Shown in pieces: positions 1 through 64,000 of a stretch of DNA of 64,000 bases. This DNA is from Rudanella lutea DSM 19387 (GTDB lineage: Bacteria > Bacteroidota > Bacteroidia > Cytophagales > Spirosomataceae): NCBI RefSeq assembly GCF_000383955.1, contig NZ_KB913013.1, positions 4,731,694 through 4,795,693 of the forward strand, read 5' to 3'. The notes under the pieces were generated by a model, which was not told the DNA's origin, made no database searches, and saw only the letters and a list, made by a program, of their open reading frames with translations. Numbering within the stretch: the first letter of the stretch is position 1; each line of letters begins with the position of its first letter. Made by a program: the position numbers and the translations under genes.

Positions 1-2159
1 CCGCGCCTAAAGACGCCAAACAACAGGCAGCCGCTCAGTTGCTGTCGGCTCAGCTCCGCACGGCCACGGGACTGCCCATTACGGTGATGGCTCCTACACC
101 TGCCTACGCTAAGGGTAAACACATTAATTTTCAGGCGCATACGGGTGGGCGTTGTGGCCCTGAGGGCTATGTGCTCCGTGTTACGCCCGACCGCGTCACG
201 GTAGAAGCCGAAACGCCCAAGGGGTATTTCTACGCCGTACAAACCCTGTTGCAACTGCTGCCTACCGAAGCCTTCAGCCCCAAAACGGTATCGGGCGTGA
301 CGTGGGCTATGCCTGCCTGTCAGATTCTTGACCGGCCCCGCTACGCCTACCGCGGGCTGATGCTCGACGTGAGCCGCCATTTTATGCCCGTCGCATTCGT
401 AAAGAAGTACATCGACCTGCTCGCCCGGCACAAAATGAACACCTTTCACTGGCACCTGACCGACGATCAGGGCTGGCGCGTCGAAATCAAGAAGTACCCC
501 AAGCTGACGCAGGTGGGCAGTACCCGCACCGAGACGTTGGCCGGGCATTACGGCGAAAATTACCCCTTCCGGTACGACGGGCAGCCTCATGGCGGGTTTT
601 ACACACAGGAGCAGATCAAAGACGTGGTGCGGTACGCGGCCGCCCGGCACGTGACCATCATCCCCGAAATCGAATTGCCGGGCCACGCGTTGGCAGCTAT
701 TGCGGCTTACCCCGAACTGTCGTGCGAGCCTACCAAACGGTACGAGGTGGGCAAAATCTGGGGTGTGTACGAAGATGTGTACTGCCCCACCGAGAAAACG
801 TTCACGTTTTTGCAGGACGTGCTGACGGAGGTAATGGCCCTGTTTCCGGGCAAATACATCCATATCGGGGGCGATGAGTGCCCCAAGGAAGCCTGGAAAA
901 AGAGCGCTTTCTGCCAGAACCTGATGAAGCAGCAGAAACTTAAAACCGAGGAGGAACTGCAAAGCTATTTCATCCGCCGGATCGACAAGTTTGTAACCGC
1001 TAAAGGCCGGGCTATCATCGGCTGGGACGAAATTCTGGAGGGCGGCCTGGCCCCCAACGCAACCGTAATGAGCTGGCGCGGCACCGAGGGCGGTATCGAA
1101 GCGGCCAAACAAAAACACACCGTTGTGATGACGCCGGGCGCGTTTTGCTACCTCGATAAGTATCAGGGCGAACCTACGCAGGAGCCCCTGGCAATTGGTG
1201 GCCTCTTGACCGTGGAAAAAGTGTACGGCTACGAACCCACGCCAGCCGAACTGACGCCGGAGCAGAAAAAATACATCTTGGGCGTGCAGGGTAACGTCTG
1301 GACAGAATACATGAAAACCCCCGAACAGGTGGAGTACATGAGCTATCCGCGGGCCATTGCCCTGGCCGAAATTGGCTGGATGCCCGAGGGGCCGCGCAAT
1401 TTTGAAGACTTCGCCGTGCGGCTCAAAAATCACCTTCGCCGACTCGATTATCTGGGCGTAAACTACAGCAAACGGCTGTTCGATGTACGGGCCTCCACGC
1501 AGTTTGGTAGCGATGGGCAGTTGCAGGTGCGACTCGAAAAATCAGACTCCGACAGCAAGATTTATTACACGACCAACGGCCGTCAGCCCAACACAAGCTC
1601 TACCGAGTACATTGGGCCGATCACGCTGAACAAAACCACTACGCTCCGGGCCGTGACCACCACAGGGGCTACCCTCAACGAGACCTTTGTGATTCACCGC
1701 GCCAAGGGTAAATCGTACACGAGCAACCTGGTGAAGCAGGTAGACCCCGACGGCCGTAAACTGACCGATGGCGAGGTGGCACAGGGGCCGCAAAGCCAAA
1801 CCGAATGGGTCGATTCGTGGGGCAATGATCTGGAGGTCACAATTGACCTTGGCGAGGTTCGTTCAGTAACAAAGGTGTCGGTGAATTTCCTCAAACGGAT
1901 TCCGTATCGGATATTCCCGCCAACATCGGTCGAGATTGCCCTCAGCCGAGACGGTAGCGATTTCAAGGAGGCTATTGCCCAGCCGGTCAATGTACCTCTG
2001 GAAGGAACCTGGGCGGTGGTGCCGGTTGTGGCCGATTTCAAAACGGCCAAGGCCCGCTACGTGCGGCTCAAAGCCAAAAATGCGGGAAAAGCACCGGTGG
2101 GTCATCCTGAAGCCGGTAAGTCGACCTCGATTGAAATGGACGAAGTTATTGTTGATTAA
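1..2159 (+). CDS. Beta-N-acetylhexosaminidase, GH20 (5' partial)
   Basis: The frame is open to the left edge, so the start lies outside the window. The TTG at 39 is only the first possible start inside. The catalytic core has the GH20 signature HIGGDECPKE at 861-890, with the Asp-Glu pair (codons 873-878) that stabilises the substrate-assisted intermediate and acts as acid/base. Upstream is the usual zincin-like N-terminal GH20 domain. Downstream, around 1530-1690, is a chitobiase C-terminal-type sandwich (IYYTTNGRQPNTSS), and around 1740-2150 an F5/8-type-C (discoidin-like) carbohydrate-binding domain. The family removes terminal GlcNAc or GalNAc from chito-oligomers and glycans. A periplasmic or surface location is likely, but the signal peptide is outside the window. 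Confidence 0.93.
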   Translation, partial: APKDAKQQAAAQLLSAQLRTATGLPITVMAPTPAYAKGKHINFQAHTGGRCGPEGYVLRVTPDRVTVEAETPKGYFYAVQTLLQLLPTEAFSPKTVSGVTWAMPACQILDRPRYAYRGLMLDVSRHFMPVAFVKKYIDLLARHKMNTFHWHLTDDQGWRVEIKKYPKLTQVGSTRTETLAGHYGENYPFRYDGQPHGGFYTQEQIKDVVRYAAARHVTIIPEIELPGHALAAIAAYPELSCEPTKRYEVGKIWGVYEDVYCPTEKTFTFLQDVLTEVMALFPGKYIHIGGDECPKEAWKKSAFCQNLMKQQKLKTEEELQSYFIRRIDKFVTAKGRAIIGWDEILEGGLAPNATVMSWRGTEGGIEAAKQKHTVVMTPGAFCYLDKYQGEPTQEPLAIGGLLTVEKVYGYEPTPAELTPEQKKYILGVQGNVWTEYMKTPEQVEYMSYPRAIALAEIGWMPEGPRNFEDFAVRLKNHLRRLDYLGVNYSKRLFDVRASTQFGSDGQLQVRLEKSDSDSKIYYTTNGRQPNTSSTEYIGPITLNKTTTLRAVTTTGATLNETFVIHRAKGKSYTSNLVKQVDPDGRKLTDGEVAQGPQSQTEWVDSWGNDLEVTIDLGEVRSVTKVSVNFLKRIPYRIFPPTSVEIALSRDGSDFKEAIAQPVNVPLEGTWAVVPVVADFKTAKARYVRLKAKNAGKAPVGHPEAGKSTSIEMDEVIVD

Positions 2160-2210
2160 GCGGGCAAAGCCTGTGGCTTGCCTATCTGCTTCTTTTTTCC
2201 ACTTGACACC

Positions 2211-2864
2211 ATGCCTCAGACCTCATTCGCCACCTTTACCGAATCGCTTCAGCGTCGCTTGCAGCAACCTTTACCCGGCGAGGCTGCACACCGGCGCATG
2301 ATGTCGGGGTCGCGGCAGCGGATGAGTGTGCGGCCCAACGAGAAAGCCCGTCGGAGTGCGGTACTGATCCTGTTTTATCCCTACCGGGGCGAAATTTACC
2401 TGCCGCTTATTCTGCGGCCGATTTACGACGGCGTACATGCGGGGCAGATGGCGTTTCCGGGGGGGCGCATGGAGCGTACCGACGAAAACCTGATCCGAAC
2501 GGCCCTGCGCGAAGCGCAGGAAGAAATCGGTATCCGGGTGACGGATGTGCAGGTGCTGGGCCAACTGACCGAGCTGTACATTCCGCCGAGCAATTTTTTC
2601 GTGCAGCCCGTGGTGGGAGTTATGAAACACCGCCCCGACTTTTACCCCGACCCGCGCGAGGTGGAGGAGGTGGTGGAGGTGCCTCTGGCGACATTTCTGG
2701 ACGAAACCATTGTGGGCGATACCCAAATTGAGGTGCGGGGCGTATTGATTGATGCCCCATTTTTTCAGATTCAAAATCACAAAGTATGGGGGGCTACGGC
2801 CATGATGATCAGCGAGTTGCTGGCGGTAATTGCCTCTGCCGAAATTCCCCAGCAAGGAACCTGA
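2211..2864 (+). CDS. Nudix hydrolase, CoA pyrophosphatase type
   Basis: This 217-residue protein carries a complete Nudix box (G-x5-E-x7-REAQEEIG, about residues 84-106) that binds Mg2+ and cleaves nucleoside diphosphates linked to another moiety. The stretch just before it (LILRP...GQMAFPGG) matches the signature of the CoA-hydrolysing subgroup, so the likely reaction is CoA to phosphopantetheine plus 3',5'-ADP; that substrate is inferred from family resemblance. I prefer the ATG at 2211 over an upstream in-frame TTG at 2178. The SDR gene follows after 7 nt, suggesting co-transcription. The preceding hexosaminidase ends 51 nt upstream. Confidence 0.88.
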   Translation: MPQTSFATFTESLQRRLQQPLPGEAAHRRMMSGSRQRMSVRPNEKARRSAVLILFYPYRGEIYLPLILRPIYDGVHAGQMAFPGGRMERTDENLIRTALREAQEEIGIRVTDVQVLGQLTELYIPPSNFFVQPVVGVMKHRPDFYPDPREVEEVVEVPLATFLDETIVGDTQIEVRGVLIDAPFFQIQNHKVWGATAMMISELLAVIASAEIPQQGT

Positions 2865-2871
2865 TACCCGA

Positions 2872-3633
2872 ATGTCTTTTCTGAATCAAACTGCCATTGT
2901 AACCGGTGCCGGACAGGGTATCGGGTTTGCCATTGCCGAGGGCCTTTGCCAGCAGGGGGCCAATGTACTGCTCAATGACCTGGACGAAACGCTCTGTTTC
3001 GAAGCTGCCGAACGAATCCGGCAGGGTGGTGGGCGTTGCGAAGCCCTACCCGGCGATGCCGCCGAGGTTCTGTTTATTCAACAGTTGGTCGATACGGCCG
3101 TGGATCGGTTTGGCGGGGTCGATTTAGTGGTTGCCAACGCGGGCCTGACCCTGTTCGGCGATTTTTTTTCGTACGACCCGACCCATTTCGAGCGGGTGCT
3201 CAACCTGAATTTGCGGGGGAGCTTCTTTCTGACGCAGGCCGCAGCCCGGCAAATGCGCGAGCAGGGGCGGGGTGGCAGCGTGTTGCTGATGTCGTCGGTT
3301 GTGGGGCATCAGGCCCACCCCGGTTTGGCGGCCTACGCCATGACCAAAGCCGCCCTAGAAATGCTGGCTAAAAACCTCGTGCTCGACCTGTCGCCCTACG
3401 GCATTACTATCAATGCATTGGCACCCGGCGCTACCCAAACCGAACGTACCCTCGACGATCCGGATTACGTACCTATCTGGTCGCGGATCACGCCCATGGG
3501 GCGCCCGGCAACCGTGGCCGACATGACCCATGCTGCCCTATTTTTGCTCAACCCGGCCTCACGGCACATCACGGGTCAAAGCCTTGTTGTCGACGGTGGT
3601 TGGACGAGCGTAAGCCCCCCGCCCAACCCGTAG
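2872..3633 (+). CDS. SDR family oxidoreductase
   Basis: A classical short-chain dehydrogenase/reductase of 253 residues. Visible features are the NAD(P) glycine motif TGAGQGIG (about residues 11-18), the NAG motif, the catalytic Ser of LLMSSVVG, and the YxxxK pair (Tyr155/Lys159) in YAMTK. The C-terminus GQSLVVDGGWTS is typical of the FabG/glucose-dehydrogenase-like group. The aspartate after strand 2 (LLNDLDE) suggests NAD+ preference; the substrate cannot be told. Start taken at ATG 2872, 7 nt after the Nudix stop, because the longer reading from 2830 would overlap the Nudix gene. Confidence 0.9.
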   Translation: MSFLNQTAIVTGAGQGIGFAIAEGLCQQGANVLLNDLDETLCFEAAERIRQGGGRCEALPGDAAEVLFIQQLVDTAVDRFGGVDLVVANAGLTLFGDFFSYDPTHFERVLNLNLRGSFFLTQAAARQMREQGRGGSVLLMSSVVGHQAHPGLAAYAMTKAALEMLAKNLVLDLSPYGITINALAPGATQTERTLDDPDYVPIWSRITPMGRPATVADMTHAALFLLNPASRHITGQSLVVDGGWTSVSPPPNP

Positions 3634-3656
3634 AGCCGCAACAAATTTTGCGGCTC
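3633..3656. terminator. Hairpin between convergent genes
   Basis: A perfect 9-bp inverted repeat (GAGCCGCAA / TTGCGGCTC) lies directly after the SDR stop and before the end of the convergent EamA gene. No long T-run follows on either strand, so termination is plausible but weakly supported. Confidence 0.5.
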
Positions 3657-3671
3657 ACTCGCGTCAGCCCT

Positions 3672-4589
3672 TTACTTACGCCCCAGTGTAATCAGCACCA
3701 CCCCGGCTACCACAATGCCGGCACCGATGAGTGATTGACTGGTGAGAATTTCACCGGCAAACAGAGTGCCCAGCAACATAGCTACGACGGGGTTGACGTA
3801 AGCGTAGGTGGACAAGAGGGTAGGGGGCGCGTTGCGGGCCAGCCATGCGTATGACGAAAACCCGATGATAGACCCGAAAATGACTAAATACCACAGCGAG
3901 CCAATGGCTTTGGTGGGGGCATCGACAATGCTAAACAAGTTAACCGGTTCGGTGAGGAGGCTAACCGTGAGCAGGGCAGCCGCACCAGCCAGCATCTGAA
4001 TGCCGCTCGACATAAATGGCGAGGGCAAATTGAGCCGGGGCGACATCAGGGTACCCATTGCCCAGGCCAGATTCCCAATCATGATAAGCCCGGCCCCGAT
4101 GAGGTTATGGTCGGCCGAACCGCCCTGCAACTTGTCGGGCTTGATCAGAAAATAGACGCCCACAAAACCCAGCAGAAGGCCCGCCAACGCCAGATTAGAG
4201 GGGCGGGTTTTGCCGAACGACACCCAGTTTAGCGACAGCAGAAATACTGGTAGTGTGCCCGCAATGAGTGCGGCCATGCCCGTCGGGATGTGTTGAATGG
4301 CAATAGTCAAACAACCGTTGGCGATACCGAGCAACAAGATACCAACGGCCCCCGCCGAACGGATCTGGCCCAACGTAGGCCGGGGTGTTCCGGTCACGCG
4401 GGCGTAGGTGTACAGAAGGGTGCCCGCTGCCAAAAACCGCATCGATGCCATGTAGAGCGGAGGCATCTGTTCGATCATGAAATGGATAAACAGATACGTT
4501 GACCCCCACAGAATATAAACCGAAGCGAGGGCCAGCCACAGGGTCAGCCGACGGGGCTGTGCGGCAACGGGTGAAGCAACAGACTGCAT
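3672..4589 (-). CDS. EamA/DMT-family exporter
   Basis: A 305-residue integral membrane protein with about ten hydrophobic helices arranged as two EamA repeats (LYILWGSTYLFI near the N-terminus, GSIIGFSSYAWLAR in the second half). The drug/metabolite transporter family exports amino acids, metabolites or drugs; the substrate is not predictable here. The gene stands alone and converges with the SDR gene. Its 5' side is divergent from prfC, with 177 nt between the two starts. The start MQSVASPVAAQ gives a short cytoplasmic tail before helix 1 and is accepted. Confidence 0.88.
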   Translation of the reverse strand: MQSVASPVAAQPRRLTLWLALASVYILWGSTYLFIHFMIEQMPPLYMASMRFLAAGTLLYTYARVTGTPRPTLGQIRSAGAVGILLLGIANGCLTIAIQHIPTGMAALIAGTLPVFLLSLNWVSFGKTRPSNLALAGLLLGFVGVYFLIKPDKLQGGSADHNLIGAGLIMIGNLAWAMGTLMSPRLNLPSPFMSSGIQMLAGAAALLTVSLLTEPVNLFSIVDAPTKAIGSLWYLVIFGSIIGFSSYAWLARNAPPTLLSTYAYVNPVVAMLLGTLFAGEILTSQSLIGAGIVVAGVVLITLGRK

Positions 4590-4732
4590 AACTAAAATTG
4601 TACTTTCCTAAGCAACACACAGGCCGGGGGCTTTGGGTTCCGTAAGAGTATATATTTTTTGACGTATGAGCAAATGGGAAACAGTGCCGGGTTTGCTGCA
4701 CGTCGGTCGCGGGTGGTCCGCCCTTTTTTCTG

Positions 4733-4740
4733 TATCTTTG
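4733..4740 (+). promoter_or_regulatory. Bacteroidota -7 box upstream of prfC
   Basis: TATCTTTG matches the Bacteroidota housekeeping -7 consensus TAnnTTTG and lies 26 nt before the prfC ATG. A GAGGAAAA ribosome-binding stretch lies in between. No convincing TTG at -33 was found, so this rests on the -7 box and position only. Confidence 0.5.
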
Positions 4741-4766
4741 TCCTTTATTTCTGAGGAAAATACGCA

Positions 4767-6362
4767 ATGAGTATACAGCAGGAGATTGCCCGTCGGCGGA
4801 CGTTTGCCATTATCAGCCACCCCGATGCCGGTAAAACCACCCTCACCGAAAAGTTGCTGCTTTTTGGCGGAGCCATTCAGGTGGCCGGGGCCGTAAAATC
4901 GAACAAAATCAAGAAAACGGCCACCTCCGATTTCATGGAAATCGAGAAGCAACGGGGTATTTCGGTGGCTACGTCGGTGATGACGTTCGAGTACAACGAC
5001 CTGAAAATTAATATTCTCGATACACCGGGTCACAAAGACTTTGCCGAAGATACGTACCGTACGCTCACGGCCGTGGATAGCGTGATTCTGGTGATCGACT
5101 GCGTGAAGGGGGTGGAGGAGCAAACCGAGCGGCTCATGGAAGTATGCCGGATGCGCGATACGCCCGTGATGATTTTCGTGAACAAGATGGACCGGGAAGG
5201 TAAAAACCCGTTCGATCTGCTCGATGAACTCGAAGAAAAACTGAACATTCGGGTGCGCCCCCTGGCGTGGCCCGTCAACATGGGGCAGAACTTCAAAGGG
5301 GTGTACAGCCTGATTGATCAGAAGTTGAACTTCTTTAAGGTGAATAAAACCCGGCTGGAAGACGATGTGCTCGAAATCGACATCAACACGCCTGTACTTG
5401 ATGAGAAAGTAGGCCAACGGGATGCCGATCAGCTTCGCGAAGATGTTGAGCTGATTGAAGGCGTGTACGACGCGTTCGACCGGGAGGCCTACCTGAACGG
5501 CAAACTGGCCCCGGTTTTCTTCGGGTCGGCGGTGAACAACTTCGGGGTGAAAGAACTTCTCGATGCCTTCTGCTCGCTCTCGCCCGAGCCCGTGGGGCGG
5601 CCTACCGACAAGCGGCCCGTAACGCCCGATGAGAAACGGTTCACGGGGTTTGTGTTTAAGATTCACGCCAACCTCGACCCGCGTCACCGCGACCGGATCG
5701 CTTTCCTGCGCATCTGCTCGGGTAAGTTTGAGCGGGGTAAATTTTATCACCACACCCGGCTCGACAAAGACCTGCGCTTTAGTAGTCCGTTTAGCTTCAT
5801 GGCCGATGCCAAAGCGGTCATGGACGAAGGGTTCCCCGGCGATGTGGTGGGTTTGTACGATACCGGAAACTTCAAAATTGGCGATACACTCACCGAAGGC
5901 GAAGACCTGCAGTTTCAGGGTATTCCGAGCTTCTCGCCCGAAATTTTCAAGGAACTCATTAACCTCGACCCCATGAAGTCGAAGCAGTTGGAGAAAGGAA
6001 TTGAGCAACTGACCGACGAGGGTGTTGCGCAGCTGTTTACGCTGCAACCCGGCAACCGCAAAATTGTGGGTACTGTGGGTGAACTTCAGTTTGAGGTGAT
6101 TCAGTACCGGCTCGAAAACGAGTACGGGGCCAAGTGCCGCTGGGTGCCGATGAACTACACCAAAGCCACCTGGATTACGGCCGAAAACCCGGTGAAGCTG
6201 ACCGAGTTTATCCGGCTCAAAGGCAATCAGATTGGCTATGATAAAGACAAAAACCCTGTTTTCCTGGCCGAATCAGACTGGATTCTGCGTATGAACAGCC
6301 AGAACAACCCCGATGTGACCTTCCACCAAACCTCGGAGTTTAAAACGAGCGAGGTGTATTAG
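4767..6362 (+). CDS. prfC: Peptide chain release factor 3
   Basis: A 531-residue translational GTPase, the usual RF3 length. The G domain is complete: G1 [13 protein letters not shown] near residue 17, G2 region [11 protein letters not shown]3 DTPGHKDF, G4 NKMD. It is followed by domain II and the RF3-specific C-terminal domain ([18 protein letters not shown]). RF3 removes RF1/RF2 from the ribosome after peptide release by GTP hydrolysis, in the cytoplasm. The ATG at 4767 has a purine-rich GAGGAAAA upstream. The gene appears monocistronic, with its own -7 box and a strong terminator downstream. Confidence 0.97.
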
Positions 6363-6392
6363 AGGGGGAGAAAGGATGAAGGCTGTAAAGGA

Positions 6393-6424
6393 GAAGGGGC
6401 GGTTGAGGCTGCCCCTTCTTTTTT
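6393..6424 (+). terminator. Rho-independent terminator of prfC
   Basis: GAAGGGGC (6393-6400) pairs with GCCCCTTC (6411-6418) around a 10-nt loop and is followed by a T-run. It lies 31 nt after the prfC stop. Confidence 0.85.
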
Positions 6425-6447
6425 GTGATACGTCGGTGCAGGGGGCA

Positions 6448-6491
6448 GTTGGCTAACTGCAACTTTTCGCCCAAAGTGGCAGTTAGCCAAC
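6448..6491. repeat. Inverted repeat upstream of the ABC exporter gene
   Basis: GTTGGCTAACTGC (6448-6460) is repeated in perfect inversion as GCAGTTAGCCAAC (6479-6491), separated by 18 nt. Each arm is itself almost palindromic (AGTTGGCTAACT). It ends 19 nt before the GTG start of the ABC gene. It could be an operator pair, an mRNA leader hairpin or a mobile palindromic repeat; the sequence does not decide. Confidence 0.7.
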
Positions 6492-6510
6492 TAAACGCTG
6501 CCGCTTTTCT

Positions 6511-8301
6511 GTGAAAACATTTGCCCATTTAGCTCACCTCAACAAGTACCTCGCCAAATACAAATGGTACCTGATCTGGGGAACGGTTTTTACGTTTGTT
6601 TCTAACCTATTCGGCATTTTTCCGGCCCAACTGGTTCGCTACGCCCTCGATCTGGTGAGCGAAACCCTCGATATTTATTACCTCTACGCTGGCTCCGGGC
6701 TACAGTCGGCTTTGTACGACATCTTTGCTTTTAGTATCCTGCTTTATGGGTTCCTCATTCTGGGGCTGGCCCTGCTCAAAGGCTTCTTTCTGTTTCTGGT
6801 TCGGCAAACGCTCATCGTAATGTCGCGCCATATTGAGTACGACCTCAAAAACGAAATCTACGACCATTACCAAACCCTGCCCCTGAGCTTTTACCGGCGG
6901 CACAATACCGGCGATTTGATGGCCCGTATTTCGGAAGACGTGAGCAAGGTGCGGATGTACGTCGGCCCCAGCATCATGTACGGGGTTAACCTGCTGGTTT
7001 TGTTTGTGCTGGTGATTGGTTACATGGTCAGTATCAACGCCCGCCTGACGGTCTATGTGTTGTTGCCGTTGCCCATTCTGTCTATTGGTATCTATCTGGT
7101 CGAGAACATCGTTATTTCGCGTTCTGAAGAGATTCAGCGGTCGCTCTCGCGCATGAGTACGTCGGTGCAGGAAGCCTTTTCGGGCATTCGGGTGCTTAAG
7201 TCGTTTGTGCAGGAAGATGTGTCGGCGGCCAATTTCGAGCGCGAAAGCAACGAATACCGCCAGAAATCGCTCCGGCTCACGATGGTCGATGCCCTCTGGC
7301 AACCCATGACCGTGATGCTCATTGGCCTCAGCAACGTGCTGGTGGTGTACGTGGGCGGGCAGGAGATTCTGGCCGGGCGGCTCACACCGGGCAACATCAC
7401 GGAGTTTCTGATCTACGTGAATATGCTTACCTGGCCCGTAATGGCTTTGGGCTGGACTACGAGCCAAACCCAGCGGGCTGCGGCTTCGCAACAACGGATC
7501 AATGAGTTTCTGAACGAGAAAACCGACATTGTTTCGCAGAAAAATCTGAAGCGTGAAATTGAGGGTGAAATTGAGCTGCGTAACGTCCGGTTTGTGTACC
7601 CCGATTCGGGCATTGTGGCCTTGAAAAACTTCTCGCTCCACGCACGCTCAGGCGAGAGTGTGGCTATTCTGGGCACTACGGGCTCGGGCAAAAGCACGCT
7701 GGCTAACCTCATTACCCGCATGTACGACGCTTCGGCCGGGGAGGTGCTCATCGACGGGCGGCCTATCAGCGATTACAACCTGACCTCATTACGCGAGCAG
7801 ATGGGCTACGTGCCGCAGGATGTGTTTCTGTTTTCTGATTCGATCAGCAACAACGTGCGCTTTGGCAAGCCCGACATGCCGCAGGAGCGGGTTGAAGAGG
7901 CCGTGCGCGATGCCGACCTGTACGGAAACATTGTAGGTTTCCCCGAGGGTTTTGAAACCCGGATTGGCGAGCGGGGTATTACGCTATCGGGTGGGCAGAA
8001 ACAACGTCTGAGCATTGCCCGCGCCATTGCCCGCGACCCTAAAATTCTGATTCTGGACGATTGTCTTTCGGCGGTCGATACCAATACCGAAAATATCATT
8101 CTGAACAACCTCAAGCGGATTATGGCCGACCGAACGTCGGTGATTATCTCGCACCGGGTGTCGTCGGCCAAGCTTGCCGACCGGATTATTGTGCTCGATG
8201 ACGGTAACGTAGTGGAGCAGGGTACGCACCATGAGCTGATGGCCCTTAACGGCACCTACCGCGAACTGTACGACAAGCAGTTGCAGGGCGAAGAAGTTTG
8301 A
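6511..8301 (+). CDS. ABC exporter, permease-ATPase half transporter
   Basis: 596 residues: an N-terminal exporter transmembrane domain (six helices, residues about 20-310) fused to an ATPase domain with Walker A GTTGSGKST, signature LSGGQKQR and H-loop ISHRVSS. The Walker B segment reads ILILDDCLSAVD, so the catalytic Glu is replaced by Asp. In characterised exporters this marks the degenerate half of YheI/BmrC-type heterodimers; no partner gene is adjacent. It probably exports lipids or drugs across the inner membrane. The start is a GTG at 6511; no in-frame ATG nearby gives a better N-terminus (MKTFAHLAHLNKYLAKYKW). A bidirectional terminator follows. Confidence 0.92.
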   Translation: MKTFAHLAHLNKYLAKYKWYLIWGTVFTFVSNLFGIFPAQLVRYALDLVSETLDIYYLYAGSGLQSALYDIFAFSILLYGFLILGLALLKGFFLFLVRQTLIVMSRHIEYDLKNEIYDHYQTLPLSFYRRHNTGDLMARISEDVSKVRMYVGPSIMYGVNLLVLFVLVIGYMVSINARLTVYVLLPLPILSIGIYLVENIVISRSEEIQRSLSRMSTSVQEAFSGIRVLKSFVQEDVSAANFERESNEYRQKSLRLTMVDALWQPMTVMLIGLSNVLVVYVGGQEILAGRLTPGNITEFLIYVNMLTWPVMALGWTTSQTQRAAASQQRINEFLNEKTDIVSQKNLKREIEGEIELRNVRFVYPDSGIVALKNFSLHARSGESVAILGTTGSGKSTLANLITRMYDASAGEVLIDGRPISDYNLTSLREQMGYVPQDVFLFSDSISNNVRFGKPDMPQERVEEAVRDADLYGNIVGFPEGFETRIGERGITLSGGQKQRLSIARAIARDPKILILDDCLSAVDTNTENIILNNLKRIMADRTSVIISHRVSSAKLADRIIVLDDGNVVEQGTHHELMALNGTYRELYDKQLQGEEV

Positions 8302-8345
8302 GCAGCGGGGCGAGGTGAGACGTTAGGTCACTACGTTTTTACGCT

Positions 8346-8387
8346 AAAAAAGCAGGGGCTGGTTTTCACACCAGCCCCCTACTTTTT
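8346..8387. terminator. Bidirectional terminator between ABC gene and lpxA
   Basis: GGGGCTGG (8355-8362) and CCAGCCCC (8371-8378) form an 8-bp stem with an 8-nt loop. A run of A precedes it and a run of T follows, so it can terminate both the ABC gene and the convergent lpx operon. Confidence 0.85.
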
Positions 8388-8444
8388 GTGGTTTGTTTTA
8401 CGATAAACCACAAACGATAAACCAAAAATCCAAAAACAGTAAAC
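8387..8444. repeat. AAAC/GTTT-rich intergenic repeat stretch
   Basis: A low-complexity stretch of near-repeats of the type AAACCACAAACGATAAACC, with a GTGGTTT/AAACCAC inversion. The same style recurs at 9238-9345 and 34087-34138. No gene is seen in it. Confidence 0.5.
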
Positions 8445-9236
8445 CTATTCCCGGTCGTGACCGCCGGGGCCGCGCATGATGCCGCGCTCCGACGTACGGA
8501 TGAAGTTCAATACCTCATCGCGGGCGTCGGAAGCAGGTAGCTCCAGTTCAATGCGGGTGAGCGCTTCGGCATTGTTAAGGCCGCGCAGGTACAGGTACCG
8601 GTAAATTTCCTGAATGTCGTTGATTTGCTCGTTGGTAAAGCCTCGCCGACGCAAACCGATGGAGTTGATCCCCGTGTACGACAGCGGTTCGCGGGCCGCC
8701 TTGGTAAACGGCGGTACATCTTTCCGCACCAGCGACCCGCCCGAAATCATGGCGTGTGCACCAATGCGCGTAAACTGCAATACCGAACTCGACCCGCCAA
8801 TAATGGCCCAGTCGCCCATGTATACATGACCGGCCATCTGCACATTGTTTGTCATGATGCAGTTGTTGCCAATGCGGCAGTCGTGTGCCACGTGGGCATA
8901 GGCCATAATCAGGCAGTTGCTGCCAATTTCGGTCTTGTAGTGTTCTTCGGTACCGCGGCTGATGGTGGCATACTCCCGGATGGTGGTATTGTCGCCGATG
9001 TACGTGAGGGTATATTCACCCTTAAACTTCAGATCCTGTGGGATCGAGGAAATGACCGCACCGGGGTAAATACGGCAGTTTTTACCAATACGGGAACCTT
9101 CGTTGATAACGGCGTGCGACCCAATCCAGGTGCCCTCGCCGACTTCTACGTCCTTGTGAATGATGGCGAACGGTTCGATCACCACATTTTGGGCAATCTT
9201 CGCTTCGGGGTGGACGTAGGCTAATGGTTGAATCAT
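8445..9236 (-). CDS. lpxA: Acyl-ACP--UDP-GlcNAc O-acyltransferase
   Basis: 263 residues with left-handed parallel beta-helix hexapeptide repeats throughout (VEVGEGTWIGSHAVINEG, IGNNCIMTNNVQMAGHVY) and the catalytic histidine region AYAHVAHDCRIGNN. The C-terminal helical domain carries GINSIGLRRRGFTNEQI, as in LpxA. It transfers an R-3-hydroxyacyl chain from ACP to the 3-OH of UDP-GlcNAc, the first step of lipid A synthesis, in the cytoplasm. It is the last gene of the lpxD / lpxC-fabZ / lpxA group, 109 nt behind lpxC-fabZ. The ATG start gives the usual N-terminus MIQPLAYVHPEAKIAQN. Confidence 0.97.
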   Translation of the reverse strand: MIQPLAYVHPEAKIAQNVVIEPFAIIHKDVEVGEGTWIGSHAVINEGSRIGKNCRIYPGAVISSIPQDLKFKGEYTLTYIGDNTTIREYATISRGTEEHYKTEIGSNCLIMAYAHVAHDCRIGNNCIMTNNVQMAGHVYMGDWAIIGGSSSVLQFTRIGAHAMISGGSLVRKDVPPFTKAAREPLSYTGINSIGLRRRGFTNEQINDIQEIYRYLYLRGLNNAEALTRIELELPASDARDEVLNFIRTSERGIMRGPGGHDRE

Positions 9237-9237
9237 G

Positions 9238-9345
9238 ATAAACAGTTTACTGTTTTCAGAGTACTGTTTTCAGTTTTCAGTAGTGAGTGTAAGGTCGGTA
9301 CCCGAGATTAAACCAACTGCAAACTGTAAACTATAAACTGTAAAC
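9238..9345. repeat. AAACTGTAAAC-type repeat spacer
   Basis: The spacer between lpxC-fabZ and lpxA is built of short near-repeats (AAACTGTAAACTATAAACT; TACTGTTTTCAGT), partly self-complementary. No gene or clear terminator is seen; the lpx genes are probably still co-transcribed across it. Confidence 0.5.
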
Positions 9346-10740
9346 TCATTTCTTTTTGACTAAGCTGGCAATCATATCGGCTTCGCAAACCAGTTGCCCG
9401 GCCACGTAGCCACGTCCCTGCATTTTCACAATACCGCGTTTCATAGGCGACGTAAACTCGCACCGCAGAATGAGCGTATCGCCGGGAACCACATTGCGCC
9501 GGAACCGGCAGTTTTCAATTCCGATCAGGTAGGGCCAATAGTTTTCGGGGTCCGATACGGTGCTCAACACCAGAATTCCGCCTGTTTGGGCCATCGCTTC
9601 GAGCTGCATGACACCGGGCATCACCGGATTGCCGGGGAAGTGACCGGGGAAGAACGGCTCGTTCATCGTCACGTTTTTAATGCCAACCACGCTATTTTCG
9701 TCCAGCGCAATGATCCGGTCGATCAGCTGGAAGGGGTACCGGTGGGGGAGCAGCTGCGAGATCCGATTCATATCCATCACGGCTGGCTGCGTGGGGTCGA
9801 ACTGCGGTACCTGATTCTGGGCGTTTTTAAGCATTAATTTCTTTATCTTCTTGGCAAAGGCCACATTGGCGGCATGACCCGGACGGGCAGCCAGAATCTG
9901 CGCCTTGATCGGGCGGCCAACCAGGGCCAGATCGCCGATCATGTCGAGCAGTTTGTGCCGGGCCATCTCATTGGGGTAGTGCAGGTCCAGATTGTTCAGA
10001 ATACCGACTTCCCGGTTGACGCTCACTTTGGGTTTGTTGAGCAACTGCGCCAGGTGGTCGAGCTCGCCTTCTTCTACCTTACGATCAACAATCACGATAG
10101 CGTTGCTGAGGTCCCCCCCTTTGATCAAATTTTGTTTGTAAAGGGCCTCCAGCTCGTGCAGAAATACAAACGTACGGCACATGGCAATCTCTTCCGGAAA
10201 CTGAGTCAGATCGTTCAGGTACGCGTGTTGGCTGCTCAGAAACCGCGAGTTGTAGTCCACCATCACCGTCAGGCGGTAGTCGTTGAGCGGCAGGGCGGCA
10301 ATCTCAATATCTTTATCGTCGTTGCGATAGTGTACGTATTCGTTGACCTCGAAGTAATTACGAGCCGCGTTTTGTTCTTCGATGCCGGCATCGCGCAGGG
10401 CCTCTACAAACTTAATCGAGCTGCCATCCATGATCGGTGGTTCGGGGCCATCGAGCTGAATCAGGACGTTGTCGATCTGCAAACCTACCAAAGCGGCCAG
10501 GGTGTGCTCAACGGTGTGGATACGGGCCCCACTCTGCTCAATGGTTGTCCCCCGCGAGAGGTCTACCACGTTGTCTACGTCGGCATCTACAATGGGTTGG
10601 CCGGGCAGGTCGACACGTTGGAACTTGTAGCCGTGATTCGAAGGGGCGGGCAAAAAGGTCATGGTTGCCTGTACACCCGTATGCAGGCCCACGCCTGATA
10701 CCGAAACGGCCTTCTGGATAGTCTGCTGCTTAATATTCAT
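9346..10740 (-). CDS. lpxC/fabZ: Bifunctional UDP-3-O-acyl-GlcNAc deacetylase / 3-hydroxyacyl-ACP dehydratase
   Basis: 464 residues, a natural fusion typical of Bacteroidota. Residues about 1-305 are LpxC, with the zinc-binding HTVEHTLAAL and ARHKLLDMIGDLALVG (HKxxD) motifs; this enzyme deacetylates UDP-3-O-acyl-GlcNAc, the committed step to lipid A. Residues about 315-464 are FabZ, with LLPHRYPFQLIDRI and the hot-dog active site PFFPGHFPGNPVMPGVMQLE, which dehydrates 3-hydroxyacyl-ACP. The fusion places lipid A and fatty-acid synthesis, which compete for 3-hydroxyacyl-ACP, on one polypeptide. It lies between lpxD (75 nt upstream) and lpxA (109 nt downstream). Confidence 0.97.
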   Translation of the reverse strand: MNIKQQTIQKAVSVSGVGLHTGVQATMTFLPAPSNHGYKFQRVDLPGQPIVDADVDNVVDLSRGTTIEQSGARIHTVEHTLAALVGLQIDNVLIQLDGPEPPIMDGSSIKFVEALRDAGIEEQNAARNYFEVNEYVHYRNDDKDIEIAALPLNDYRLTVMVDYNSRFLSSQHAYLNDLTQFPEEIAMCRTFVFLHELEALYKQNLIKGGDLSNAIVIVDRKVEEGELDHLAQLLNKPKVSVNREVGILNNLDLHYPNEMARHKLLDMIGDLALVGRPIKAQILAARPGHAANVAFAKKIKKLMLKNAQNQVPQFDPTQPAVMDMNRISQLLPHRYPFQLIDRIIALDENSVVGIKNVTMNEPFFPGHFPGNPVMPGVMQLEAMAQTGGILVLSTVSDPENYWPYLIGIENCRFRRNVVPGDTLILRCEFTSPMKRGIVKMQGRGYVAGQLVCEADMIASLVKKK

Positions 10741-10815
10741 AGAGTAATCGTTCGTGGTTGGTGGTGAGTTTGCCCGATCTGCCCCGTAAGGCAGTGTCAG
10801 ATTGCCCGGAGGCAG

Positions 10816-11850
10816 TTATTGGTCACCAATCCCCTTTTTTTCTAAAGCCGAAATGCGTTTTTCCAGTTGCGGGAGCTGCCGAATGAGCACCTGCGACTTT
10901 AAACTTTCTTTGAGATCCTGCGAGGGCGTACCGTTGATGGCCTGCCCCGGCTCCTTAATGCTTTTGCCGACTCCCGACTGAGCGCCAATGCGCGTATGGT
11001 CGGCAATGCTGATGTGCCCACCAATACCTGCCTGCCCGCCAATGGTGCAGTTGGCCCCAATTTTGGTGGAGCCCGAAATGCCGGTTTGCGCGGCAATCAC
11101 GGTGTTGGCTCCAATTTCTACATTGTGGCCAATCTGAATCAGGTTGTCGAGCTTGGCTCCGCGACGGATAATCGTTGAGCCCATGGTAGCACAGTCGATG
11201 GTGGTGTTGGCGCCTACACTTACATAATCTTCCAGAATCACGTTGCCCAGTTGCGGAATCGTTTTGTACGTACCGTCGGGCTGTGGGGCAAATCCGAACC
11301 CGTCGCTACCGATTACGGCGTTGGGGTGTAGAGTGCAGTGACTGCCAACTACACAATTTTCGAGTACCCGTACGCCGGGGTGCAGAATGGTGTTATCGCC
11401 AATCTGAACGTTGTCGCCGATAAACACATGCGGGTAAATCTTTACGTTGTTGCCGATGCGGCAGTTGCGGCCAATGTACGAGAAAGCGCCCCGGTACACC
11501 TGTTCGCCAACGGTGCTGTTCTCGGCAAGGTAACTGGGTTGCTCCACGCCCACGCGGGCAAACGACATCTGCCGGTGGTACTCTTCGAGCAATCGGGTAA
11601 AGGCCGAATAGGAGTTTTCTACAAAAATAAGCGTAGCCGCTACTGGTTTCTTAGGCTCAAAGGACCCGTCGACAATCACGGCCGAAGCCTGCGTCGTGTA
11701 CAAGTAAGGCTCGTACTTCAGGTTGGATAAAAAGGAAATGCTACCTGGTTGGCCTTCTTCTATTTTGGCTAACTGGTTGATTGGCAGGGCATCGTTGCCC
11801 TGTACTTTGCCATTGATCAGGGCCGCAATTTGCCTGACAGTAAACTCCAT
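10816..11850 (-). CDS. lpxD: UDP-3-O-(3-hydroxyacyl)glucosamine N-acyltransferase
   Basis: 344 residues: an N-terminal uridine-binding domain ([18 protein letters not shown]...), a long hexapeptide-repeat beta helix, the catalytic His region [20 protein letters not shown], and a C-terminal helix ([18 protein letters not shown]) that could form a trimer coiled coil. It N-acylates UDP-3-O-acyl-glucosamine, the third lipid A step. It is read in the same direction as lpxC-fabZ and lpxA, and is preceded by the HD hydrolase gene at 148 nt. The length and start agree with the family. Confidence 0.97.
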
Positions 11851-11998
11851 ACAAGATTGGTAGCGCTAAATAGAGACCCGCGAACGGGCGATTTTTCGGG
11901 CGCTAAGGTAGCCAACAAATAGGACTATTCGGTTATTTGTCCGATTATTTCAATAAATTACCCGGAACGCCATAGTCCGGCCCCGGAGGGGTGTCATT

Positions 11999-13273
11999 TT
12001 ACAGGGCAACTTCGGCAACGGGCAGGCTTAAATTTCGAGCCCAGCAGATGTAATGCCGCCGAACAATGTGCGTTAACGCCTTGATATTTGGTAAGTCCGA
12101 CGCGTCGGCAATGTCGATTACCTGCCCCGACTTCAGTTTGATGTTAATTTTGTCGCCCGAGGGCAAATAAGCCGCATTGGTTGCCTGTCCTTCTACCAGA
12201 AAATAGGACATTTCGTCGTCGGTAATACCGCGCTGCCGTAGTTGTGTTTCAATTTCGCCTACCAAAGCGGCATCGAACGGTTCGGTTGCGTGAATAATCT
12301 TGTACAAATGCCGGTTGAGGAGCATTTGGCAAATGCTCGATAGTACCCGGTCTGTGTGTTTACTCCAGAGCTTAATGCAGGCCCACACGTCGAAATCGTC
12401 CAGCTCAGTGAAAGCTTTCAGGTACCGGGGTTCCGTTTTGAACTCGACAATGCTGATGTCGTTTTCCAGAAAAAGCCGAAACGCGGGCGATGCAAACAGG
12501 GTATCGGCCCCGTACTGATGGACCAGAAACCGCGCCCGGCGCAACACCTGAACCAGCATCGACTCCACGCAGATCGACGTTTTGTGCAGATACACCTGCC
12601 AGTACATAATCCGGCGCGAGTTCAGGAAGTTTTCGATGCTCAGAATCCCTTTGGCCTCTACCGCCAGTTGATCGTCGACCAAATCGAGCATTTTAATGAT
12701 CCGATCGGCCCCGATAGTGCCTTCGGCGACACCCGTGTAAAAACTGTCGCGGTTGAGGTAGTCCATCCGGTCCATGTCGAGCTGACTCGAAACCAGCTGG
12801 TGGAAAAATGGCCGTTCGTAGGTGCCCTCAAACATCCGAATGGCGGTCGAAAGCCGACCGCCAAACTGTCGGTTGAGGTCGTGCATGAGCAGGAGCGAAA
12901 CCTCTTCGTGGGGTACATCCTGCAAAAAACAGGACTCCAGCACATGCGAAAAGGGGCCGTGACCCACGTCGTGCAGCAGAATGGCAATTTGCGCAGCCTC
13001 GCATTCCTCGTCGCTGATGGCGTGACCCTTCCCCCGCAGTGTCTGAATAGCCTGCCCCATCAGATGCATGGCGCCGAGGGCGTGATGAAACCGCGTGTGC
13101 AGCGCACCGGGATACACGTACTCCGACATACCCAGTTGCTTGATGCGCCGAAGCCGTTGGAAATACGGGTGCTCGACCAGGTCGTAAAGCAGTTCGGAGG
13201 GAATCGTAATGAACCCGTAGACGGGGTCGTTCAGAATTTTCTTTTTGTTGACGGAGGCCAAAGCGAGGAGCAA
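11999..13273 (-). CDS. HD-domain phosphohydrolase (dGTPase/SAMHD1-like)
   Basis: About 424 residues with a full HD metal site: RFHHALGAMHL, the HD doublet in LLHDVGHGPFSHVLE, and a later Asp in SQLDMDRMDYLNRD. Members of this family (YdhJ/SAMHD1-like) hydrolyse deoxynucleotides or related phosphates; the substrate is not assigned here. There is no in-frame ATG near the N-terminus: an in-frame TAA lies just upstream, and the candidates are TTG at 13273 or TTG at 13261, before SVNKKKILNDPVYGFI. The next ATG is near residue 48, inside the conserved region. The gene is upstream of lpxD on the same strand and may be the first gene of the lpx operon, as is often seen in Bacteroidota. Confidence 0.9.
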   Translation of the reverse strand: MLLALASVNKKKILNDPVYGFITIPSELLYDLVEHPYFQRLRRIKQLGMSEYVYPGALHTRFHHALGAMHLMGQAIQTLRGKGHAISDEECEAAQIAILLHDVGHGPFSHVLESCFLQDVPHEEVSLLLMHDLNRQFGGRLSTAIRMFEGTYERPFFHQLVSSQLDMDRMDYLNRDSFYTGVAEGTIGADRIIKMLDLVDDQLAVEAKGILSIENFLNSRRIMYWQVYLHKTSICVESMLVQVLRRARFLVHQYGADTLFASPAFRLFLENDISIVEFKTEPRYLKAFTELDDFDVWACIKLWSKHTDRVLSSICQMLLNRHLYKIIHATEPFDAALVGEIETQLRQRGITDDEMSYFLVEGQATNAAYLPSGDKINIKLKSGQVIDIADASDLPNIKALTHIVRRHYICWARNLSLPVAEVAL

Positions 13274-13284
13274 CTGATTTTTAT

Positions 13285-13292
13285 CAAAGATA
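13285..13292 (-). promoter_or_regulatory. -7 box upstream of the HD hydrolase gene
   Basis: TATCTTTG on the minus strand matches TAnnTTTG. Transcription would begin only a few nt before the TTG start at 13273, implying a very short leader or use of the TTG at 13261. No clear -33 TTG was found. Confidence 0.4.
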
Positions 13293-13348
13293 ACAGATTA
13301 CGGGCAGAATGTTTTGGGGCTCGTCGGCTCGAACCGGGGCCGTACCTC

Positions 13349-13379
13349 TTGCAAACCGGGGTTTATCGTTGTATATTTG
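13349..13379 (+). promoter_or_regulatory. Promoter of the CAU tRNA gene
   Basis: TTG (13349-13351), a 20-nt spacer and TATATTTG (13372-13379) match the Bacteroidota -33/-7 consensus. The -7 box ends 30 nt before the tRNA. Confidence 0.75.
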
Positions 13380-13409
13380 CCATACGGAAAAGCAGCGCTT
13401 TGTCTGTAT

Positions 13410-13483
13410 GGGCTTGTAACTCAGTCGGTTAGAGTGCCTGACTCATAATCAGTAAGTCCCAGGTTCGAGTCCTGGCTGGCCCA
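13410..13483 (+). tRNA. tRNA with CAU anticodon (Ile2 or elongator Met)
   Basis: A 74-nt cloverleaf: acceptor GGGCTTG/CTGGCCC with discriminator A, D arm ACTC/GAGT, anticodon loop CTCATAA (CAT at 13444-13446), T arm CCAGG-TTCGAGT-CCTGG. CCA is not encoded. A CAU anticodon reads AUG (Met) or, after lysidine modification, AUA (Ile). The ACTCATAATC context and the C4-G69 pair lean towards Ile2, but sequence alone does not settle it. It is not the initiator: the three G-C pairs before the anticodon loop are absent. Oddities are a U6-U67 mismatch, a C27-U43 mismatch and an A10-U25 pair where G-C is usual. Confidence 0.85.
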
Positions 13484-13527
13484 CAAACCCCCATTTGCCA
13501 TTGGCAGGTGGGGGTTTGTTTTTTTAA
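13484..13527 (+). terminator. Terminator after the CAU tRNA
   Basis: CAAACCCCCA and TGGGGGTTTG, with inner arms TGCCA/TGGCA, form a long stem immediately after the tRNA. A T7 run follows. Confidence 0.9.
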
Positions 13528-13609
13528 GGCATCCGTCGTAAATCGCCGGGCATCACGCACAGGCCGACGCCCACACGCGCTCGGCCTCAATTGAATCGAC
13601 AAACGAAAA

Positions 13610-14479
13610 ATGACTCTCAAAACCATTGATACCGGCTTCTTCAAACTCGACGGGGGAGCTATGTTCGGCGTTGTGCCGAAACCACTCTGGAATAAACTCA
13701 ATCCGGCCGACGCTCAAAACCGCTGTACCTGGGCGATGCGCTGCCTACTCCTGGAAACAACCGATGCCGACGGACGCCCCCGGCTGGTGCTGGTTGATAC
13801 AGGGCTGGGCGATAAGCAGGATGACAAATTCTTCGGGCATTACGAGCCCCATCACGGCGACGGTCCCGATAAGGCCGAACTGATTGCGTCGATTCGGCGG
13901 GCGGGCTATTCAGAAACCGATATTACCGATGTACTGCTCACGCACCTGCACTTCGACCATGTAGGTGGAGCCATCCGGCGCGTGGGCGGGCGCTTGGAGC
14001 CCACGTTTACCAAGGCCACCTACTGGACTCACAGCGCCCATTGGCAGTGGGCTACGCACCCCAATCCCCGTGAGAAAGCGTCATTTCTGAAAGAGAACAT
14101 CTTGCCGCTCGAAGAAAGTGGGCAACTCCGGTTTCTCGATGAGGGCGGGCTCACCCTGCCCGGCATGGATCTGGTATGCGTAGACGGGCATACCGAAAAA
14201 ATGGCCCTGCCCAAGCTCACGGTGGGTAACCAGACGGTGCTGTACTGCGCCGACCTGATACCGTCGGCAGGGCACGTGCCCTTACCCTACGTAATGAGTT
14301 ATGATGTACGGCCTCTGCTCACGATGGACGAAAAAGCGCGGGTGCTTACCCAGGCTGCGGCCGAAAATTGGGTGCTGATGTTTGAGCACGACCCCGTGAC
14401 CGAAGCGGCCACTGTAGAACAGACCGAAAAAGGCGTACGGATTAAAGACAAAGGGCCCCTCTCGGCGTTTATAGGGTGA
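13610..14479 (+). CDS. MBL-fold metallohydrolase
   Basis: 289 residues. The metal-binding motif HTHLHFDHVGG (HxHxDH) marks a binuclear metallo-beta-lactamase fold. Further ligands are plausible in CVDGHTEKM and near the C-terminal FEHDP. The MTLKTIDTGFFKLDGG start and overall layout resemble the lactonase-like group (AHL lactonases and relatives), but no substrate can be assigned. No signal peptide is seen, so it is probably cytoplasmic. It stands after the tRNA terminator and ends 58 nt before the patatin gene, on the same strand. Confidence 0.85.
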   Translation: MTLKTIDTGFFKLDGGAMFGVVPKPLWNKLNPADAQNRCTWAMRCLLLETTDADGRPRLVLVDTGLGDKQDDKFFGHYEPHHGDGPDKAELIASIRRAGYSETDITDVLLTHLHFDHVGGAIRRVGGRLEPTFTKATYWTHSAHWQWATHPNPREKASFLKENILPLEESGQLRFLDEGGLTLPGMDLVCVDGHTEKMALPKLTVGNQTVLYCADLIPSAGHVPLPYVMSYDVRPLLTMDEKARVLTQAAAENWVLMFEHDPVTEAATVEQTEKGVRIKDKGPLSAFIG

Positions 14480-14537
14480 GCAGTCGGGCTCAGGTATTGG
14501 AGCGGAGCGCAACGAACTACTCATTCACGATTCGTCT

Positions 14538-15305
14538 ATGGAGATAGGTCTGGTTTTGTCGGGTGGGGGAGCCCGTGGCATCGCCCATCTGGGTGTTATG
14601 AAAGCCCTCAATGAACAGGGGATTACCATTAGTCGGATTGCCGGTACCAGTGCGGGGGCCATTGCCGGGGCCTTGTTTGCCAATGGCTATACGCCCGAGG
14701 AAAGCCTGAAAATTATCGAGTCGTCGTCGTTTACGAAGTATCTGCGACCCGCCTGGAATCGGATGGGCCTGCTTCGGATTGATACCGCGATTGATCTTTA
14801 CCGGCAGCATTTGCCGCACGACCGGTTCGAGCGTTTACAGATTCCGTTGCACGTGGCAGCTGTTGATCTGAACGAGGGTGATCTCGACGTGTTTGAGTCG
14901 GGCGAGCTGATCCGGCCGGTATTGGCTTCGTGCTGTTTGCCGGGCATTTTCGAACCGATGTTGATTAATAAGCGGCAGTATGTAGACGGCGGTGTGCTAA
15001 ACAATCTGCCGGTCGAACTGATCGAAAATAAGGTCGACATCGTGCTGGGCTCGCACTGTAACCCGTTTGGGCTGACCAAGCCCATTACATCTATGCGCGG
15101 AGTAATTGAGCGCAGCCTGATTCTGGCGGTGCAGAGCAAAACCAAAGAACGGTTTGCCAAGTGCAATGTCTTGATTGAGCCGCCCGAGTTAGCCAATTAC
15201 GGCTTGTCCGATATTAAACGGGCCCGCGAATTGTTTCGCATCGGCTACCAACATACTAAAGGAATGGCTCGTCAAATCGAGAAACAGATGCAGGCTTTAG
15301 CCTAA
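14538..15305 (+). CDS. Patatin-like phospholipase
   Basis: 255 residues with the oxyanion-hole glycine motif SGGGARGIAHLG at the very N-terminus, the nucleophile elbow GTSAGA (GxSxG), and the catalytic Asp in YVDGGVLNNLPVE, giving the Ser-Asp dyad of patatins. Such enzymes hydrolyse acyl chains from phospholipids or other lipids. There is no signal peptide and no C-terminal barrel, so it belongs to the short RssA-like group and is probably cytoplasmic or membrane-peripheral. ATG 14538 places the glycine motif as in the family. A strong terminator follows the stop codon directly. Confidence 0.92.
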   Translation: MEIGLVLSGGGARGIAHLGVMKALNEQGITISRIAGTSAGAIAGALFANGYTPEESLKIIESSSFTKYLRPAWNRMGLLRIDTAIDLYRQHLPHDRFERLQIPLHVAAVDLNEGDLDVFESGELIRPVLASCCLPGIFEPMLINKRQYVDGGVLNNLPVELIENKVDIVLGSHCNPFGLTKPITSMRGVIERSLILAVQSKTKERFAKCNVLIEPPELANYGLSDIKRARELFRIGYQHTKGMARQIEKQMQALA

Positions 15306-15306
15306 T

Positions 15307-15336
15307 AAAAAACCCAGCACAGAAGCTGGGTTTTTT
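15307..15336 (+). terminator. Terminator after the patatin gene
   Basis: AAAAAACCCAGC and GCTGGGTTTTTT form a 12-bp stem with a 6-nt loop, ending in T6, directly behind the stop codon. Confidence 0.92.
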
Positions 15337-15600
15337 GTTGGTGTGTGCTTGCACGAAGTAAACGTCTATACGAAGTAAAATGACTCGTTCTGGTATGAAG
15401 GGTTAGTCATTATGAGAATAGTACAATCAGCTTGAATTTTTGAGCGATATTCGTCGTTTAAAGTAACTTATTAGAATGAGTAATTTTACTATAAGAAAAT
15501 TTAATAATTCTTGGTTATAATGTGTATATAGTAAAATAAAATTTGGGAAATGGTTAATTATTAAAATATAATTAGGTAAGTTTTTTGATCGGCCAAAATA
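15337..15600. other. AT-rich spacer before the first susC
   Basis: A markedly AT-rich stretch between the patatin terminator and the susC promoter. No ORF with coding character, RNA or repeat was recognised. It may hold binding sites for a SusCD-specific regulator. Confidence 0.4.
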
Positions 15601-15630
15601 TTGCATTGTATCTGTCTGCGCCTATTTTTG
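15601..15630 (+). promoter_or_regulatory. Promoter of the first SusC/SusD operon
   Basis: TTG (15601-15603), a 19-nt spacer and TATTTTTG (15623-15630) match the Bacteroidota consensus. The ATG of susC is 44 nt downstream, which supports the start at 15675 over the longer open frame. Confidence 0.75.
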
Positions 15631-15674
15631 CAGGAATTCTACTTGTATTCTTCAATCTCAAACAAACTGTTCTT

Positions 15675-18600
15675 ATGAGGAAAACTCTACTGGTGAGCCT
15701 ACTGGTGTTATGCTCACTCTGGGCCTGGGCTCAGGAGAGAATCGTCACCGGTCAGGTCATTTCGGCCGACGACGGGGCGCCGATGCCGGGGGTATCGGTC
15801 GTTTTGAAAGGCTCCACAAAAGGGTCGAATACCGACGCTTCGGGGAATTATTCAATTAGTGTTCCTCAGAAGGGCGGGCGGCTTGTCTTTAGCTTCGTGG
15901 GCTCTGCCTCGCAGGAAGTCGAGGTGGGTAATCAGACCAAAATTGATATCAAACTCGTTTCCGACAGCAAGGAGCTTGGCGAAGTGGTTGTAACGGCGCA
16001 GGGCCTTGTTCGGGAGAAGCGGGCACTCGGTTATGCCGTGAATGCCGTCGATAAAAAATCTATTGAAGACCGGCCACAGGCCGACGTAGGTCGGGTTCTG
16101 CAAGGTAAAGTACCGGGTGTGAACATCACGGCAACGTCGGGGGTGTCGGGTACGGGTACCAACATTACCATTCGCGGCTACTCGTCGATTACGGGTTCGG
16201 TGCAACCTCTGTTTGTGGTGGATGGGGTTCCGTTCAACTCAAGCACCAACACGCGGGGTGGTTTTACCAGCGGTGGACAGACCTCGTCGAGCCGGTTTCT
16301 GGACCTCGACCCCAACAACATCGAAAATATCACGGTACTGAAGGGTCTGGCGGCTACGGTAACTTATGGTGATCAGGGCCGGAACGGGGTAATTCTGGTG
16401 ACAACCAAGAATGGTAGCAAGAAGGCCCGCAAAACCGAATTTACGGTAACGCAGTCGTTCTTTACCAACACGGCGCACCTGCCCAAGTATCAGAACGACT
16501 ACGTAGGTGGTTTCCAGCAAAACCTCGGTTATTTCTTCAGTAACTGGGGCCCTACGCTCGATGAAGCCCGTACGTACCCATCGCAGAACACCAATACGGC
16601 TCTCACCAACCACCCATACGCGTTTTTGTCAGTAGCGGCTACGCGGGCGGCTATGGCTCCGTATGTGGCCTCGGTGAGCCCGTACACGATGCAGGTGTTC
16701 CCCAACAACGTAAGCGACTTTTTCCGTACCGGCAACATCTCCAACACGGGCCTGAACATTTCGGGCGGTGGCGAGAAGGTGAGCTACAACGTGTCGGTGG
16801 GGTATAACAATGAGCAGGGCTATATTCCCGAGAATGGCCTGAAGCGTTTGAACCTCGGTTTGGGTCTGAATGCCCAAATGAGCAAGCGGCTCACCATGCA
16901 AACATCGATCAACTTTGTTAATACGGATCAGTTTTCGCCACCGCTTAGCTCAGGAACAGGTAACAACGCCAACGATTTCCCCTCGGTGCTGGCCAACGTG
17001 ATGTACACCCCTCGGCAGGTCGACCTGATGGGATGGCCTTATGAGAACCCGGTAGATGGCAGCTCGGTGTACTTCCGGAGCGGTAACGATATTCCGAACC
17101 CCCGCTGGGTGTTGGCCAACTACAAAACGACGGGCGTGGTAAACCGGATTTTTGCCTCTAACACGGCTACGTACGATTTCGGTAATGACCTGACGCTGTT
17201 GTTTAAAACTGGTCTGGATACCTACGACGAGACCCAGGATTTCATGATCAACAAAGGGGGCGTTCAGTTGGTAAATGGTCTGTACAACACGGTTAATTTC
17301 AAGAATACCATTTGGGACAATACCGCCATCCTGTCGTACAGCAAAGCGCTGACTGAGAAGCTGAGCGTGTCGGCTAAAGTGGGCGGTAACCTGCGGAATG
17401 ACCGGCTGAGCGTATTCAATATGAACAGCCAGAACCAACTGGCCCGTAACCTATTCCGGCACAACAACTTCATTGATAACGTCTCGTTTAATCGTACCGA
17501 AGAGCAGACCCGGATGGGTGTTTTCGGAGAGGTTACGGCCGATTTCAACAACTACCTGTTTTTGAACTTCGCTGGCCGAAACGACTGGACCTCGACCGTG
17601 GAGAAGGCTAACCGCCGGATTTTCTATCCTTCAGGCAGTATTTCGTTCGTGCCCACTACGGCCTTCAACGGGTTGTCGTCGGGATTCATGAACTTCCTCA
17701 AACTGCGGGCGGGTGTGGGTACCTCGGCTGGTTTCCCGAGCCCCTACAACACGCGTAACATTCTGGCGCAGAATGCACGGGGCTGGCTCAATGCCGCCGG
17801 GGCGCCTGTACAAACACACTCGGTCGACAACACCCTGGGTAACCCCAACCTGAAGCCCGAGTTGCACACCGAGTATGAGTTGGGTGCTGAAGGGAAGTTC
17901 CTCAATAACCGGGTAAGTGTTGACCTGACCCTGTACCGCCGGATTACGCGCAACCTGATTACCAACGCTCCGCTCGATGCGGCTACGGGCTTCACCGGTA
18001 CCACCATCAACATCGGTAAAATTCGGAATCAGGGTATCGAGCTGAACCTGACGGCCAATCTCGTGCGCAGAGGTGCATTCAGCTGGGATGCAACCGGTGT
18101 GTTCAGCCGCAACGAACCACTCGTAATGGACCTCGGCGGCACGTTACAGGAAGTGCAGATCACGGGTTTTGCCGGCCTGGGTAACTTCGCTGTGGTGGGC
18201 AAGCCGTTCAACATTATCAAAGGGACGGGTTACCGCCGGAACGATCAGGGACAATTCCTGATCGACGGACAGGGGTATCTGCAAACCACCACTACTCCGA
18301 TTGTACTGGGTGATCCGAACCCGGCCTTTACTACGAGCCTGATCAATGAGCTGAGCTACAAAGGATTGTCGTTCAGCATGATGTGGTCGTACCGGCATGG
18401 CGGAGCTATGTACTCATCAACGGCCGGTGCCCTGATGGGTCGGGGTCTGACGTACGACACGGGCCTGAAAGCAGGTTATGACCGCGCCCAAACGTTTATC
18501 TTCCCCGGCGTGAAAGCCGACGGTCAGCCCAACGATATTCAGGTTACGGCGTCTGACGTAGGCTTTAACAACCTCTATTTCTTCGGTGACGAAGGCCGCA

Positions 18601-18863
18601 TTTACGATGGATCAACCATCCGTTTGCAGGAAGTGTCGCTGGCCTATCAGCTGCCTAAAACGCTCATCGGTAAGCTGGGTATCAAAGGTGCTTCGATTGC
18701 CCTGACTGGTAACAACCTCTGGTATCGGGCACTGCACTTCCCTCCGGGCCTCAACTTCGATACGGATAACCTCGGTCTGGGGGTAGGCAACGGCCTCGGT
18801 TTCGAGTTCCTGACGGGGCCAAGCGCACGCCGGTTGGGCGGTACGCTTAAACTGACGTTCTAA
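15675..18863 (+). CDS. SusC/RagA family TonB-linked outer-membrane protein
   Basis: 1062 residues. A signal peptide (MRKTLLVSLLVLCSLWAWAQ) is followed by a carboxypeptidase-regulatory-like domain (residues about 23-105, VTGQVISADDGAPMPGVSVV), a TonB plug (about 115-235, GKVPGVNITATSG...VDGVPF) and a 22-strand-type barrel. The usual SusC motif DASASAIYGSRASNGV is replaced by LKGLAATVTYGDQGRNGV, marking a divergent subfamily. With the SusD protein it imports an oligosaccharide, peptide or other polymer using TonB energy; the substrate is unknown. The frame is open from 15585, but the signal peptide and promoter fix the start at 15675. Confidence 0.95.
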   Translation: MRKTLLVSLLVLCSLWAWAQERIVTGQVISADDGAPMPGVSVVLKGSTKGSNTDASGNYSISVPQKGGRLVFSFVGSASQEVEVGNQTKIDIKLVSDSKELGEVVVTAQGLVREKRALGYAVNAVDKKSIEDRPQADVGRVLQGKVPGVNITATSGVSGTGTNITIRGYSSITGSVQPLFVVDGVPFNSSTNTRGGFTSGGQTSSSRFLDLDPNNIENITVLKGLAATVTYGDQGRNGVILVTTKNGSKKARKTEFTVTQSFFTNTAHLPKYQNDYVGGFQQNLGYFFSNWGPTLDEARTYPSQNTNTALTNHPYAFLSVAATRAAMAPYVASVSPYTMQVFPNNVSDFFRTGNISNTGLNISGGGEKVSYNVSVGYNNEQGYIPENGLKRLNLGLGLNAQMSKRLTMQTSINFVNTDQFSPPLSSGTGNNANDFPSVLANVMYTPRQVDLMGWPYENPVDGSSVYFRSGNDIPNPRWVLANYKTTGVVNRIFASNTATYDFGNDLTLLFKTGLDTYDETQDFMINKGGVQLVNGLYNTVNFKNTIWDNTAILSYSKALTEKLSVSAKVGGNLRNDRLSVFNMNSQNQLARNLFRHNNFIDNVSFNRTEEQTRMGVFGEVTADFNNYLFLNFAGRNDWTSTVEKANRRIFYPSGSISFVPTTAFNGLSSGFMNFLKLRAGVGTSAGFPSPYNTRNILAQNARGWLNAAGAPVQTHSVDNTLGNPNLKPELHTEYELGAEGKFLNNRVSVDLTLYRRITRNLITNAPLDAATGFTGTTINIGKIRNQGIELNLTANLVRRGAFSWDATGVFSRNEPLVMDLGGTLQEVQITGFAGLGNFAVVGKPFNIIKGTGYRRNDQGQFLIDGQGYLQTTTTPIVLGDPNPAFTTSLINELSYKGLSFSMMWSYRHGGAMYSSTAGALMGRGLTYDTGLKAGYDRAQTFIFPGVKADGQPNDIQVTASDVGFNNLYFFGDEGRIYDGSTIRLQEVSLAYQLPKTLIGKLGIKGASIALTGNNLWYRALHFPPGLNFDTDNLGLGVGNGLGFEFLTGPSARRLGGTLKLTF

Positions 18864-18917
18864 CCAATACCTGTTGGGAAGAAACCTAATTAACAGACTT
18901 AAAAATCATTGCAAACG

Positions 18918-20564
18918 ATGATCAAATCCATAAAACTGTTTGTGCTGGCGTTGTGTACGGTGCTCATTAGTTCGTGCGAACTGGACCTGCTCGACAACCC
19001 CAATGCTGTAACGGCCGCAAACACCGATATTAATTACCTGCTCAGTCAGGTTGAGTTGACGTATGCCGGGCATTTTAATCAACTCAGTGACCCCGGTATG
19101 CGCCTGACCCGGATGCTTAATCAGGGTGCGGCTATCTATGATAACGCTGTAACGCCCATTAGCAACGACGGAACCTGGACGACTGCCTACGCGGGACTCC
19201 TGAACGACGTGAAAGCCCTGATTCCGTTGGCCGAAAAAGCCGAACTGTTTGTACATGCCGGTATTGCCCGTACCCTACGGGCCTCGGCGCTGGCCAACAT
19301 GGTGGACGCCTTCGGTGATATACCGTACACAGAGGCTCTTAACTCTGAGAACTTCAACCCTAAAATCGACGGAGGAGCCGCTATTTACACCGCAGCCCTC
19401 GCTGATCTGGATGAAGCTATCAAGAATTTTAGCGCAACCTCGAAAGGTGGTGCAACCGGCGATCTGTTCTACGGCGGTACGCCTGACAGCTGGATTCGGG
19501 TGGCTAACACGATCAAGCTGAAAATGCTGCTAAACCGTCGGCTCATTGATAAGGCGGGGACAACCTCGGCCATCAACGCCCTCATCACCGGCGATAAGCT
19601 CATCAGCACGGCTGCTCAGAACTTCTCGTTCAAGTTTGGTTCCAACCTGACCAACCCCGACACGCGCCACCCGCGTTATGCCGGGCAGTACTCGCCCACG
19701 GGTGGTGGCGACTACCAGTCGAACTCGTACATGGGCGTGATGCACGACAGCAAAGGGTTCCCCGACCCACGCATCCGGTACTACTTCTACCGGCAGGTGA
19801 CCCGCAACACGGCTGATGTGAACGAACTCCGGTGCATTACCAACCAGAAACCGGCTCATTACGGCCCGAATGATGTGTTCTGTCTGCCCACCATGATTGG
19901 TTACTGGGGCCGCGATCACCTCAGCAACGAGGGTATTCCACCAGATGGTTTGCGCCGTACGGCCTGGGGTTTGTATCCCGCAGGTGGTTTGTTCGATAAC
20001 GATGCCGGGCGTCCCGTATCATTAGGTGCTGGTGCCGGTGGCGCGGGTATTCATCCGATCATGATGCGCTCGTTTGTTGACTTTATGCTGGCCGAATCGG
20101 CTCTGACGCTCGGTACCTCGGGCTCGCCCCGCGCCTTGCTGCGCTCGGCTATCGAAAAGTCGATGGCCGATGTACGGGCTCTGGCGATGGGCTCAACGGA
20201 GGCTGGTAAAATCAGCACCTTCGAAACCGACCAGAAAATTGTGTGGGCCGATCAGGTGACGCGTTACGTAAACAAGGTATTGGCCGACTACGATGCGGCT
20301 ACTACCGACGATGCCCGCCTGAACATCATTGCTACCGAATACTGGCTGGCCCTGTACGGCAACGGTGTTGAGTCGTACAACCTTTATCGGCGTACCGGTA
20401 AGCCGGCTAATCAGCAGCCTGCCCTCGACCCCAACCCCGGTCAGTTTGTACGGTCATACTACTACCCAACTTCGTTTATCACCCGGAACTCAAACGCCAA
20501 ACAAAAGCCGAACGTAACGGTGCCCGTTTTCTGGGACAACAACCCGGCTGGTTTTGTGAAGTAA
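18918..20564 (+). CDS. SusD/RagB-like surface lipoprotein (SusD-like_2 type)
   Basis: 548 residues with a lipoprotein signal (lipobox LISSC, Cys about residue 20) followed by ELDLLDNPN. The fold is helical and TPR-like; motifs such as ANMVDAFGDIPYTEAL, WIRVANTIKLKMLLNR and the late VESYNLYRRTGKP are typical of the SusD-like_2 group. It sits over the SusC barrel as a lid and substrate binder at the cell surface. The gene starts 54 nt after susC and is co-transcribed. ATG 18918 is chosen over TTG 18909 because it gives a standard signal peptide. Confidence 0.92.
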   Translation: MIKSIKLFVLALCTVLISSCELDLLDNPNAVTAANTDINYLLSQVELTYAGHFNQLSDPGMRLTRMLNQGAAIYDNAVTPISNDGTWTTAYAGLLNDVKALIPLAEKAELFVHAGIARTLRASALANMVDAFGDIPYTEALNSENFNPKIDGGAAIYTAALADLDEAIKNFSATSKGGATGDLFYGGTPDSWIRVANTIKLKMLLNRRLIDKAGTTSAINALITGDKLISTAAQNFSFKFGSNLTNPDTRHPRYAGQYSPTGGGDYQSNSYMGVMHDSKGFPDPRIRYYFYRQVTRNTADVNELRCITNQKPAHYGPNDVFCLPTMIGYWGRDHLSNEGIPPDGLRRTAWGLYPAGGLFDNDAGRPVSLGAGAGGAGIHPIMMRSFVDFMLAESALTLGTSGSPRALLRSAIEKSMADVRALAMGSTEAGKISTFETDQKIVWADQVTRYVNKVLADYDAATTDDARLNIIATEYWLALYGNGVESYNLYRRTGKPANQQPALDPNPGQFVRSYYYPTSFITRNSNAKQKPNVTVPVFWDNNPAGFVK

Positions 20565-20600
20565 TCCGTACTGAAAACGTCAACTTTGAATCAAAAGAAC

Positions 20601-21173
20601 ATGAAATACATCCATACGTTTTGGGTAATGCTGCTGGTGATGGCTGTGGCCACCTCTTGCAAGACCGAAATGATCGAACGCATTGATGAGTTTAGCCTGG
20701 AGCAGGGTGGGTACATGCGAACCGTGACTCCCTTTCCGGTAGCTGCATCGACGTTTAGCGTCAGCAAAGCCAACATGGGCGGCACCCGGATGCAGCTTGT
20801 GGCTGAGGCTGTGACCCCCGATATGGGCGCATTATTTGCCTCGTACGACTTGTCGATTCGGTTTGTGGGCGTAGGGGCCAATGCGAGCAAAACAACTACC
20901 TATGCTCCCCTGCGCTCGATTCCGGCCTCGGCTTATGCCAAAGATCCCACAACCGGCTACCCACGCGCTACCATCACCGTGACAGGTGCCGAAGCACTGA
21001 CGGCAACCAAGCTGACAGCGGCCGATGTAGCAGCCGGTGACCGGTTCGAAATTACGGCTGTGATGAAGCTGACTAATGGCAAGCAGTTTACCGCGGCCAA
21101 CACCGGGGCAAACATCACGGGTGGGGCTTTTTACAGCTCACCGTTCTTTTACCGCCTGAATATCGTGCAGTAA
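20601..21173 (+). CDS. Small lipoprotein, third gene of the SusCD operon
   Basis: 190 residues, not assignable to a named family. A lipoprotein signal (VMLLVMAVATSCKTEM, Cys about residue 18) is followed by a mostly beta-strand domain (TFSVSKANMGGTRMQLVAEA ... DRFEITAVMKLTNGKQF) that ends in an aromatic strand FFYRLNIVQ. It follows SusD by 36 nt and precedes the operon terminator, so it is very likely an accessory surface lipoprotein of this SusCD system, by analogy with SusE/SusF-like extra lipoproteins. ATG 20601 is preferred over TTG 20586. Confidence 0.75.
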   Translation: MKYIHTFWVMLLVMAVATSCKTEMIERIDEFSLEQGGYMRTVTPFPVAASTFSVSKANMGGTRMQLVAEAVTPDMGALFASYDLSIRFVGVGANASKTTTYAPLRSIPASAYAKDPTTGYPRATITVTGAEALTATKLTAADVAAGDRFEITAVMKLTNGKQFTAANTGANITGGAFYSSPFFYRLNIVQ

Positions 21174-21194
21174 TCTGCGCGGGATTCGTTTTCA

Positions 21195-21240
21195 GAACCT
21201 ATCGGGTAGCCCGCGCGGCTGCCTGATAGGTTCTTTTGTT
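21195..21240 (+). terminator. Terminator of the first SusCD operon
   Basis: GAACCTATC...GTAGCC pairs with GGCTGC...GATAGGTTC in a long, nearly perfect stem, followed by TTTTGTTTT, 21 nt after the stop codon. Confidence 0.92.
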
Positions 21241-21679
21241 TTATCAGCTGTATGTGTTGGGATAGGTAGTCAACAGATAGGAAATAGTCTGATCGAAAAT
21301 GAGCTGTAAACTGTAATGAAATTTTTGTGTAATTATCCTTAGTAAACGAATCGTTAATTAGACTAACGGTGACTTGCTGTCGGTTGAAACGGTATGCCGA
21401 TTGGGTCGTCTGGGTTTGGGGTAGCCCTAAAGTAAGACGGAGGCTGTAACTATAAGGCTTCAAAGAGGTTGATAGAAGTGATTGATCCGAAACGTACGGC
21501 GGCAATGGGTGATTGCAAGCAGACGAGTGACCTGAATTAGTTGGCCAAGTGCAACAGGAACCTCTTGGACGCGTCTTTTGGGGGAGTTACAGGCATTAAG
21601 TAGAATTACACGAATTGCCTTAAATGCAGAAAGTCTATAAAGTTTTGCAAACAATCTGTATTAAGAAATGGTAAAGAAA
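21241..21679. other. Spacer between the two SusCD operons
   Basis: About 440 nt without a supported gene. Two short minus-strand ORFs (within 21149-21505 and 21460-21654) have no recognisable motif, and the first crosses the terminator hairpin. The right end leads into the -7 box of the second operon. A regulator binding region is possible but not visible. Confidence 0.4.
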
Positions 21680-21687
21680 TAATTTTG
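21680..21687 (+). promoter_or_regulatory. -7 box of the second SusCD operon
   Basis: TAATTTTG matches TAnnTTTG and lies 44 nt before the susC ATG, the same distance as in the first operon. The -33 TTG is not at the expected spacing. Confidence 0.5.
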
Positions 21688-21731
21688 CGGCCTGTCAAGT
21701 AAATACAAACAATCAATATAACTAATTATCC

Positions 21732-24719
21732 ATGAGACACTTTTTATTTGTCTTTCTGGCATTGTGGGGACTATCGCAGAGCCCTGCATATGCTCAAGAC
21801 CGGCGGGTAACCGGTAAAGTTACCGATGCTGCCGATGGCGCTCCGATTCCGGGGGCAACCGTACTCGTGAAAGGCACGACGCGGGGCACCCAAACCGACG
21901 CCCAGGGTAACTACACCATTCAGGTGCCCAATACCGGCACAACGCTGGTGTTCAGCTTTGTCGGGACCACCAGCCAGGAGATTACGATTGGCACCCGTTC
22001 CCAAATCGACGTTCGGTTGTCGAACGATGCCCGTTCGCTCAACGAAGTGGTGGTGGTGGGTTACGGTACGCAACAGGCCCGCGACGTGAAAGGCTCTATT
22101 GCCTCGATCAAAGCGGCCGACCTGAACAACGTACCCGTACAAACCTTTGAGCAGGCACTGGCCGGCCGGGCACCGGGTGTACAGGTGACTCAAAGCAGCG
22201 GTAAACTGGGGGCTGGTCTACAAATTCGGGTGCGGGGTGCCGCGTCAATTTCGGCGGGTAACGATCCTCTGTACGTGGTAGATGGTATCCCCATTACGTC
22301 GCAGGACGGAAGCACCTCGACAACCGAGCCATACAGCCCTCTGGCCGATATTGACCCGAACGATATTGAAAGCATCGACATCCTGAAAGATGCTTCAGCA
22401 TCAGCTATTTATGGTTCGCGGGCGAGCAACGGGGTCGTTCTGATCACTACCAAAAAAGGTCGGGCGGGTCGCACCAATGTCAATGTGGGTTTTTATACCG
22501 GCATTTCCGAGGCTACCAACCTGCGTCAGTTTCTCAACCGTGAGCAGTACATTGAACTGTTCAGCGAGGCTGCTACCAACATGGGTTACGACCCAGCCGA
22601 AGAGTTTGACGGTGCTGGTATCGACATCACATCGACTACCGACGAGCGTTGGTCAGAAGCTGCTTTCCGGCAGGGCTCGGTCAACCAGTTCAACTTTAAC
22701 CTGAGTGGAGGTACTGAGAAAACCCGTTTCTACCTGAGTGGCGCTACCAACCGGCAGATCGGTATGATCAAGGCGAACGACTTCGGCCGGAACAACATCC
22801 GTCTGAACCTCGACCACACGGTAAGCGACCGCCTGTCGCTAGGGGCAAGCTTTGCTATTTCGCGTTCGATCAATAATAAGACCGCCGACGATAACGCGTT
22901 CTCGAACCCCGTACAGTTGAACGCCCTGCCGCCCTTACAGCCTGCTTTCGACCCCGCCACGGGCGAACTGAACCGCCGGACGCTGTACTACAATGCGCTG
23001 ATCGAAGTGACCGACGCCTTTAACCGGGCTACCAGCTACCGCTCATTCGGTAACCTGAACGGAACCCTGCGTTTGGCCAAAGGGCTTAACTTCCGGACTG
23101 AGTTTGGGTATGACCTGCTGAACTTGCAGGAGGAAATTTACCGCACCCGCCGGACCGAAGACGGTGCCCCCACGGGTTATGGCTACCAGAACCAGCTGCG
23201 CAACATCAACTGGACAACCAACAACACACTGAATTACAACAACTCGTTTGGCGACCACGCCATCGACGCGTTGGCGGGTATCACGTACCAGGAAAGCGAC
23301 ATTCAGAACGTAAACGCTACGGGTCGGGGCTTCCCCAACGATCAGTTCACGAAGCTGGCCAGCGCGGCCCGGATTATTGGCGGTAGCTCAACCCAAACGG
23401 GCTACAGCATTCTGTCGTACATTGCCCGGGTCAACTACCGTTTCCGGGATCGGTATCTGCTGGGTGTGTCGGGTCGTGTCGACGGTAGCAGCCGTTTCGG
23501 GGCCGAAAACCGCTACGGGGTGTTCCCATCGGTATCAGCGGGCTGGATTATCAACGAAGAGTCCTTCCTGCAAAACAATACGACCATCAGCCTGCTCAAG
23601 CTGCGGGCCAGCTATGGTCTGACGGGTAACTCCGAAATTGGCAACTTTGCCTCACGCGGGCTGTACTCAGCCGTATTCTACGCCGATCAGGCGGGTATCA
23701 TCCCCTCGCAACTGGCTAACCCCCAGCTGGGTTGGGAAACCACGGCTCAGTTCGACGTAGGGCTTGAGTTTGGTTTGTTGCGCAACCGCATCAACGGTCA
23801 GATTGATTTCTATAACAAAGACACCCGCGACCTGCTTCTGAACCGGCCACTGCCGGGCATCAGTGGCTACACGACCATCGCTCAAAACGTGGGTAGCCTC
23901 CGCAACCGGGGTGTCGAGTTCAGCATCACGTCGCAAAATACCACCAAGGCCTTCCGCTGGTCGACCAACTTCAACATTGCTGTAAACCGCAACAAGGTAA
24001 CGCAGTTGAATGGTCAGCCTATTGAGCCGGGTTCACGTTTTCTGGGTCGGGTAGCCGTGGGTGAGCCTCTGGGCTATTTCTACGGCAAGAAGTTCCTCGG
24101 TGCTGACCCACAAACGGGCGATGCGATCTACGAAGGTGCCGACGGCAAGCCAACCAACAATTACGCAGCTGCCCCAAACATGAAAGTGGGCGACCCAAAC
24201 CCGGATTTTATTGCGGGTTTGACCAACAATTTCTCGTACAAAGGCTTTGATCTGAGCGTACTGCTTCAGGGTGTGTTTGGCAATGATCTGTACAACGTGG
24301 CTGGTTTCTTCCAGTCGGTTAATGGCGATTACTTCGACAACCAGACTGTCGATCAGATGAACCGCTGGCAAAAGCCCGGCGACATTACCATGGTACCCCA
24401 GGCTCGTTTGTACGAGGGCAACGGGGCCGGGGTATCGTCGCGCTGGGTACAGGACGGTACGTTTGTGCGCGTGAAAACGGCATCGCTGGGGTACACCATC
24501 CCATCGTCGTTGCTCCGGAAAGTGTCGATGCAGTCGGCGCGGGTGTATGTGTCGGGTCTCAACCTGTTCACGTTTACCAAATACACGGGGTATGATCCGG
24601 AGGTAAACACGCAGTACTCAGCCACGTCGAACCAGAACGCCAACGTGACGCTGGGCCACGATTTCTACACCCCACCGCAGCAGCGGACCATCACGTTTGG
24701 TATCAACATCGGGTTTTAG
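21732..24719 (+). CDS. SusC/RagA family TonB-linked outer-membrane protein
   Basis: 995 residues. A signal peptide (MRHFLFVFLALWGLSQSPAYAQ) is followed by a carboxypeptidase-regulatory-like domain (VTGKVTDAADGAPIPGATVL, about 25-105), a plug domain with the classic SusC motif LKDASASAIYGSRASNGV, and a beta barrel that ends in RTITFGINIGF with the usual C-terminal Phe. It is the active importer of a SusCD pair, fed by the SusD lipoprotein encoded 31 nt downstream. The substrate is not predictable because no enzyme gene lies in the operon. It is only distantly similar to the SusC encoded at 15675. Confidence 0.96.
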   Translation: MRHFLFVFLALWGLSQSPAYAQDRRVTGKVTDAADGAPIPGATVLVKGTTRGTQTDAQGNYTIQVPNTGTTLVFSFVGTTSQEITIGTRSQIDVRLSNDARSLNEVVVVGYGTQQARDVKGSIASIKAADLNNVPVQTFEQALAGRAPGVQVTQSSGKLGAGLQIRVRGAASISAGNDPLYVVDGIPITSQDGSTSTTEPYSPLADIDPNDIESIDILKDASASAIYGSRASNGVVLITTKKGRAGRTNVNVGFYTGISEATNLRQFLNREQYIELFSEAATNMGYDPAEEFDGAGIDITSTTDERWSEAAFRQGSVNQFNFNLSGGTEKTRFYLSGATNRQIGMIKANDFGRNNIRLNLDHTVSDRLSLGASFAISRSINNKTADDNAFSNPVQLNALPPLQPAFDPATGELNRRTLYYNALIEVTDAFNRATSYRSFGNLNGTLRLAKGLNFRTEFGYDLLNLQEEIYRTRRTEDGAPTGYGYQNQLRNINWTTNNTLNYNNSFGDHAIDALAGITYQESDIQNVNATGRGFPNDQFTKLASAARIIGGSSTQTGYSILSYIARVNYRFRDRYLLGVSGRVDGSSRFGAENRYGVFPSVSAGWIINEESFLQNNTTISLLKLRASYGLTGNSEIGNFASRGLYSAVFYADQAGIIPSQLANPQLGWETTAQFDVGLEFGLLRNRINGQIDFYNKDTRDLLLNRPLPGISGYTTIAQNVGSLRNRGVEFSITSQNTTKAFRWSTNFNIAVNRNKVTQLNGQPIEPGSRFLGRVAVGEPLGYFYGKKFLGADPQTGDAIYEGADGKPTNNYAAAPNMKVGDPNPDFIAGLTNNFSYKGFDLSVLLQGVFGNDLYNVAGFFQSVNGDYFDNQTVDQMNRWQKPGDITMVPQARLYEGNGAGVSSRWVQDGTFVRVKTASLGYTIPSSLLRKVSMQSARVYVSGLNLFTFTKYTGYDPEVNTQYSATSNQNANVTLGHDFYTPPQQRTITFGINIGF

Positions 24720-24750
24720 GCCAGAGCTGATTAAGACAGACATTTAAGCC

Positions 24751-26124
24751 ATGAAAAAAACATTCGTATATATCTGTACCGCTCTGATGCTGGGCCTTAC
24801 TGCCTGCGACGAACGGCTCGACATTCAGCCGCAGCAGAGCATCGATGCGGCTCAGGCGCTTAGCACCGAGCAAGACCTGCAAAGCGCCATTATTGGGGCG
24901 TATGGTCAACTGGGTAGCGGTGCCCTGTTTGGTACCAACTTCAACCTGCTGGCCGAGCTTCAGGGTAGCGAGGGCTACATTACCTGGCGGGGTACGTTTG
25001 TAAGCTTCCGCGAGGTGGCCAACAAAACAATGACGTTTGCCAATGCCGAAGCAGGTCGTACCTGGCTCACAGGCTATCAGGCCATCAGCACCGTGAACAA
25101 CGTACTGGCCAACCTGAGTAAGTCGACAAACGAAGCCACCCGTAAGCGGATTGAGGGTGAAGCTCGGTTTATCCGGGGTATCGTGTTGTTTGAGCTGGTG
25201 CGTTACTACGCCCTGCCCTGGGGTGCTACAACGGGTAACAGCCATCCGGGTTTGCCGCTGGTGCTGACGCCTTCAAACACTGTCGATCAGGCCAATACGC
25301 AGGTACCGCGCTCGACGGTGGCGCAGACCTACGCGCAGGTGATCGACGACCTGACCAAGGCTGTCGGGTTACTGCCCAACGATAACGGAACTCGGGCCGA
25401 CAAGTTCGCAGTGCTGGCGTTCCTGTCGCGGGTGTACCTGCAACAGGGCGACTACGCCAAGGCGCTTGATGCTGCCAACCAGGTGATTGCGTCGGGTAGC
25501 TACCGGCTGAACCCCGGTGTATCGGCGGTGTTCCGGAACCGGAATACGAGCGAGAGTATTTTTGAACTCCAGCAAAACGACCAGAACAACGCGGGTACCA
25601 GCAACGATGGTCTGACGACGTTCTATGCCAGCCTTCCGGTTGACGGATCGGCGGTAGGTCGGGGCGATGTACAGGTAAACAATGCGTTTGTTAATTCATA
25701 CGCAGCTACCGACGCCCGCCGGAACGAACTGTTCTACATCGGTTTCAAAGGAACCAACCGCTATTACACGGCTAAGTTTACCGATTTTGGGGCCAATATC
25801 CCCATTATTCGTCTGGCCGAGATGTTGCTGGTGCGGGCGGAGTGTAACCTGCGCCTGAACTCGGCCGTAGGGGCAAGCCCAGCCGCCGATCTGAACGCCG
25901 TGCGTACCCGCGCGGGTCTGGCACCCATTGCCACCCCGACGCTCGCCAACGTATTGCAGGAGCGTCAGTTCGAACTGGCTTTTGAAGGTCTGCGGATTCA
26001 TGATCTGAAGCGTCTGCGGCAGAGCACAGGTAATTATGCCTGGAACTCGCCCTCGCTGGTGTTCCCGATTCCGAAGCGGGAAATCGACGTGAACCCCGCC
26101 CTCACGCAAAATGAAGGCTACTAA
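24751..26124 (+). CDS. RagB/SusD family nutrient-uptake lipoprotein
   Basis: 457 residues. The lipoprotein signal MKKTFVYICTALMLGLTACDE has Cys19 in the lipobox LTAC. The rest is the canonical SusD helical fold: an N-terminal SusD-like_3 region (LSTEQDLQSAIIGAYGQLGS), TPR-like helices (LARFIRGIVLFELVRYY type) and the C-terminal RagB_SusD segment ending in VNPALTQNEGY. It is the surface substrate-binding lid of the preceding SusC. It is of a different SusD subfamily from the protein encoded at 18918, so the two systems are unlikely to be a recent duplication. A strong terminator closes the operon. Confidence 0.95.
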   Translation: MKKTFVYICTALMLGLTACDERLDIQPQQSIDAAQALSTEQDLQSAIIGAYGQLGSGALFGTNFNLLAELQGSEGYITWRGTFVSFREVANKTMTFANAEAGRTWLTGYQAISTVNNVLANLSKSTNEATRKRIEGEARFIRGIVLFELVRYYALPWGATTGNSHPGLPLVLTPSNTVDQANTQVPRSTVAQTYAQVIDDLTKAVGLLPNDNGTRADKFAVLAFLSRVYLQQGDYAKALDAANQVIASGSYRLNPGVSAVFRNRNTSESIFELQQNDQNNAGTSNDGLTTFYASLPVDGSAVGRGDVQVNNAFVNSYAATDARRNELFYIGFKGTNRYYTAKFTDFGANIPIIRLAEMLLVRAECNLRLNSAVGASPAADLNAVRTRAGLAPIATPTLANVLQERQFELAFEGLRIHDLKRLRQSTGNYAWNSPSLVFPIPKREIDVNPALTQNEGY

Positions 26125-26165
26125 GCCGCAGTTACGATACGTTTAGGGTTACGATTCGTCAGAAG

Positions 26166-26204
26166 CTGGCGACCGGGATTATTCCGGTCGCCAGTTTTGT
26201 TTTT
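26166..26204 (+). terminator. Terminator of the second SusCD operon
   Basis: CTGGCGACCGG (26166-26176) and CCGGTCGCCAG (26184-26194) form a perfect 11-bp stem, followed by TTTTGTTTTT. Confidence 0.93.
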
Positions 26205-26384
26205 AGGCCGTTAGTCCAATAGGGTAGGAGTTCCTGAACGCTTACTTTGCGGATCCGTTAAACCATTCAATACCCAACCGACTCTAAGCGTTACCAACAG
26301 GGAATGAGGTTTGGGTTTTGAGGGGTTGGTTTTTCTCCGCATTGAAAACCAAACCGATAACGGGCTTAATCAGTAAACACAGCT

Positions 26385-27695
26385 ATGATAAAAATGCGAC
26401 TTCTTTTGGCCTTGTTGCTCACGGTAGTGATTGGGAGCGGGGCGTGGGCCCAAACGGTTCAGTACACCACTGAGCGGCCCCGGGTCGATGAAGCCAACGA
26501 CCCGGATGTGCTTATTCAGCGCGTTGAGCTGACGAGTCAGTACACGATTATTTACATGCGATATCGGTCGTCGCAGAAATCCGTTTTTCCCCGAAATACG
26601 CCCCGGCGGTTGCCTTTCCCCTTACCGAAAGATCTGGAGGAATATGGACGAACAGACGGCAATACAATTACGTTTGTGGCTTCGGCCCGGCTGTACGTGA
26701 ATCAGGGTGAGAAAGCGTTTAAGTTTATCCGGGCCGAGAATATTCCGGTAGAGCGCCAACCGAACGACCGTCGCCGGGATGTTGAAGCGGGCGAACGCGT
26801 TGATTTTGTGGCATATTTTGAGCGTATCACGCCCGGCTACGAGGTGTTCGATTTGTTTGAGTGCAGCGACCGAAACCGGCCCGGCCAAACCTGTTTCAAC
26901 TTCTGGGGGGTGCACATAACCAACCCCGCGAAGCAAAACCGTACCCCGCCCGCTCGTGAACCCGATGTGCAGGCCCGGCGTACCCCTCCGCCTGCTACCC
27001 CTACAAAGCCCGCTCCGGCTCCCAAAGTAGAGCCGACGCCCGAGCCCGAACCCACGCCAGCTCCGGCGCCTTCGGTGTCCATGAAGGGAACCGTGCGTGA
27101 TGCCAAAACAAAGAAGCCAATCGTAGCTACGGTCACGTACCAACTGTTGTCGGGGGCGGAGTCGGACGGGAACAATTCGGCCGATTCGGTACTGAGTGGC
27201 CGGTTGGCTGGTAATTATCAGATTGCCGCAGAGCCGCTTTCGGTGTATGCCGTTACGGCCAAAGCGAAAGGGTATTTCAGCCAAAGTGACACCCTGACGG
27301 TGACTAAAGCCGATAAACTGCGCGATTTTGACCTGGTGCCCATTGAAGCCGGCACGAAGGTGACGCTGAAAAATATCTACTTCAACGTATCGAAGTTTGA
27401 CCTGAAGTCTGAGTCGTTCCCCGAACTGGATCGGCTGGTGCAGCTGATGCGCGAAAATCCGGGTATGAGCATCCGGCTCGAAGGCCATACGGATACCGTG
27501 GGCGATTTCGACGCCAACGTCGAGCTGTCGCGCAACCGGGTGAATGAGGTAAAAGCCTATCTGGTGCGTAAAGGCATTGCCGCTGCTCGAATCGAAACGA
27601 TTGGGTACGGCCCCTCGCGGCCCATCAATACCAACCGGGGGCTCAAAGAACGGCCCGAAAACCGGCGGGTCGAGATGGTGATCACGAAGTCCTGA
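26385..27695 (+). CDS. OmpA-family envelope protein with Pro-rich linker
   Basis: 436 residues. A signal peptide (MIKMRLLLALLLTVVIGSGAWAQ) is followed by a domain of about 150 residues I do not recognise, a Pro/Arg/Thr-rich linker (residues about 185-230), a carboxypeptidase-regulatory-like beta domain (about 232-320, MKGTVRDAKTKKPIVATVTY), and a C-terminal OmpA peptidoglycan-binding domain (about 325-436) with YFNVSKFDLK and LEGHTDTVGD...LSRNRVNEVKAYL. The OmpA domain should bind peptidoglycan, with the N-terminal part in the periplasm or outer membrane. A second ATG at 26394 is an alternative start. The nth gene follows after only 5 nt. Confidence 0.88.
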   Translation: MIKMRLLLALLLTVVIGSGAWAQTVQYTTERPRVDEANDPDVLIQRVELTSQYTIIYMRYRSSQKSVFPRNTPRRLPFPLPKDLEEYGRTDGNTITFVASARLYVNQGEKAFKFIRAENIPVERQPNDRRRDVEAGERVDFVAYFERITPGYEVFDLFECSDRNRPGQTCFNFWGVHITNPAKQNRTPPAREPDVQARRTPPPATPTKPAPAPKVEPTPEPEPTPAPAPSVSMKGTVRDAKTKKPIVATVTYQLLSGAESDGNNSADSVLSGRLAGNYQIAAEPLSVYAVTAKAKGYFSQSDTLTVTKADKLRDFDLVPIEAGTKVTLKNIYFNVSKFDLKSESFPELDRLVQLMRENPGMSIRLEGHTDTVGDFDANVELSRNRVNEVKAYLVRKGIAAARIETIGYGPSRPINTNRGLKERPENRRVEMVITKS

Positions 27696-27700
27696 ACAAT

Positions 27701-28444
27701 GTGTGGGGGCTGGGGTTTTCTCTTTCAGGTCTCGCCGGTTCCGAACCGGATGCTGAACCGGGCGACCCTGGCCCCCTCAACGTGAAACCGAATTTCGATC
27801 TTGACGTCGTACTCGACGCCATTGCCCAGGCCGTTGCGCCTTTCCCTAAAGCCGCCATGTTCGAACTGGCCGAGCGAGGGTACAATACCCTGTTCGAACA
27901 GCTGATTTCCTGTATTGTCTCGATCCGAACCCTCGACGAAACCACCATTCCGGTATCGCTGCGTCTGTTTGAGGTGGCCCGCACCCCGGCGCAACTGGCC
28001 ACGCTGACCGTCGAAGAGCTAACCGAACGGCTATACGGCACAACCTACCCCGACCAGAAAGCGTACACTCTGCTCGGTATTGCCCGCCGGGCTCTCGATG
28101 AGTTCGACGGGCAGCTCCCCGCTGATTTTGACGTGCTGACTTCGCTCAAGGGCGTGGGGCCAAAATGCGCCAATCTGGCGCTGGGCGTGGCCACGGGGCA
28201 GGCGGCTATCAGCGTCGATGTACATGTGCATCGGGTGGTGAACCGCTGGGGTTATGTGCAGACCAGGCAACCTGAACAAACCCTGAAGGAGCTGGAGCGC
28301 CGGGTGCCCCGCGACCGCTGGATTGATGTGAATCGGCTGCTGATGCCGTTCGGGAAGCACATTTGTACGGGTAATTTGCCCAAATGCTCAACCTGCCCCG
28401 TATTGGCCTACTGCGAACAGGTAGGGGTGGAGCGGCATCGATGA
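27701..28444 (+). CDS. nth: Endonuclease III (DNA glycosylase/AP lyase)
   Basis: Up to 247 residues. The HhH-GPD core has the hairpin LKGVGPKCANLALGV with the catalytic Lys, followed by the catalytic Asp in SVDVHVHRV. The C-terminus has the 4Fe-4S ligands in CTGNLPKCSTCPVLAYC (C-x6-C-x2-C-x5-C). It removes oxidised pyrimidines and nicks abasic sites. No in-frame ATG precedes the conserved core: GTG at 27701 (5 nt after the OmpA gene stop) and GTG at 27782 (VKPNFDLDVVLD) are the candidates, and the second fits the family better. The gene converges with tRNA-Arg and its tRNA-like copies. Confidence 0.93.
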   Translation: MWGLGFSLSGLAGSEPDAEPGDPGPLNVKPNFDLDVVLDAIAQAVAPFPKAAMFELAERGYNTLFEQLISCIVSIRTLDETTIPVSLRLFEVARTPAQLATLTVEELTERLYGTTYPDQKAYTLLGIARRALDEFDGQLPADFDVLTSLKGVGPKCANLALGVATGQAAISVDVHVHRVVNRWGYVQTRQPEQTLKELERRVPRDRWIDVNRLLMPFGKHICTGNLPKCSTCPVLAYCEQVGVERHR

Positions 28445-28450
28445 ACTGAC

Positions 28451-28527
28451 GTAGTGGCTCTGCCGGGAATCGAAGTGGTCCGCCACCGCGGCCGGATCTG
28501 GCGTTTAGCAAACGCCTATTGGGTGAA
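28451..28527 (-). repeat. tRNA-Arg-derived 77-nt tandem copy, distal
   Basis: A 77-nt unit, second behind the tRNA-Arg gene. On the minus strand it keeps the tRNA anticodon arm (GGCGTTT-GCT-AAACGCC, anticodon position GCT instead of CCT), the T-loop TTCGATT with 3' T-stem CCCGG, and the acceptor 3' strand CAGAGCCA. It lacks the acceptor 5' strand and most of the D arm. Between T-stem and T-loop it carries an inserted 12-nt hairpin (GTGG-TCCG-CCAC on the plus strand). It cannot fold into a full cloverleaf. Confidence 0.85.
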
Positions 28528-28604
28528 GTAGTGGCTCTGCCGGGAATCGAAGGCGAACGCGCCCCCGGCCGGATCTAGCGTTTAGCAAACGCCTATTGGG
28601 TGAA
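28528..28604 (-). repeat. tRNA-Arg-derived 77-nt tandem copy, proximal
   Basis: The same 77-nt unit as the neighbour at 28451-28527, differing mainly in the inserted hairpin. Here the hairpin is GGCG-AACG-CGCC on the plus strand, so two stem positions changed on both sides and pairing was kept. The anticodon position again reads GCT. It directly follows the 3' flank of the intact tRNA-Arg. Confidence 0.85.
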
Positions 28605-28608
28605 GTAG

Positions 28609-28680
28609 TGGCTCTGCCGGGAATCGAACCCGGATCTAGCGTTTAGGAAACGCCTATTCTATCCGTTGAACTACAGTGCC
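28609..28680 (-). tRNA. tRNA-Arg (CCU)
   Basis: A 72-nt cloverleaf on the minus strand: acceptor GGCACTG/CAGAGCC with discriminator A, D arm GTTC/GAAT, anticodon stem GGCGT/ACGCT with loop TTCCTAA (CCT at 28647-28645), T arm CCGGG-TTCGATT-CCCGG. CCA is not encoded. It reads AGG. One acceptor mismatch (A4-A69) is visible. A weak promoter candidate (TTG, 20 nt, CAATTTTG, minus strand 28753-28723) overlaps the 3' end of hflX; otherwise the tRNA would depend on read-through of the hflX terminator. Confidence 0.93.
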
Positions 28681-28682
28681 AT

Positions 28683-28717
28683 AAAAAACCTGCAAGGTTT
28701 TAAAAACCTTACAGGTT
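28683..28717 (-). terminator. Terminator of hflX
   Basis: On the minus strand AACCTGTAAGGTTTT pairs with AAAACCTTGCAGGTT and is followed by T6, just before tRNA-Arg. The AACCTG-AAGGTTTT palindrome resembles a common Bacteroidota intergenic hairpin. Confidence 0.8.
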
Positions 28718-28753
28718 GGATGCAAAATTGAGCAAAAAAGGGCAGTTCAGCAA

Positions 28754-30040
28754 CTATGCTTCCGTCGTTGCTCCCTCTAAACCGTAGCCGTCTCCTTCTT
28801 CCGCGAAGTCGGTCAGTGGAATATCGAGCCAGTTGGGATAGATCTGGAAATGTCGTTCGCGAACCAGTTTGTACAGCAAATCGCGCAGCTCCTCGATGTT
28901 CTCCCGGGTTTGTGCCGAAATAAACACCACATTATCTGCTTTTTTGGTCAGATACGTCTTTTTGAGGTATTCCAAAGCCGTTTTCCGGCGGGTAGCCACT
29001 GCCAACGGCTCGTCGCCTTCCTCGTCGTACTCCGGTGCCCACTCCTCTTTCGGTACAAACTGATCTACCTTGTTAAAAACCAGAATAGTCGGTTTCTCCG
29101 CGGCTTTAATGTCGGCCAGCGTCGCGTTGACAACTTCAATATGCTCCTCAAACGAAGGGTGCGACACATCCACCACGTGCAGCAGAATGTCGGCCTCCCG
29201 TACCTCATCGAGTGTCGACTTAAATGACTCGATCAGCGTGGTGGGCAGCTTTCGGATAAATCCAACCGTATCGGTCAGCAGAAACGGGATATTACCCAGA
29301 ACCACCTTCCGCACCGTTGAGTCCACGGTCGCAAACAGTTTGTTTTCGGCAAACACATCGGTTTTGGCCATCGTCCGCATCAGGGTCGATTTGCCCACGT
29401 TGGTGTAGCCTACCAGCGATACCCGCACGAGCCGGTCGCGTTCTTTCCGGCGGGTTTGGCTCTGCCGGTCGATCTTCTCCAGTTTTTCTTTCAGAAAGGC
29501 GATCCGGTCCTGCACAATCCGGCGGTCCGTTTCAAGTTCTTTCTCACCGGGTCCGCGCATCCCCACGCCCCCTTTCTGGCGGCTCAAGTGGGTCCACATA
29601 CGGGTCAGACGCGGGTACATGTACTGGTACTGAGCCAGCTCGACCTGCACGCGGGCCTGAGCGGTCTGCGCCCGCATCGAGAAAATATTCAGAATCAGCA
29701 AACTCCGGTCGAGAACCTTGATGTCCTTAAACGTCGCTTCGAGGTTGCGCACCTGCGCGGGGGTCAGGTCATCATCAAAAATGATGGTGTCGACCGGGTT
29801 ATCGATAATATAGGTCTGAATCTCTTCGAGTTTACCCTTGCCCACAAACGTTCGGGTATCGGCCCGTTCGAGTTTTTGGGTAAAGGTTTTCTTCGTAACA
29901 ATCCCGGATGTTTCGGCCAGGAACGCTAATTCGTCTAAGTATTCCTTCGTCTGTTCGGTGGTTTGCTTTTGGGTGACCAAAGCAACCAGAACAGCGGTTT
30001 CAGCCGGGCCGCCAGTGAATTGTTTTTGTGTTTCAATCAT
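28754..30040 (-). CDS. hflX: GTPase HflX
   Basis: 428 residues. The N-terminal HflX domain (VGKGKLEEIQTYI, FDDDLTPAQVRNLE) and the linker QKGGVGMRGPGEKELETDRR are diagnostic. The Ras-like G domain follows: G1 GYTNVGKSTL, G3 DTVGFIRKLP, G4 NKVD, G5 VFISAQT. HflX binds the large ribosomal subunit and splits stalled ribosomes in a GTP-dependent way. The C-terminal tail (FAEEGDGYGLEG) is acidic and short. The ATG start gives MIETQKQFTGGP. The downstream hairpin terminates it before tRNA-Arg. Confidence 0.96.
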   Translation of the reverse strand: MIETQKQFTGGPAETAVLVALVTQKQTTEQTKEYLDELAFLAETSGIVTKKTFTQKLERADTRTFVGKGKLEEIQTYIIDNPVDTIIFDDDLTPAQVRNLEATFKDIKVLDRSLLILNIFSMRAQTAQARVQVELAQYQYMYPRLTRMWTHLSRQKGGVGMRGPGEKELETDRRIVQDRIAFLKEKLEKIDRQSQTRRKERDRLVRVSLVGYTNVGKSTLMRTMAKTDVFAENKLFATVDSTVRKVVLGNIPFLLTDTVGFIRKLPTTLIESFKSTLDEVREADILLHVVDVSHPSFEEHIEVVNATLADIKAAEKPTILVFNKVDQFVPKEEWAPEYDEEGDEPLAVATRRKTALEYLKKTYLTKKADNVVFISAQTRENIEELRDLLYKLVRERHFQIYPNWLDIPLTDFAEEGDGYGLEGATTEA

Positions 30041-30161
30041 ATAGAAATAACGGGTCTATTTTTGTAAAAGTTTCTGAGATGAATGGCACGCGGATAACAC
30101 CGATTAAAAGGGATTAGCACCGATTTTGATGGTGTATTCACCCTTTCATTATCGGTTGTTA

Positions 30162-30259
30162 CAGTACTGGACATTCGGACTTCAGACACTGGACGTTAGA
30201 CTTACTACCATTCTGTAGGTAGGTATAACGTCTAATGTCCAACATCTAATGTCCAGTAC
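30162..30259. repeat. CAGTACTGGACATT palindromic repeat, copy 1
   Basis: An imperfect inverted repeat of about 98 nt bounded by CAGTACTGGACATT and GTCCAGTAC, with inner arms of the GTTAGAC/GTCTAA type. It is one of four copies in the window (others at 34184, 40694 and 41905). It sits upstream of hflX and at the 3' side of the MATE gene. Confidence 0.85.
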
Positions 30260-30283
30260 GGAGATCTGTTGTTAGCGTTCCTA

Positions 30284-31669
30284 TCACACCGTAACGGCTT
30301 TCCACCGGCCCCGGCGGAACACCGCGATCGCACACACCGCCAGCAGCGATTCGCTGAAGGCCACCGACCAGAATACGCCCTCGGGGCCCCAATGCAGCCA
30401 TTCGGCTAAGGCATAGGCGAGCGGAATCTCAATCAGCCAGAAGCAAACAATGTTAATCAGCGTTGGCGTGCGGGTGTCGCCTGCCCCGTTGAGGGCCTGC
30501 GTGAGTACCATTCCGTACGCATAAGCCACGTACCCGAGGCAGAAAATCCGCAGACACTGTACCGCTACAGCCACCACGGCGGGGTCGCGGTTGAAAATGC
30601 CCACCACTTCGGCCGCAAAAGTGTAAAAGCCAATGCCCACCAAAACCAGAAACACCATATTGCCAATGGCTGCCCGCCAGGCTGAGGTTTCGGCCCGCTC
30701 GGGTTGCCCCGCCCCCAGATTTTGCCCAACCAGCGTAGCCGCTGCATTAGCTAACCCCCACGAGGGCAGAATAGTGAAAATCAGAATCCGGATGGCAATG
30801 GTGTAACCCGCCACGGCATCGCTACCGAAGCTCGACACGAGCCGCGTCAGAAACACCCAGCTTGCCGACCCGATCAGGAACTGAGCTGTACCTCCCGCCG
30901 AAAGACTCAGCAGGCTCCGGATGAGGTCGGTGTTTGGGGTGAGGTCGGCCCGGCGCACCTGCACAATACCGCTCCGGCGCGTCAGGGCGGCCAGTTGATA
31001 CAGCGCACCCGATGCCCGCCCGATGGTGGTTGCCACAGCCGACCCCATCACGCCCATTTCAGGAAATGGTCCCCAGCCGAAAATGAGCACCGGACACAGC
31101 AGAATATTGATGCCGTTGGCCAGCCAGAGCGATTGCATGGCTACTGAGGCCATACCCTCCCCGCGCAGGCAACCGCTAAGGGTGTGCAGGAGCATAATGG
31201 CCGGTGCGCTGGCAAAAATCATCCGGGTGAAGCCGACTCCGTTGGCAATGAGCCGCTCGCTACCCCCCATGAGCCGCAGAATGGTTTCGGCCCACAAAAA
31301 GCCGGGGAGCCCAAGGGCTATGGCGGCCGTCAGCGAAATCAGAATAACCTGACCAATGGCCTGCTCGGCTCCGCGTGGGTTATTTTCACCGATACGCCGG
31401 GCCACAAGTGCCGTTGCGGCCGTACTCATGCCAATGGCAAGGGCATACACAATGGTCAGTACCGACTCCGTTAGGCCGACGGTGGCAACGGCTTCGGTGC
31501 CAATGCGAGCTACAAAAAACACGTCGACTACGGCAAATAGTGATTCCATCACCATCTCCAGAATCATCGGCACCGATAACAGAAATATAGCCCGGTTGAT
31601 ACTGCCTGATGTAAAATTGGTTTCTGTACCGCGCAATGCGGCCAGAAATAACTCGAAAAACTTAGTCAT
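30284..31669 (-). CDS. MATE family multidrug exporter
   Basis: 461 residues with twelve hydrophobic helices in two MATE repeats (GSINRAIFLLSVPMILEMVMESLFAVVDVFFVAR; second half LPSWGLANAAATLVGQNLGAGQPERAE). MATE proteins export cationic drugs and metabolites using H+ or Na+ gradients. The open frame runs up to 31846, but the ATG at 31669 (MTKFFELFL) gives the usual short N-terminus; the longer reading would translate the structured leader. A promoter at 31846-31877, a 7-codon uORF and two terminator-like hairpins precede the gene, suggesting control by attenuation. Confidence 0.9.
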   Translation of the reverse strand: MTKFFELFLAALRGTETNFTSGSINRAIFLLSVPMILEMVMESLFAVVDVFFVARIGTEAVATVGLTESVLTIVYALAIGMSTAATALVARRIGENNPRGAEQAIGQVILISLTAAIALGLPGFLWAETILRLMGGSERLIANGVGFTRMIFASAPAIMLLHTLSGCLRGEGMASVAMQSLWLANGINILLCPVLIFGWGPFPEMGVMGSAVATTIGRASGALYQLAALTRRSGIVQVRRADLTPNTDLIRSLLSLSAGGTAQFLIGSASWVFLTRLVSSFGSDAVAGYTIAIRILIFTILPSWGLANAAATLVGQNLGAGQPERAETSAWRAAIGNMVFLVLVGIGFYTFAAEVVGIFNRDPAVVAVAVQCLRIFCLGYVAYAYGMVLTQALNGAGDTRTPTLINIVCFWLIEIPLAYALAEWLHWGPEGVFWSVAFSESLLAVCAIAVFRRGRWKAVTV

Positions 31670-31706
31670 TGTGAAAAAGTCAGAAAGGCCGGACGTAGCC
31701 CGCTGG

Positions 31707-31721
31707 CTATCGGCAACCCAT
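31707..31721 (-). other. Second tiny uORF (MGCR) in the MATE leader
   Basis: ATG-GGT-TGC-CGA-TAG on the minus strand, downstream of the second leader hairpin. It is followed by a small hairpin, TAGCC-AGCG-GGCTA. Its GGTTGCC also occurs once more, before uORF1, and both could pair with ACAACC near the second hairpin. Low confidence that it is translated. Confidence 0.25.
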
Positions 31722-31753
31722 GAAAAAAGAGAAGAGCCACCGCTGAGGGTGGT
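31721..31753 (-). promoter_or_regulatory. Terminator-like hairpin 2 in the MATE leader
   Basis: Minus-strand CCACC-CTCAGC-GGTGG followed by the pyrimidine-rich run CTCTTCTCTTTTTTC. It may act as a second attenuator ahead of the MATE gene. Confidence 0.45.
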
Positions 31754-31761
31754 TGTCGGAG

Positions 31762-31787
31762 AGAAAAGAAAACCCGCTTGGGGCTTT
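31762..31787 (-). promoter_or_regulatory. Terminator-like hairpin 1 in the MATE leader
   Basis: Minus-strand AAAGCCC-CAAGC-GGGTTTT (7 pairs including one G-U) followed by CTTTTCTC. Its 5' arm overlaps the stop codon of uORF1, the arrangement expected if ribosome position controls hairpin formation. Confidence 0.5.
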
Positions 31788-31809
31788 AAGCAATGGGCTT
31801 CATGGGCAT
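31786..31809 (-). other. Leader peptide uORF1 (MPMKPIA)
   Basis: A seven-codon ORF, ATG-CCC-ATG-AAG-CCC-ATT-GCT-TAA, about 30 nt after the predicted transcription start. Its stop overlaps the first terminator-like hairpin. It could be a leader peptide for drug-sensing attenuation of the MATE gene; this is inference from layout. Confidence 0.4.
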
Positions 31810-31845
31810 TGGCAACCCGCAGAGATCGGGCGCAGTTTAGAGGCA

Positions 31846-31877
31846 CAAAAGTAGGGAAAAGAAAATCCCTTTGTCAA
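31846..31877 (-). promoter_or_regulatory. Promoter of the MATE gene
   Basis: Minus-strand TTG (31877-31875), a 21-nt spacer and TACTTTTG (31853-31846) fit the Bacteroidota consensus. It implies a leader of about 170 nt before the MATE ATG. Confidence 0.7.
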
Positions 31878-31950
31878 GTCCAACTGAGTAAGTGGTTCGT
31901 TTTTTGACTCAATTTTTAAAACTACAGGCTTGATAATCTGTTGGTTGGGT

Positions 31951-32691
31951 ATGGGTAAAAAGATGCTGTCTCTTCGGGAATTAGCCGAGTGGCTGGCCCG
32001 GCTATTGAGTACCGACCGGTATTCTCCCGACGAACAGGGAGGAATTTTTCGGGCGTCGGAGCGGCCGGTGGGGCGTTTGGGTCTGGCGCTCGAACCCGTT
32101 GCCGACATAGGCGAGTGGGTAAGAAACGATGAGCTCGATGCCGTTTGGCTGCACCGGCCGTGGCAACTTCCGGCCGATGCCCTCCCGCCCGACGTGGGTA
32201 TTTTGGCGCATCATCTGCCGTTCGATGAAACGTTTACCATGGGCTACAACGTAGCGTTGGCCGAAGCGTTGGCGTTGGGGCCACTCGAAGAAATTGGCTA
32301 TAAACAGGCCGCACACCCCGACGGCCCGGAGCTACCCCGGCGGGCCATCGGCATGATAGCCGACTGCCGGGTACCTCGTCTATTGGGCGATGTGGCCGGG
32401 CAGATTCGGAGCGGTTTCGGTGGGTTGGATGAGCTGGTTGCTGATCCCGAAAAGCGGATAAATCGGGTGGCGGTGGTGGGTGCCATGACGCCAGCCCTGG
32501 TGCAGGAGGCTGGCGACCGGGGCGCCCATCTGTACCTGACCGGGCAGTACCGAAAAGCGGCCGAAGCTGCCGTTCGGTCGAGCGGGATGAGTGTACTGGC
32601 CGTCGGGCATCACCGTAGCGAGCAATGGGGCCTGCGGGCTATGGCCGACGTACTCGCAAACCAACTGACGGTGAAAGTCAAACTCGCGTGA
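31951..32691 (+). CDS. NIF3-like dinuclear metal-centre protein
   Basis: 246 residues. Elements of the NIF3/YbgI fold are visible: the N-terminal LSLRELAEWLARLL helix, LHRPWQL and HHLPFDETFTMGYN (metal-binding histidines), then GAMTPALVQEAGDRGAHLYLTGQYR and the C-terminal AVGHHRSEQWGLRAMADVL with the second set of ligands. The family forms hexameric toroids with a di-metal site; a GTP cyclohydrolase I type 2-like label is common but the biochemical role is unsettled. The gene is divergent from the MATE gene and convergent with the thioredoxin-fold gene. ATG 31951 is preferred to TTG 31930; ATG 31963 is also possible. Confidence 0.82.
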   Translation: MGKKMLSLRELAEWLARLLSTDRYSPDEQGGIFRASERPVGRLGLALEPVADIGEWVRNDELDAVWLHRPWQLPADALPPDVGILAHHLPFDETFTMGYNVALAEALALGPLEEIGYKQAAHPDGPELPRRAIGMIADCRVPRLLGDVAGQIRSGFGGLDELVADPEKRINRVAVVGAMTPALVQEAGDRGAHLYLTGQYRKAAEAAVRSSGMSVLAVGHHRSEQWGLRAMADVLANQLTVKVKLA

Positions 32692-32714
32692 GGTTAGGGT
32701 CACCGAGCCGTAAT

Positions 32715-34076
32715 TCAGGGTTTAAGCTTGTTCAGTTCGGTTTGTAGCATCGGCACCGAATCATGGTCGGGTTGCTGGCGCGAAATAGCGTCGCGGAGTT
32801 GCCGTTGTGCTTCAGCGCGACGACCGGCCCGGATGAGCAGCCGGGCATGTACGAGCACCGTACTGGGGTGGTTGTGCAGCTGCACTGCCCGCTCAGACCA
32901 GCGTAAAGCCTGCGCCAGGTCTTTTTTGTCGGCGGATTGTTCGGTCAGATTACGGGCGAGGTCGCTTAGTTGCAGCGCCGTCAACCGGGACACCGTCGAC
33001 CGGTCGGCTTGCGGGGGCGTTTTTGCCGTTGAATCGGTTAGTCCCAGATCCGTAGGTGTTGACTGGAGGTAAGCGAGCGAATCGGCCCGGGCCAACTCGG
33101 CTGCTGTACGGGTCATGAGCCGGGTTTCGGCAATCTTTTTGGCGAGAGCAATGTAGTGAGCCGGTAGCCGCGACGCCCTGTAAAACCGCAACCGAACCGC
33201 GTCGGCTTCGCGCTCCAGAATTGCCTTCTGCTCAACCGGCGTTTTGGCCAAAGCCGGGTTTTGTGCTTGTTGACGGGCGTTGATATGCTTGATGAGCTGT
33301 TCGAGCTGTACCTCGTCCTGACTCGCTACGGCATCCTGAAAATCAAACTGTTCGGCCCGGCTCAGGGCTTTGGTAAGACCGGGCAGAAGGGGCTGCTTGG
33401 CCGTTTGCCCCGCTACCGAAGCCGTTTGTTTGGCGAGTAGCAAATAAGCCTTAGTGTATGTGGTCGACAGCACATCGCTCAGAAACTTGATCTCGTCGGC
33501 CGCGAGGGTATCGGCTTTGGGCAGCACCTTCACATAATCGTCGAGTACGTCGGCCGTAGCGCGGTCGTATTCGGTTTGTTTGAGCAACATCCCCCGCAGG
33601 AATTTGGCCGAGCGTTCGCCCCGGTCGTATTCGGCATTCCAGATGGCCATTGTACGGGCCTCTTTGGCGTCGGAAATCGCTTTTTGGGCTTCGGCTAGAA
33701 ACTTGTCGATCCCATTGTAGCCAATCGCCCGGTGCAGCAGTTTGCCGTCGGGCGTCAGAAACAGCGACGTTGGGTATCCCTGCACACCGTACCGTTTGGC
33801 AATGCTCTGCCCGTCGCCTTTTTCGGCGTCGAGTTTGTAGTTAACAAAGTGTTCGTTCATGCGGGCAGCCACCCGTGGGTTGGGAAATGCCTGCGACGTC
33901 ATCAGTTTGCAGGGCCCGCACCAGGTAGTGTACACATCCACAAAAATGGGCTTGTTCTGGCGTTTGGCTTCACTTAAAAGTTGCCCCCAGGAACCCTGAA
34001 AAAACCGAACACCGTCGGCCATCGCGGTTAAACCGGTGCTCAGAACAAAAACACTCAGAAGTAAAAATCGACGCAT
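32715..34076 (-). CDS. Secreted thioredoxin-fold protein with helical tail
   Basis: 453 residues. A signal peptide (residues about 1-20, cleavage near TAMA) is followed by a thioredoxin domain with the redox pair in WCGPCK (Cys53, Cys56) and the cis-Pro loop GVQGYPTSLFL. Residues about 160-450 are mostly alpha-helical with TPR-like stretches (LAQALRWSERAVQLHNHPSTVLVHARLLI). The domain order suggests a periplasmic disulfide reductase or chaperone that also binds a partner through the helical part; the partner is unknown. The gene is alone, convergent with the NIF3 gene. Confidence 0.85.
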   Translation of the reverse strand: MRRFLLLSVFVLSTGLTAMADGVRFFQGSWGQLLSEAKRQNKPIFVDVYTTWCGPCKLMTSQAFPNPRVAARMNEHFVNYKLDAEKGDGQSIAKRYGVQGYPTSLFLTPDGKLLHRAIGYNGIDKFLAEAQKAISDAKEARTMAIWNAEYDRGERSAKFLRGMLLKQTEYDRATADVLDDYVKVLPKADTLAADEIKFLSDVLSTTYTKAYLLLAKQTASVAGQTAKQPLLPGLTKALSRAEQFDFQDAVASQDEVQLEQLIKHINARQQAQNPALAKTPVEQKAILEREADAVRLRFYRASRLPAHYIALAKKIAETRLMTRTAAELARADSLAYLQSTPTDLGLTDSTAKTPPQADRSTVSRLTALQLSDLARNLTEQSADKKDLAQALRWSERAVQLHNHPSTVLVHARLLIRAGRRAEAQRQLRDAISRQQPDHDSVPMLQTELNKLKP

Positions 34077-34086
34077 GGGACTGAGG

Positions 34087-34138
34087 ATATAGTTTAGAGT
34101 TTGTGGTTTATAGTTTTTGGTTTACGGTTTGCAGATGC
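34087..34138. repeat. GTTTATAGTTT-type low-complexity repeat
   Basis: Short near-repeats (GTTTGTGGTTTATAGTTTTTGG) of the same style as 8387-8444 and 9238-9345, located upstream of the thioredoxin-fold gene. Confidence 0.45.
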
Positions 34139-34183
34139 CAAACTATTAACCCTTAGCCACCAACTCCTAACTTGTTTCTTCAT

Positions 34184-34280
34184 CACTGGACATTAGATGT
34201 TTGATACTAGACGTTAGACGTACTACCATTCAGTGGTGTAGTCTATGGTCTAGTGTCTGAAGTCCAAATGTCCAGTACTG
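34184..34280. repeat. CAGTACTGGACATT palindromic repeat, copy 2
   Basis: About 97 nt, bounded by CACTGGACATTAGATG and GTCCAGTACTG, with inner GACGTTAGAC and GTCTA arms. The right end overlaps the last codons of the sensor kinase gene and supplies its stop codon (34250-34252). Confidence 0.85.
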
Positions 34281-36220
34281 AGACTCGTTTCATTTGCTGG
34301 CAGAAAGATACGAAATGTAGCCCCTACACCAGGCTCGCCAACGGCGGAAATATATCCACGGTGGTTTTCGACGATGCGACGGCATATGGCAAGCCCAATC
34401 CCCGACCCGTCGTGCCGACTCCGGGATTTGAGCCGCAGAAAAGCCTGAAATACCTGTTCATCGCTGGTGCCTTCGAAGCCGGTTCCGTTGTCGCTCACGC
34501 TGATCTCGTGGTACAGAGCCGTACCTGTAGGCTCAGCCTGACCGGCCGTTTGCACAGCTATGGTAGGAAGTTCAGTGTACGGAATAAGGCGCGCGTTCAC
34601 CTCGATCTCCGGCGTGATACCCACCCGCCTAAACGTGAGCGCGTTGGTGAGCAGGTTGAGCAGCAGCTGACGAATTTGTGAGCGGTTGGCCGTGAGCACC
34701 GGCAGTTGTCCAATGGTAAGCCGCGCCCCGCTCTGATGAATCAGTGGCCACAGATCTTCGGTCGCCAGCTCATTGATCAACGTTGAGAGCTCAAACGACT
34801 CCATGTGCTGGGTTTGAGTACTCAACCGCGAATAGGCCAGCAAATCGTGCAGAAACATATCCATCCGCCGGGCGGCCGTGTAGACGCGCCGGAGCACATC
34901 GATACCATCGGGGCTAAGTTGATCGGAATATTGCTGTTGCAGCAGCTCCGTAAACGACAGAATCTTGCGGAGCGGAGTGATGAGGTCGCTGGAGGCTACC
35001 TGCGCAAACTGCCGAAGGTTTTCGCCCGAACGCCGGAGGTCGAAATTGCTGATTTCGAGTTGTTCCCGCTGCGTTTGCAGATCCGTAACGTCGAAGGCCG
35101 AGATGGTCAGCGAGTAGTTGAGGGGGGCAATCGCCATGTCGTACTGCCGGTTTCCGAACGAGAAAATGGTTCGTTCGGGCATACGCGACTGGAGCACCCG
35201 CTGGCAGGTGTCGAAAAAGGCATTGCCGGGTATCGCCATGCCGATCGGCATAAAGGTCTGGGTCATCCGGTCGAGCGCCGACAGGTTGAACCAGTGCCGG
35301 GCGGTCTGGTTGGCGAGTGTCACCTGCAAATCGAGCAGGTCGCCTGCTTCGCTCTGCTCAGGCCGGAGCACCAAAATGGCACTTTGGGTGGTGTTGAGCA
35401 CCCGTTCGAGCAGGGCCGCCTGATCGTGTTGCCGAAGCTCGCTCAGTTTTTGCTCGGTTACGTCGTTAAACGATTCGATGAGCACATCGCCGTGGCGGAC
35501 GGTGCGGCTTTCGTACCAGCTGGTTTGGCCATTGGGGAGTGTAAACGAGTTCAGAAACTGCGTTGGCTGCCCGGTTTGGTAGGCTTCGAGCCATTTGTGG
35601 AACAGAAGGCTCCCCTGAATGGTCGGGTACAGTTCGAGCATCCGTTGGCCCAGGAGCTGCTCAGCCGATTTGCGGGCGAGCTGGATGGCGTGCTGGTTGA
35701 CAAGCAGGTACCGGAAGTCGATAATGGCCCCGGTGTCGTCGTGTACAGGCTCCAGGCAAGTCAGGCCTGTCAGGGCATTTTGTACCAGCGCCGAGAGTTG
35801 ATCCGAATAAGGCTGGTTCGCTTCGGGCTGATCGGGGGCAAGAGGGTAATAGTAGATCAGCACCCGACCTTCAAACCGGGTTAGTTGAACGTCGTACCCC
35901 TCGGATTGTCTGCCGGGTTGAAATTGGAGTTGGGTTTCAAACCGGCTCGATAGGCCACTGTCGGCAACCTGTGTGAGTTGATGCAGTAACTCGCCCGCCG
36001 GATGGAGGCCCAGCAAGGCGGTGAGCGGCTGTCCGGTGAGCTGTTCTCGTGGTTGACCAAAATCCGCTAACGCCCGTTCGTTGAGGTCGATGAGCACCCC
36101 GTCGGTACTGTTGCCCGCAACCGGGCTACGCACCGGCACGCAAACCATCAGCCCGTGCAGAAACGCCGGATTTGCCGACTGTGTTGGGGTTCGAGTGACC
36201 GAATGAAGAGGAGTAAACAT
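34250..36220 (-). CDS. PAS-domain sensor histidine kinase lacking the phospho-His
   Basis: 656 residues, no clear membrane helices. Residues about 40-390 hold PAS-like sensory domains (LNERALADFGQPREQLTGQ; QHAIQLARKSAEQLLGQRMLELYP). The HisKA-like segment reads FAQVASSDLITPLRKILSF: Ser411 (codon 34990-34988) stands where the family has the phospho-accepting His of VASHDLQEPLRKI. The ATPase domain looks intact: N box LLLNLLTNALTFR, G1 VSDNGTGFE, G2 GSGIGLAICRRIV. It is probably a pseudokinase or one that needs a partner HisKA. The last residues (STGHLDFRH) are encoded by a palindromic repeat. The gene runs opposite to the ABC exporter gene at 36440. Confidence 0.85.
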   Translation of the reverse strand: MFTPLHSVTRTPTQSANPAFLHGLMVCVPVRSPVAGNSTDGVLIDLNERALADFGQPREQLTGQPLTALLGLHPAGELLHQLTQVADSGLSSRFETQLQFQPGRQSEGYDVQLTRFEGRVLIYYYPLAPDQPEANQPYSDQLSALVQNALTGLTCLEPVHDDTGAIIDFRYLLVNQHAIQLARKSAEQLLGQRMLELYPTIQGSLLFHKWLEAYQTGQPTQFLNSFTLPNGQTSWYESRTVRHGDVLIESFNDVTEQKLSELRQHDQAALLERVLNTTQSAILVLRPEQSEAGDLLDLQVTLANQTARHWFNLSALDRMTQTFMPIGMAIPGNAFFDTCQRVLQSRMPERTIFSFGNRQYDMAIAPLNYSLTISAFDVTDLQTQREQLEISNFDLRRSGENLRQFAQVASSDLITPLRKILSFTELLQQQYSDQLSPDGIDVLRRVYTAARRMDMFLHDLLAYSRLSTQTQHMESFELSTLINELATEDLWPLIHQSGARLTIGQLPVLTANRSQIRQLLLNLLTNALTFRRVGITPEIEVNARLIPYTELPTIAVQTAGQAEPTGTALYHEISVSDNGTGFEGTSDEQVFQAFLRLKSRSRHDGSGIGLAICRRIVENHRGYISAVGEPGVGATFRIFLPANETSLSTGHLDFRH

Positions 36221-36439
36221 TGTTTACATCAGAATGCGCTACGGGTAGAGAGAAAGGTATATACGCCAATAAAAGAAACAAGATAGTTAATCGGGCCTGA
36301 ATGCCCATCGGTTGGTCAGAATTAAAGTCGGTTTCAACGGCCTTCAGGCAGAGGCTCAGGCTTGTAGCGCTGAACCAATCGGGCAGGCATTTTGTGATAC
36401 GTTTGTCTACCGGCCTTTGGTCGGGAGGGGTACTTGTGT

Positions 36440-38314
36440 ATGGCTAAAAGTAAAGCGTCTCATTCGTCTAATCCGGCCCAACCAGCCGGTGAAGCACTCA
36501 GCTGGCGAGACCGGTTTAGTGCGCTCAAAAACCTGCCAGCCTTTTTCCAGCTGGTGTGGCAAACCTCGCCGGGTCTGTTTCTGGGCAACGCTTTCGGGCG
36601 GTTGCTACGGGCGGCTATCCCGGCGGCTGCTTTGTATGTCGGCAAGCTGATTATCGACGAGGTGGTGCGGCTCATGGCGCAGGGCCCTAACCCCGACACC
36701 GCGTACCTCTGGCAACTGGTGGGGGCCGAGTTTGGCTTAGCGGTACTGGCTACGGCGCTGGGGCGGCTGGTATCGCTGCTCGACAGCCTGCTGGGCGATC
36801 TGTTTGCCAACCAAACGTCTATCCGGCTGATGGAACACGCGGCCTCGCTCGATCTGGAACAGTTTGAAGATGCCGCTTTTTACGATAAACTCGAACGCGC
36901 CCGCCGACAAACCACCGGCCGCACGGTGTTGCTGTCGCAGGTATTCGGGCAGGTGCAGGAAATCATTTCGGTGGCGTTTCTGGCGGCTGGTCTGGTGGTG
37001 TACAACCCCTGGCTCATTGGTCTGCTGGTGCTGGCCGTATTGCCCGCCTTTGCCGCCGACAATTACTTCAATCAGCGGAGTTACTCGCTCTCGCGCAACT
37101 GGACCCCCGAACGGCGCGAACTGGATTATCTGCGCTACGTGGGCGCGGCCGACGATACCGCTAAGGAGGTAAAGATTTTTGGCCTGTCGGGCTTCCTCAT
37201 CGATCGGTTCCGGACGTTGTCGTGGACGTATTACGTCAAAAATCGGGCGTTGGCCATTAGCCGGGCGGGCTGGGGTACAGTGCTGACGGCCTTAGGCACG
37301 GCAGGCTATTACGCGGCCTACGTCTGGATTATTGGCCGGGCTGTAGCCGGGCAGATTTCGCTCGGTGACCTGACGTTTCTGGCGGGGGCGTTTCGGCAGG
37401 TACGGGGTTCGCTGGAAAGCATTCTGTTGCAGTTCAGTGGCTTAACACAGGAGGCTCTCTATTTGCAGGACTTATTTGATTACTTCGCGATTCAACCCAA
37501 AATCCACTCGCCCAACGACCCCGCTGCCGGGGCACCGCTGCGGGTGCCGCAACCCATTCGGGAGGGGTTTGTGTTTGAGAACGTGGGTTTTCAGTATGCC
37601 AACGCCCCCGAACGCTGGGCGATCCGCAACCTGTCGTTTACGCTTCGGCCTGGTGAAAAGCTGGCCCTGGTGGGCGAAAATGGGGCCGGAAAGACTACGC
37701 TGGTTAAGCTGCTCGCCCGTTTGTACGACCCTTCAGAAGGGCGTATTCTGCTCGACGGCCGCGACCTGCGTGAGTACGACCTGGCTGACCTCCGGCGCAA
37801 CGTTGGGGTGATTTTTCAGGATTATGTCCGGTTCAAAATGTCGGCGGGCGTCAATATTGCGGTGGGCGATATCGACGAGCGGACCAATCAACCCCGGATC
37901 GAGTCATCGGCGCAACGGAGCCTGGCCGATTCGGTGATTGCCAAGCTACCGGCCGGGTACGATCAGCAACTGGGTCGCTCGTTCAACAAAGGGGTTGAGT
38001 TGTCGGGGGGCGAGTGGCAGAAAGTGGCGCTGGCTCGGGCTTACATGCGCGATGCCCAGCTGATTATTCTCGACGAACCTACCGCTGCCCTCGACGCCCG
38101 CGCCGAATACGAGGTGTTTCAACGATTTGCGGGCCTCACAGAAGGCAAAAGCTCGGTGATTATCTCGCACCGGTTCAGCACCGTCCGGATGGCCGATCGT
38201 ATTCTGGTGCTCGAAGGTGGCCGCCTGATCGAGCTGGGCTCCCATACCGAGTTGCTGGCACAGGGTGGCCGCTACGCCGAACTGTTTCAGCTTCAGGCAA
38301 GGGGGTATCAATAG
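36440..38314 (+). CDS. ABC exporter, permease-ATPase protein
   Basis: 624 residues: an N-terminal transmembrane domain (helices from about residue 50 to 330) and a C-terminal ATPase with Walker A GENGAGKTTLVK, signature LSGGEWQKVALARA, Walker B LIILDEPTAALD with the catalytic Glu, and H-loop ISHRFST. The GGEWQ signature variant is common in exporters near peptide or antibiotic loci, but nothing nearby suggests a cargo. ATG 36440 is chosen over TTG 36434. The gene is followed by a purine/pyrimidine-rich spacer and a small darcynin-like gene, which may be co-transcribed. Confidence 0.92.
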   Translation: MAKSKASHSSNPAQPAGEALSWRDRFSALKNLPAFFQLVWQTSPGLFLGNAFGRLLRAAIPAAALYVGKLIIDEVVRLMAQGPNPDTAYLWQLVGAEFGLAVLATALGRLVSLLDSLLGDLFANQTSIRLMEHAASLDLEQFEDAAFYDKLERARRQTTGRTVLLSQVFGQVQEIISVAFLAAGLVVYNPWLIGLLVLAVLPAFAADNYFNQRSYSLSRNWTPERRELDYLRYVGAADDTAKEVKIFGLSGFLIDRFRTLSWTYYVKNRALAISRAGWGTVLTALGTAGYYAAYVWIIGRAVAGQISLGDLTFLAGAFRQVRGSLESILLQFSGLTQEALYLQDLFDYFAIQPKIHSPNDPAAGAPLRVPQPIREGFVFENVGFQYANAPERWAIRNLSFTLRPGEKLALVGENGAGKTTLVKLLARLYDPSEGRILLDGRDLREYDLADLRRNVGVIFQDYVRFKMSAGVNIAVGDIDERTNQPRIESSAQRSLADSVIAKLPAGYDQQLGRSFNKGVELSGGEWQKVALARAYMRDAQLIILDEPTAALDARAEYEVFQRFAGLTEGKSSVIISHRFSTVRMADRILVLEGGRLIELGSHTELLAQGGRYAELFQLQARGYQ

Positions 38315-38432
38315 GAAAAGGAGGAAGGGAGGAAAGGAGAGAGGGAACAAGAAACGAGATGATTTGAGTTATGGCTTCGACTTTCTTTTTTCTTTTCTTC
38401 CCTTTTCCTTTCTCCCTTTTCCCTCCTTTCCC
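38313..38432. repeat. Polypurine/polypyrimidine inverted stretch
   Basis: A purine-only-rich tract (AGGAAAAGGAGGAAGGGAGG) is followed about 25 nt after its end by a matching pyrimidine tract (CTTTTCTTCCCTTTTCC...CCCTCCTTTCCC). Together they can form a long imperfect hairpin ending at the ATG of the next gene. Confidence 0.65.
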
Positions 38433-38759
38433 ATGTACACCATCTTTGTTTTGTATCAGGCATTACCGGCCTGGTTGGCGCTATCCCGGAGTCAGCGCGA
38501 GGCTTTTTTCGACCGAAAAACTACCCCCCTTTTTGCCCGTTTCGAACAGGAAGTACAGGTGCGCCTATTCGACGCCGAAGCGTTTCATGCCCGGTTCTCC
38601 GATGTGATGATGATCTCCTGCAACGACCTCAATCAGTATTACGTGTTTATGGAGGCCCTGCGCGACACCGAATTGTTCAGTAAGCCGTATATCGAGGTAA
38701 AAGAGGTGATTGTAACCCGCGAGAACGGGTTCAAGCCGTTTGGGAAAGTTGGCGGTTGA
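38433..38759 (+). CDS. Darcynin-like small protein
   Basis: 108 residues. The pattern MYTIFVLYQALPAWLALSRS, FDAEAFHARFSD and LRDTELFSKPYIEVKEVIV fits my recollection of the darcynin family, a small ferredoxin-like alpha/beta protein of unknown function. It is probably cytoplasmic, as no signal is seen. The upstream frame is open to 38265, but that part translates the purine/pyrimidine repeat, so ATG 38433 is taken. It converges with the lipoprotein gene at 35 nt. Confidence 0.72.
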   Translation: MYTIFVLYQALPAWLALSRSQREAFFDRKTTPLFARFEQEVQVRLFDAEAFHARFSDVMMISCNDLNQYYVFMEALRDTELFSKPYIEVKEVIVTRENGFKPFGKVGG

Positions 38760-38794
38760 GAGCATTCCCCCGGTTACCTGGTTTTGACGGAGTC

Positions 38795-39334
38795 TTAGCG
38801 TGCCCAGGTTGGGGCAGGGGTCGCGGGGTTGAATAGCTCGTCGAGGTAGTAAGCTCGGCGGGGTCGCTTGTCGCATACGGGTTCACCGATAGGGTAGCGG
38901 CAAACGGCATACACCGTAATGTCGTCGGAGTTCATCAGGCTGGCATACGCACCATTCGGAAACCGGTCGTCGCGGTGATCGCGTTTGAGCCAGCAATGCC
39001 CCAACTCGTGGAAAACGAGCGCTTCGCGTTCGGCGGCACTCGCATTTTTCCAGCATAAATCCTCCATTTTGATCGTAATCCGGGGTGTTTGACCGGCGGC
39101 AAGGGTGCATTGCGCACAGGCATCGGCCCGGTTGGGTTGGCCAAATGTGATAATCAGGTTGTCGGAGGGGAGGGTTTGTCCGTAGGTCTGAGCAACCTCG
39201 CGGAAGGCCTTCACGTACGGTTCTACCTCGGCCGGTACGCTGTATTGTTTGGGCTCGGGGGCAGGCTCCCGGCGGGGTTGGCAGCTCAGTACACCTAAAA
39301 GAGCCAGAATGGCAAGGGCGTTGGAACGGGACAT
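38795..39334 (-). CDS. Lipoprotein with HExxH metalloprotease-like site
   Basis: 179 residues. A lipoprotein signal (LAILALLGVLSCQP, Cys about residue 18) is followed by a Pro-rich spacer and a domain containing FHELGHCWLKRDHRDD, an HExxH site with a further His seven residues on. It may be an outer-membrane-anchored zinc protease. A CAQC pair and further cysteines could form disulfides. The family is not recognised and activity is inferred from the HExxH motif alone. It lies 39 nt downstream of the MFS gene on the same strand, so the two may be co-transcribed. Confidence 0.7.
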   Translation of the reverse strand: MSRSNALAILALLGVLSCQPRREPAPEPKQYSVPAEVEPYVKAFREVAQTYGQTLPSDNLIITFGQPNRADACAQCTLAAGQTPRITIKMEDLCWKNASAAEREALVFHELGHCWLKRDHRDDRFPNGAYASLMNSDDITVYAVCRYPIGEPVCDKRPRRAYYLDELFNPATPAPTWAR

Positions 39335-39373
39335 GGGCAGTTGATAAAAGGCTTCTTTTGACTCGGGTGGACG

Positions 39374-40609
39374 TCAGGCAGCGCCATGACTTCGCATACT
39401 TTCGCGGCCCCGCACCCGCCACGCGAGCCAGGCCACAACGCCCAGGCAAGCCGCAAACCACCCAAACGGCAGCCGCAGATCGAGCAGCGACAAGCCACCA
39501 AAAACGAGTGTAGTGGCAAAACTCGCCAATCCCTGCAAAGCCTGATTGAGGCCAAATACTTCGCCCCGGTCGGCATCGGTGGTGCGTTGGGCCATAAGCC
39601 CTTCAATCAAGCCCTGAATGAGCGAAATAGTCAGGCAGTCGACCGTTACCAGCACATAAAGACTCACCCGCGACGTACCTACCAGTCCGTAATCCGCCAG
39701 AACCGGTATCGATAGGGCTGCCAGCCAGAATATGGTCCGCGCCTGCGGAATCCGGTCGGCGAGGTAAGTGTAAAACACAAAGCTGATAACCACGCTCAGC
39801 GCCCCGAAATACATGAAAAAATAAGAGATGTCGCGGGCATCCATCTGCAGCGGGCCAAAGCTGGCAAACGTGACAAAATAGAAGTAATACCCAATGCCTA
39901 AGGTCAGTGCCAACTGCATCAGCACGAGCTGCTTAAGGCCGGGAGCCTGCCGGTCTTTCTCCAGGAGCCGACGCCAGAGGGTCGTTACGTTGAGTGCTTG
40001 AATCAGTTCCTTTTTCAATTCGCCCGCCGAAACCGCCGACGTGCCCGGCCGGGTTTCGCGTAGTAGCAGACTCAGCCCCACATTGAGCCCCGACAGCGTG
40101 ACGGCCATGATTACCACGACCGGGGCCTGATGGCCGGGTTGGGCGTCGAGCAACGTAAGCAACAGCCCCGACACCGCCGGGCCAATCACAAACCCGAGCG
40201 AGATAATGGAGCCCTCGATACCGAGGTTTTTGAAGAGCTGCTCTTTGGGCGAAATATCGGTGATGGCCGAGCGGACAGTCGCATACATGCCGTTGGTAAG
40301 TCCGTCGCTGACCCGGTTGGCCAGAAAAGCACCGAGCCGGAGCGGAAAAAGCAGGCTATTTGCCAGCAGCGTACCCACAGCTGAGAGAATGAAAATCGGT
40401 CGGCGACCGTATCCGTCGGAGAGTTTACCCAGCAGGGGTGCCGAAAACAGCTGCATACCCAAAAATAACCCCGTACCGGCCGCTAGCCACAGTTGGGGTC
40501 GGGTAGTGGTTCGGACGAACTCGGGCAGGATAGGGCCAATGGCTGAGCCAACCACAACGTCGATAAAAATAATGGCGTAGATCAGGAGCAGTCGGCGGTC
40601 GGTCAGCAT
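39374..40609 (-). CDS. MFS exporter, TetA-like
   Basis: 411 residues with twelve hydrophobic helices. The cytoplasmic loop 2-3 motif A reads GKLSDGYGRRP, and IGPAVSGLLL resembles antiporter motif C, as in TetA-type drug/H+ antiporters. The substrate is unknown; it may be a drug or metabolite. The ATG at 40609 gives a short N-terminus (MLTDRRLLLIYAIIFIDVV), normal for the family. A palindromic repeat (copy 3) lies about 85 nt upstream, and the lipoprotein gene follows downstream. Confidence 0.88.
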   Translation of the reverse strand: MLTDRRLLLIYAIIFIDVVVGSAIGPILPEFVRTTTRPQLWLAAGTGLFLGMQLFSAPLLGKLSDGYGRRPIFILSAVGTLLANSLLFPLRLGAFLANRVSDGLTNGMYATVRSAITDISPKEQLFKNLGIEGSIISLGFVIGPAVSGLLLTLLDAQPGHQAPVVVIMAVTLSGLNVGLSLLLRETRPGTSAVSAGELKKELIQALNVTTLWRRLLEKDRQAPGLKQLVLMQLALTLGIGYYFYFVTFASFGPLQMDARDISYFFMYFGALSVVISFVFYTYLADRIPQARTIFWLAALSIPVLADYGLVGTSRVSLYVLVTVDCLTISLIQGLIEGLMAQRTTDADRGEVFGLNQALQGLASFATTLVFGGLSLLDLRLPFGWFAACLGVVAWLAWRVRGRESMRSHGAA

Positions 40610-40693
40610 AGGGCACGAAGTTACCGCCCTGTGGCTTATCCGCAGTGCTGGAGGGTCTGTTTTTGTGAGGCCGTCGGAATAATGAACAGTGCT

Positions 40694-40808
40694 CAGTACT
40701 GGACATTAGATGTTGGACATTAGACGTTAGACCTCCTTATCTAAAGGTATTAAGTCTAATGTCCAGTGTCTGAATGTCCAGTGTCTGAAGTCCGAATGTC
40801 CAGTACTG
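40694..40808. repeat. CAGTACTGGACATT palindromic repeat, copy 3
   Basis: The longest and best-formed copy (115 nt), bounded by CAGTACTGGACATTAGATG and GAATGTCCAGTACTG. The centre is TATCTAAAGGTATTAAG. The right arm contains an internal duplication of AATGTCCAGTGTCTGA. Confidence 0.9.
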
Positions 40809-40826
40809 AATATGCTTTTTACATTC

Positions 40827-40946
40827 TTATATCCGGTGCAGAATCGACCAGAAGAAAAACAGCAGGCCGCAGAGCCAAATAAGGGCTAAACTTCCGAAAA
40901 ATAGCTTGAGCGCGTCAGGAACCGGCGAAACAGGATACTTTTTCAT
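40827..40946 (-). CDS. 39-residue single-helix membrane peptide
   Basis: A short ORF on the minus strand encoding MKKYPVSPVPDALKLFFGSL followed by ALIWLCGLLFFFWSILHRI. It has a positive N-terminus, one transmembrane helix (about residues 17-36) and a short basic tail, so it looks like a real small membrane protein. It has no recognised family. It lies alone between repeat copy 3 and a gene-free stretch. The codon series is clean with a TAA stop; conservation in relatives would confirm it. Confidence 0.55.
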   Translation of the reverse strand: MKKYPVSPVPDALKLFFGSLALIWLCGLLFFFWSILHRI

Positions 40947-41419
40947 ACGGTGTGGATTTATGGCTAAATAAATACGTTTCGAAAACCTGACTTACTTCAG
41001 GCCGCCGGAGTAAGCCCGGATGGGCTTACCCGACGATCCCGGAGCACTTCGTTTTTGGATAGAGGAAGGTTCTTGGTACTCAGAAAAGGGTAAGGGTTTA
41101 TGAGTCAGGTAATTCGGGTGTGGCTTGTGGGAGATTGGTAATCCCCACCGGTAAGGGTGGTAAAGGAGGGTGTGGACAGAAACAAACAAGATGGTGTGGA
41201 CAGAGTCGGATCCGCTGGAGAGCTTTGTTCGCCATCTGAACGATACAAAGTTGGTTGATTGGCGGGGCGTAGGAACCGACAGAAACGCCCAAATCCGAAA
41301 ACAGGTGTTTGAGCGGGCTTATGGGGCGTATTTATGCGTATTTTGCTAAAACAGGTGTTTTTACGGGTACTTAACCCGTACTTAGTCCAGTTTTTTGTCC
41401 ATTGACCCTACTTTCAATC
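40947..41419. other. Gene-free stretch with a duplicated palindromic motif
   Basis: About 470 nt without a supported gene. A minus-strand frame at 40992-41189 starts at TTG and has low-complexity content. The motif AAAACAGGTGTTT occurs twice, at 41298-41310 and 41348-41360 (50-nt period), upstream of the next gene. A GGGCTTAC/GTAAGCCC inversion lies near 41011-41030. Confidence 0.45.
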
Positions 41420-41890
41420 ATGCACTCAGCTCCGAAGGCCCCTGATCATCAGGAACCGTTTGCGATTCCGCTCGAAACCGCTCAGCAATACGCCGAAAAC
41501 TGGATTGGGGCCGATCCCCGAAAAGACCCGAATCTGAGCCCGACTGATATGCGCGCTTTTCTGGTCCGTAAAAAGGAGTTTATCGAAATTCTGAGTCAGT
41601 ACGATACCGAGTATATCCGCATGTACGTAGGGCGCAAGCCAGTTGCGGAGGCCCCTGGCTCACTGGAGGCCTGCCTGGTGCTGGTGTCGGCAGCCCGCCG
41701 GGGCGATGTTCAGCCCGATGTGCAGGATAAGAATCCTGACGATATTATTGATCTGATCGGGACCGTAGAAACCGAGCGCAGACTGTCGGAAGAAAACTAC
41801 TACGTATTCGACTTTTCATCCCTGTGCCCACCCAACTGCGATCCCGAAAGTCCCTTGTTTGTGGGGCCGCCGGGCGCGGGTTGCCGGTAA
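41420..41890 (+). CDS. Hypothetical protein, 156 residues
   Basis: I do not recognise this protein. It is soluble in character with no signal peptide. The middle has helical, charged segments (DMRAFLVRKKEFIEILSQYDTEYIRMYVG), and the C-terminus has three cysteines in SLCPPNCDPESP...GAGCR, which could bind a metal. The N-terminal region (ETAQQYAENWIGADP) recalls small orphan proteins of Cytophagales. ATG 41420 is preferred over TTG 41402. Repeat copy 4 begins 15 nt after the stop. It is the only gene between the MFS exporter and the two-component cluster. Confidence 0.7.
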   Translation: MHSAPKAPDHQEPFAIPLETAQQYAENWIGADPRKDPNLSPTDMRAFLVRKKEFIEILSQYDTEYIRMYVGRKPVAEAPGSLEACLVLVSAARRGDVQPDVQDKNPDDIIDLIGTVETERRLSEENYYVFDFSSLCPPNCDPESPLFVGPPGAGCR

Positions 41891-41904
41891 GTATAAAGTA
41901 GTCT

Positions 41905-41988
41905 CAGTACTGGACATTAGACGTTAGACCTTCCTATCTAAAGGTAGTAAGTCTAGCGTCCAGTGCCTGAAGTTCGAAGGTCCAGTAC
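41905..41988. repeat. CAGTACTGGACATT palindromic repeat, copy 4
   Basis: 84 nt, bounded by CAGTACTGGACATTAGACG and GGTCCAGTAC, with the central TATCTAAAGGTAGTAAG shared with copy 3. It sits between the hypothetical gene and the 7-TM gene. Confidence 0.87.
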
Positions 41989-42027
41989 AGTTTTGGTTTT
42001 TGTTAATCCGTTAATTTGAAGGTGTTT

Positions 42028-42696
42028 ATGGGTGAAACGTTTACGTATTGGTTTCTTAAGTACGGAAGTGCTCTGCTCGGTATTTCAACATTGGTGCTTT
42101 TGCTGCGGTGGCGCACACTGAGCCCCGGTTTACGTTCCATCAGCCTGTTTATTGCAACGGCAACTCTGGGCGAAATCATCTCGAAAGTCACATCGCGCTA
42201 CCTGCACATCAATAACCTGGCCCTGTTTCATGGGTACACCTTCATCGAGTTCAATGCCATTGCGCTATTTTACCGGCAGGTATTCGGTTCCTTTGTGCCG
42301 CGTTGGCTCATTCCCGCCGTAATGGTGTTCTTTTCGGGGTTTGCCATCATCAACACGCTGTACATTCAGGTGGTAACGGGTATTCACACCTACACGCTCG
42401 TACTGGAGTGTCTGCTCGTGATCGGGATGGCGCTCCTGGCGTACTACCAGATGCTGGCCGAACTCCGCACAACCCGGCTCGAAACGTCGCCCGTGTTCTG
42501 GATCAATACGGGTTTCCTGCTGTACTTCGCCGGGGTACTGTTCCTGTTTATGCTCCGTAATGCCTTCATCAAATCGGCGGGTTCGTCGTTTGTGCTGCTG
42601 TCAAACTACCTTCACGTCGGTGTGATCATCTTACTGCACATTTTTATCAGCATTGGTTTATGGCTCAGTCCCAGGAGTCGGTTGATCTCATATTGA
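42028..42696 (+). CDS. 7-TM membrane protein coupled to a histidine kinase
   Basis: 222 residues with about seven hydrophobic helices spread over the whole length (first GSALLGISTLVLLL, last VGVIILLHIFISIGLWL) and no soluble domain. Its 3' end overlaps the start of the histidine kinase gene by 37 nt, so translation is likely coupled. It is probably the membrane sensor or a signal-receiving partner of that kinase; this is inferred from arrangement, not from a known family. ATG 42028 is chosen over TTG 42016. Confidence 0.75.
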   Translation: MGETFTYWFLKYGSALLGISTLVLLLRWRTLSPGLRSISLFIATATLGEIISKVTSRYLHINNLALFHGYTFIEFNAIALFYRQVFGSFVPRWLIPAVMVFFSGFAIINTLYIQVVTGIHTYTLVLECLLVIGMALLAYYQMLAELRTTRLETSPVFWINTGFLLYFAGVLFLFMLRNAFIKSAGSSFVLLSNYLHVGVIILLHIFISIGLWLSPRSRLISY

Positions 42697-43475
42697 TATT
42701 GGTGGGTGGGTCGGCGGCCATGATTCTGTTGGTCGTGGGCGTGGTCGGATTCATTCTGCTGTACCAGAAACGCATTGTGGAGCAGGAGTTGCTAGTGAAA
42801 CAGATGGAGCTGAACTACCAGCAGGCGGTAGTGTACCAAACCCTCGATGCCGTGGAAGACGAGCGCAAGCGGGTTGCCCGTGACCTGCACGACGAAGTCG
42901 GCGCGGCTCTGTCGGCCATGCGGTTGCTGGTGGGGCAGATTGGCCAAACGGCCGCGCCCGGCACCCCCCCCGCCGAGTTGAGCGGCAAAGTGAAAGGAGT
43001 TATCGACAATACGATCGACAACGTTCGACGCATCTCGAACGATCTGTTGCCGCAGGGGCTCAATGAATTGGGACTGGCCTACGCTCTGGAGGGGCTTTGC
43101 GAAACGGCCATGAATCTCGTGGATGTGGATATTCGACTGACGGTAGACGAAGAGATAGCTGTAGAAACGCGTACCAGCCTTATTCTGTACCGGTTGGTGC
43201 AGGAGTTGCTCAACAATGCCGTGAAACACGCTGAGGCTACTGAGCTGAACCTGCAACTGAGCCAACAGGCCGATGGGCTCCTGCTCGAGTATAACGACAA
43301 CGGCAAAGGGTTCGACTTTTCGACGGCGTACCAGAAGAAAAGCCTCGGTCTGAAAAACATCGAAACCCGCGCCCAGATGCTCAACGGATCGGCTACGTTT
43401 GTGACCCGGCCGGGTGCAGGCCTGCACGTAACGGTCCGTATTCCTCAGCCAACTGCACTTTCATCAACGCTATGA
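42660..43475 (+). CDS. Sensor histidine kinase, HisKA_3 (NarX/DesK type)
   Basis: 271 residues: one N-terminal transmembrane helix (about 9-35), a short coiled coil, the dimerisation/phospho-acceptor motif ERKRVARDLHDEVGAALSAM with His77, and a HATPase_c domain (N box VQELLNNAVKHAEA, G1 YNDNGKGFDF, G2 region KSLGLKNIETRA). There is almost no extracytoplasmic domain, so sensing probably comes from the overlapping 7-TM protein. The stop overlaps the start of the response regulator gene (ATGA), its evident partner. Confidence 0.92.
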   Translation: MAQSQESVDLILILVGGSAAMILLVVGVVGFILLYQKRIVEQELLVKQMELNYQQAVVYQTLDAVEDERKRVARDLHDEVGAALSAMRLLVGQIGQTAAPGTPPAELSGKVKGVIDNTIDNVRRISNDLLPQGLNELGLAYALEGLCETAMNLVDVDIRLTVDEEIAVETRTSLILYRLVQELLNNAVKHAEATELNLQLSQQADGLLLEYNDNGKGFDFSTAYQKKSLGLKNIETRAQMLNGSATFVTRPGAGLHVTVRIPQPTALSSTL

Positions 43476-44146
43476 AACCCATTCATGTAGCCATTGCCGA
43501 CGATCAGGTGCTCTTCAGAAAGGGCATGGTTTCGATCATCAATGATTTTCAGGACATTCGGGTCGTGCTCGAAGCCGACAACGGCCGGGCTTTGCTCGAC
43601 GGCCTCGCTACGGCCGACCCCCAGCCCGAGGTGGTGCTGCTCGACCTGTCGATGCCGGAACTAAACGGCGTAGAAACCACCAAACTACTGCACAAACAGT
43701 ACCCCGATATTCGGGTCATTATTCTGTCCGTTTACAGCGAAGACCGGTTTGTAACACACCTGATGGACTTGGGCGTGAGTGCGTATCTGTTCAAAAATGT
43801 GGAGCCGGCCGAGGTGGAGCGGGCTATACGGACGGTGGTCGAAAAAGACGTGTACTTCAACGAAGCGTTCTTGTCGGCCATGCGTAACCGGCTCAATACC
43901 CGCAAGCCCCGGCGGTTGCTGACCGATGATTTGCCCGCTACCCTGACGGCCCGCGAACTGGAGGTGCTAAACCTCATTTGCCAGCAGCAAACGGCCCCCG
44001 AAATAGCCGAAAAGCTGTGTGTCAGCATTCGTACCATCGACGGGCACCGGGCCAGTTTGCTCGAAAAAACCGGTGCGCGCAATACGGCCGGATTGGTGTT
44101 GTTTGCTATTAAAAACAACCTGGTCGACCCCTCCATCCTGCTGTAA
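43472..44146 (+). CDS. LuxR/NarL-type response regulator
   Basis: 224 residues. The receiver domain has the acidic pair ADD (residues 9-11), the phospho-accepting Asp58 in VVLLDLSMPELNG, and the conserved Lys in FKNVEPAEV. A C-terminal LuxR helix-turn-helix follows (LTARELEVLNLICQQQTAPEIAEKLCVSIRTIDGHRASLLEK). It is the partner of the preceding kinase, with a 4-nt gene overlap. Target genes are unknown; the bestrophin gene follows after 40 nt and could be one. Confidence 0.94.
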   Translation: MKPIHVAIADDQVLFRKGMVSIINDFQDIRVVLEADNGRALLDGLATADPQPEVVLLDLSMPELNGVETTKLLHKQYPDIRVIILSVYSEDRFVTHLMDLGVSAYLFKNVEPAEVERAIRTVVEKDVYFNEAFLSAMRNRLNTRKPRRLLTDDLPATLTARELEVLNLICQQQTAPEIAEKLCVSIRTIDGHRASLLEKTGARNTAGLVLFAIKNNLVDPSILL

Positions 44147-44186
44147 AAAAACGCCCGTATGTTGGGGAAATTGAGCGGGATGGTTC

Positions 44187-45095
44187 ATGTTTGCAGGGCT
44201 GTCCACCTTTTTCTCCATGATTGAATACGACCCCAAAGACTGGCTCCGGTTCATTTTCTCGATCCACAAGGCCGATACCATTCGGAAACTGAGCCCCGTA
44301 TTGGCGGCAATGGCGGCCTACTGTGCGCTGGTTGCCTACGTGGTCATCGAGTATGTGCATCCTGGTCCAGACTCCGACCTGAAAAACATCGCCATCATGC
44401 ACTCGTTGCTGGGTTTTGTGATTTCGATGCTGCTCGTTTTCCGAACCAACACGGCCTATGACCGCTGGTGGGAGGGCCGCAAAGCCTGGGGAGCCCTCAC
44501 CAACAACTCCCGAAACCTGGCCCTCAAGCTGGCCCACATTCTCGACCCGGCCGATACCGAGTCGCGGCAGTTTTTTCGGGCTATGATTCCCAATTACGCG
44601 GTTGCTCTGAAGAACCACCTGCGCGGTCGCCATCGACCTGAGGAGTGGACCGCTTGCCCCGGTTTCGACCCCCACAGCGTAGCCCCCGACCGGCATCAGC
44701 CCAATCAGATGGCCATGCGGCTCTTTGGGAAAATGGACGAACTGTACGGGCGGGGTACATTCAGGCCCGAGCATTTGCTGGTGCTCAACGATGAGTTTAC
44801 GTCCTTTACCGATATCTGTGGCATTTGCGAACGGATACATACTACCCCGATTCCGTTTTCGTATTCGTCGTTTCTGAAAAAATTCATTGCGGTGTACTGC
44901 CTTACCCTGCCGTTTGGGTATGTGCTGTCGCTACATTACTGGGTGGTGCCGGTGGTGGTATTTGTGTTCTATGTGCTCGCCAGTCTTGAACTGATTGCCG
45001 AGGAGATAGAAGACCCCTTCGGTAACGATGCCAACGACCTGCCCACCGATCAGATGGCGGCCAACATTCGCAAGGCTGTGTCAGAGCTGCTCTGA
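44187..45095 (+). CDS. Bestrophin-family (YneE) channel protein
   Basis: 302 residues. IEYDPKDWLRFIF at the N-terminus, then transmembrane helices and the central FRTNTAYDRWWEGRKAWGAL are characteristic of bacterial bestrophins, which form pentameric ion channels in the inner membrane; the prokaryotic KpBest is cation-selective. C-terminal helices include LELIAEEIEDPFGNDANDLP. Start: ATG 44187, or ATG 44217 (MIEYDPKDWL), which fits the usual family N-terminus; the upstream one has a purine-rich stretch. It lies behind the two-component genes. Confidence 0.9.
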   Translation: MFAGLSTFFSMIEYDPKDWLRFIFSIHKADTIRKLSPVLAAMAAYCALVAYVVIEYVHPGPDSDLKNIAIMHSLLGFVISMLLVFRTNTAYDRWWEGRKAWGALTNNSRNLALKLAHILDPADTESRQFFRAMIPNYAVALKNHLRGRHRPEEWTACPGFDPHSVAPDRHQPNQMAMRLFGKMDELYGRGTFRPEHLLVLNDEFTSFTDICGICERIHTTPIPFSYSSFLKKFIAVYCLTLPFGYVLSLHYWVVPVVVFVFYVLASLELIAEEIEDPFGNDANDLPTDQMAANIRKAVSELL

Positions 45096-45109
45096 TGCCT
45101 CTGGTGAGC

Positions 45110-45184
45110 GAGACGCGAGGTGTTGCGTCTCTACGTATTTTTTGTGCAGACCAGTTTTATGTTCAGACGCGATGTGTCGCGTCT
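45110..45184. repeat. Two GAGACGC-type hairpins upstream of the second MATE gene
   Basis: 45110-45131 (GAGACGCGAGGTGTTGCGTCTC, quoted only in part as GAGACGC...GCGTCTC) and 45165-45184 (AGACGCGA-TGTG-TCGCGTCT) are hairpins of the same family as the two at 52932-53006. They fill the spacer between the bestrophin and MATE genes. Confidence 0.85.
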
Positions 45185-45196
45185 ACCCTCTTCGTT

Positions 45197-46588
45197 ATGC
45201 CAAACACCGAAACAACATCCCGCAACGACTTAGGAACCGCGCCGGTACAACGGCTTTTTTTTCGGTTTTACGTGCCCAGCCTGATCAGCATGGCGTCTAT
45301 TGCGGCCCATCAGGTCATTAACGGCATTATTCTGGGGCAGCAGGTCGGTAAAGAGGCTCTGGGTGCCATTGGGCTCTACACGCCGGTGCTGTTGCTGTTT
45401 ATTGCGTTTGTGCTCAGTATCATGATCGGCGGAGGGATTTTGTTTGCCCGGCACGTAGGGGGTGGCCGACTGGCCGAGGCCCGGCACGTTTTTGAGGTAG
45501 CTACCACGCTGGTGTTAGGGGTGGGCACGGTGGCGGCCCTGAGCACCCCCTGGATTACGGGGCCATTGGTCAGCTGGCTCGCGGCCGGTCAATCGCCCAT
45601 CATGGTTCAGTACACCACCGAATGCACGTACTGGAATCTCCTGTTTACGCCTTTTTTTCTGATTCGGGTATTGTGGGGAGGCTTTCTATCGAACGACAAT
45701 GCGCCCGGCATCACGAAGAATGCCACGGTGCTGGCGGCCATCCTGAACATTGTGCTCGACCTGGTTCTGGTGGTTGTATTCCCGTACGGGGTGGCCGGGG
45801 CGGCCATTGCTACTGGTCTGGCGCTGCTGGTTGCGGTGGTGTATCTGGCGGTGGCCATCGAACGGCGCAAGGGACATTTGAGCCTGCGCCGGTTTCGGTT
45901 GGGTCTTCGGTTTACCGAATGGCCCGAACTGTTCCGGCTCGGCTTTCCGTCGTTTGTGTCAGAAGTATCGGTAGCGTTTGGGTTCTTTCTAATCAACCGG
46001 AGCCTGCTGCCGTACGGCGCATTGGCGGTGTCGGCGTTTGGGGTGGTAAACCTGTTGAGCAATCTTTTCCTACGTCTGTTTACGGCTGCTATGCTCGCTA
46101 TTCAGCCCATTATGGCATACAATATTGGCGCTCGCCAGCCGCACCGGGTCATCGAAACCCTCCGGTTTGCGTTGCTTTTCACCTTCATGGTGGGGGTGGG
46201 GGTGTATTTGATTGGCTTTTTCGGGTCCGATTTGCTCATCAATATCGTTTCGGCCGATGAGTCCGACGAGTTTAAGCAGGTGGCTACCCGCGCCATTATG
46301 CTGTCGTTTATCCTGTTTGCGGCTACCGGCCCCAACTACGTGCTGGTCATGTACATCCAGATAATTGGCCAGGCTACGCTGTCGACGTTGACCAACGTGG
46401 TTCGCGGATTCCTGCTGATTGCTTTGTTGCTGCTCGTGTTGCCGGAGCCGCTGGGAATGCACCTCAACGGCGTTTGGCTGGCCCGTCCTCTGGCCGAAGT
46501 GCTGTTGCTGCTGGGCCTGGGGTTGTTCTTATGGTATCGTCGCGATCGGTTTTTCAGCGACGATACCATTCTGCGCACCCGCTCCTAA
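45197..46588 (+). CDS. MATE family multidrug exporter
   Basis: 463 residues, about twelve transmembrane helices. N-terminal VQRLFFRFYVPSLISMASIAAHQVINGIIL and the second repeat LFRLGFPSFVSEVSVAFGFFLINRSLL fit the MATE fold, closest in style to the DinF/MepA branch. The frame is open from 45095, but that extension translates the GAGACGC repeats, so the ATG at 45197 (MPNTETTSRNDLG) is taken. It is not closely similar to the other MATE protein of this window. It converges with the GH43-like gene. Confidence 0.88.
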   Translation: MPNTETTSRNDLGTAPVQRLFFRFYVPSLISMASIAAHQVINGIILGQQVGKEALGAIGLYTPVLLLFIAFVLSIMIGGGILFARHVGGGRLAEARHVFEVATTLVLGVGTVAALSTPWITGPLVSWLAAGQSPIMVQYTTECTYWNLLFTPFFLIRVLWGGFLSNDNAPGITKNATVLAAILNIVLDLVLVVVFPYGVAGAAIATGLALLVAVVYLAVAIERRKGHLSLRRFRLGLRFTEWPELFRLGFPSFVSEVSVAFGFFLINRSLLPYGALAVSAFGVVNLLSNLFLRLFTAAMLAIQPIMAYNIGARQPHRVIETLRFALLFTFMVGVGVYLIGFFGSDLLINIVSADESDEFKQVATRAIMLSFILFAATGPNYVLVMYIQIIGQATLSTLTNVVRGFLLIALLLLVLPEPLGMHLNGVWLARPLAEVLLLLGLGLFLWYRRDRFFSDDTILRTRS

Positions 46589-46604
46589 ACCGGAGTCCCC
46601 GGGT

Positions 46605-48464
46605 CTACCGTCCAGAATCGCTGCTAACCACCGGGCTGAGTGTCGACACCCCGTTTTCGTTGAACGCTTCGATGGCGAAGTAGTAGGGCACGCCTACGTT
46701 GAGAGCACGTAACTCAAAGCTACCGGGATGGTCGTGCCAGAACTGGTAGGTCTGGTAGAGTTTGTCGGGGGCAATACCCCAGCGAACGTTGTACCCAACG
46801 GCACCGGGCACTTTAGTCCAGGTCAGGTCAGCATTTCGTTCGTCTTTCTGGCGTTTGGCGGTCATGGTCGGGGTGGCCGGAGCTTTACCGAGTCCATTGC
46901 CAAATACCCGGAATCCGTTAATAGATAGGTGCTTGCCGGCTGTGTACACGTGTTCGTAGCGTACATACCGTGCCCGCACGGGTTTGCCATTGGTTCGGAG
47001 CGGAATTTCGACGTAGGCGCAGGTGTGATCTTTTTTAGGCTCCCTGGTCAGGTCGGCTACGGTTTCCCAGTTTTTGCCGTCGGTCGAAGTCAGGATTTTA
47101 AACTGCGTGTAAACCGTCGAATCGGAGTCGAAGATGGCGAGCTTGTAATCAAAGTAGTTGACCTGCACCGCCCGAATGTCGTGCTCGGAACCGAGGTCGG
47201 TGGTGAGCGTTTCGCCGGGGCGGTTTTGGCCCGCTACCCAAAACGTGCGCGGATTTTCGTCGGCCACCCGATCGGCGGTTACGGTGTCGGTGGGGGCCGT
47301 TGCCAGCGTTGAGGAGGCCCGTACCGGCTTTTTGTAGTTCAGCAACATCCAGCCCGTAAACGACTCATCGGGGGCCTGTCCCTGTAGGCTGCCCCATTTT
47401 TTGTCGGCCAACCGGTGCGGGAAATCCCCAAACCGAGTGTTCACATACATTTGGTCGTCTTTATCAAAACCGGCCGGGTTCATTACAATCCGGCGTTCCA
47501 TGCCCCAGTTTACCCCAATCCAGGTGGTGCCGGTGTTCCAGTAGTTGCCAAAATTGTCGAGAAATGTGTTGCCGTGCCCGCAGCCTGTGGCGTAGCCTCC
47601 CGGCTTATAGGCTACGGGGTTGTAAGGAGCATACTCAAACGGCCCGAGCGGACTTTTGCCCACGTAGGTTCCGTTACCGTACACGTTGTATTCGGTGCCG
47701 GGCGCGCCATATTGCAGGTAGTATTTACCGTTATACTTGGTCATCCAGGCACCCTCGGTAAACGGTTTGAACGGGTCGGAGTGGTTGGGCCCGAACCTCT
47801 CCCAGCCGTGTTTGTACGGATCAAGCCAGAACATAGCCTTGTATGCTTCGGCCGGATTGTTGCCCGCGTAGGTCAGGTTACGACTCTTGTCGAGCTCAGC
47901 TCCAAACAGGGGGTACACGTTTGAAGAGCCCCAGTACATGTACCACTTGTCGGTGTCGGGGTCGTGAAACAGGGCCGGGTCCCAGGGGCCAATATCTTTG
48001 GGTAAGCGTGGTAGCCAGCGGTTATAAAACGTTAGTTTGCCTTTTTCGGGCTCTGTTGAGATGAAAATGGGCCGCTGCTCGAAGGTACTCTGAAACAGGT
48101 AGAGCGTGTCGCGCACCGACAGTGCCGCCGGGGCACACATATCTTCCATGGGCCACTTGTCGGGTACCACGTAGCGCCAGTTGACCAGGTCTTTGGAGTG
48201 CCACCAGCCCCCCTGAATGGTCACAAAGAGGTAATACTCGCCGGGATTATTCCCTTTTTTGTGGTTGATAATAACCGGGTCGGCACCCGACCGGTACGAA
48301 ATTCGCTCGTTTAGCTGCTCAAAGTTGTACCGATAGCTGATGTCCATCGGGTTGCAGTACGTTTGGGCGGTCCGTTCGCCCGAGGGGTTGGTGAGCGGAG
48401 CTAAGGGCGCTACCTGAGCCAGCGCCGTGCTGCATCCGAACAGCAACAAGAATAGGCTACGCAT
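46605..48464 (-). CDS. Secreted GH43-like glycosidase with CBM and Fn3 domains
   Basis: 619 residues. A signal peptide (MRSLFLLLFGCSTALAQ) is followed by a five-bladed beta-propeller of the GH43-type superfamily (ADPVIINHK, VNWRYVVPDKWPMEDMCAPA, GPWDPALFHDPDTDKWYMYW, AWMTKYNGKYYLQYGAPG), an F5/8-type-C/CBM32-like domain (about residues 375-520, VTADRVADENPRTFWVA) and a C-terminal fibronectin-III domain (about 530-615, ADLTWTKVPGAVGYNVRWG). It should act on a polysaccharide side chain outside the inner membrane; the sugar is not predicted. The gene is not adjacent to a SusCD pair. Confidence 0.85.
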   Translation of the reverse strand: MRSLFLLLFGCSTALAQVAPLAPLTNPSGERTAQTYCNPMDISYRYNFEQLNERISYRSGADPVIINHKKGNNPGEYYLFVTIQGGWWHSKDLVNWRYVVPDKWPMEDMCAPAALSVRDTLYLFQSTFEQRPIFISTEPEKGKLTFYNRWLPRLPKDIGPWDPALFHDPDTDKWYMYWGSSNVYPLFGAELDKSRNLTYAGNNPAEAYKAMFWLDPYKHGWERFGPNHSDPFKPFTEGAWMTKYNGKYYLQYGAPGTEYNVYGNGTYVGKSPLGPFEYAPYNPVAYKPGGYATGCGHGNTFLDNFGNYWNTGTTWIGVNWGMERRIVMNPAGFDKDDQMYVNTRFGDFPHRLADKKWGSLQGQAPDESFTGWMLLNYKKPVRASSTLATAPTDTVTADRVADENPRTFWVAGQNRPGETLTTDLGSEHDIRAVQVNYFDYKLAIFDSDSTVYTQFKILTSTDGKNWETVADLTREPKKDHTCAYVEIPLRTNGKPVRARYVRYEHVYTAGKHLSINGFRVFGNGLGKAPATPTMTAKRQKDERNADLTWTKVPGAVGYNVRWGIAPDKLYQTYQFWHDHPGSFELRALNVGVPYYFAIEAFNENGVSTLSPVVSSDSGR

Positions 48465-48531
48465 TCAGAATAAGGTTTTATTGCCGGAGTCCGGTGGAGG
48501 TGTCTTGGGGTTCGTGCCGTAATTTACGTGT

Positions 48532-49248
48532 CTAATCCCGGCTTCCCACCATTCGGTCATACACCTCGTCGAAATCGGCATTTCGGCTTTGGCGGAAATG
48601 TTCGGCGTGATAATGATCGAGCTTGTCCAGAATTTGGGTCAGTAAGGCTTTCTCGCCATCGGTGAGCGAGCTGTAGGCCACGGCCCCCACGCGGTTCATC
48701 ACGGGCATGGCCTGCTGAATCGTTTTCAGCCCCTCCGGCGTGATTTTCAGCCGTCTCGACCGGCGGTCCTGTTCGTCGGGGAACTCCTCAATATACCCCA
48801 TTCGGATGAGCCGGTTTATTACGTCGGTGCCTGAGGCAAACTCCGCCATCATCTCGTAAATCAACTCACTTTTTTTGGGGGTGCCCATCTGCATGAGGGC
48901 AATCAGGTACACGGGCTCCTCAATCGACCGGAAATCGAAGGGTTGCATAGCCTTCTTGGAGTAGAAATAAGCATACTTGCCCAAGCGCCCCACCAGAGCC
49001 CCCAGCCGGGCCTCTACCTGAACCGGTACCGGCGAGCGGTAGATCTGTCCGGTCATACTTTCGAGCCACTGCTTATGGATGAGGCCGTCCTGATCGGGTA
49101 TGTCTTCGGTGGTTTCTCCGGTCGATAGGCTTGCGTGCTCCGTCAGATAGTGCAGGCAGAACCCGGGCAGGTCGGCATTCGGCGTGTCTGCGCTGTAGCG
49201 GGCCCAGGCATTGACCAGCTCAATTACGTTAGCTTCTCCTTTATCCAT
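48532..49248 (-). CDS. MarR-family transcriptional regulator
   Basis: 238 residues, longer than most MarR proteins owing to an N-terminal extension of about 80 residues. The winged helix-turn-helix has TPKKSELIYEMMAEFASGTDVINRLIRMGYIEEFPDEQDRRSRRLKITPEG, the classic MarR recognition helix and wing with DxRxxR. It is divergent from the five-gene efflux operon. Two 14-bp palindromes in the shared spacer are likely its binding sites, so it probably represses the exporter and itself. The ligand is unknown. Confidence 0.9.
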   Translation of the reverse strand: MDKGEANVIELVNAWARYSADTPNADLPGFCLHYLTEHASLSTGETTEDIPDQDGLIHKQWLESMTGQIYRSPVPVQVEARLGALVGRLGKYAYFYSKKAMQPFDFRSIEEPVYLIALMQMGTPKKSELIYEMMAEFASGTDVINRLIRMGYIEEFPDEQDRRSRRLKITPEGLKTIQQAMPVMNRVGAVAYSSLTDGEKALLTQILDKLDHYHAEHFRQSRNADFDEVYDRMVGSRD

Positions 49249-49256
49249 TTTAAGTG

Positions 49257-49348
49257 AATGAACAATGTAAAATGTATAATGAACAATTGTGTTACCTGTT
49301 GATAATCAGCTATCTCATTGTACATTCTACACTATTCATTTTACATTT
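49257..49348. repeat. AATGTAAAATG-type inverted repeat
   Basis: Left arm around AATGTAAAATGTATAATG and right arm around ATTCTACACTATTCATTTTA form an imperfect inverted repeat in the marR upstream region. A related element lies at 55815-55903. Confidence 0.7.
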
Positions 49349-49442
49349 AATTCTGTCTGACTACTTACTATGATATAATACTAAACAGCTTGTTTAACCA
49401 TAAAATTACTACGAAAATAAAATTTTAATGTGCTTGGTAGAA

Positions 49443-49473
49443 CAAAAACTACGGATCCGTAGTAATATTGCAA
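49443..49473 (-). promoter_or_regulatory. Putative marR promoter overlapped by an operator
   Basis: Minus-strand TTG (49473-49471), a 19-nt spacer and TAGTTTTTG (49451-49443), one base longer than the TAnnTTTG consensus. The palindrome at 49449-49462 overlaps the -7 region. Confidence 0.45.
49449..49462. promoter_or_regulatory. Palindromic operator 1 (CTACGGATCCGTAG)
   Basis: A perfect 14-bp palindrome, followed on the minus strand by TTTTTG. With the second site it fits CTAYGRATYCRTAG. It is a likely MarR site. Confidence 0.7.
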
Positions 49474-49489
49474 AGCGATGAGGTAGTAG

Positions 49490-49503
49490 CTATGAATTCA
49501 TAG
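49490..49503. promoter_or_regulatory. Palindromic operator 2 (CTATGAATTCATAG)
   Basis: A second perfect 14-bp palindrome, 41 bp centre to centre from the first. It is followed on the plus strand by TTTTTG, the mirror of site 1. It would cover the -7 region (TAGTTTTTG) of the efflux operon. Confidence 0.7.
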
Positions 49504-49567
49504 TTTTTGCTGCGCGTTATGATCCGATCTTGAGTGTACAAACCCAACCAATGCCAACCGAACCGGT

Positions 49568-50254
49568 ATGATTGCGGAATTGAAAGGCGCGGGCAAAGAA
49601 TACCGCACCGGCGACCAAACGATTGTTGCCCTACAACCGACTACCTTACAACTGAATGAAGGTGAGTTGATGCTCATTATTGGGCCGTCGGGGTCTGGAA
49701 AAACCACCCTGCTCTCCCTGCTGGGCTGTGTTATTTACCCCAGCTACGGCGATTTATGGGTCAATGGGCAACATGTAAACCAGTTGAAAGAAACGGCCCT
49801 TGCCCGGCTCCGGCTCGACACCATCGGCTTTGTGTTTCAGAACTTCAACCTGCTGGCTCCCCTCACGGCTGAAGAAAACGTGATGATGCCCCTTCAGTTG
49901 CAGGGCGTGGGTAGTACCGAAGCCCGCGACCGCACCGAGCAGGCGCTTAAAACCGTTGGAATGACCGACCGCCGGAAAAACCTGCCCAAGCAGCTTTCGG
50001 GTGGGCAGCAGCAACGCATTGCTATTGCCCGTGCGCTGGTCACTAACCCAAAACTGGTCCTGTGCGATGAACCAACGGCTGCGCTCGATAAAGACTCGCT
50101 GGGGGTGGTCATGCGCGAACTTCGCACGCTGGCCGACGGTGGCAAGTCAGTGGCGGTAGTGACCCACGACCCCCGCCTGAAAGAATACGCCCACCGCATC
50201 GTGGAAGTAGATAATGGCTTTGTCCGCGAACTGGATAACCCTTCAGAACTATGA
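49568..50254 (+). CDS. ABC exporter ATPase (LolD/MacB-DevA type)
   Basis: 228 residues, ATPase domain only: Walker A GPSGSGKTTLL, Q-loop FVFQNFNLL, signature LSGGQQQRIAIARAL, Walker B LVLCDEPTAALD, H-loop VTHDPR. This is the type VII (MacB/LolD/DevA) group that drives FtsX-like permeases mechanically. It is the first gene of the operon under the MarR divergent spacer, and overlaps the next gene by 4 nt (ATGA). Its partner permease is encoded at 51801. Confidence 0.93.
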   Translation: MIAELKGAGKEYRTGDQTIVALQPTTLQLNEGELMLIIGPSGSGKTTLLSLLGCVIYPSYGDLWVNGQHVNQLKETALARLRLDTIGFVFQNFNLLAPLTAEENVMMPLQLQGVGSTEARDRTEQALKTVGMTDRRKNLPKQLSGGQQQRIAIARALVTNPKLVLCDEPTAALDKDSLGVVMRELRTLADGGKSVAVVTHDPRLKEYAHRIVEVDNGFVRELDNPSEL

Positions 50255-50727
50255 CCACTTTCCAAACTACCATTAGTGTTGTTCCGGGCGCCATGCAGGT
50301 TGCCGACATCCCGAACGAGATCGCCCTGGGCTGGCTCAAAGACCACGGCAAGCGTTGCTGTTACCAACTCAACGGTGGTCAGCTCTATCACGCAGCCTTG
50401 CTCCCTCGGGCCGTTGGTGGCTATTACATTATTCTGAACAAGCAGGCTCGGGCCATAGCTGGCATCACAACTGGCAGCTCGGTGACCGTAACACTCACGC
50501 CCGACACCTCTGACTTTCAATGTGAGATGCCGGACGAACTGGCCGAAGTGCTGGCTACCGACCCCGAGGCCTATGAAGTTTTCCAAAGCCTTACACCCGG
50601 CCGGCAACGTAGCCTGATTTATTTGGTGACAGCGGTTAAATCGACCGACAAGCGAATTGAGCGGGCGCTGCGCGTTGCCAGAGCTTTACAAATTGGACAA
50701 ACTGACCCCCGAAAAATTTTGAAATAA
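50251..50727 (+). CDS. YdeI/OmdA family protein with DUF1905 domain
   Basis: 158 residues. The N-terminal half (VPNE-like DIPNEIALGWLKDHGKRCCYQLNGGQLYHAALLPR ... VTVTLTPDTSDFQCEMPDELAEVL) fits DUF1905; the C-terminal half (FQSLTPGRQRSLIYLVTAVKSTDKRIERALRVARAL) fits the bacteriocin-protection YdeI/OmdA family, which has no settled function. It is cytoplasmic. Start and stop overlap both neighbours (ATGA with the ATPase, TAATG with HlyD), so it is a built-in part of the efflux operon, an unusual place for this family. Confidence 0.85.
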   Translation: MTTFQTTISVVPGAMQVADIPNEIALGWLKDHGKRCCYQLNGGQLYHAALLPRAVGGYYIILNKQARAIAGITTGSSVTVTLTPDTSDFQCEMPDELAEVLATDPEAYEVFQSLTPGRQRSLIYLVTAVKSTDKRIERALRVARALQIGQTDPRKILK

Positions 50728-51683
50728 TGAATGCAGCACAACGACCGATACTCTTTGGCTTAATAGCCATTGCTTTAGGTGCCTGTGGTGGGAAAAACGA
50801 GAAGTCGACCCAAACACAGGATTCCGTCCGAACGGTACAGACACCCAAACAGATCGACGAAGTGGTAGGTATTGCTATTATCGAACCAGCCGCCCGGATT
50901 TCGCAACTCTCAGCCGAGACCGGTGGTCTGATTCGAGCCATAAACGTTAACGTAGGCGATCAGGTTCAAAAAGGGCAGGTAATTCTGACGATGGACAATG
51001 CCGTGGAAACCGCTCAGCTACAGCAGGCCAACGTGAAGATAAAAACCCAGCAGGACGCTATCGAAACGGCCCGCCAGAACGTGCAGACGCTCCGCGTGCA
51101 GCTCGAAAAAGCCCAGGCCGATCTGAAACGCAACGAGACCCTTTTCGCCGGGAAAGCCCTTACCCCAAAAGACCTCGACGACTCGCGCTACGCCGTACAG
51201 AACCTGCAACAGCAGATTCGGGCGGCTGAGGCACAGGTGCGGCAGGCGCAGGGGCAGGTGGCATCGCTCCGGGCCGATATTCAATACGCCAATACCGTGG
51301 CGGGTCTCAAAACGGTAAAAGCCCCAACCTCAGGAACCTTGCTGAGTCTGGATGCCAAAGTGGGTCAATACCTGTCCAATAACCAGTCGATCGGGGAGTT
51401 TGCCCCCGCAGGCCCCCTGGTGGCTATTACAGAGGTCGACGAACTCTTTGCCCTTAAGGTCAAAGTGGGGCAAAAAGCCTATGTCCGGCCGCAGGGAAGC
51501 GACGAGCGCCTGAGCACAGGCACGGTGGTACTGGCCTCGCCATACCTCCGTAAAAAATCGCTCTTCGCCGACAATACCGCTAACCTCGAAGACCGGCGCG
51601 TGCGCGAGGTTAGGGTACAGTTAGACGACCCTGGCAAGGTAATTATCGGCGCACGGGTGGAGTGTGTGATTAGTGTAAAGTGA
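50727..51683 (+). CDS. HlyD/MFP periplasmic adaptor lipoprotein
   Basis: 318 residues. The lipoprotein signal (IALGACGGKNEK, Cys about 20) anchors it. Then come the first half-lipoyl segment (GLIRAINVNVGDQVQKGQVILTMDN), a long coiled-coil hairpin (about residues 95-195, rich in Gln/Ala/Arg), the second half-lipoyl segment (KTVKAPTSGTLLSLDAKVGQYL), and a beta-barrel domain. It bridges the FtsX-like permease in the inner membrane and the TolC channel. It begins one base inside the YdeI stop codon. Confidence 0.92.
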   Translation: MNAAQRPILFGLIAIALGACGGKNEKSTQTQDSVRTVQTPKQIDEVVGIAIIEPAARISQLSAETGGLIRAINVNVGDQVQKGQVILTMDNAVETAQLQQANVKIKTQQDAIETARQNVQTLRVQLEKAQADLKRNETLFAGKALTPKDLDDSRYAVQNLQQQIRAAEAQVRQAQGQVASLRADIQYANTVAGLKTVKAPTSGTLLSLDAKVGQYLSNNQSIGEFAPAGPLVAITEVDELFALKVKVGQKAYVRPQGSDERLSTGTVVLASPYLRKKSLFADNTANLEDRRVREVRVQLDDPGKVIIGARVECVISVK

Positions 51684-51690
51684 TTTTTTA

Positions 51691-51791
51691 TGACACAGAG
51701 ATTCACGAAGGGATACGGAGATACACAGAGAATATAGGCGCAGAATAAAATCCTCTGTGTATCTCTGTTTTTCTCTGTGCATCTCTGTGTC
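51691..51791. repeat. CACAGAGAT-type inverted repeat inside the efflux operon
   Basis: GACACAGAGATTCACGAAGG...GAGATACACAGAG (51692-51730) is mirrored by CTCTGTGTATCTCTG...CTCTGTGCATCTCTGTGTC (51753-51791), giving a long imperfect hairpin between the HlyD and permease genes. This kind of repeat is widespread in Bacteroidota spacers. Confidence 0.85.
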
Positions 51792-51800
51792 CCAAAAACT

Positions 51801-52925
51801 ATGTTCAGGACAGCTTACAAATTCATCCGTTACGACAAGGCCAAGTCATTGGGAGCATTGGCGGGTATTGTGATTTCGGTGTTTCTGGTGGGCCAACAGG
51901 CCGGTCTGTTTATCTTCCTCACCGACGCCATGCGTAGCATTGTGGACAACAACAAAGGCTACATCTGGGTGACGGATGAAACGACCACCAACGCCAATCA
52001 ACTGAGCCTGCTCGATACCCGCAAAGGCAATGAGATAGCTTCGCTGCCGGGTGTCGAACGGGTGTACCCGGTGGTGGTGGCCACCGTAGGCGCCAAGTTT
52101 GCCAATGGTAAAACGAGCGGGCTGGCCCTTATTGGCTCGCAGGCACCCGGCTTTGTGGGTGGCCCGTGGCGGCTCTACACGGCCAAACCGCAGGATATGC
52201 TCCCCGATGGCGCCATCATCACCGACTTTTACGACGCCAAAGCTCACGGGGGGCTCAAACCGGGCGATTACTTTGAGGTCAACGGTAAAAAGGTGTACAA
52301 CGCGGGCCTGACGCGCGGAGCCCGGTCGTTCGGTGGGGGATTACTCGCCTTTACAACCATCGAACGCGCCCGCTATCTCGGCAACGTATCGACCAATAAA
52401 GTCAGCTTTTATCTGGTGAAGCACAAACCGGGCGTCACCGAAGCGTCGGTTATTCAGGCGATCAACCAGAGCATCAACGGCGTGCGGGCCTGGAATGCTG
52501 ATGCCCTCTCCGAAACCACCGTCCGCACGGTGCTGGCTACCAACGGCATTGCGGCTTCGTTTGGGAGCCTGATTGGTTTCGCCATCATTTCGGGACTGGT
52601 CATTATTGGCCTTACGCTTTACTCGGCCGCTATCGACCGGATCAAGGATTATGGCACGCTGAAAGCCATTGGGGCCACCAACGGCTACATCAGCCGTCTG
52701 ATTCTGATGCAGGCCTTTTTGTTTGCCGTGGTCGGTTTTGTGGTGGGTCGGGGGCTGGTCGAAGGGTTTCGGTACGGGATTGCCCAGTCGGGTACATTGT
52801 TTTATTTCCCCGGCTGGTTCGATTTTGCCCTGTTTGCCGTGACCATTCTCATTTCGCTGGGCGGGAGTGTGTTTGCCATTCGTCGAATCAATTCACTGGA
52901 ACCGGCAACTGTGTTTAGGGGATGA
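51801..52925 (+). CDS. FtsX/DevC-like ABC permease
   Basis: 374 residues. One N-terminal helix (SLGALAGIVISVFLVGQQAGLF), an extracytoplasmic domain of about 215 residues and three C-terminal helices (FGSLIGFAIISGLVIIGLTL; LILMQAFLFAVVGFVVGRGL; FALFAVTILISLGGSVFAI) give the MacB/DevC topology. It pairs with the ATPase encoded at 49568 to push substrate through the HlyD-TolC conduit. The open frame starts at 51777 inside the CACAGAG repeat, so ATG 51801 is taken. TolC follows 103 nt downstream beyond two GAGACGC hairpins. Confidence 0.9.
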   Translation: MFRTAYKFIRYDKAKSLGALAGIVISVFLVGQQAGLFIFLTDAMRSIVDNNKGYIWVTDETTTNANQLSLLDTRKGNEIASLPGVERVYPVVVATVGAKFANGKTSGLALIGSQAPGFVGGPWRLYTAKPQDMLPDGAIITDFYDAKAHGGLKPGDYFEVNGKKVYNAGLTRGARSFGGGLLAFTTIERARYLGNVSTNKVSFYLVKHKPGVTEASVIQAINQSINGVRAWNADALSETTVRTVLATNGIAASFGSLIGFAIISGLVIIGLTLYSAAIDRIKDYGTLKAIGATNGYISRLILMQAFLFAVVGFVVGRGLVEGFRYGIAQSGTLFYFPGWFDFALFAVTILISLGGSVFAIRRINSLEPATVFRG

Positions 52926-52931
52926 TTGGTT

Positions 52932-53006
52932 GAGACGCAAGATGTTGCGTCTCCCCATCCGGCAAGAAAAAACCATCCGGTCTGGAGACGCAAGTTGTTG
53001 CGTCTC
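52932..53006. repeat. Two GAGACGCAA hairpins between permease and TolC genes
   Basis: 52932-52953 (GAGACGCAA-GATG-TTGCGTCTC) and 52985-53006 (GAGACGCAA-GTTG-TTGCGTCTC) are perfect 9-bp hairpins. A direct repeat CCATCCGG lies between them. They have the same layout as the pair at 45110-45184. Confidence 0.88.
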
Positions 53007-53028
53007 TACGGAACTACCAATTACCATT

Positions 53029-54327
53029 ATGAGACTCCTTGGTTTCCTTTTGTTCTTTCACTCTTTCACTCTTTCGCTCTTTGGACAGTCGCCCATCTCG
53101 CTGCCAGAAGCGTTGAAACAGGCACAAGCCAACCGGCTCGAACTGACCAATGGGCAGCTTCAGGTGCAGCTCTCGGGTAGTGACGAGGCCCGCCGGCGGG
53201 CGCGGTGGCAACCGCAGCTCAATGCCGGGGCCGACCTTCGCTGGAATACCCAAATACAGCGCAGCGTGATCAAAAACGCGCCGTTCGCCAATAATCAGGA
53301 TATTGTCCTTCGGTTTGGTACGCCCATCAATAACTTGCTGAATGTGCAGGCCGAGCAGAAGGTGTACGACGCCCAAAGCCGGGTAGAACGCGACATCAAT
53401 CGGCTGAACGTAGAAAGCCAGCAGGCCACGCTCGAACGGCTGAACGTAGATGTGCGGCAACAGGTGACCGAAGCGTATTATCAGGCGGTATTTAATCGGG
53501 AGAAAAAACGGCTCTCGGAACAGGCGCGGATGCGGGCGCAGACGTACCTCGATCAGGCCAAAACGCGCCTACAGGCGGGCACCTTGCTCGAGTCAGACTA
53601 CAATCGGTTTGTGCTCGACCTGAGCAATGCGGAATTAACTCTGCGGAACGACGGGCGGGATTACGCCCTCAGCCTCGACAACCTGCGCTACCGGATCAAT
53701 AGCCCGAATGCGGTGGAACCGGCCGACTCACTAACGGCTCTGTTTACCCAGTTTCAGGCTGATGAACGCACCACAAATGAGCGTATCGAACTGCGGCAGG
53801 AAGACCTGAGCCGACAGCTGAACCTCCTGAACGAACGAAAAGAACAGGCCCGGCTGTTGCCCGTGGTGTCGGCTTACGGCGCGTATGCCGCCCAACAGCT
53901 TGCTGATACATTCAATCCGTTTGCGTCGGGCACGTGGTTCCCGTACAATTACGTGGGCCTGCGGGTCAATGTTCCGCTTTTCGATGGTCGGCAAACTCGC
54001 CTGAACCGGCAGGAGTATGTAACGAGGGCGCAAATCAACCAGAATACGCTACAACGGCTCCGCAACGATTTCGACTACGAAACCCGCGCGGCCCGCAATA
54101 CTCTCGAACAAGCCCGCGAGAACCTGACCGAAACCCGGAAGAACATTGAACAGGCGCAGCGTATTCTGGCTATTGACCGGGTGCGGTTCGATGCCGGTAC
54201 GCTTCTGCTGGCCGATTTCCGCAACAGCGAGTACGCGGTCCAGCAAGCCGAGAACAATTACCTCCGGGCGGTTTACGACGTACTGCTGGGGCAACTGCAG
54301 GTCCGGAAAGCGTTGGGGAGTTTGTGA
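53029..54327 (+). CDS. TolC-family outer-membrane efflux protein
   Basis: 432 residues. A signal peptide (MRLLGFLLFFHSFTLSLFGQ) is followed by two OEP repeats: helical LPEALKQAQANRLELTNGQL, the conserved VRQQVTEAYYQAVFNREK, and in the second half VGLRVNVPLFDGRQTRLN and DFRNSEYAVQQAENNYLRAVYDVL. Trimers form an outer-membrane channel-tunnel. It is the last gene of the MarR-linked efflux operon and should receive substrate from the HlyD lipoprotein. ATG 53029 follows the repeat; the longer open frame from 52867 overlaps the permease gene. Confidence 0.93.
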   Translation: MRLLGFLLFFHSFTLSLFGQSPISLPEALKQAQANRLELTNGQLQVQLSGSDEARRRARWQPQLNAGADLRWNTQIQRSVIKNAPFANNQDIVLRFGTPINNLLNVQAEQKVYDAQSRVERDINRLNVESQQATLERLNVDVRQQVTEAYYQAVFNREKKRLSEQARMRAQTYLDQAKTRLQAGTLLESDYNRFVLDLSNAELTLRNDGRDYALSLDNLRYRINSPNAVEPADSLTALFTQFQADERTTNERIELRQEDLSRQLNLLNERKEQARLLPVVSAYGAYAAQQLADTFNPFASGTWFPYNYVGLRVNVPLFDGRQTRLNRQEYVTRAQINQNTLQRLRNDFDYETRAARNTLEQARENLTETRKNIEQAQRILAIDRVRFDAGTLLLADFRNSEYAVQQAENNYLRAVYDVLLGQLQVRKALGSL

Positions 54328-54367
54328 TTGGAAAGATTGTATAGATCGTTTGGCTAATAGTGGGGGC

Positions 54368-55150
54368 TCACCAGCCACCCCAATCCCTCACCACCTCGTA
54401 GCCAAACCGGGCAATCAGCCCAAATACGACTATCAGAAACAGCGCCCGGATAAATGCCGACCCGCGCCCGATGGCCATGCGGCTCCCGATAAACGACCCG
54501 GCCATGTTGCAGAGCATCATCGGGATGGCGAGTTCGTAGGTGACGTAGCCGTTCGTAATGAAGAAAATAAGCGACGATACATCGGCTACGACGTTGATGA
54601 TTTTGGCCTGTGCCGAGGCCCGTAGGAAGTCGAAGCCGAGTAAACTCACAAACCCGAATACCAACAGACTACCTGTGCCCGGCCCCACAAAGCCGTTGTA
54701 AAACCCGATGGCTCCACCCAGTGCCCCGGCCAGCCACGGTAGCTTGTCGGGGGCTATCCGCAGGTTTTCTTCCTGTCCCAGTGTTTTGTTACGATAGGTA
54801 TAGATGGCGATGCCTGTCATCAAAACCAGCATGATGGGTTTCAGCACGGCACCCGGTAGCAGGCTCGACAGCCGCGCGCCCAGAAACGAACAAATACTGG
54901 CCGCTACGGCCGCCCACAGCACAATAGGCCACGGCACGGCCACCCGCTGAACATATTGCCAGGCCGCTACACCCGTGCCCATAAACGACGAAAACCGGTT
55001 GGTGCCAATGACCCGCGGTACCGGAAAATGGGGGAAAAGCAGAAAGAGGGCGGGGATCTGAACCAGACCCCCACCGCCCACTACGGAGTCGATAAAACCG
55101 GCCGTCAGGGCCGTCAAACAAAGCAAAAAAAGGGTTGTAAACTCGGGCAT
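54368..55150 (-). CDS. TauE/SafE (TSUP) family transporter
   Basis: 260 residues, about eight transmembrane helices in two repeats with the TSUP motif GFIDSVVGGGGLVQIPALFLL near the N-terminus and its echo GGAIGFYNGFVGPGTGSLLVFGF in the second half. The family moves sulfite, sulfoacetate, taurine or similar anions; the substrate is not set. It converges with TolC, with no clear terminator between. ATG 55150 gives MPEFTTLFLLCLTALTAG; the TTG at 55162 is less likely. Confidence 0.9.
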   Translation of the reverse strand: MPEFTTLFLLCLTALTAGFIDSVVGGGGLVQIPALFLLFPHFPVPRVIGTNRFSSFMGTGVAAWQYVQRVAVPWPIVLWAAVAASICSFLGARLSSLLPGAVLKPIMLVLMTGIAIYTYRNKTLGQEENLRIAPDKLPWLAGALGGAIGFYNGFVGPGTGSLLVFGFVSLLGFDFLRASAQAKIINVVADVSSLIFFITNGYVTYELAIPMMLCNMAGSFIGSRMAIGRGSAFIRALFLIVVFGLIARFGYEVVRDWGGW

Positions 55151-55380
55151 ACGCGACGACAAAAGGCCAAAATTATACTTTACGAGGAACTTTGCTTTCG
55201 TAAATGTTTCACATCAAGAGCAAAACAGGACCGAGTCAGCCGCTTAGACTCACTTTCGGGTGCCTACCCGTGGAACAGGTTTGGATAATTCTGCGTACCT
55301 ATTGACTCGAATACCAAAATCGACAAACTTAGATAGTCCATTAGTTTAGGTTTCACCCTTTAAACAAACCGTGTGACACT

Positions 55381-55758
55381 ATGAGACTTCAAATTCATGC
55401 TGTGCACTTTACGGCCGACCGTAGCCTGCTCGATTTCATCCAGGCGAAGCTGAACAAGTTAGACACTTTCCACGACCGCATTATCAGTGGTGAGGTGTTT
55501 CTGAAACTCGACGGGTCGGAAACCAACAAAGTGAAAGAAAAAGTCATGGAGGTGCGGCTGCTCATTCCGGGCAAAGAGCTCTTCGTGAAAGAACACGATA
55601 AGACGTTTGAAAGCGCCACCGACCGCGTGTTGGAGGTGCTCAAAGATAAATTGGTTCGTTGCAAAGAGAAACGCAACGACTTTTCGAGTTCAACCATTGC
55701 GCAGGCCAAAGAGCGCATGAAAATGGACGAACCCGTCGAAGTTGATTTAGACGATTAA
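55381..55758 (+). CDS. hpf: Ribosome hibernation promoting factor HPF/RaiA
   Basis: 125 residues, the short HPF/YfiA form without the long C-terminal dimerisation domain. The fold is beta-alpha-beta-beta-beta-alpha: MRLQIHAVHFTADRSLLDFIQAKLNKL, KVKEKVMEVRLLIPG, and a basic helix ESATDRVLEVLKDKLVRCKEKR that contacts rRNA. It binds the 30S subunit at the A/P sites and stabilises idle ribosomes. It is monocistronic, with a strong terminator just downstream. The tail (MKMDEPVEVDLDD) is acidic. Confidence 0.94.
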   Translation: MRLQIHAVHFTADRSLLDFIQAKLNKLDTFHDRIISGEVFLKLDGSETNKVKEKVMEVRLLIPGKELFVKEHDKTFESATDRVLEVLKDKLVRCKEKRNDFSSSTIAQAKERMKMDEPVEVDLDD

Positions 55759-55778
55759 TACCTTATATCTCCTAACGT

Positions 55779-55815
55779 AAAAAGCCGCCGACTCCCTTGA
55801 GTTGGCGGCTTTTTT
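55779..55815 (+). terminator. Terminator of hpf
   Basis: AAAAGCCGCCGACTC pairs with GAGTTGGCGGCTTTT over a short loop and is followed by T6. The A-run before the stem could also serve the convergent metK. Confidence 0.93.
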
Positions 55816-55903
55816 AATGAATAATGATTGATGAATAATGCTCAGCGGCAACTAATTCTGTTTTCATTATTCATTAACCATTTTACACTATCCATTTTAC
55901 ACC
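55815..55903. repeat. AATGAATAATG/AATGTAAAATGG-type inverted repeat
   Basis: AATGAATAATGATTGATGAATAATG (55815-55840, quoted in part) is mirrored by CATTATTCATTAACCATTTTA. The right part continues as CACTATCCATTTTACACC, whose minus strand contains the metK stop codon. It is related in style to 49257-49348. Confidence 0.7.
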
Positions 55904-57174
55904 CCAAACGCTTCTTTGATTTTATCAACAAAATCGAGCTTCTCCCAGGTGAAGAGTTCAACCTCAACCTGCTTGGTGGAGCCGTTGGAGCCGAATGTTT
56001 TGGTAACCACTTCGTTTTTGCGACCCATGTGGCCGTAAGCAGCCGTTTCCGAATAAATCGGGTTGCGGAGTTTCAGGCGTTGCTCAATCGCGTAGGGACG
56101 CATGTCGAAGATCGACTCAATCTGGCGGGCAATCTCGCCGTCGGTCATATCGACTTTGGCCGTGCCGTACGTGTTCACGTATAAGCCGCAGGGTTTGGCC
56201 ACCCCGATAGCGTACGACACCTGAACCAGTACCTGATCGCACAGACCCGCTGCCACCATGTTTTTGGCAATGTGACGCGTGGCATATGCTGCCGAACGGT
56301 CAACTTTCGAGGGGTCTTTGCCTGAGAAAGCACCACCGCCGTGTGCGCCTTTGCCGCCGTAGGTATCTACGATGATCTTACGGCCCGTCAGGCCGGTATC
56401 GCCGTGGGGGCCACCAATCACAAACTTACCCGTGGGGTTGATGTAATAGGTGATATCGCCCGTAAACAAAGCCTGAAGTTCGGGCTTCAGCTTGGCCTTC
56501 ACCCGCGGAATCACGATGTTGATGATGTCTTCCCGGATTTTGGCCAGCATCGCTTCGTCAGAGTCGAAATCGTCGTGCTGCGTTGAAACCACGATGGTGT
56601 CGATCCGAACGGGCCGGTCGTCGTCTGAGTACTCAATCGTCACCTGCGACTTGGCGTCGGGGCGGAGGTACGGAATCAGATCCGCGTGGTTGTTCCGAAT
56701 ATCCGACAGCTCCTGCAGAATTTTGTGCGAGAGGTCGAGCGGTAGCGGCATGAAGTTTTCGGTCTCGTTGGTGGCGTAGCCAAACATCATACCCTGATCA
56801 CCGGCACCCTGCGCATTGGCTTTGGTCTCGAAATCGTCATTAGCTACAGCCCGATCAACCCCCTGATTAATGTCGGCCGACTGATCGTGCAGGGCGGAGA
56901 AAATACCGCACGAGTTTGCCTCAAACATGTATTCGCTCTTGGTGTAGCCGATTCGGCGGATCACCTCGCGGGTAATTTTCTGAACGTCGAGGTAGGTTTC
57001 GGTTTTGATCTCACCGGCCAGCACTACCTGACCTGTGGTTACGAGGGTCTCGCAAGCCACCTTACTCGACGGATCGTAGGCAAGGAAATTATCAATCAGC
57101 GCGTCCGAGATCTGATCGGCGACTTTATCGGGGTGTCCTTCCGAAACGGATTCGGAGGTAAACAGATACGGCAT
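55897..57174 (-). CDS. metK: S-adenosylmethionine synthase
   Basis: 425 residues, slightly longer than the E. coli enzyme. All three family blocks are present: [28 protein letters not shown] (ATP/Met site), [16 protein letters not shown], and [21 protein letters not shown]-type segment [19 protein letters not shown]. It makes SAM from methionine and ATP in the cytoplasm. It stands behind the lycopene cyclase gene on the same strand but has its own -7 box, and converges with hpf. A repeat element abuts and provides the stop region. Confidence 0.97.
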
Positions 57175-57203
57175 ATTGTCGGTCTGAACGTAGTTTTAAA
57201 GCA

Positions 57204-57211
57204 CAAAAGTA
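57204..57211 (-). promoter_or_regulatory. -7 box upstream of metK
   Basis: TACTTTTG on the minus strand matches TAnnTTTG and lies 30 nt before the metK ATG. No TTG was found at the ideal -33 spacing. Confidence 0.5.
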
Positions 57212-57267
57212 AGAGTTTAGCGTTCAAAAACCGTACCGTACTGGCGAGTTGCCCGTTTCAGGAGACG

Positions 57268-58422
57268 TTAGCTCAGTAACTTCCGGCGCAATACGTCAAA
57301 CAGAGCTACCGTAAAGGGGCCTTTCGGCATCGACCACATTACCCGTAGGTCTTCGCCAAAGCTGGTGTCTTCGTCCAGAAACTTAAAAACCTGCGCCGGG
57401 CTGTTGTGCTCGTACAGTAGCGTAAACATATCGTCGGCGGGGTAGCGGTGCTTCTGAAGTACATTCAGAAAAATGCTGTCGTAGAGCTTGAAGCGGCTCT
57501 TGAGCCACGACTTTTGACGGAACGGTTTTCCGGTCTGAGCGAGGTTCTGCACCAGCTCCCGGAGGTAGCGCTGGGTGCGCTGAAAGGTGTAGCCCGTTGA
57601 AGCCTTGGTATGCCCGCCTGCTGTACCGATTCGGACAATATGCTCCGATGGGTTTTCCTGCGTAGATACGTCCGACATCGGAATCACACCAAACTCGGTT
57701 TCGCAGATCTGGTACGTGCCGGTGTCTAAATGCTGGGAAATGTACTGGGCCAAAGCGGCCTCGTAATCGGCATCGGTCAGCAGGGTTTCGTTGAACAGGG
57801 TAAACTCAATCAGGGCCGTCTGCGCATCGAAAGGCAGAACGTACACAAACCGGCAGTCGCCGTGCTGGGCCACCCGAAAATCCATCATCCGGGGCTGATC
57901 GACGTTGAAACAGGGCTTCTCTGTCCGAATGACCCACCCTTTGAAATGTTGCAACAGGTTGTGGTTGTCGGGGTCGTCGAGTTTGAGCGCAAAGGTGCTA
58001 TCGAACACGTAGTCGGCAATGAGGGGCTCATCGTCGGCAATGACAAATCCACCCTGAGCGGTTTCTTTGATGCGGTTAATAGTAGCCTGCCTGATTTCGA
58101 TATTCGGAAACCGGGACAGATGCTCCTGAATGTGGGCATAAAAATCAATACCCCGCAGCATTTTGTAGCGGTAATCGCCAATATTCAGCAAACCCGAAAG
58201 CGTAGTACCATGAAACTCGACTCGGTTCCAGTTACGAAACAGAATCGACTCAAACGGGCCCTCGCCCCGTTCCCAAAAACACCAGGTACGGTCGTTACGG
58301 TTTTTTGATTCGCGGTCGAGCAGTAAAATGGAGCGGTCGCGCAGGGGCGATTGAGTCAGGTAATAGGCCATACTCAACCCAGCCATGCCACCGCCTGCAA
58401 TGATGAAGTCGTATTTTTTCAT
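57268..58422 (-). CDS. crtY: Lycopene cyclase (CrtY type)
   Basis: 384 residues. The N-terminal FAD-binding motif DFIIAGGGMAGLSMAYYL, the cyclase-specific NDRTWCFWE, VFDSTF..., DFRVAQHGDCRFVYVLP, and GTAGGHTKASTGYTFQRTQR match the CrtY flavoprotein family. It converts the psi ends of lycopene to beta rings, giving beta-carotene, at the inner membrane. No other carotenoid gene is in the window, so the rest of the pathway must lie elsewhere. It is read toward metK with a 93-nt spacer. Confidence 0.92.
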   Translation of the reverse strand: MKKYDFIIAGGGMAGLSMAYYLTQSPLRDRSILLLDRESKNRNDRTWCFWERGEGPFESILFRNWNRVEFHGTTLSGLLNIGDYRYKMLRGIDFYAHIQEHLSRFPNIEIRQATINRIKETAQGGFVIADDEPLIADYVFDSTFALKLDDPDNHNLLQHFKGWVIRTEKPCFNVDQPRMMDFRVAQHGDCRFVYVLPFDAQTALIEFTLFNETLLTDADYEAALAQYISQHLDTGTYQICETEFGVIPMSDVSTQENPSEHIVRIGTAGGHTKASTGYTFQRTQRYLRELVQNLAQTGKPFRQKSWLKSRFKLYDSIFLNVLQKHRYPADDMFTLLYEHNSPAQVFKFLDEDTSFGEDLRVMWSMPKGPFTVALFDVLRRKLLS

Positions 58423-58438
58423 CGGGTTGATGACACAC

Positions 58439-58468
58439 TAAAGCCCCGCCGATTGCCGACAGGGCTTT
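58439..58468. repeat. AAAGCCC/GGGCTTT inverted repeat
   Basis: AAAGCCC and GGGCTTT flank a partly self-complementary CGCCGATTGCCGACA loop, between lipA and crtY. It could be a terminator for lipA read-through, though the T-run is short. Confidence 0.5.
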
Positions 58469-58502
58469 ACCGTATAACTATACGTTCTGTAACTTGTTTG
58501 CG

Positions 58503-58549
58503 TTCTGCCGCGATGGCATCTTGTTTTGAAAGATGCCATCGCGGCAGAA
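58503..58549. repeat. Perfect 20-bp inverted repeat
   Basis: TTCTGCCGCGATGGCATCTT (58503-58522) and AAGATGCCATCGCGGCAGAA (58530-58549) around the 7-nt loop GTTTTGA. It has no T-run, so it is not a classical terminator. It lies downstream of lipA and upstream of crtY. Confidence 0.92.
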
Positions 58550-58582
58550 TAGGACCGGGGGCACCCGGCGGTTAACCCCGCC

Positions 58583-59461
58583 CTACACCAGCACGTGCCG
58601 TTCGGCGTGGTAGCTCGACCGTACCAACGGTCCCGACTCTACGTACTTGAGACCCCGGCGCAGGCCTTCTTCGCGGTAGCGGTCAAACTGCTCGGGCGTA
58701 ATCCATTCGATCACCTCGTGGTGCATCTTGGTGGGCTGCAGGTACTGACCCAGCGTCAGGATGTCCAGTCCGTTTTCGGCCAGGTCATCCATGGCCTTGT
58801 GCACTTCGTCGGTGGTTTCGCCCAGGCCGAGCATAATGCCGGTTTTGGTGCGTTGGCCGTACTCTTTGGTCCGCCGAATCTGCTCCAGGCTACGCTCGTA
58901 GCGGGCTTGCGGCCGCACGCGCCGGTAGAGCCGCTCCACCGTTTCCATGTTGTGCGACACCACCTCCTGACCGGCCTCAATCATCCGAATGAGCGCATCC
59001 CAGTTGCTTTTTACATCAGGAATGAGCGTTTCGATGGTTGTAGTGGGCGAGGCTTCTTTCACCGCCCGCACGGTTTGGTACCAGATTTCGGCCCCGCGGT
59101 CTTTCAACTCATCGCGGTTTACGGAGGTAATCACGGCATGTTTGACTTTCATCAAAACGATGGCCTCGGCTACGCGCCGGGGTTCGTCGGTATCGTATTC
59201 GTTGGGCCGACCGGTGGCCACGGCGCAAAAGGTACAGCTCCGGGTACACACATTTCCCAGAATCATGAAGGTTGCCGTGCCGGCGCCCCAGCACTCGCCC
59301 ATGTTGGGGCAGTTGCCTGATTCGCAGATGGTATGGAGCTTATAAGTATCGACAAGTTTGCGGACTTTGGCGTATTCGGGGCCAACCGGCAACTTCACGC
59401 GCAGCCAGTCGGGCCGCTTTTTGCGTTGCTCGGTGGAGGGGATAACGGGTAGTTCGATCAT
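58583..59461 (-). CDS. lipA: Lipoyl synthase
   Basis: 292 residues. Both 4Fe-4S clusters are visible: the auxiliary site [12 protein letters not shown] (C-x4-C-x5-C) and the radical-SAM site CTRSCTFC (C-x3-C-x2-C); the C-terminal RSSYHAE carries the conserved Ser ligand. It inserts two sulfurs into octanoyl chains bound to lipoyl domains. The open frame extends to 59497, but ATG 59461 ([20 protein letters not shown]) matches the family start. The gene is upstream of crtY, with several hairpins between. Confidence 0.97.
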
Positions 59462-59578
59462 GGTACGACCTCGTTCGGTGTTTTTTACAGAATGCAAATC
59501 TACGGGCTAAAGTTCGGAATGCCCACCCAAAACCCCCATCTGTTGGGGCAAGCGGAATCTCTTCTCGGCGGCCTCATT

Positions 59579-60184
59579 TTACGGGTTTGGCTGAGCCGGC
59601 TCCACCCGCCTGAGTTCCAGCGAAACCGTCTTCTTGAAACGCGGGTCGCTACTGCTGTAAAACGACGAGCCTCCCGGCCGAATGTACGCAAAACGGAGCG
59701 TCAGTCGCATCTGATCGGCACGCCACTGATTGTCGCTGCTTTCGGTATCGTTGATATAAAAGTTGGGTGTTACGGGGTATTTGCCATCCTGCGTGGTGAA
59801 ATCGAGACTGAACTGATGGTCGTTGGTCCGGTCAACGGTCCCGTTTAGCTCGTAAACTTCCCGTCCGAGTCGGCTGCTTACGGTGGCTACCCCATCGAAG
59901 GCCCGTTTGTCCTTACGACGTCGGCGCGACTTCCGGCTAGTTCGGGCCAGCCGTTCATCGTCGGTCAGGGGCACGTCGATTCGTAAGTTCAGGGTTTTTG
60001 AAACCCCGTCGGGATCGCGAAATACGCCCTGCCAGGTGCCCACCAGTAAGGGTTCGGTTTGGCTGTACGCCCACGGCTGGGTGTACTGATCGATAAATTT
60101 GCCTCCATAAAACCGGATCACCGCCCCAACTATGCCCACTACCAATGCCAGCACAAAAATTGATAAACACCCTTTCCCTTTCAT
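59579..60184 (-). CDS. Membrane-anchored hypothetical protein
   Basis: 201 residues, no family recognised. One N-terminal transmembrane helix (CLSIFVLALVVGIVGAVIRF, about residues 6-25) is followed by an extracytoplasmic, mostly beta region (LLVGTWQGVFRDPDG, YELNGTVDRTNDHQFSLDF) with a strongly basic patch (ARTSRKSRRRRKDKR, about 80-95). The GTWxGxF opening resembles lipocalin-like lipid-binding proteins, but this is weak. It lies downstream of the outer-membrane protein gene at 60300 on the same strand, with a terminator between, so it is probably a separate unit. Confidence 0.7.
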   Translation of the reverse strand: MKGKGCLSIFVLALVVGIVGAVIRFYGGKFIDQYTQPWAYSQTEPLLVGTWQGVFRDPDGVSKTLNLRIDVPLTDDERLARTSRKSRRRRKDKRAFDGVATVSSRLGREVYELNGTVDRTNDHQFSLDFTTQDGKYPVTPNFYINDTESSDNQWRADQMRLTLRFAYIRPGGSSFYSSSDPRFKKTVSLELRRVEPAQPNP

Positions 60185-60244
60185 ACCGCTAAGTTAGTAA
60201 TCCAGAGGTCTTTCCGACGCCGGTTGCTAAATCGCAGGCTGAGA

Positions 60245-60283
60245 AAACAAAAAGCGGAGCCCCGGCTGAGGTTCCGCTTTTCT
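60245..60283 (-). terminator. Terminator of the gene at 60300
   Basis: On the minus strand AAAAGCGGAACC pairs with GGCTCCGCTTTT and is followed by TGTTTTC. It lies 17 nt after the stop codon. Confidence 0.85.
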
Positions 60284-60299
60284 ATCCGGAAATAGTTGT

Positions 60300-61079
60300 T
60301 TATTTCTTTGATCCAAAAAACAAGGTAGCGTAGCCTGATGAGAAGAACGCCCGCTTATCGGCTCCGGCCATGATGGAGATAGGGCTGGGGAACAGTTCGG
60401 CCAGAAAACCGATTTCGATCCCTGTGGTATTGTTGCGGAATGCGCTCAATTCAAAATTGACAGCCGCTTTCACGTTGGCACCTGCCGTAAACTTCGACTC
60501 ACCGAAGCCCCGAAACAGACCGCCCGAACCGGTGGGCAACGCCCCTGTGCCCGGTTGGCCACCCGTGCCGTAGAGTGAAGAAGCGGGCACCGTACGGGTG
60601 CGGTTGCCGCTTTCGCTGATCGTGACGTAGTAGGGCTTTACGATACCCAATGAAGGCCCAACGGCAAAGATGGCGTTGATTGAGATACCTTCGTCGGCGC
60701 TGCGTTCAAACAAAGAGATTTCGCGTCCGTACTGCGGGCGTACCACAAAGAGGTAGTTTTCTTTGCCGTACGTAAACCGTGAACCTGTAAAATTTACGGC
60801 TTGTTGCACCTCTTTCGGGTGCTTTACATTCACAATTTCTACAGCTAAGTAGCGGTACTGCGGCCGTCCCAGAAAGGTCTCAGAAAGGCGTTTGCTTTGC
60901 CGGAACGCAAAACCGCCTAAAAGCCCCGAGTTGGTGTTGGTTGTTACGCCGAAGGTGGTCACGGACTTGTATGGTTCATCTTCGGCGTCGGCGGACTGCT
61001 GCATCTGTGCATAGCTCGGCCCTGCCAGCAGCAGAGAAGAGACTAATCCTACACCTAAAAATTTGTATAAGCGTTGCAT
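60300..61079 (-). CDS. Putative outer-membrane beta-barrel protein
   Basis: 259 residues. A signal peptide (LYKFLGVGLVSSLLLAGPSYAQ) is followed by alternating amphipathic strands (TNTNSGLLGGFAFRQSKR, LAVEIVNVKHPKEVQQAV, AAVNFELSAFRNNTTGIEIGFLAELF) and an aromatic C-terminal strand (FFSSGYATLFFGSKK), as in small outer-membrane barrels of Bacteroidota. The function is unknown. It is divergent from osmC, with a 118-nt spacer holding a GGTTAAC palindrome. Confidence 0.75.
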   Translation of the reverse strand: MQRLYKFLGVGLVSSLLLAGPSYAQMQQSADAEDEPYKSVTTFGVTTNTNSGLLGGFAFRQSKRLSETFLGRPQYRYLAVEIVNVKHPKEVQQAVNFTGSRFTYGKENYLFVVRPQYGREISLFERSADEGISINAIFAVGPSLGIVKPYYVTISESGNRTRTVPASSLYGTGGQPGTGALPTGSGGLFRGFGESKFTAGANVKAAVNFELSAFRNNTTGIEIGFLAELFPSPISIMAGADKRAFFSSGYATLFFGSKK

Positions 61080-61149
61080 GACCGTGAGTTTCAGGAACTA
61101 AAAATAAAAAGAAAAGAGCAGTTTACAATAAAATGTCCATTTGCTTTTA

Positions 61150-61166
61150 GGTTAACGATGTTAACC
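61150..61166. promoter_or_regulatory. GGTTAAC-GAT-GTTAACC palindrome
   Basis: A perfect 7-bp inverted repeat with a 3-nt centre, ending 4 nt before the osmC -7 box. It could be an operator for osmC or the divergent gene. Confidence 0.55.
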
Positions 61167-61170
61167 GTTT

Positions 61171-61178
61171 TATGTTTG
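61171..61178 (+). promoter_or_regulatory. -7 box of osmC
   Basis: TATGTTTG matches TAnnTTTG, 19 nt before the ATG at 61198, with GAGGGGA in between as a ribosome-binding site. The -33 position is taken by the GGTTAAC palindrome. Confidence 0.55.
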
Positions 61179-61197
61179 AGGGGAAACGCGATGAATT

Positions 61198-61641
61198 ATG
61201 CCAACGATTCACATTGATTATACGGGCGATCTACGCACCGAATGCACACATGTACAGTCTGGTACACGTATCCATACCGATGCGCCTACCGACAATCAGG
61301 GTCGGGGTGAGGCCTTTTCGCCTACCGATTTGGTGGCCAACGCTTTAGGGACTTGTATTCTGACAACAATGGCCATTTTTGCCCGTCGGGATGGGATTGA
61401 ACTGAAAGGGAGTTCGATGGATGTAACGAAGGTAATGAGCGCTGAGCCGCCCCGCCGGATTGCGGCTATCCAGGTCGATCTGACCCTGCGGGCCGAGAAC
61501 GCCGATGGTCCTTTTATGCCCGACGACGAAACCCGCGCCCGGCTCGAACGCATTGCCCATACCTGCCCGGTGGCCATTAGTCTGCACCCTGATTTACGGC
61601 AGGAGGTGACCATTCGGTGGGCTACTGCCCAACCCGTTTGA
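61198..61641 (+). CDS. OsmC-family peroxiredoxin-like protein
   Basis: 147 residues. The two OsmC cysteines are present in VANALGTCILTTMAIFA and RIAHTCPVAISL, together with PTDNQGRGEAFSPTDL, which places it in the OsmC/Ohr/YhfA fold family. Such proteins reduce organic hydroperoxides through a Cys pair. The closest layout is the YhfA-like general group, so the exact substrate is open. It has its own promoter and is followed by the 2H phosphoesterase gene after 58 nt. Confidence 0.9.
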   Translation: MPTIHIDYTGDLRTECTHVQSGTRIHTDAPTDNQGRGEAFSPTDLVANALGTCILTTMAIFARRDGIELKGSSMDVTKVMSAEPPRRIAAIQVDLTLRAENADGPFMPDDETRARLERIAHTCPVAISLHPDLRQEVTIRWATAQPV

Positions 61642-61699
61642 ACACTTTTGCGAATTAATTACTTAGTGGATTAGGATTTGATTAGTTAATTCTTGACGT

Positions 61700-62257
61700 A
61701 TGAAAAAGCAAACTCGTAAACTGGAACCTCCCAGTAGCACGTACCTATTGGCGGTACTGCCGCCGTCGACGATTCAGGACGAAGTGACGGCATTTAAGCA
61801 ACAGGCGCTGGAACGTTTCAAAACGGGTCATGCCCTCACGGCTCCGCCCCATATCACCTTGTTACCTCCATTTCGGAGTAGTCGAACTGATTTTTCAATT
61901 TTGCACGAATTTGCCGCTCAGCAATCGCCGATTGATATTCAGCTTAAGGGCTTCGACCGGTTCGATCAGCGGGTGATTTTTGTGGATGTTGCCCCCAATG
62001 AGTACCTGACGAGTTTACAAAAAAACCTGGAGTTGTACGCACACTATCATTTGGGGATTGAGCCGGAGTATCGGCCTTTCCGCCCGCACATGACTGTGGC
62101 ATTCAAAGACCTGAAACGGCCTGCCTTCCCCGAAGCGTGGGCCTATTTTGCTGAGCAACCGTACGACCGGTCGTTTACGGCCGACGCTATATGTATGCTC
62201 AAACACAACGGCTCAACCTGGGACGTTGTGGAGCAATGGTCGCTCAGTAACAACTAG
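61700..62257 (+). CDS. 2H phosphoesterase (2'-5' RNA ligase family)
   Basis: 185 residues with two HxT motifs, PPHITLLPPF (about residue 52) and FRPHMTVAFKD (about 130), the signature of LigT-like 2H phosphoesterases, which open cyclic phosphodiesters or join 2'-5' RNA ends. The family label is sound; the substrate is not known. It lies downstream of osmC and is followed by a bidirectional terminator. ATG 61700 gives MKKQTRKLEPPSSTYLLAVL, a reasonable start. Confidence 0.9.
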   Translation: MKKQTRKLEPPSSTYLLAVLPPSTIQDEVTAFKQQALERFKTGHALTAPPHITLLPPFRSSRTDFSILHEFAAQQSPIDIQLKGFDRFDQRVIFVDVAPNEYLTSLQKNLELYAHYHLGIEPEYRPFRPHMTVAFKDLKRPAFPEAWAYFAEQPYDRSFTADAICMLKHNGSTWDVVEQWSLSNN

Positions 62258-62302
62258 CGAGGTTGCGTTGCTCTGGGCAGCAGTAGGTCATGCCCATCCA
62301 TG

Positions 62303-62350
62303 AAAAGCCGTCAGTCTGGGGATCAACTTCCCGGACCGACGGCTTTTTTG
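62303..62350. terminator. Bidirectional terminator
   Basis: AAAAGCCGTCAGTC and GACCGACGGCTTTT form a long stem with inner GGG/CCC pairs, flanked by A and T runs. It separates the convergent 2H phosphoesterase and DUF2490 genes. Confidence 0.9.
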
Positions 62351-62370
62351 CAGATAGTCTTGAGCGTTAT

Positions 62371-63111
62371 TTACTCGGCCGGGGCGCGTAAATCAAGGGT
62401 ATGAAAGAGAAACAGACGCGCTACGTGATTATTCACAAAGCTATTGCCAGCGGCTGTTTGCTGATACAAATTCATGTAGCCGCCCTGCAAAATCAGGTTC
62501 TTGCGAATGGGGTACGATAACCCTACAAAAAAGCGGTTCTGGTCGAAATAGTTGTAGGTGATCTGTTTGCCTGCATTGACAAAAAGTTCGTTCTGAACCA
62601 CCGCGTTCACCACGCCCGGCCGAATGGTTTTACCGGCCAGGGGCATTTGCAGGAGCAGATTGTAGCGCATTCGCCAGTTGAATCCATACCCATCGGCCAA
62701 CTGATCGCCCTGCACCCGGTGGTTGAATCGCTGCTCGGCCCGTACCCACTGGGTCAGAAAGAATTTGCCAGCATGGCCCGACCACCAGATTTGCTGCCAC
62801 GGACGATGTTCGGGGCGAATAACCCCACTTGGCGACAGGTACGAGCTGATGAAAGCATAACCCGCAGTCAGTCGGATATTGTCGGCTGCGTAATACGTGA
62901 GGCCCGCCCGGAGCAGCTGCTGATTCCAGCGTTGCAGAAAGTCGGTCCGGCGGAGGTGTACCTCGGCCCAAAGGCCTGTTTTGTTGGTGAGTCGGGTCTG
63001 ATTCAGGTAGCCGACCCAGGCCTGTTCTTCGTCTGTAACCCGTTTCTGAACCTGCGCCTGAGCCAGAAACGAGGTGAGAAAAAACAACGTAATCAGGAAT
63101 AACTGCCGCAT
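62371..63111 (-). CDS. DUF2490 outer-membrane protein
   Basis: 246 residues. A signal peptide (MRQLFLITLFFLTSFLAQAQ) is followed by DEEQAWVGYLNQTRLTNKTGLWAEVHLRR, the DUF2490 hallmark, and repeated amphipathic strands (LLRAGLTYYAADNIRLTAGYAF; RMRYNLLLQMPL) ending in VARLFLFHTLDLR. It is an outer-membrane barrel of unknown function. The open frame runs to 63156, but the signal peptide fixes the start at ATG 63111. It is monocistronic, with an AT-rich spacer upstream. Confidence 0.85.
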   Translation of the reverse strand: MRQLFLITLFFLTSFLAQAQVQKRVTDEEQAWVGYLNQTRLTNKTGLWAEVHLRRTDFLQRWNQQLLRAGLTYYAADNIRLTAGYAFISSYLSPSGVIRPEHRPWQQIWWSGHAGKFFLTQWVRAEQRFNHRVQGDQLADGYGFNWRMRYNLLLQMPLAGKTIRPGVVNAVVQNELFVNAGKQITYNYFDQNRFFVGLSYPIRKNLILQGGYMNLYQQTAAGNSFVNNHVARLFLFHTLDLRAPAE

Positions 63112-63324
63112 ATGGGACATGAAGTAGGGTGAACGGATAGCCAGGGCCCCAATCAAGACGATCGATTGGGGGAATCCCGCTTATTTTTGGTGAATAAGGG
63201 CGCAATATAAAACGGTATTTTAAGCTATAAAATCAATAGATTATAGCTATTAAAGTCTATCTAAAACCGGGATTATTAGGAGAATCGCCCAAAGCTGTCT
63301 AAAAGAGGGGCCGAAAGAGTAGGT

Positions 63325-64000
63325 TTACACCGGATTAATATCGCGCAGCCAGGGCGTAGCTCGCAGAAATTGCCAGCCAGTGAGGCAAAGGGCCATGAAC
63401 AACCAACCCAAAGCCGGTATGCCAAACATAATGAGGAATAACCCGGCCAGAAACCCGCTGAACAATTGTTGCTGCCAGCGGTCAGGATTCCAGCGGGGGC
63501 GGTAGGCAAATGTGTGGAAAAACAGGAGCCAGCCGAGGCCAGTGATCCACAGCATACCCATGTAAGCCGGGCTCACTGTTATGGGCGCATAGTACAGCAG
63601 TACCGGGAGTTCGGGGAGCCAAATGAGGGCGTACGTCAGCGCGTACCGACCCAGTCGGCCCCAGGGCGAGATAGGCAGGTTGGGTAACCATCGGAGCCAC
63701 GTTTGCTCAAACTCGAAAAACGCACGGCAGAGGGGCGCATGGGCCACCAGGCTCATCATCAGGCCAATCAACAAGAGTCGTTGGTCGTAGTCGTCGGTGA
63801 GGTACAGGCGGCATACCCCCATCAGGAGGCCTACTGAGGCCGCTTTAGAGAGTAGAGTAGCCACCGGCCGATGACGCCCTAAAAACGAGGGGTAAAACAG
63901 AACATATGGGATTGACCAACGCCAACGCGGCAACCGGAGTGCCCGTTCGGGGTAGGGGGTTCGGATTCGTTCGTTGAGCCCCCAGGCACTCGCGCCCACC
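63325..64000 (-). CDS. Multi-pass membrane protein (5' partial)
   Basis: At least 225 residues; the frame is open through the right edge, so the N-terminus is missing. Five or six hydrophobic helices are visible (LLSKAASVGLLMGVCRLYL, LLIGLMMSLVAHAPL, YALTYALIWLPELPVLLYY, YMGMLWITGLGWLLFFHTF, LAGLFLIMFGIPALGWLFMAL). Spacing and Pro/Trp-rich loops (PNLPISPWGRLGRY) resemble permease components of some Bacteroidota ABC exporters, but no family is assigned. The start is outside the window; the codon at 63999 is a GTG that need not be the start. Confidence 0.75.
   Translation of the reverse strand, partial: VGASAWGLNERIRTPYPERALRLPRWRWSIPYVLFYPSFLGRHRPVATLLSKAASVGLLMGVCRLYLTDDYDQRLLLIGLMMSLVAHAPLCRAFFEFEQTWLRWLPNLPISPWGRLGRYALTYALIWLPELPVLLYYAPITVSPAYMGMLWITGLGWLLFFHTFAYRPRWNPDRWQQQLFSGFLAGLFLIMFGIPALGWLFMALCLTGWQFLRATPWLRDINPV

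Follow-up and report, generated by a model that had tools for sequence, protein, structure and literature searches.

A 17-nt hairpin module in truncated tRNA copies of Rudanella lutea and its relatives, a candidate mobile DNA element recognised by shape

Two truncated copies of a tRNA-Arg(CCT) gene in Rudanella lutea DSM 19387 each carry a 17-nt module in place of a single T-stem base, and modules of the same form recur in copies of other tRNAs in this genome and in its relatives. We judge the chances to be evenly balanced that the module is a minimal, candidate mobile DNA hairpin which is recognised by its shape and survives in spare tRNA copies. This assessment draws on sequence comparison: the modules differ between copies as a block, identical modules occur in unrelated hosts and in both orientations, they share a common footprint at loop edges, and the number of copies varies within the genus.

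Truncated tRNA copies in Rudanella lutea

The locus lies in a stretch of 64,000 nt of contig NZ_KB913013.1 (the window). The intact tRNA-Arg(CCT), source of the copies, occupies 28608..28680 of the minus strand (ARAGORN; Rfam RF00005, 63.2 bits). It is followed directly, on the same strand, by two 77-nt units, a proximal one at 28531..28607 (minus), whose spacer is the tRNA's trailer, and a distal one at 28454..28530 (minus); in both, the match starts at tRNA position 23 and continues to the 3' end. An earlier note, made from the letters of the window, had described them as tandem tRNA-like units without the acceptor 5' strand and D arm, and a letter-by-letter check bears this out. The anticodon arm, T-loop, and 3' acceptor strand are retained, and the anticodon position reads GCT in both copies versus CCT in tRNA-Arg, again as described; the perfected anticodon stem of the distal copy and the exchange of two stem base pairs between the copies (GGCG/CGCC versus GTGG/CCAC) are also as reported there. 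Neither unit is called by ARAGORN or Rfam, as a functional tRNA gene with a full cloverleaf would be.

The same note had placed a 12-nt hairpin in the T-arm. Hairpins are indeed present, but the true insert is 17 nt long (5 + 12) and replaces one base, G53, such that CCGG-G-TTCGATT in the tRNA becomes CCGG-17 nt-TTCGATT in the units. The last 12 nt of the insert can fold into a hairpin with a stem of 4 bp and a loop of 4 nt. The proximal insert, CCGGG-GGCGCGTTCGCC, is located at 28552..28568 (minus), and the same 17-mer is found at L005 and other loci. The distal insert, CCGCG-GTGGCGGACCAC, at 28475..28491 (minus), is identical to a 17-mer located in the T-loop of a tRNA-Glu in a tRNA array of Emticicia.

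The two window inserts differ at 7 of 17 positions, versus 1 of 60 in the remainder of the unit (Fisher p = 5.7e-5). A block exchange, of which the two "compensatory" pairs are part, therefore accounts for the sequences better than stepwise compensation does. The argument that retained pairing in a changing sequence reflects selection thus holds for the pairing itself but not for gradual change, and the letter-for-letter occurrence of the distal 17-mer in the Emticicia tRNA-Glu also speaks against a gradual process. Upstream of the tRNA are a terminator-like hairpin (28687..28717, minus), the empty form of a family that carries inserts elsewhere in the genome, and hflX (28754-30040, minus; NCBIfam HflX, over its cut-off). 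The other flank holds an endonuclease III-like gene (27701-28444, plus; its score is under the cut-off of that model).

Copies of this kind are not confined to tRNA-Arg(CCT). Six of the 36 tRNA genes of this genome are followed within 250 nt by copies that carry a module, namely, Val(TAC), Lys(TTT), Arg(ACG), Arg(CCT) with its two copies, Glu(TTC), and Pro(GGG). The total of 36 represents 37 rows over the Rfam cut-off minus one that is itself a copy, with 150 of 207 candidates scored, and the flanking copies exclude matches of 12 to 18 bases at L055, L037/L068 (Leu), and L051 (-787) as well as a second Lys remnant that has no T-arm. A pattern search of the whole genome returned four exact matches, only in module-bearing copies; with one mismatch allowed, there were 16 matches versus 13 for the control. 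Several copies bring along the tRNA's own spacer or terminator and therefore look like local duplications. The junction of the Val copy shows short homology (by eye), and older copies are degenerate. Elsewhere, at L124, Rfam does call three full-length Val copies that contain a module, at 49 bits. As a separate observation, a group I intron (L039:1205-1414, contig 1 near 3.141 Mb; Rfam, 57.2 bits) resides inside an apparent tRNA-Leu gene of this genome, just downstream of another tRNA.

Form, orientation, and distribution of the module

The module spans 17 nt, with NCGGN followed by a 4-bp stem that encloses a CGNN loop, and sits at the T-loop 5' edge, where it takes the place of a single base. 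Its consistency was assessed by looking for further occurrences of the 19-base tRNA sequence that starts at TTCGA in loci L004-L068, which comprise the tRNA loci of this genome and loci of relatives, the query for the latter having held the tRNA and both window copies. All 17 copies with an intact 3' tail (0 to 3 mismatches in 19 nt relative to the tRNA), from 12 loci, contained the insert, 6 of them in this genome and 11 in relatives; the Pro copy is absent from this test since its tail is too different. By script, 10 of the 17 hairpins form four Watson-Crick pairs in exact register and 1 forms four pairs including G-U. By eye, another 5 form four pairs if shifted by one base, with a T-loop that starts CTCGA, and 1 forms three of four. 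The six copies from this genome, which were found via the tRNA family alone, all have perfect hairpins. In an alignment of ten rows (nine distinct), all four hairpin pairs vary on both sides and are 100% paired, versus 0 of 500 shuffles, although the rows were partly picked by the hairpin rule, so that the alignment is not an independent test of pairing. Among the tRNA-Arg(CCT) loci of relatives, 10 of 29 have real flanking copies (a match of 27 bases at 74% in L014 is left out), each with at least one hairpin-like insert (by eye).

The module is direct at the T-loop 5' edge in downstream copies and inverted in upstream copies, which repeat the 5' half of the tRNA, and in the anticodon loops of some copies. 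Among 17-mer kinds with perfect stems, 28 are direct and 6 are inverted, and 2 of the 6 inverted kinds are identical to direct kinds letter by letter; the motif was built into this search, the identity of the letters was not. Identical direct and inverted modules are not predicted by a constraint acting on RNA only. Further sites include the foot of the acceptor strand (L094) and positions after TTCGA in tRNAs of the Emticicia array. Modules also occur in tandem or nested (L098/L130, L217, and L221), and clusters of several hairpins occur at L230. The tRNA-Met copies of that locus (genome G119) have a T-loop replaced by a run of several different hairpins of up to ~100 nt.

Some modules are shared widely. 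ACGGT-CGGCCGCTGCCG is identical in Val, Pro, and Arg(ACG) copies of several genera, in tRNAs of the Emticicia array, and in tRNA-Met copies of gammaproteobacterial MAGs; in the list of shared 17-mers, several rows that by eye were chance matches or normal tRNA arms were set aside. When named genomes were scanned with the pattern of one module kind, 33 stretches were obtained, 29 of them from Dyadobacter, Runella, Spirosoma, Fibrisoma, Emticicia, Persicitalea, and a Spirosomataceae MAG. The other four are from gammaproteobacterial MAGs, three labelled Haliea, with the identical 17-mer in partial tRNA-Met copies. A fifth gammaproteobacterial MAG locus, L247, was found via the covariance model and is a full-length tRNA-Met copy. 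The MAG labels may be wrong, but this tRNA-Met differs from the family tRNA-Met genes examined (window 13410 and L230).

Within the family, the covariance model of the T-side unit (R1), which inherits the bias of the alignment in pairing, matched 92 of 222 genomes and 18 of 36 genera at E<=0.01. At this per-genome threshold, about 2 of the 92 could be false; weak matches were inspected in part, and one of them (L139, genome G087) contains no module by the module rule. At E<=0.001, the model matched 33 of the 390 genomes sampled across the order, each of them a member of the same family, and in a phylum-wide sample the single match among 395 genomes was Rudanella lutea itself; filters in such large searches lose weak matches. 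Relatives do therefore have homologous units, one of the outcomes the earlier note had looked to. Its other expectation, that the units would always follow tRNA-Arg(CCU), is not borne out: 39 of 46 best-match loci from the family and order-wide searches have a cognate tRNA nearby on the same strand, but these are of nine kinds, with Arg(CCU) making up 23. Five of the seven best-match loci without a nearby cognate tRNA are on a locus of less than 1.9 kb.

Some family genomes contain tandem arrays, of six or more units in some. Behind tRNA-Arg(CCT), the copy number varies within the genus, from one plus one decayed copy in G001 (by eye) and two in G003, one of them cut short, to none in G002. 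In genome G141, contigs 15 and 21 (L120-L123) hold Lys arrays behind two tRNA-Lys genes as well as arrays at two contig ends, so that such arrays probably break assemblies. At L210 of Spirosoma panaciterrae, several kinds of strongly degenerate tRNA-like sequence lie clustered together, one of them with the 17-nt module.

Outside tRNA copies, modules were found in one family of terminator-like hairpins. CCGGG-CGGCCGGTGCCG, a T-loop module common in Dyadobacter, is present in three terminator-like hairpins of the Rudanella lutea genome, one at L151 and two in tandem in L172 (around 10300, plus strand). Empty and filled hairpins can be compared in the same genome, CCTGCAAG-G-TCTCAAAGACC versus CCTGTAAG-17 nt-TCTCAAAGACC, and the footprint is the same as in the tRNAs, with one base replaced by 17. 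With up to two mismatches allowed, one module kind gave 29 matches versus 9 for the reversed pattern, several of those read being in coding sequence; two further candidate matches are L148, which is intergenic, and L143, whose context is ambiguous. The general motif NCGGN-hairpin-CGNN was counted 14 times in 464 kb versus 5 and 8 for two control motifs, with the window alone contributing the CCGGG kind, and in a second count 27 times in 800 kb versus 16 for one control. Outside tRNAs there is one clear terminator family, and a genome-wide dispersed repeat seems unlikely.

Possible origins of the module-bearing copies

How might such modules have come about? In the explanation we prefer, a putative enzyme activity would insert the hairpin module at the loop edges of hairpins, above all at tRNA loops. 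Insertions into a single essential tRNA gene would be lost, and only those in spare copies, i.e., in tandem duplications or tRNA arrays, would survive. From a first copy onwards, the array could grow or shrink by unequal recombination of its tandem unit. Simple copying would keep the stem sequence; mobility alone is insufficient for the many different paired stems, and a constraint on shape is needed. Dispersal outside tRNA copies is weak, which counts against mobility. A wider version of this proposal, which we consider less likely than not, would posit a class of 17-nt DNA hairpins (NCGGN foot, any 4-bp stem, and CG loop) that is read by shape, inserts in tRNA loop edges in either orientation, and has crossed phyla, with broken tandem copies as its refuge.

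Candidates for an enzyme or a donor element were sought in RAYT flanks, neighbouring ORFs, Ro60, and viral contigs, and none was found there. RAYT genes occur in all 12 module-bearing genomes tested, with 47 matches in total. Around 30 of these, 94,772 flanking bases contained 2 motif matches, compared with 18 in 800,000 bases of background, so that the motif is not enriched; three of the 40 background stretches (L172-L174) had been chosen for holding matches. A phage or plasmid origin was dismissed after four scans of viral contigs, run without a positive control, gave no match, and BLAST gave no convincing match to phage or plasmid, a single 24-base phage match at E = 0.2 being disregarded.

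Alternatively, the arrays may be functional structured RNAs, such as tRNA-like decoys, sponges for tRNA-cutting toxins, or 3' processing signals, in which the hairpin is needed by the RNA and disables the copy as a tRNA. We regard this as rather unlikely. Insert pairing is kept in nearly all copies, as an RNA role would predict, and no terminator was found between tRNA-Arg(CCT) and its copies in the window, which may therefore be co-transcribed; elsewhere, however, copies sit behind the tRNA's terminator. A further hint comes from Emticicia agri (L216, NZ_SEWF01000005.1), where an array of normal and odd tRNAs with six modules, some after TTCGA, is accompanied by a Ro60 (TROVE) gene and by YrlA matches that, at 39.7 and 33.3 bits, are weak and fall short of the cut-off of 69. 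In that context, an RNA role may apply. A second TROVE locus with two modules is L304 (genome G157). Over the 222 family genomes, however, Ro60 shows no association with modules, being matched in 11 of the 92 genomes that have them versus 26 of the 130 others (p = 0.14), and the Rudanella lutea genome has no Ro60 match. Nor is the folding energy of either window unit better than that of shuffles (z = -0.16 and -0.44). The copies that follow one and the same tRNA vary within the genus, and modules identical in both orientations are different as RNA, all of which fits an RNA function poorly.

Could the copies simply be neutral debris of tandem duplication? Slippage would then generate the truncated copies, local template switching the hairpins, and gene conversion of T-arms the shared 17-mers. 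This would agree with the spacers and terminators that the units carry, with the short homology at the Val junction, and with the decay of older copies, and the flanking bases common to the T-arms of different tRNAs could drive conversion. However, the insert is at one site in 17 of 17 copies, and T-arm conversion leaves unaccounted for the same 17-mers in terminators, in anticodon loops, and in another phylum. On these grounds, we consider an origin as mere debris quite improbable. More doubtful by far is a degenerate attachment-site array of an element that integrates in tRNA genes, an idea raised in the earlier note. The copies do repeat the 3' end of the tRNA directly, as attachment sites do, but the units are 77 nt apart in the window and ~67-170 nt apart overall rather than kilobases, and in upstream copies it is instead the 5' half that is repeated. 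Moreover, no integrase was detected among the four neighbouring window genes scanned (endonuclease III-like, HflX, OmpA-family protein, and MATE transporter) or among 20 ORFs scanned around six outlying loci, and the viral-contig scans were without match. Taken together, the interpretation given in that note is partly supported.

No truncated copy without a module was seen among the 17 copies with an intact 3' tail, and this absence is accounted for by none of the readings, the shape-recognised mobile hairpin included. If the proposed 17-nt hairpin class were real, few known mobile elements would be as small, and an enzyme that can read the hairpins of tRNA genes in DNA by shape would be implied. 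The hairpin would then move among tRNA kinds, genera, and even phyla, with tandem tRNA relics as its fossil record, and the tRNA-like arrays in Dyadobacter, Runella, Spirosoma, Emticicia, and relatives would be accounted for. If, instead, the arrays are functional RNA, they would constitute a new family of tRNA-derived noncoding RNAs.

Comparison with known systems

Among the open-access papers searched, we recognised no description of tRNA copies with T-loop hairpins. The rtT repeats behind the tyrT tRNA genes of E. coli are tandem units that repeat the tRNA 3' end. The window copies likewise are tandem repeats of a tRNA 3' end but are set apart by the T-loop hairpin, which, to our knowledge, rtT repeats do not have, and a search of 27500-29700 gave no Rfam match to rtT at E<=1. 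Archaeal non-canonical tRNA introns are short inserts at, e.g., 53/54 and 32/33, the same loop positions as the modules. An intron of this type was rejected upon inspection, as its excision would leave G53 missing for most module kinds and the 5' half is absent from the majority of copies. Rickettsia palindromic elements and organelle double-hairpin elements are hairpin inserts into genes and structured RNAs. They resemble the module in this respect but are longer, and we know of no tandem tRNA-copy context for either.

The nearest known kinds are very small hairpin repeats, the cyanobacterial small dispersed repeats (SDRs) and REPs, and the module is not a member of either. SDRs of Nostoc and relatives are reportedly 21-27 nt long and are said to have been proposed as tiny mobile elements by Elhai and coworkers in 2008. 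The module is of about the same size class and is similarly a hairpin with compensatory changes and nested insertions, its paired structure being kept across copies of differing sequence. At 17 nt, however, it is almost wholly tied to tRNA loops and tandem tRNA copies, whereas SDRs are dispersed through the genome. REP palindromes of RAYT transposases have a GTAG or CGTC tag at one end (PMC3733652, PMC3116915). The likeness to REPs and REPINs lies in a short unpaired tag at the foot of the hairpin and in the occurrence of inverted pairs (PMC3733652, PMC3116915). The modules, in contrast, start with NCGGN rather than with GTAG or CGTC, have a stem of only 4 bp, are not enriched near the tested RAYT genes, and have the tRNA loop as their target.
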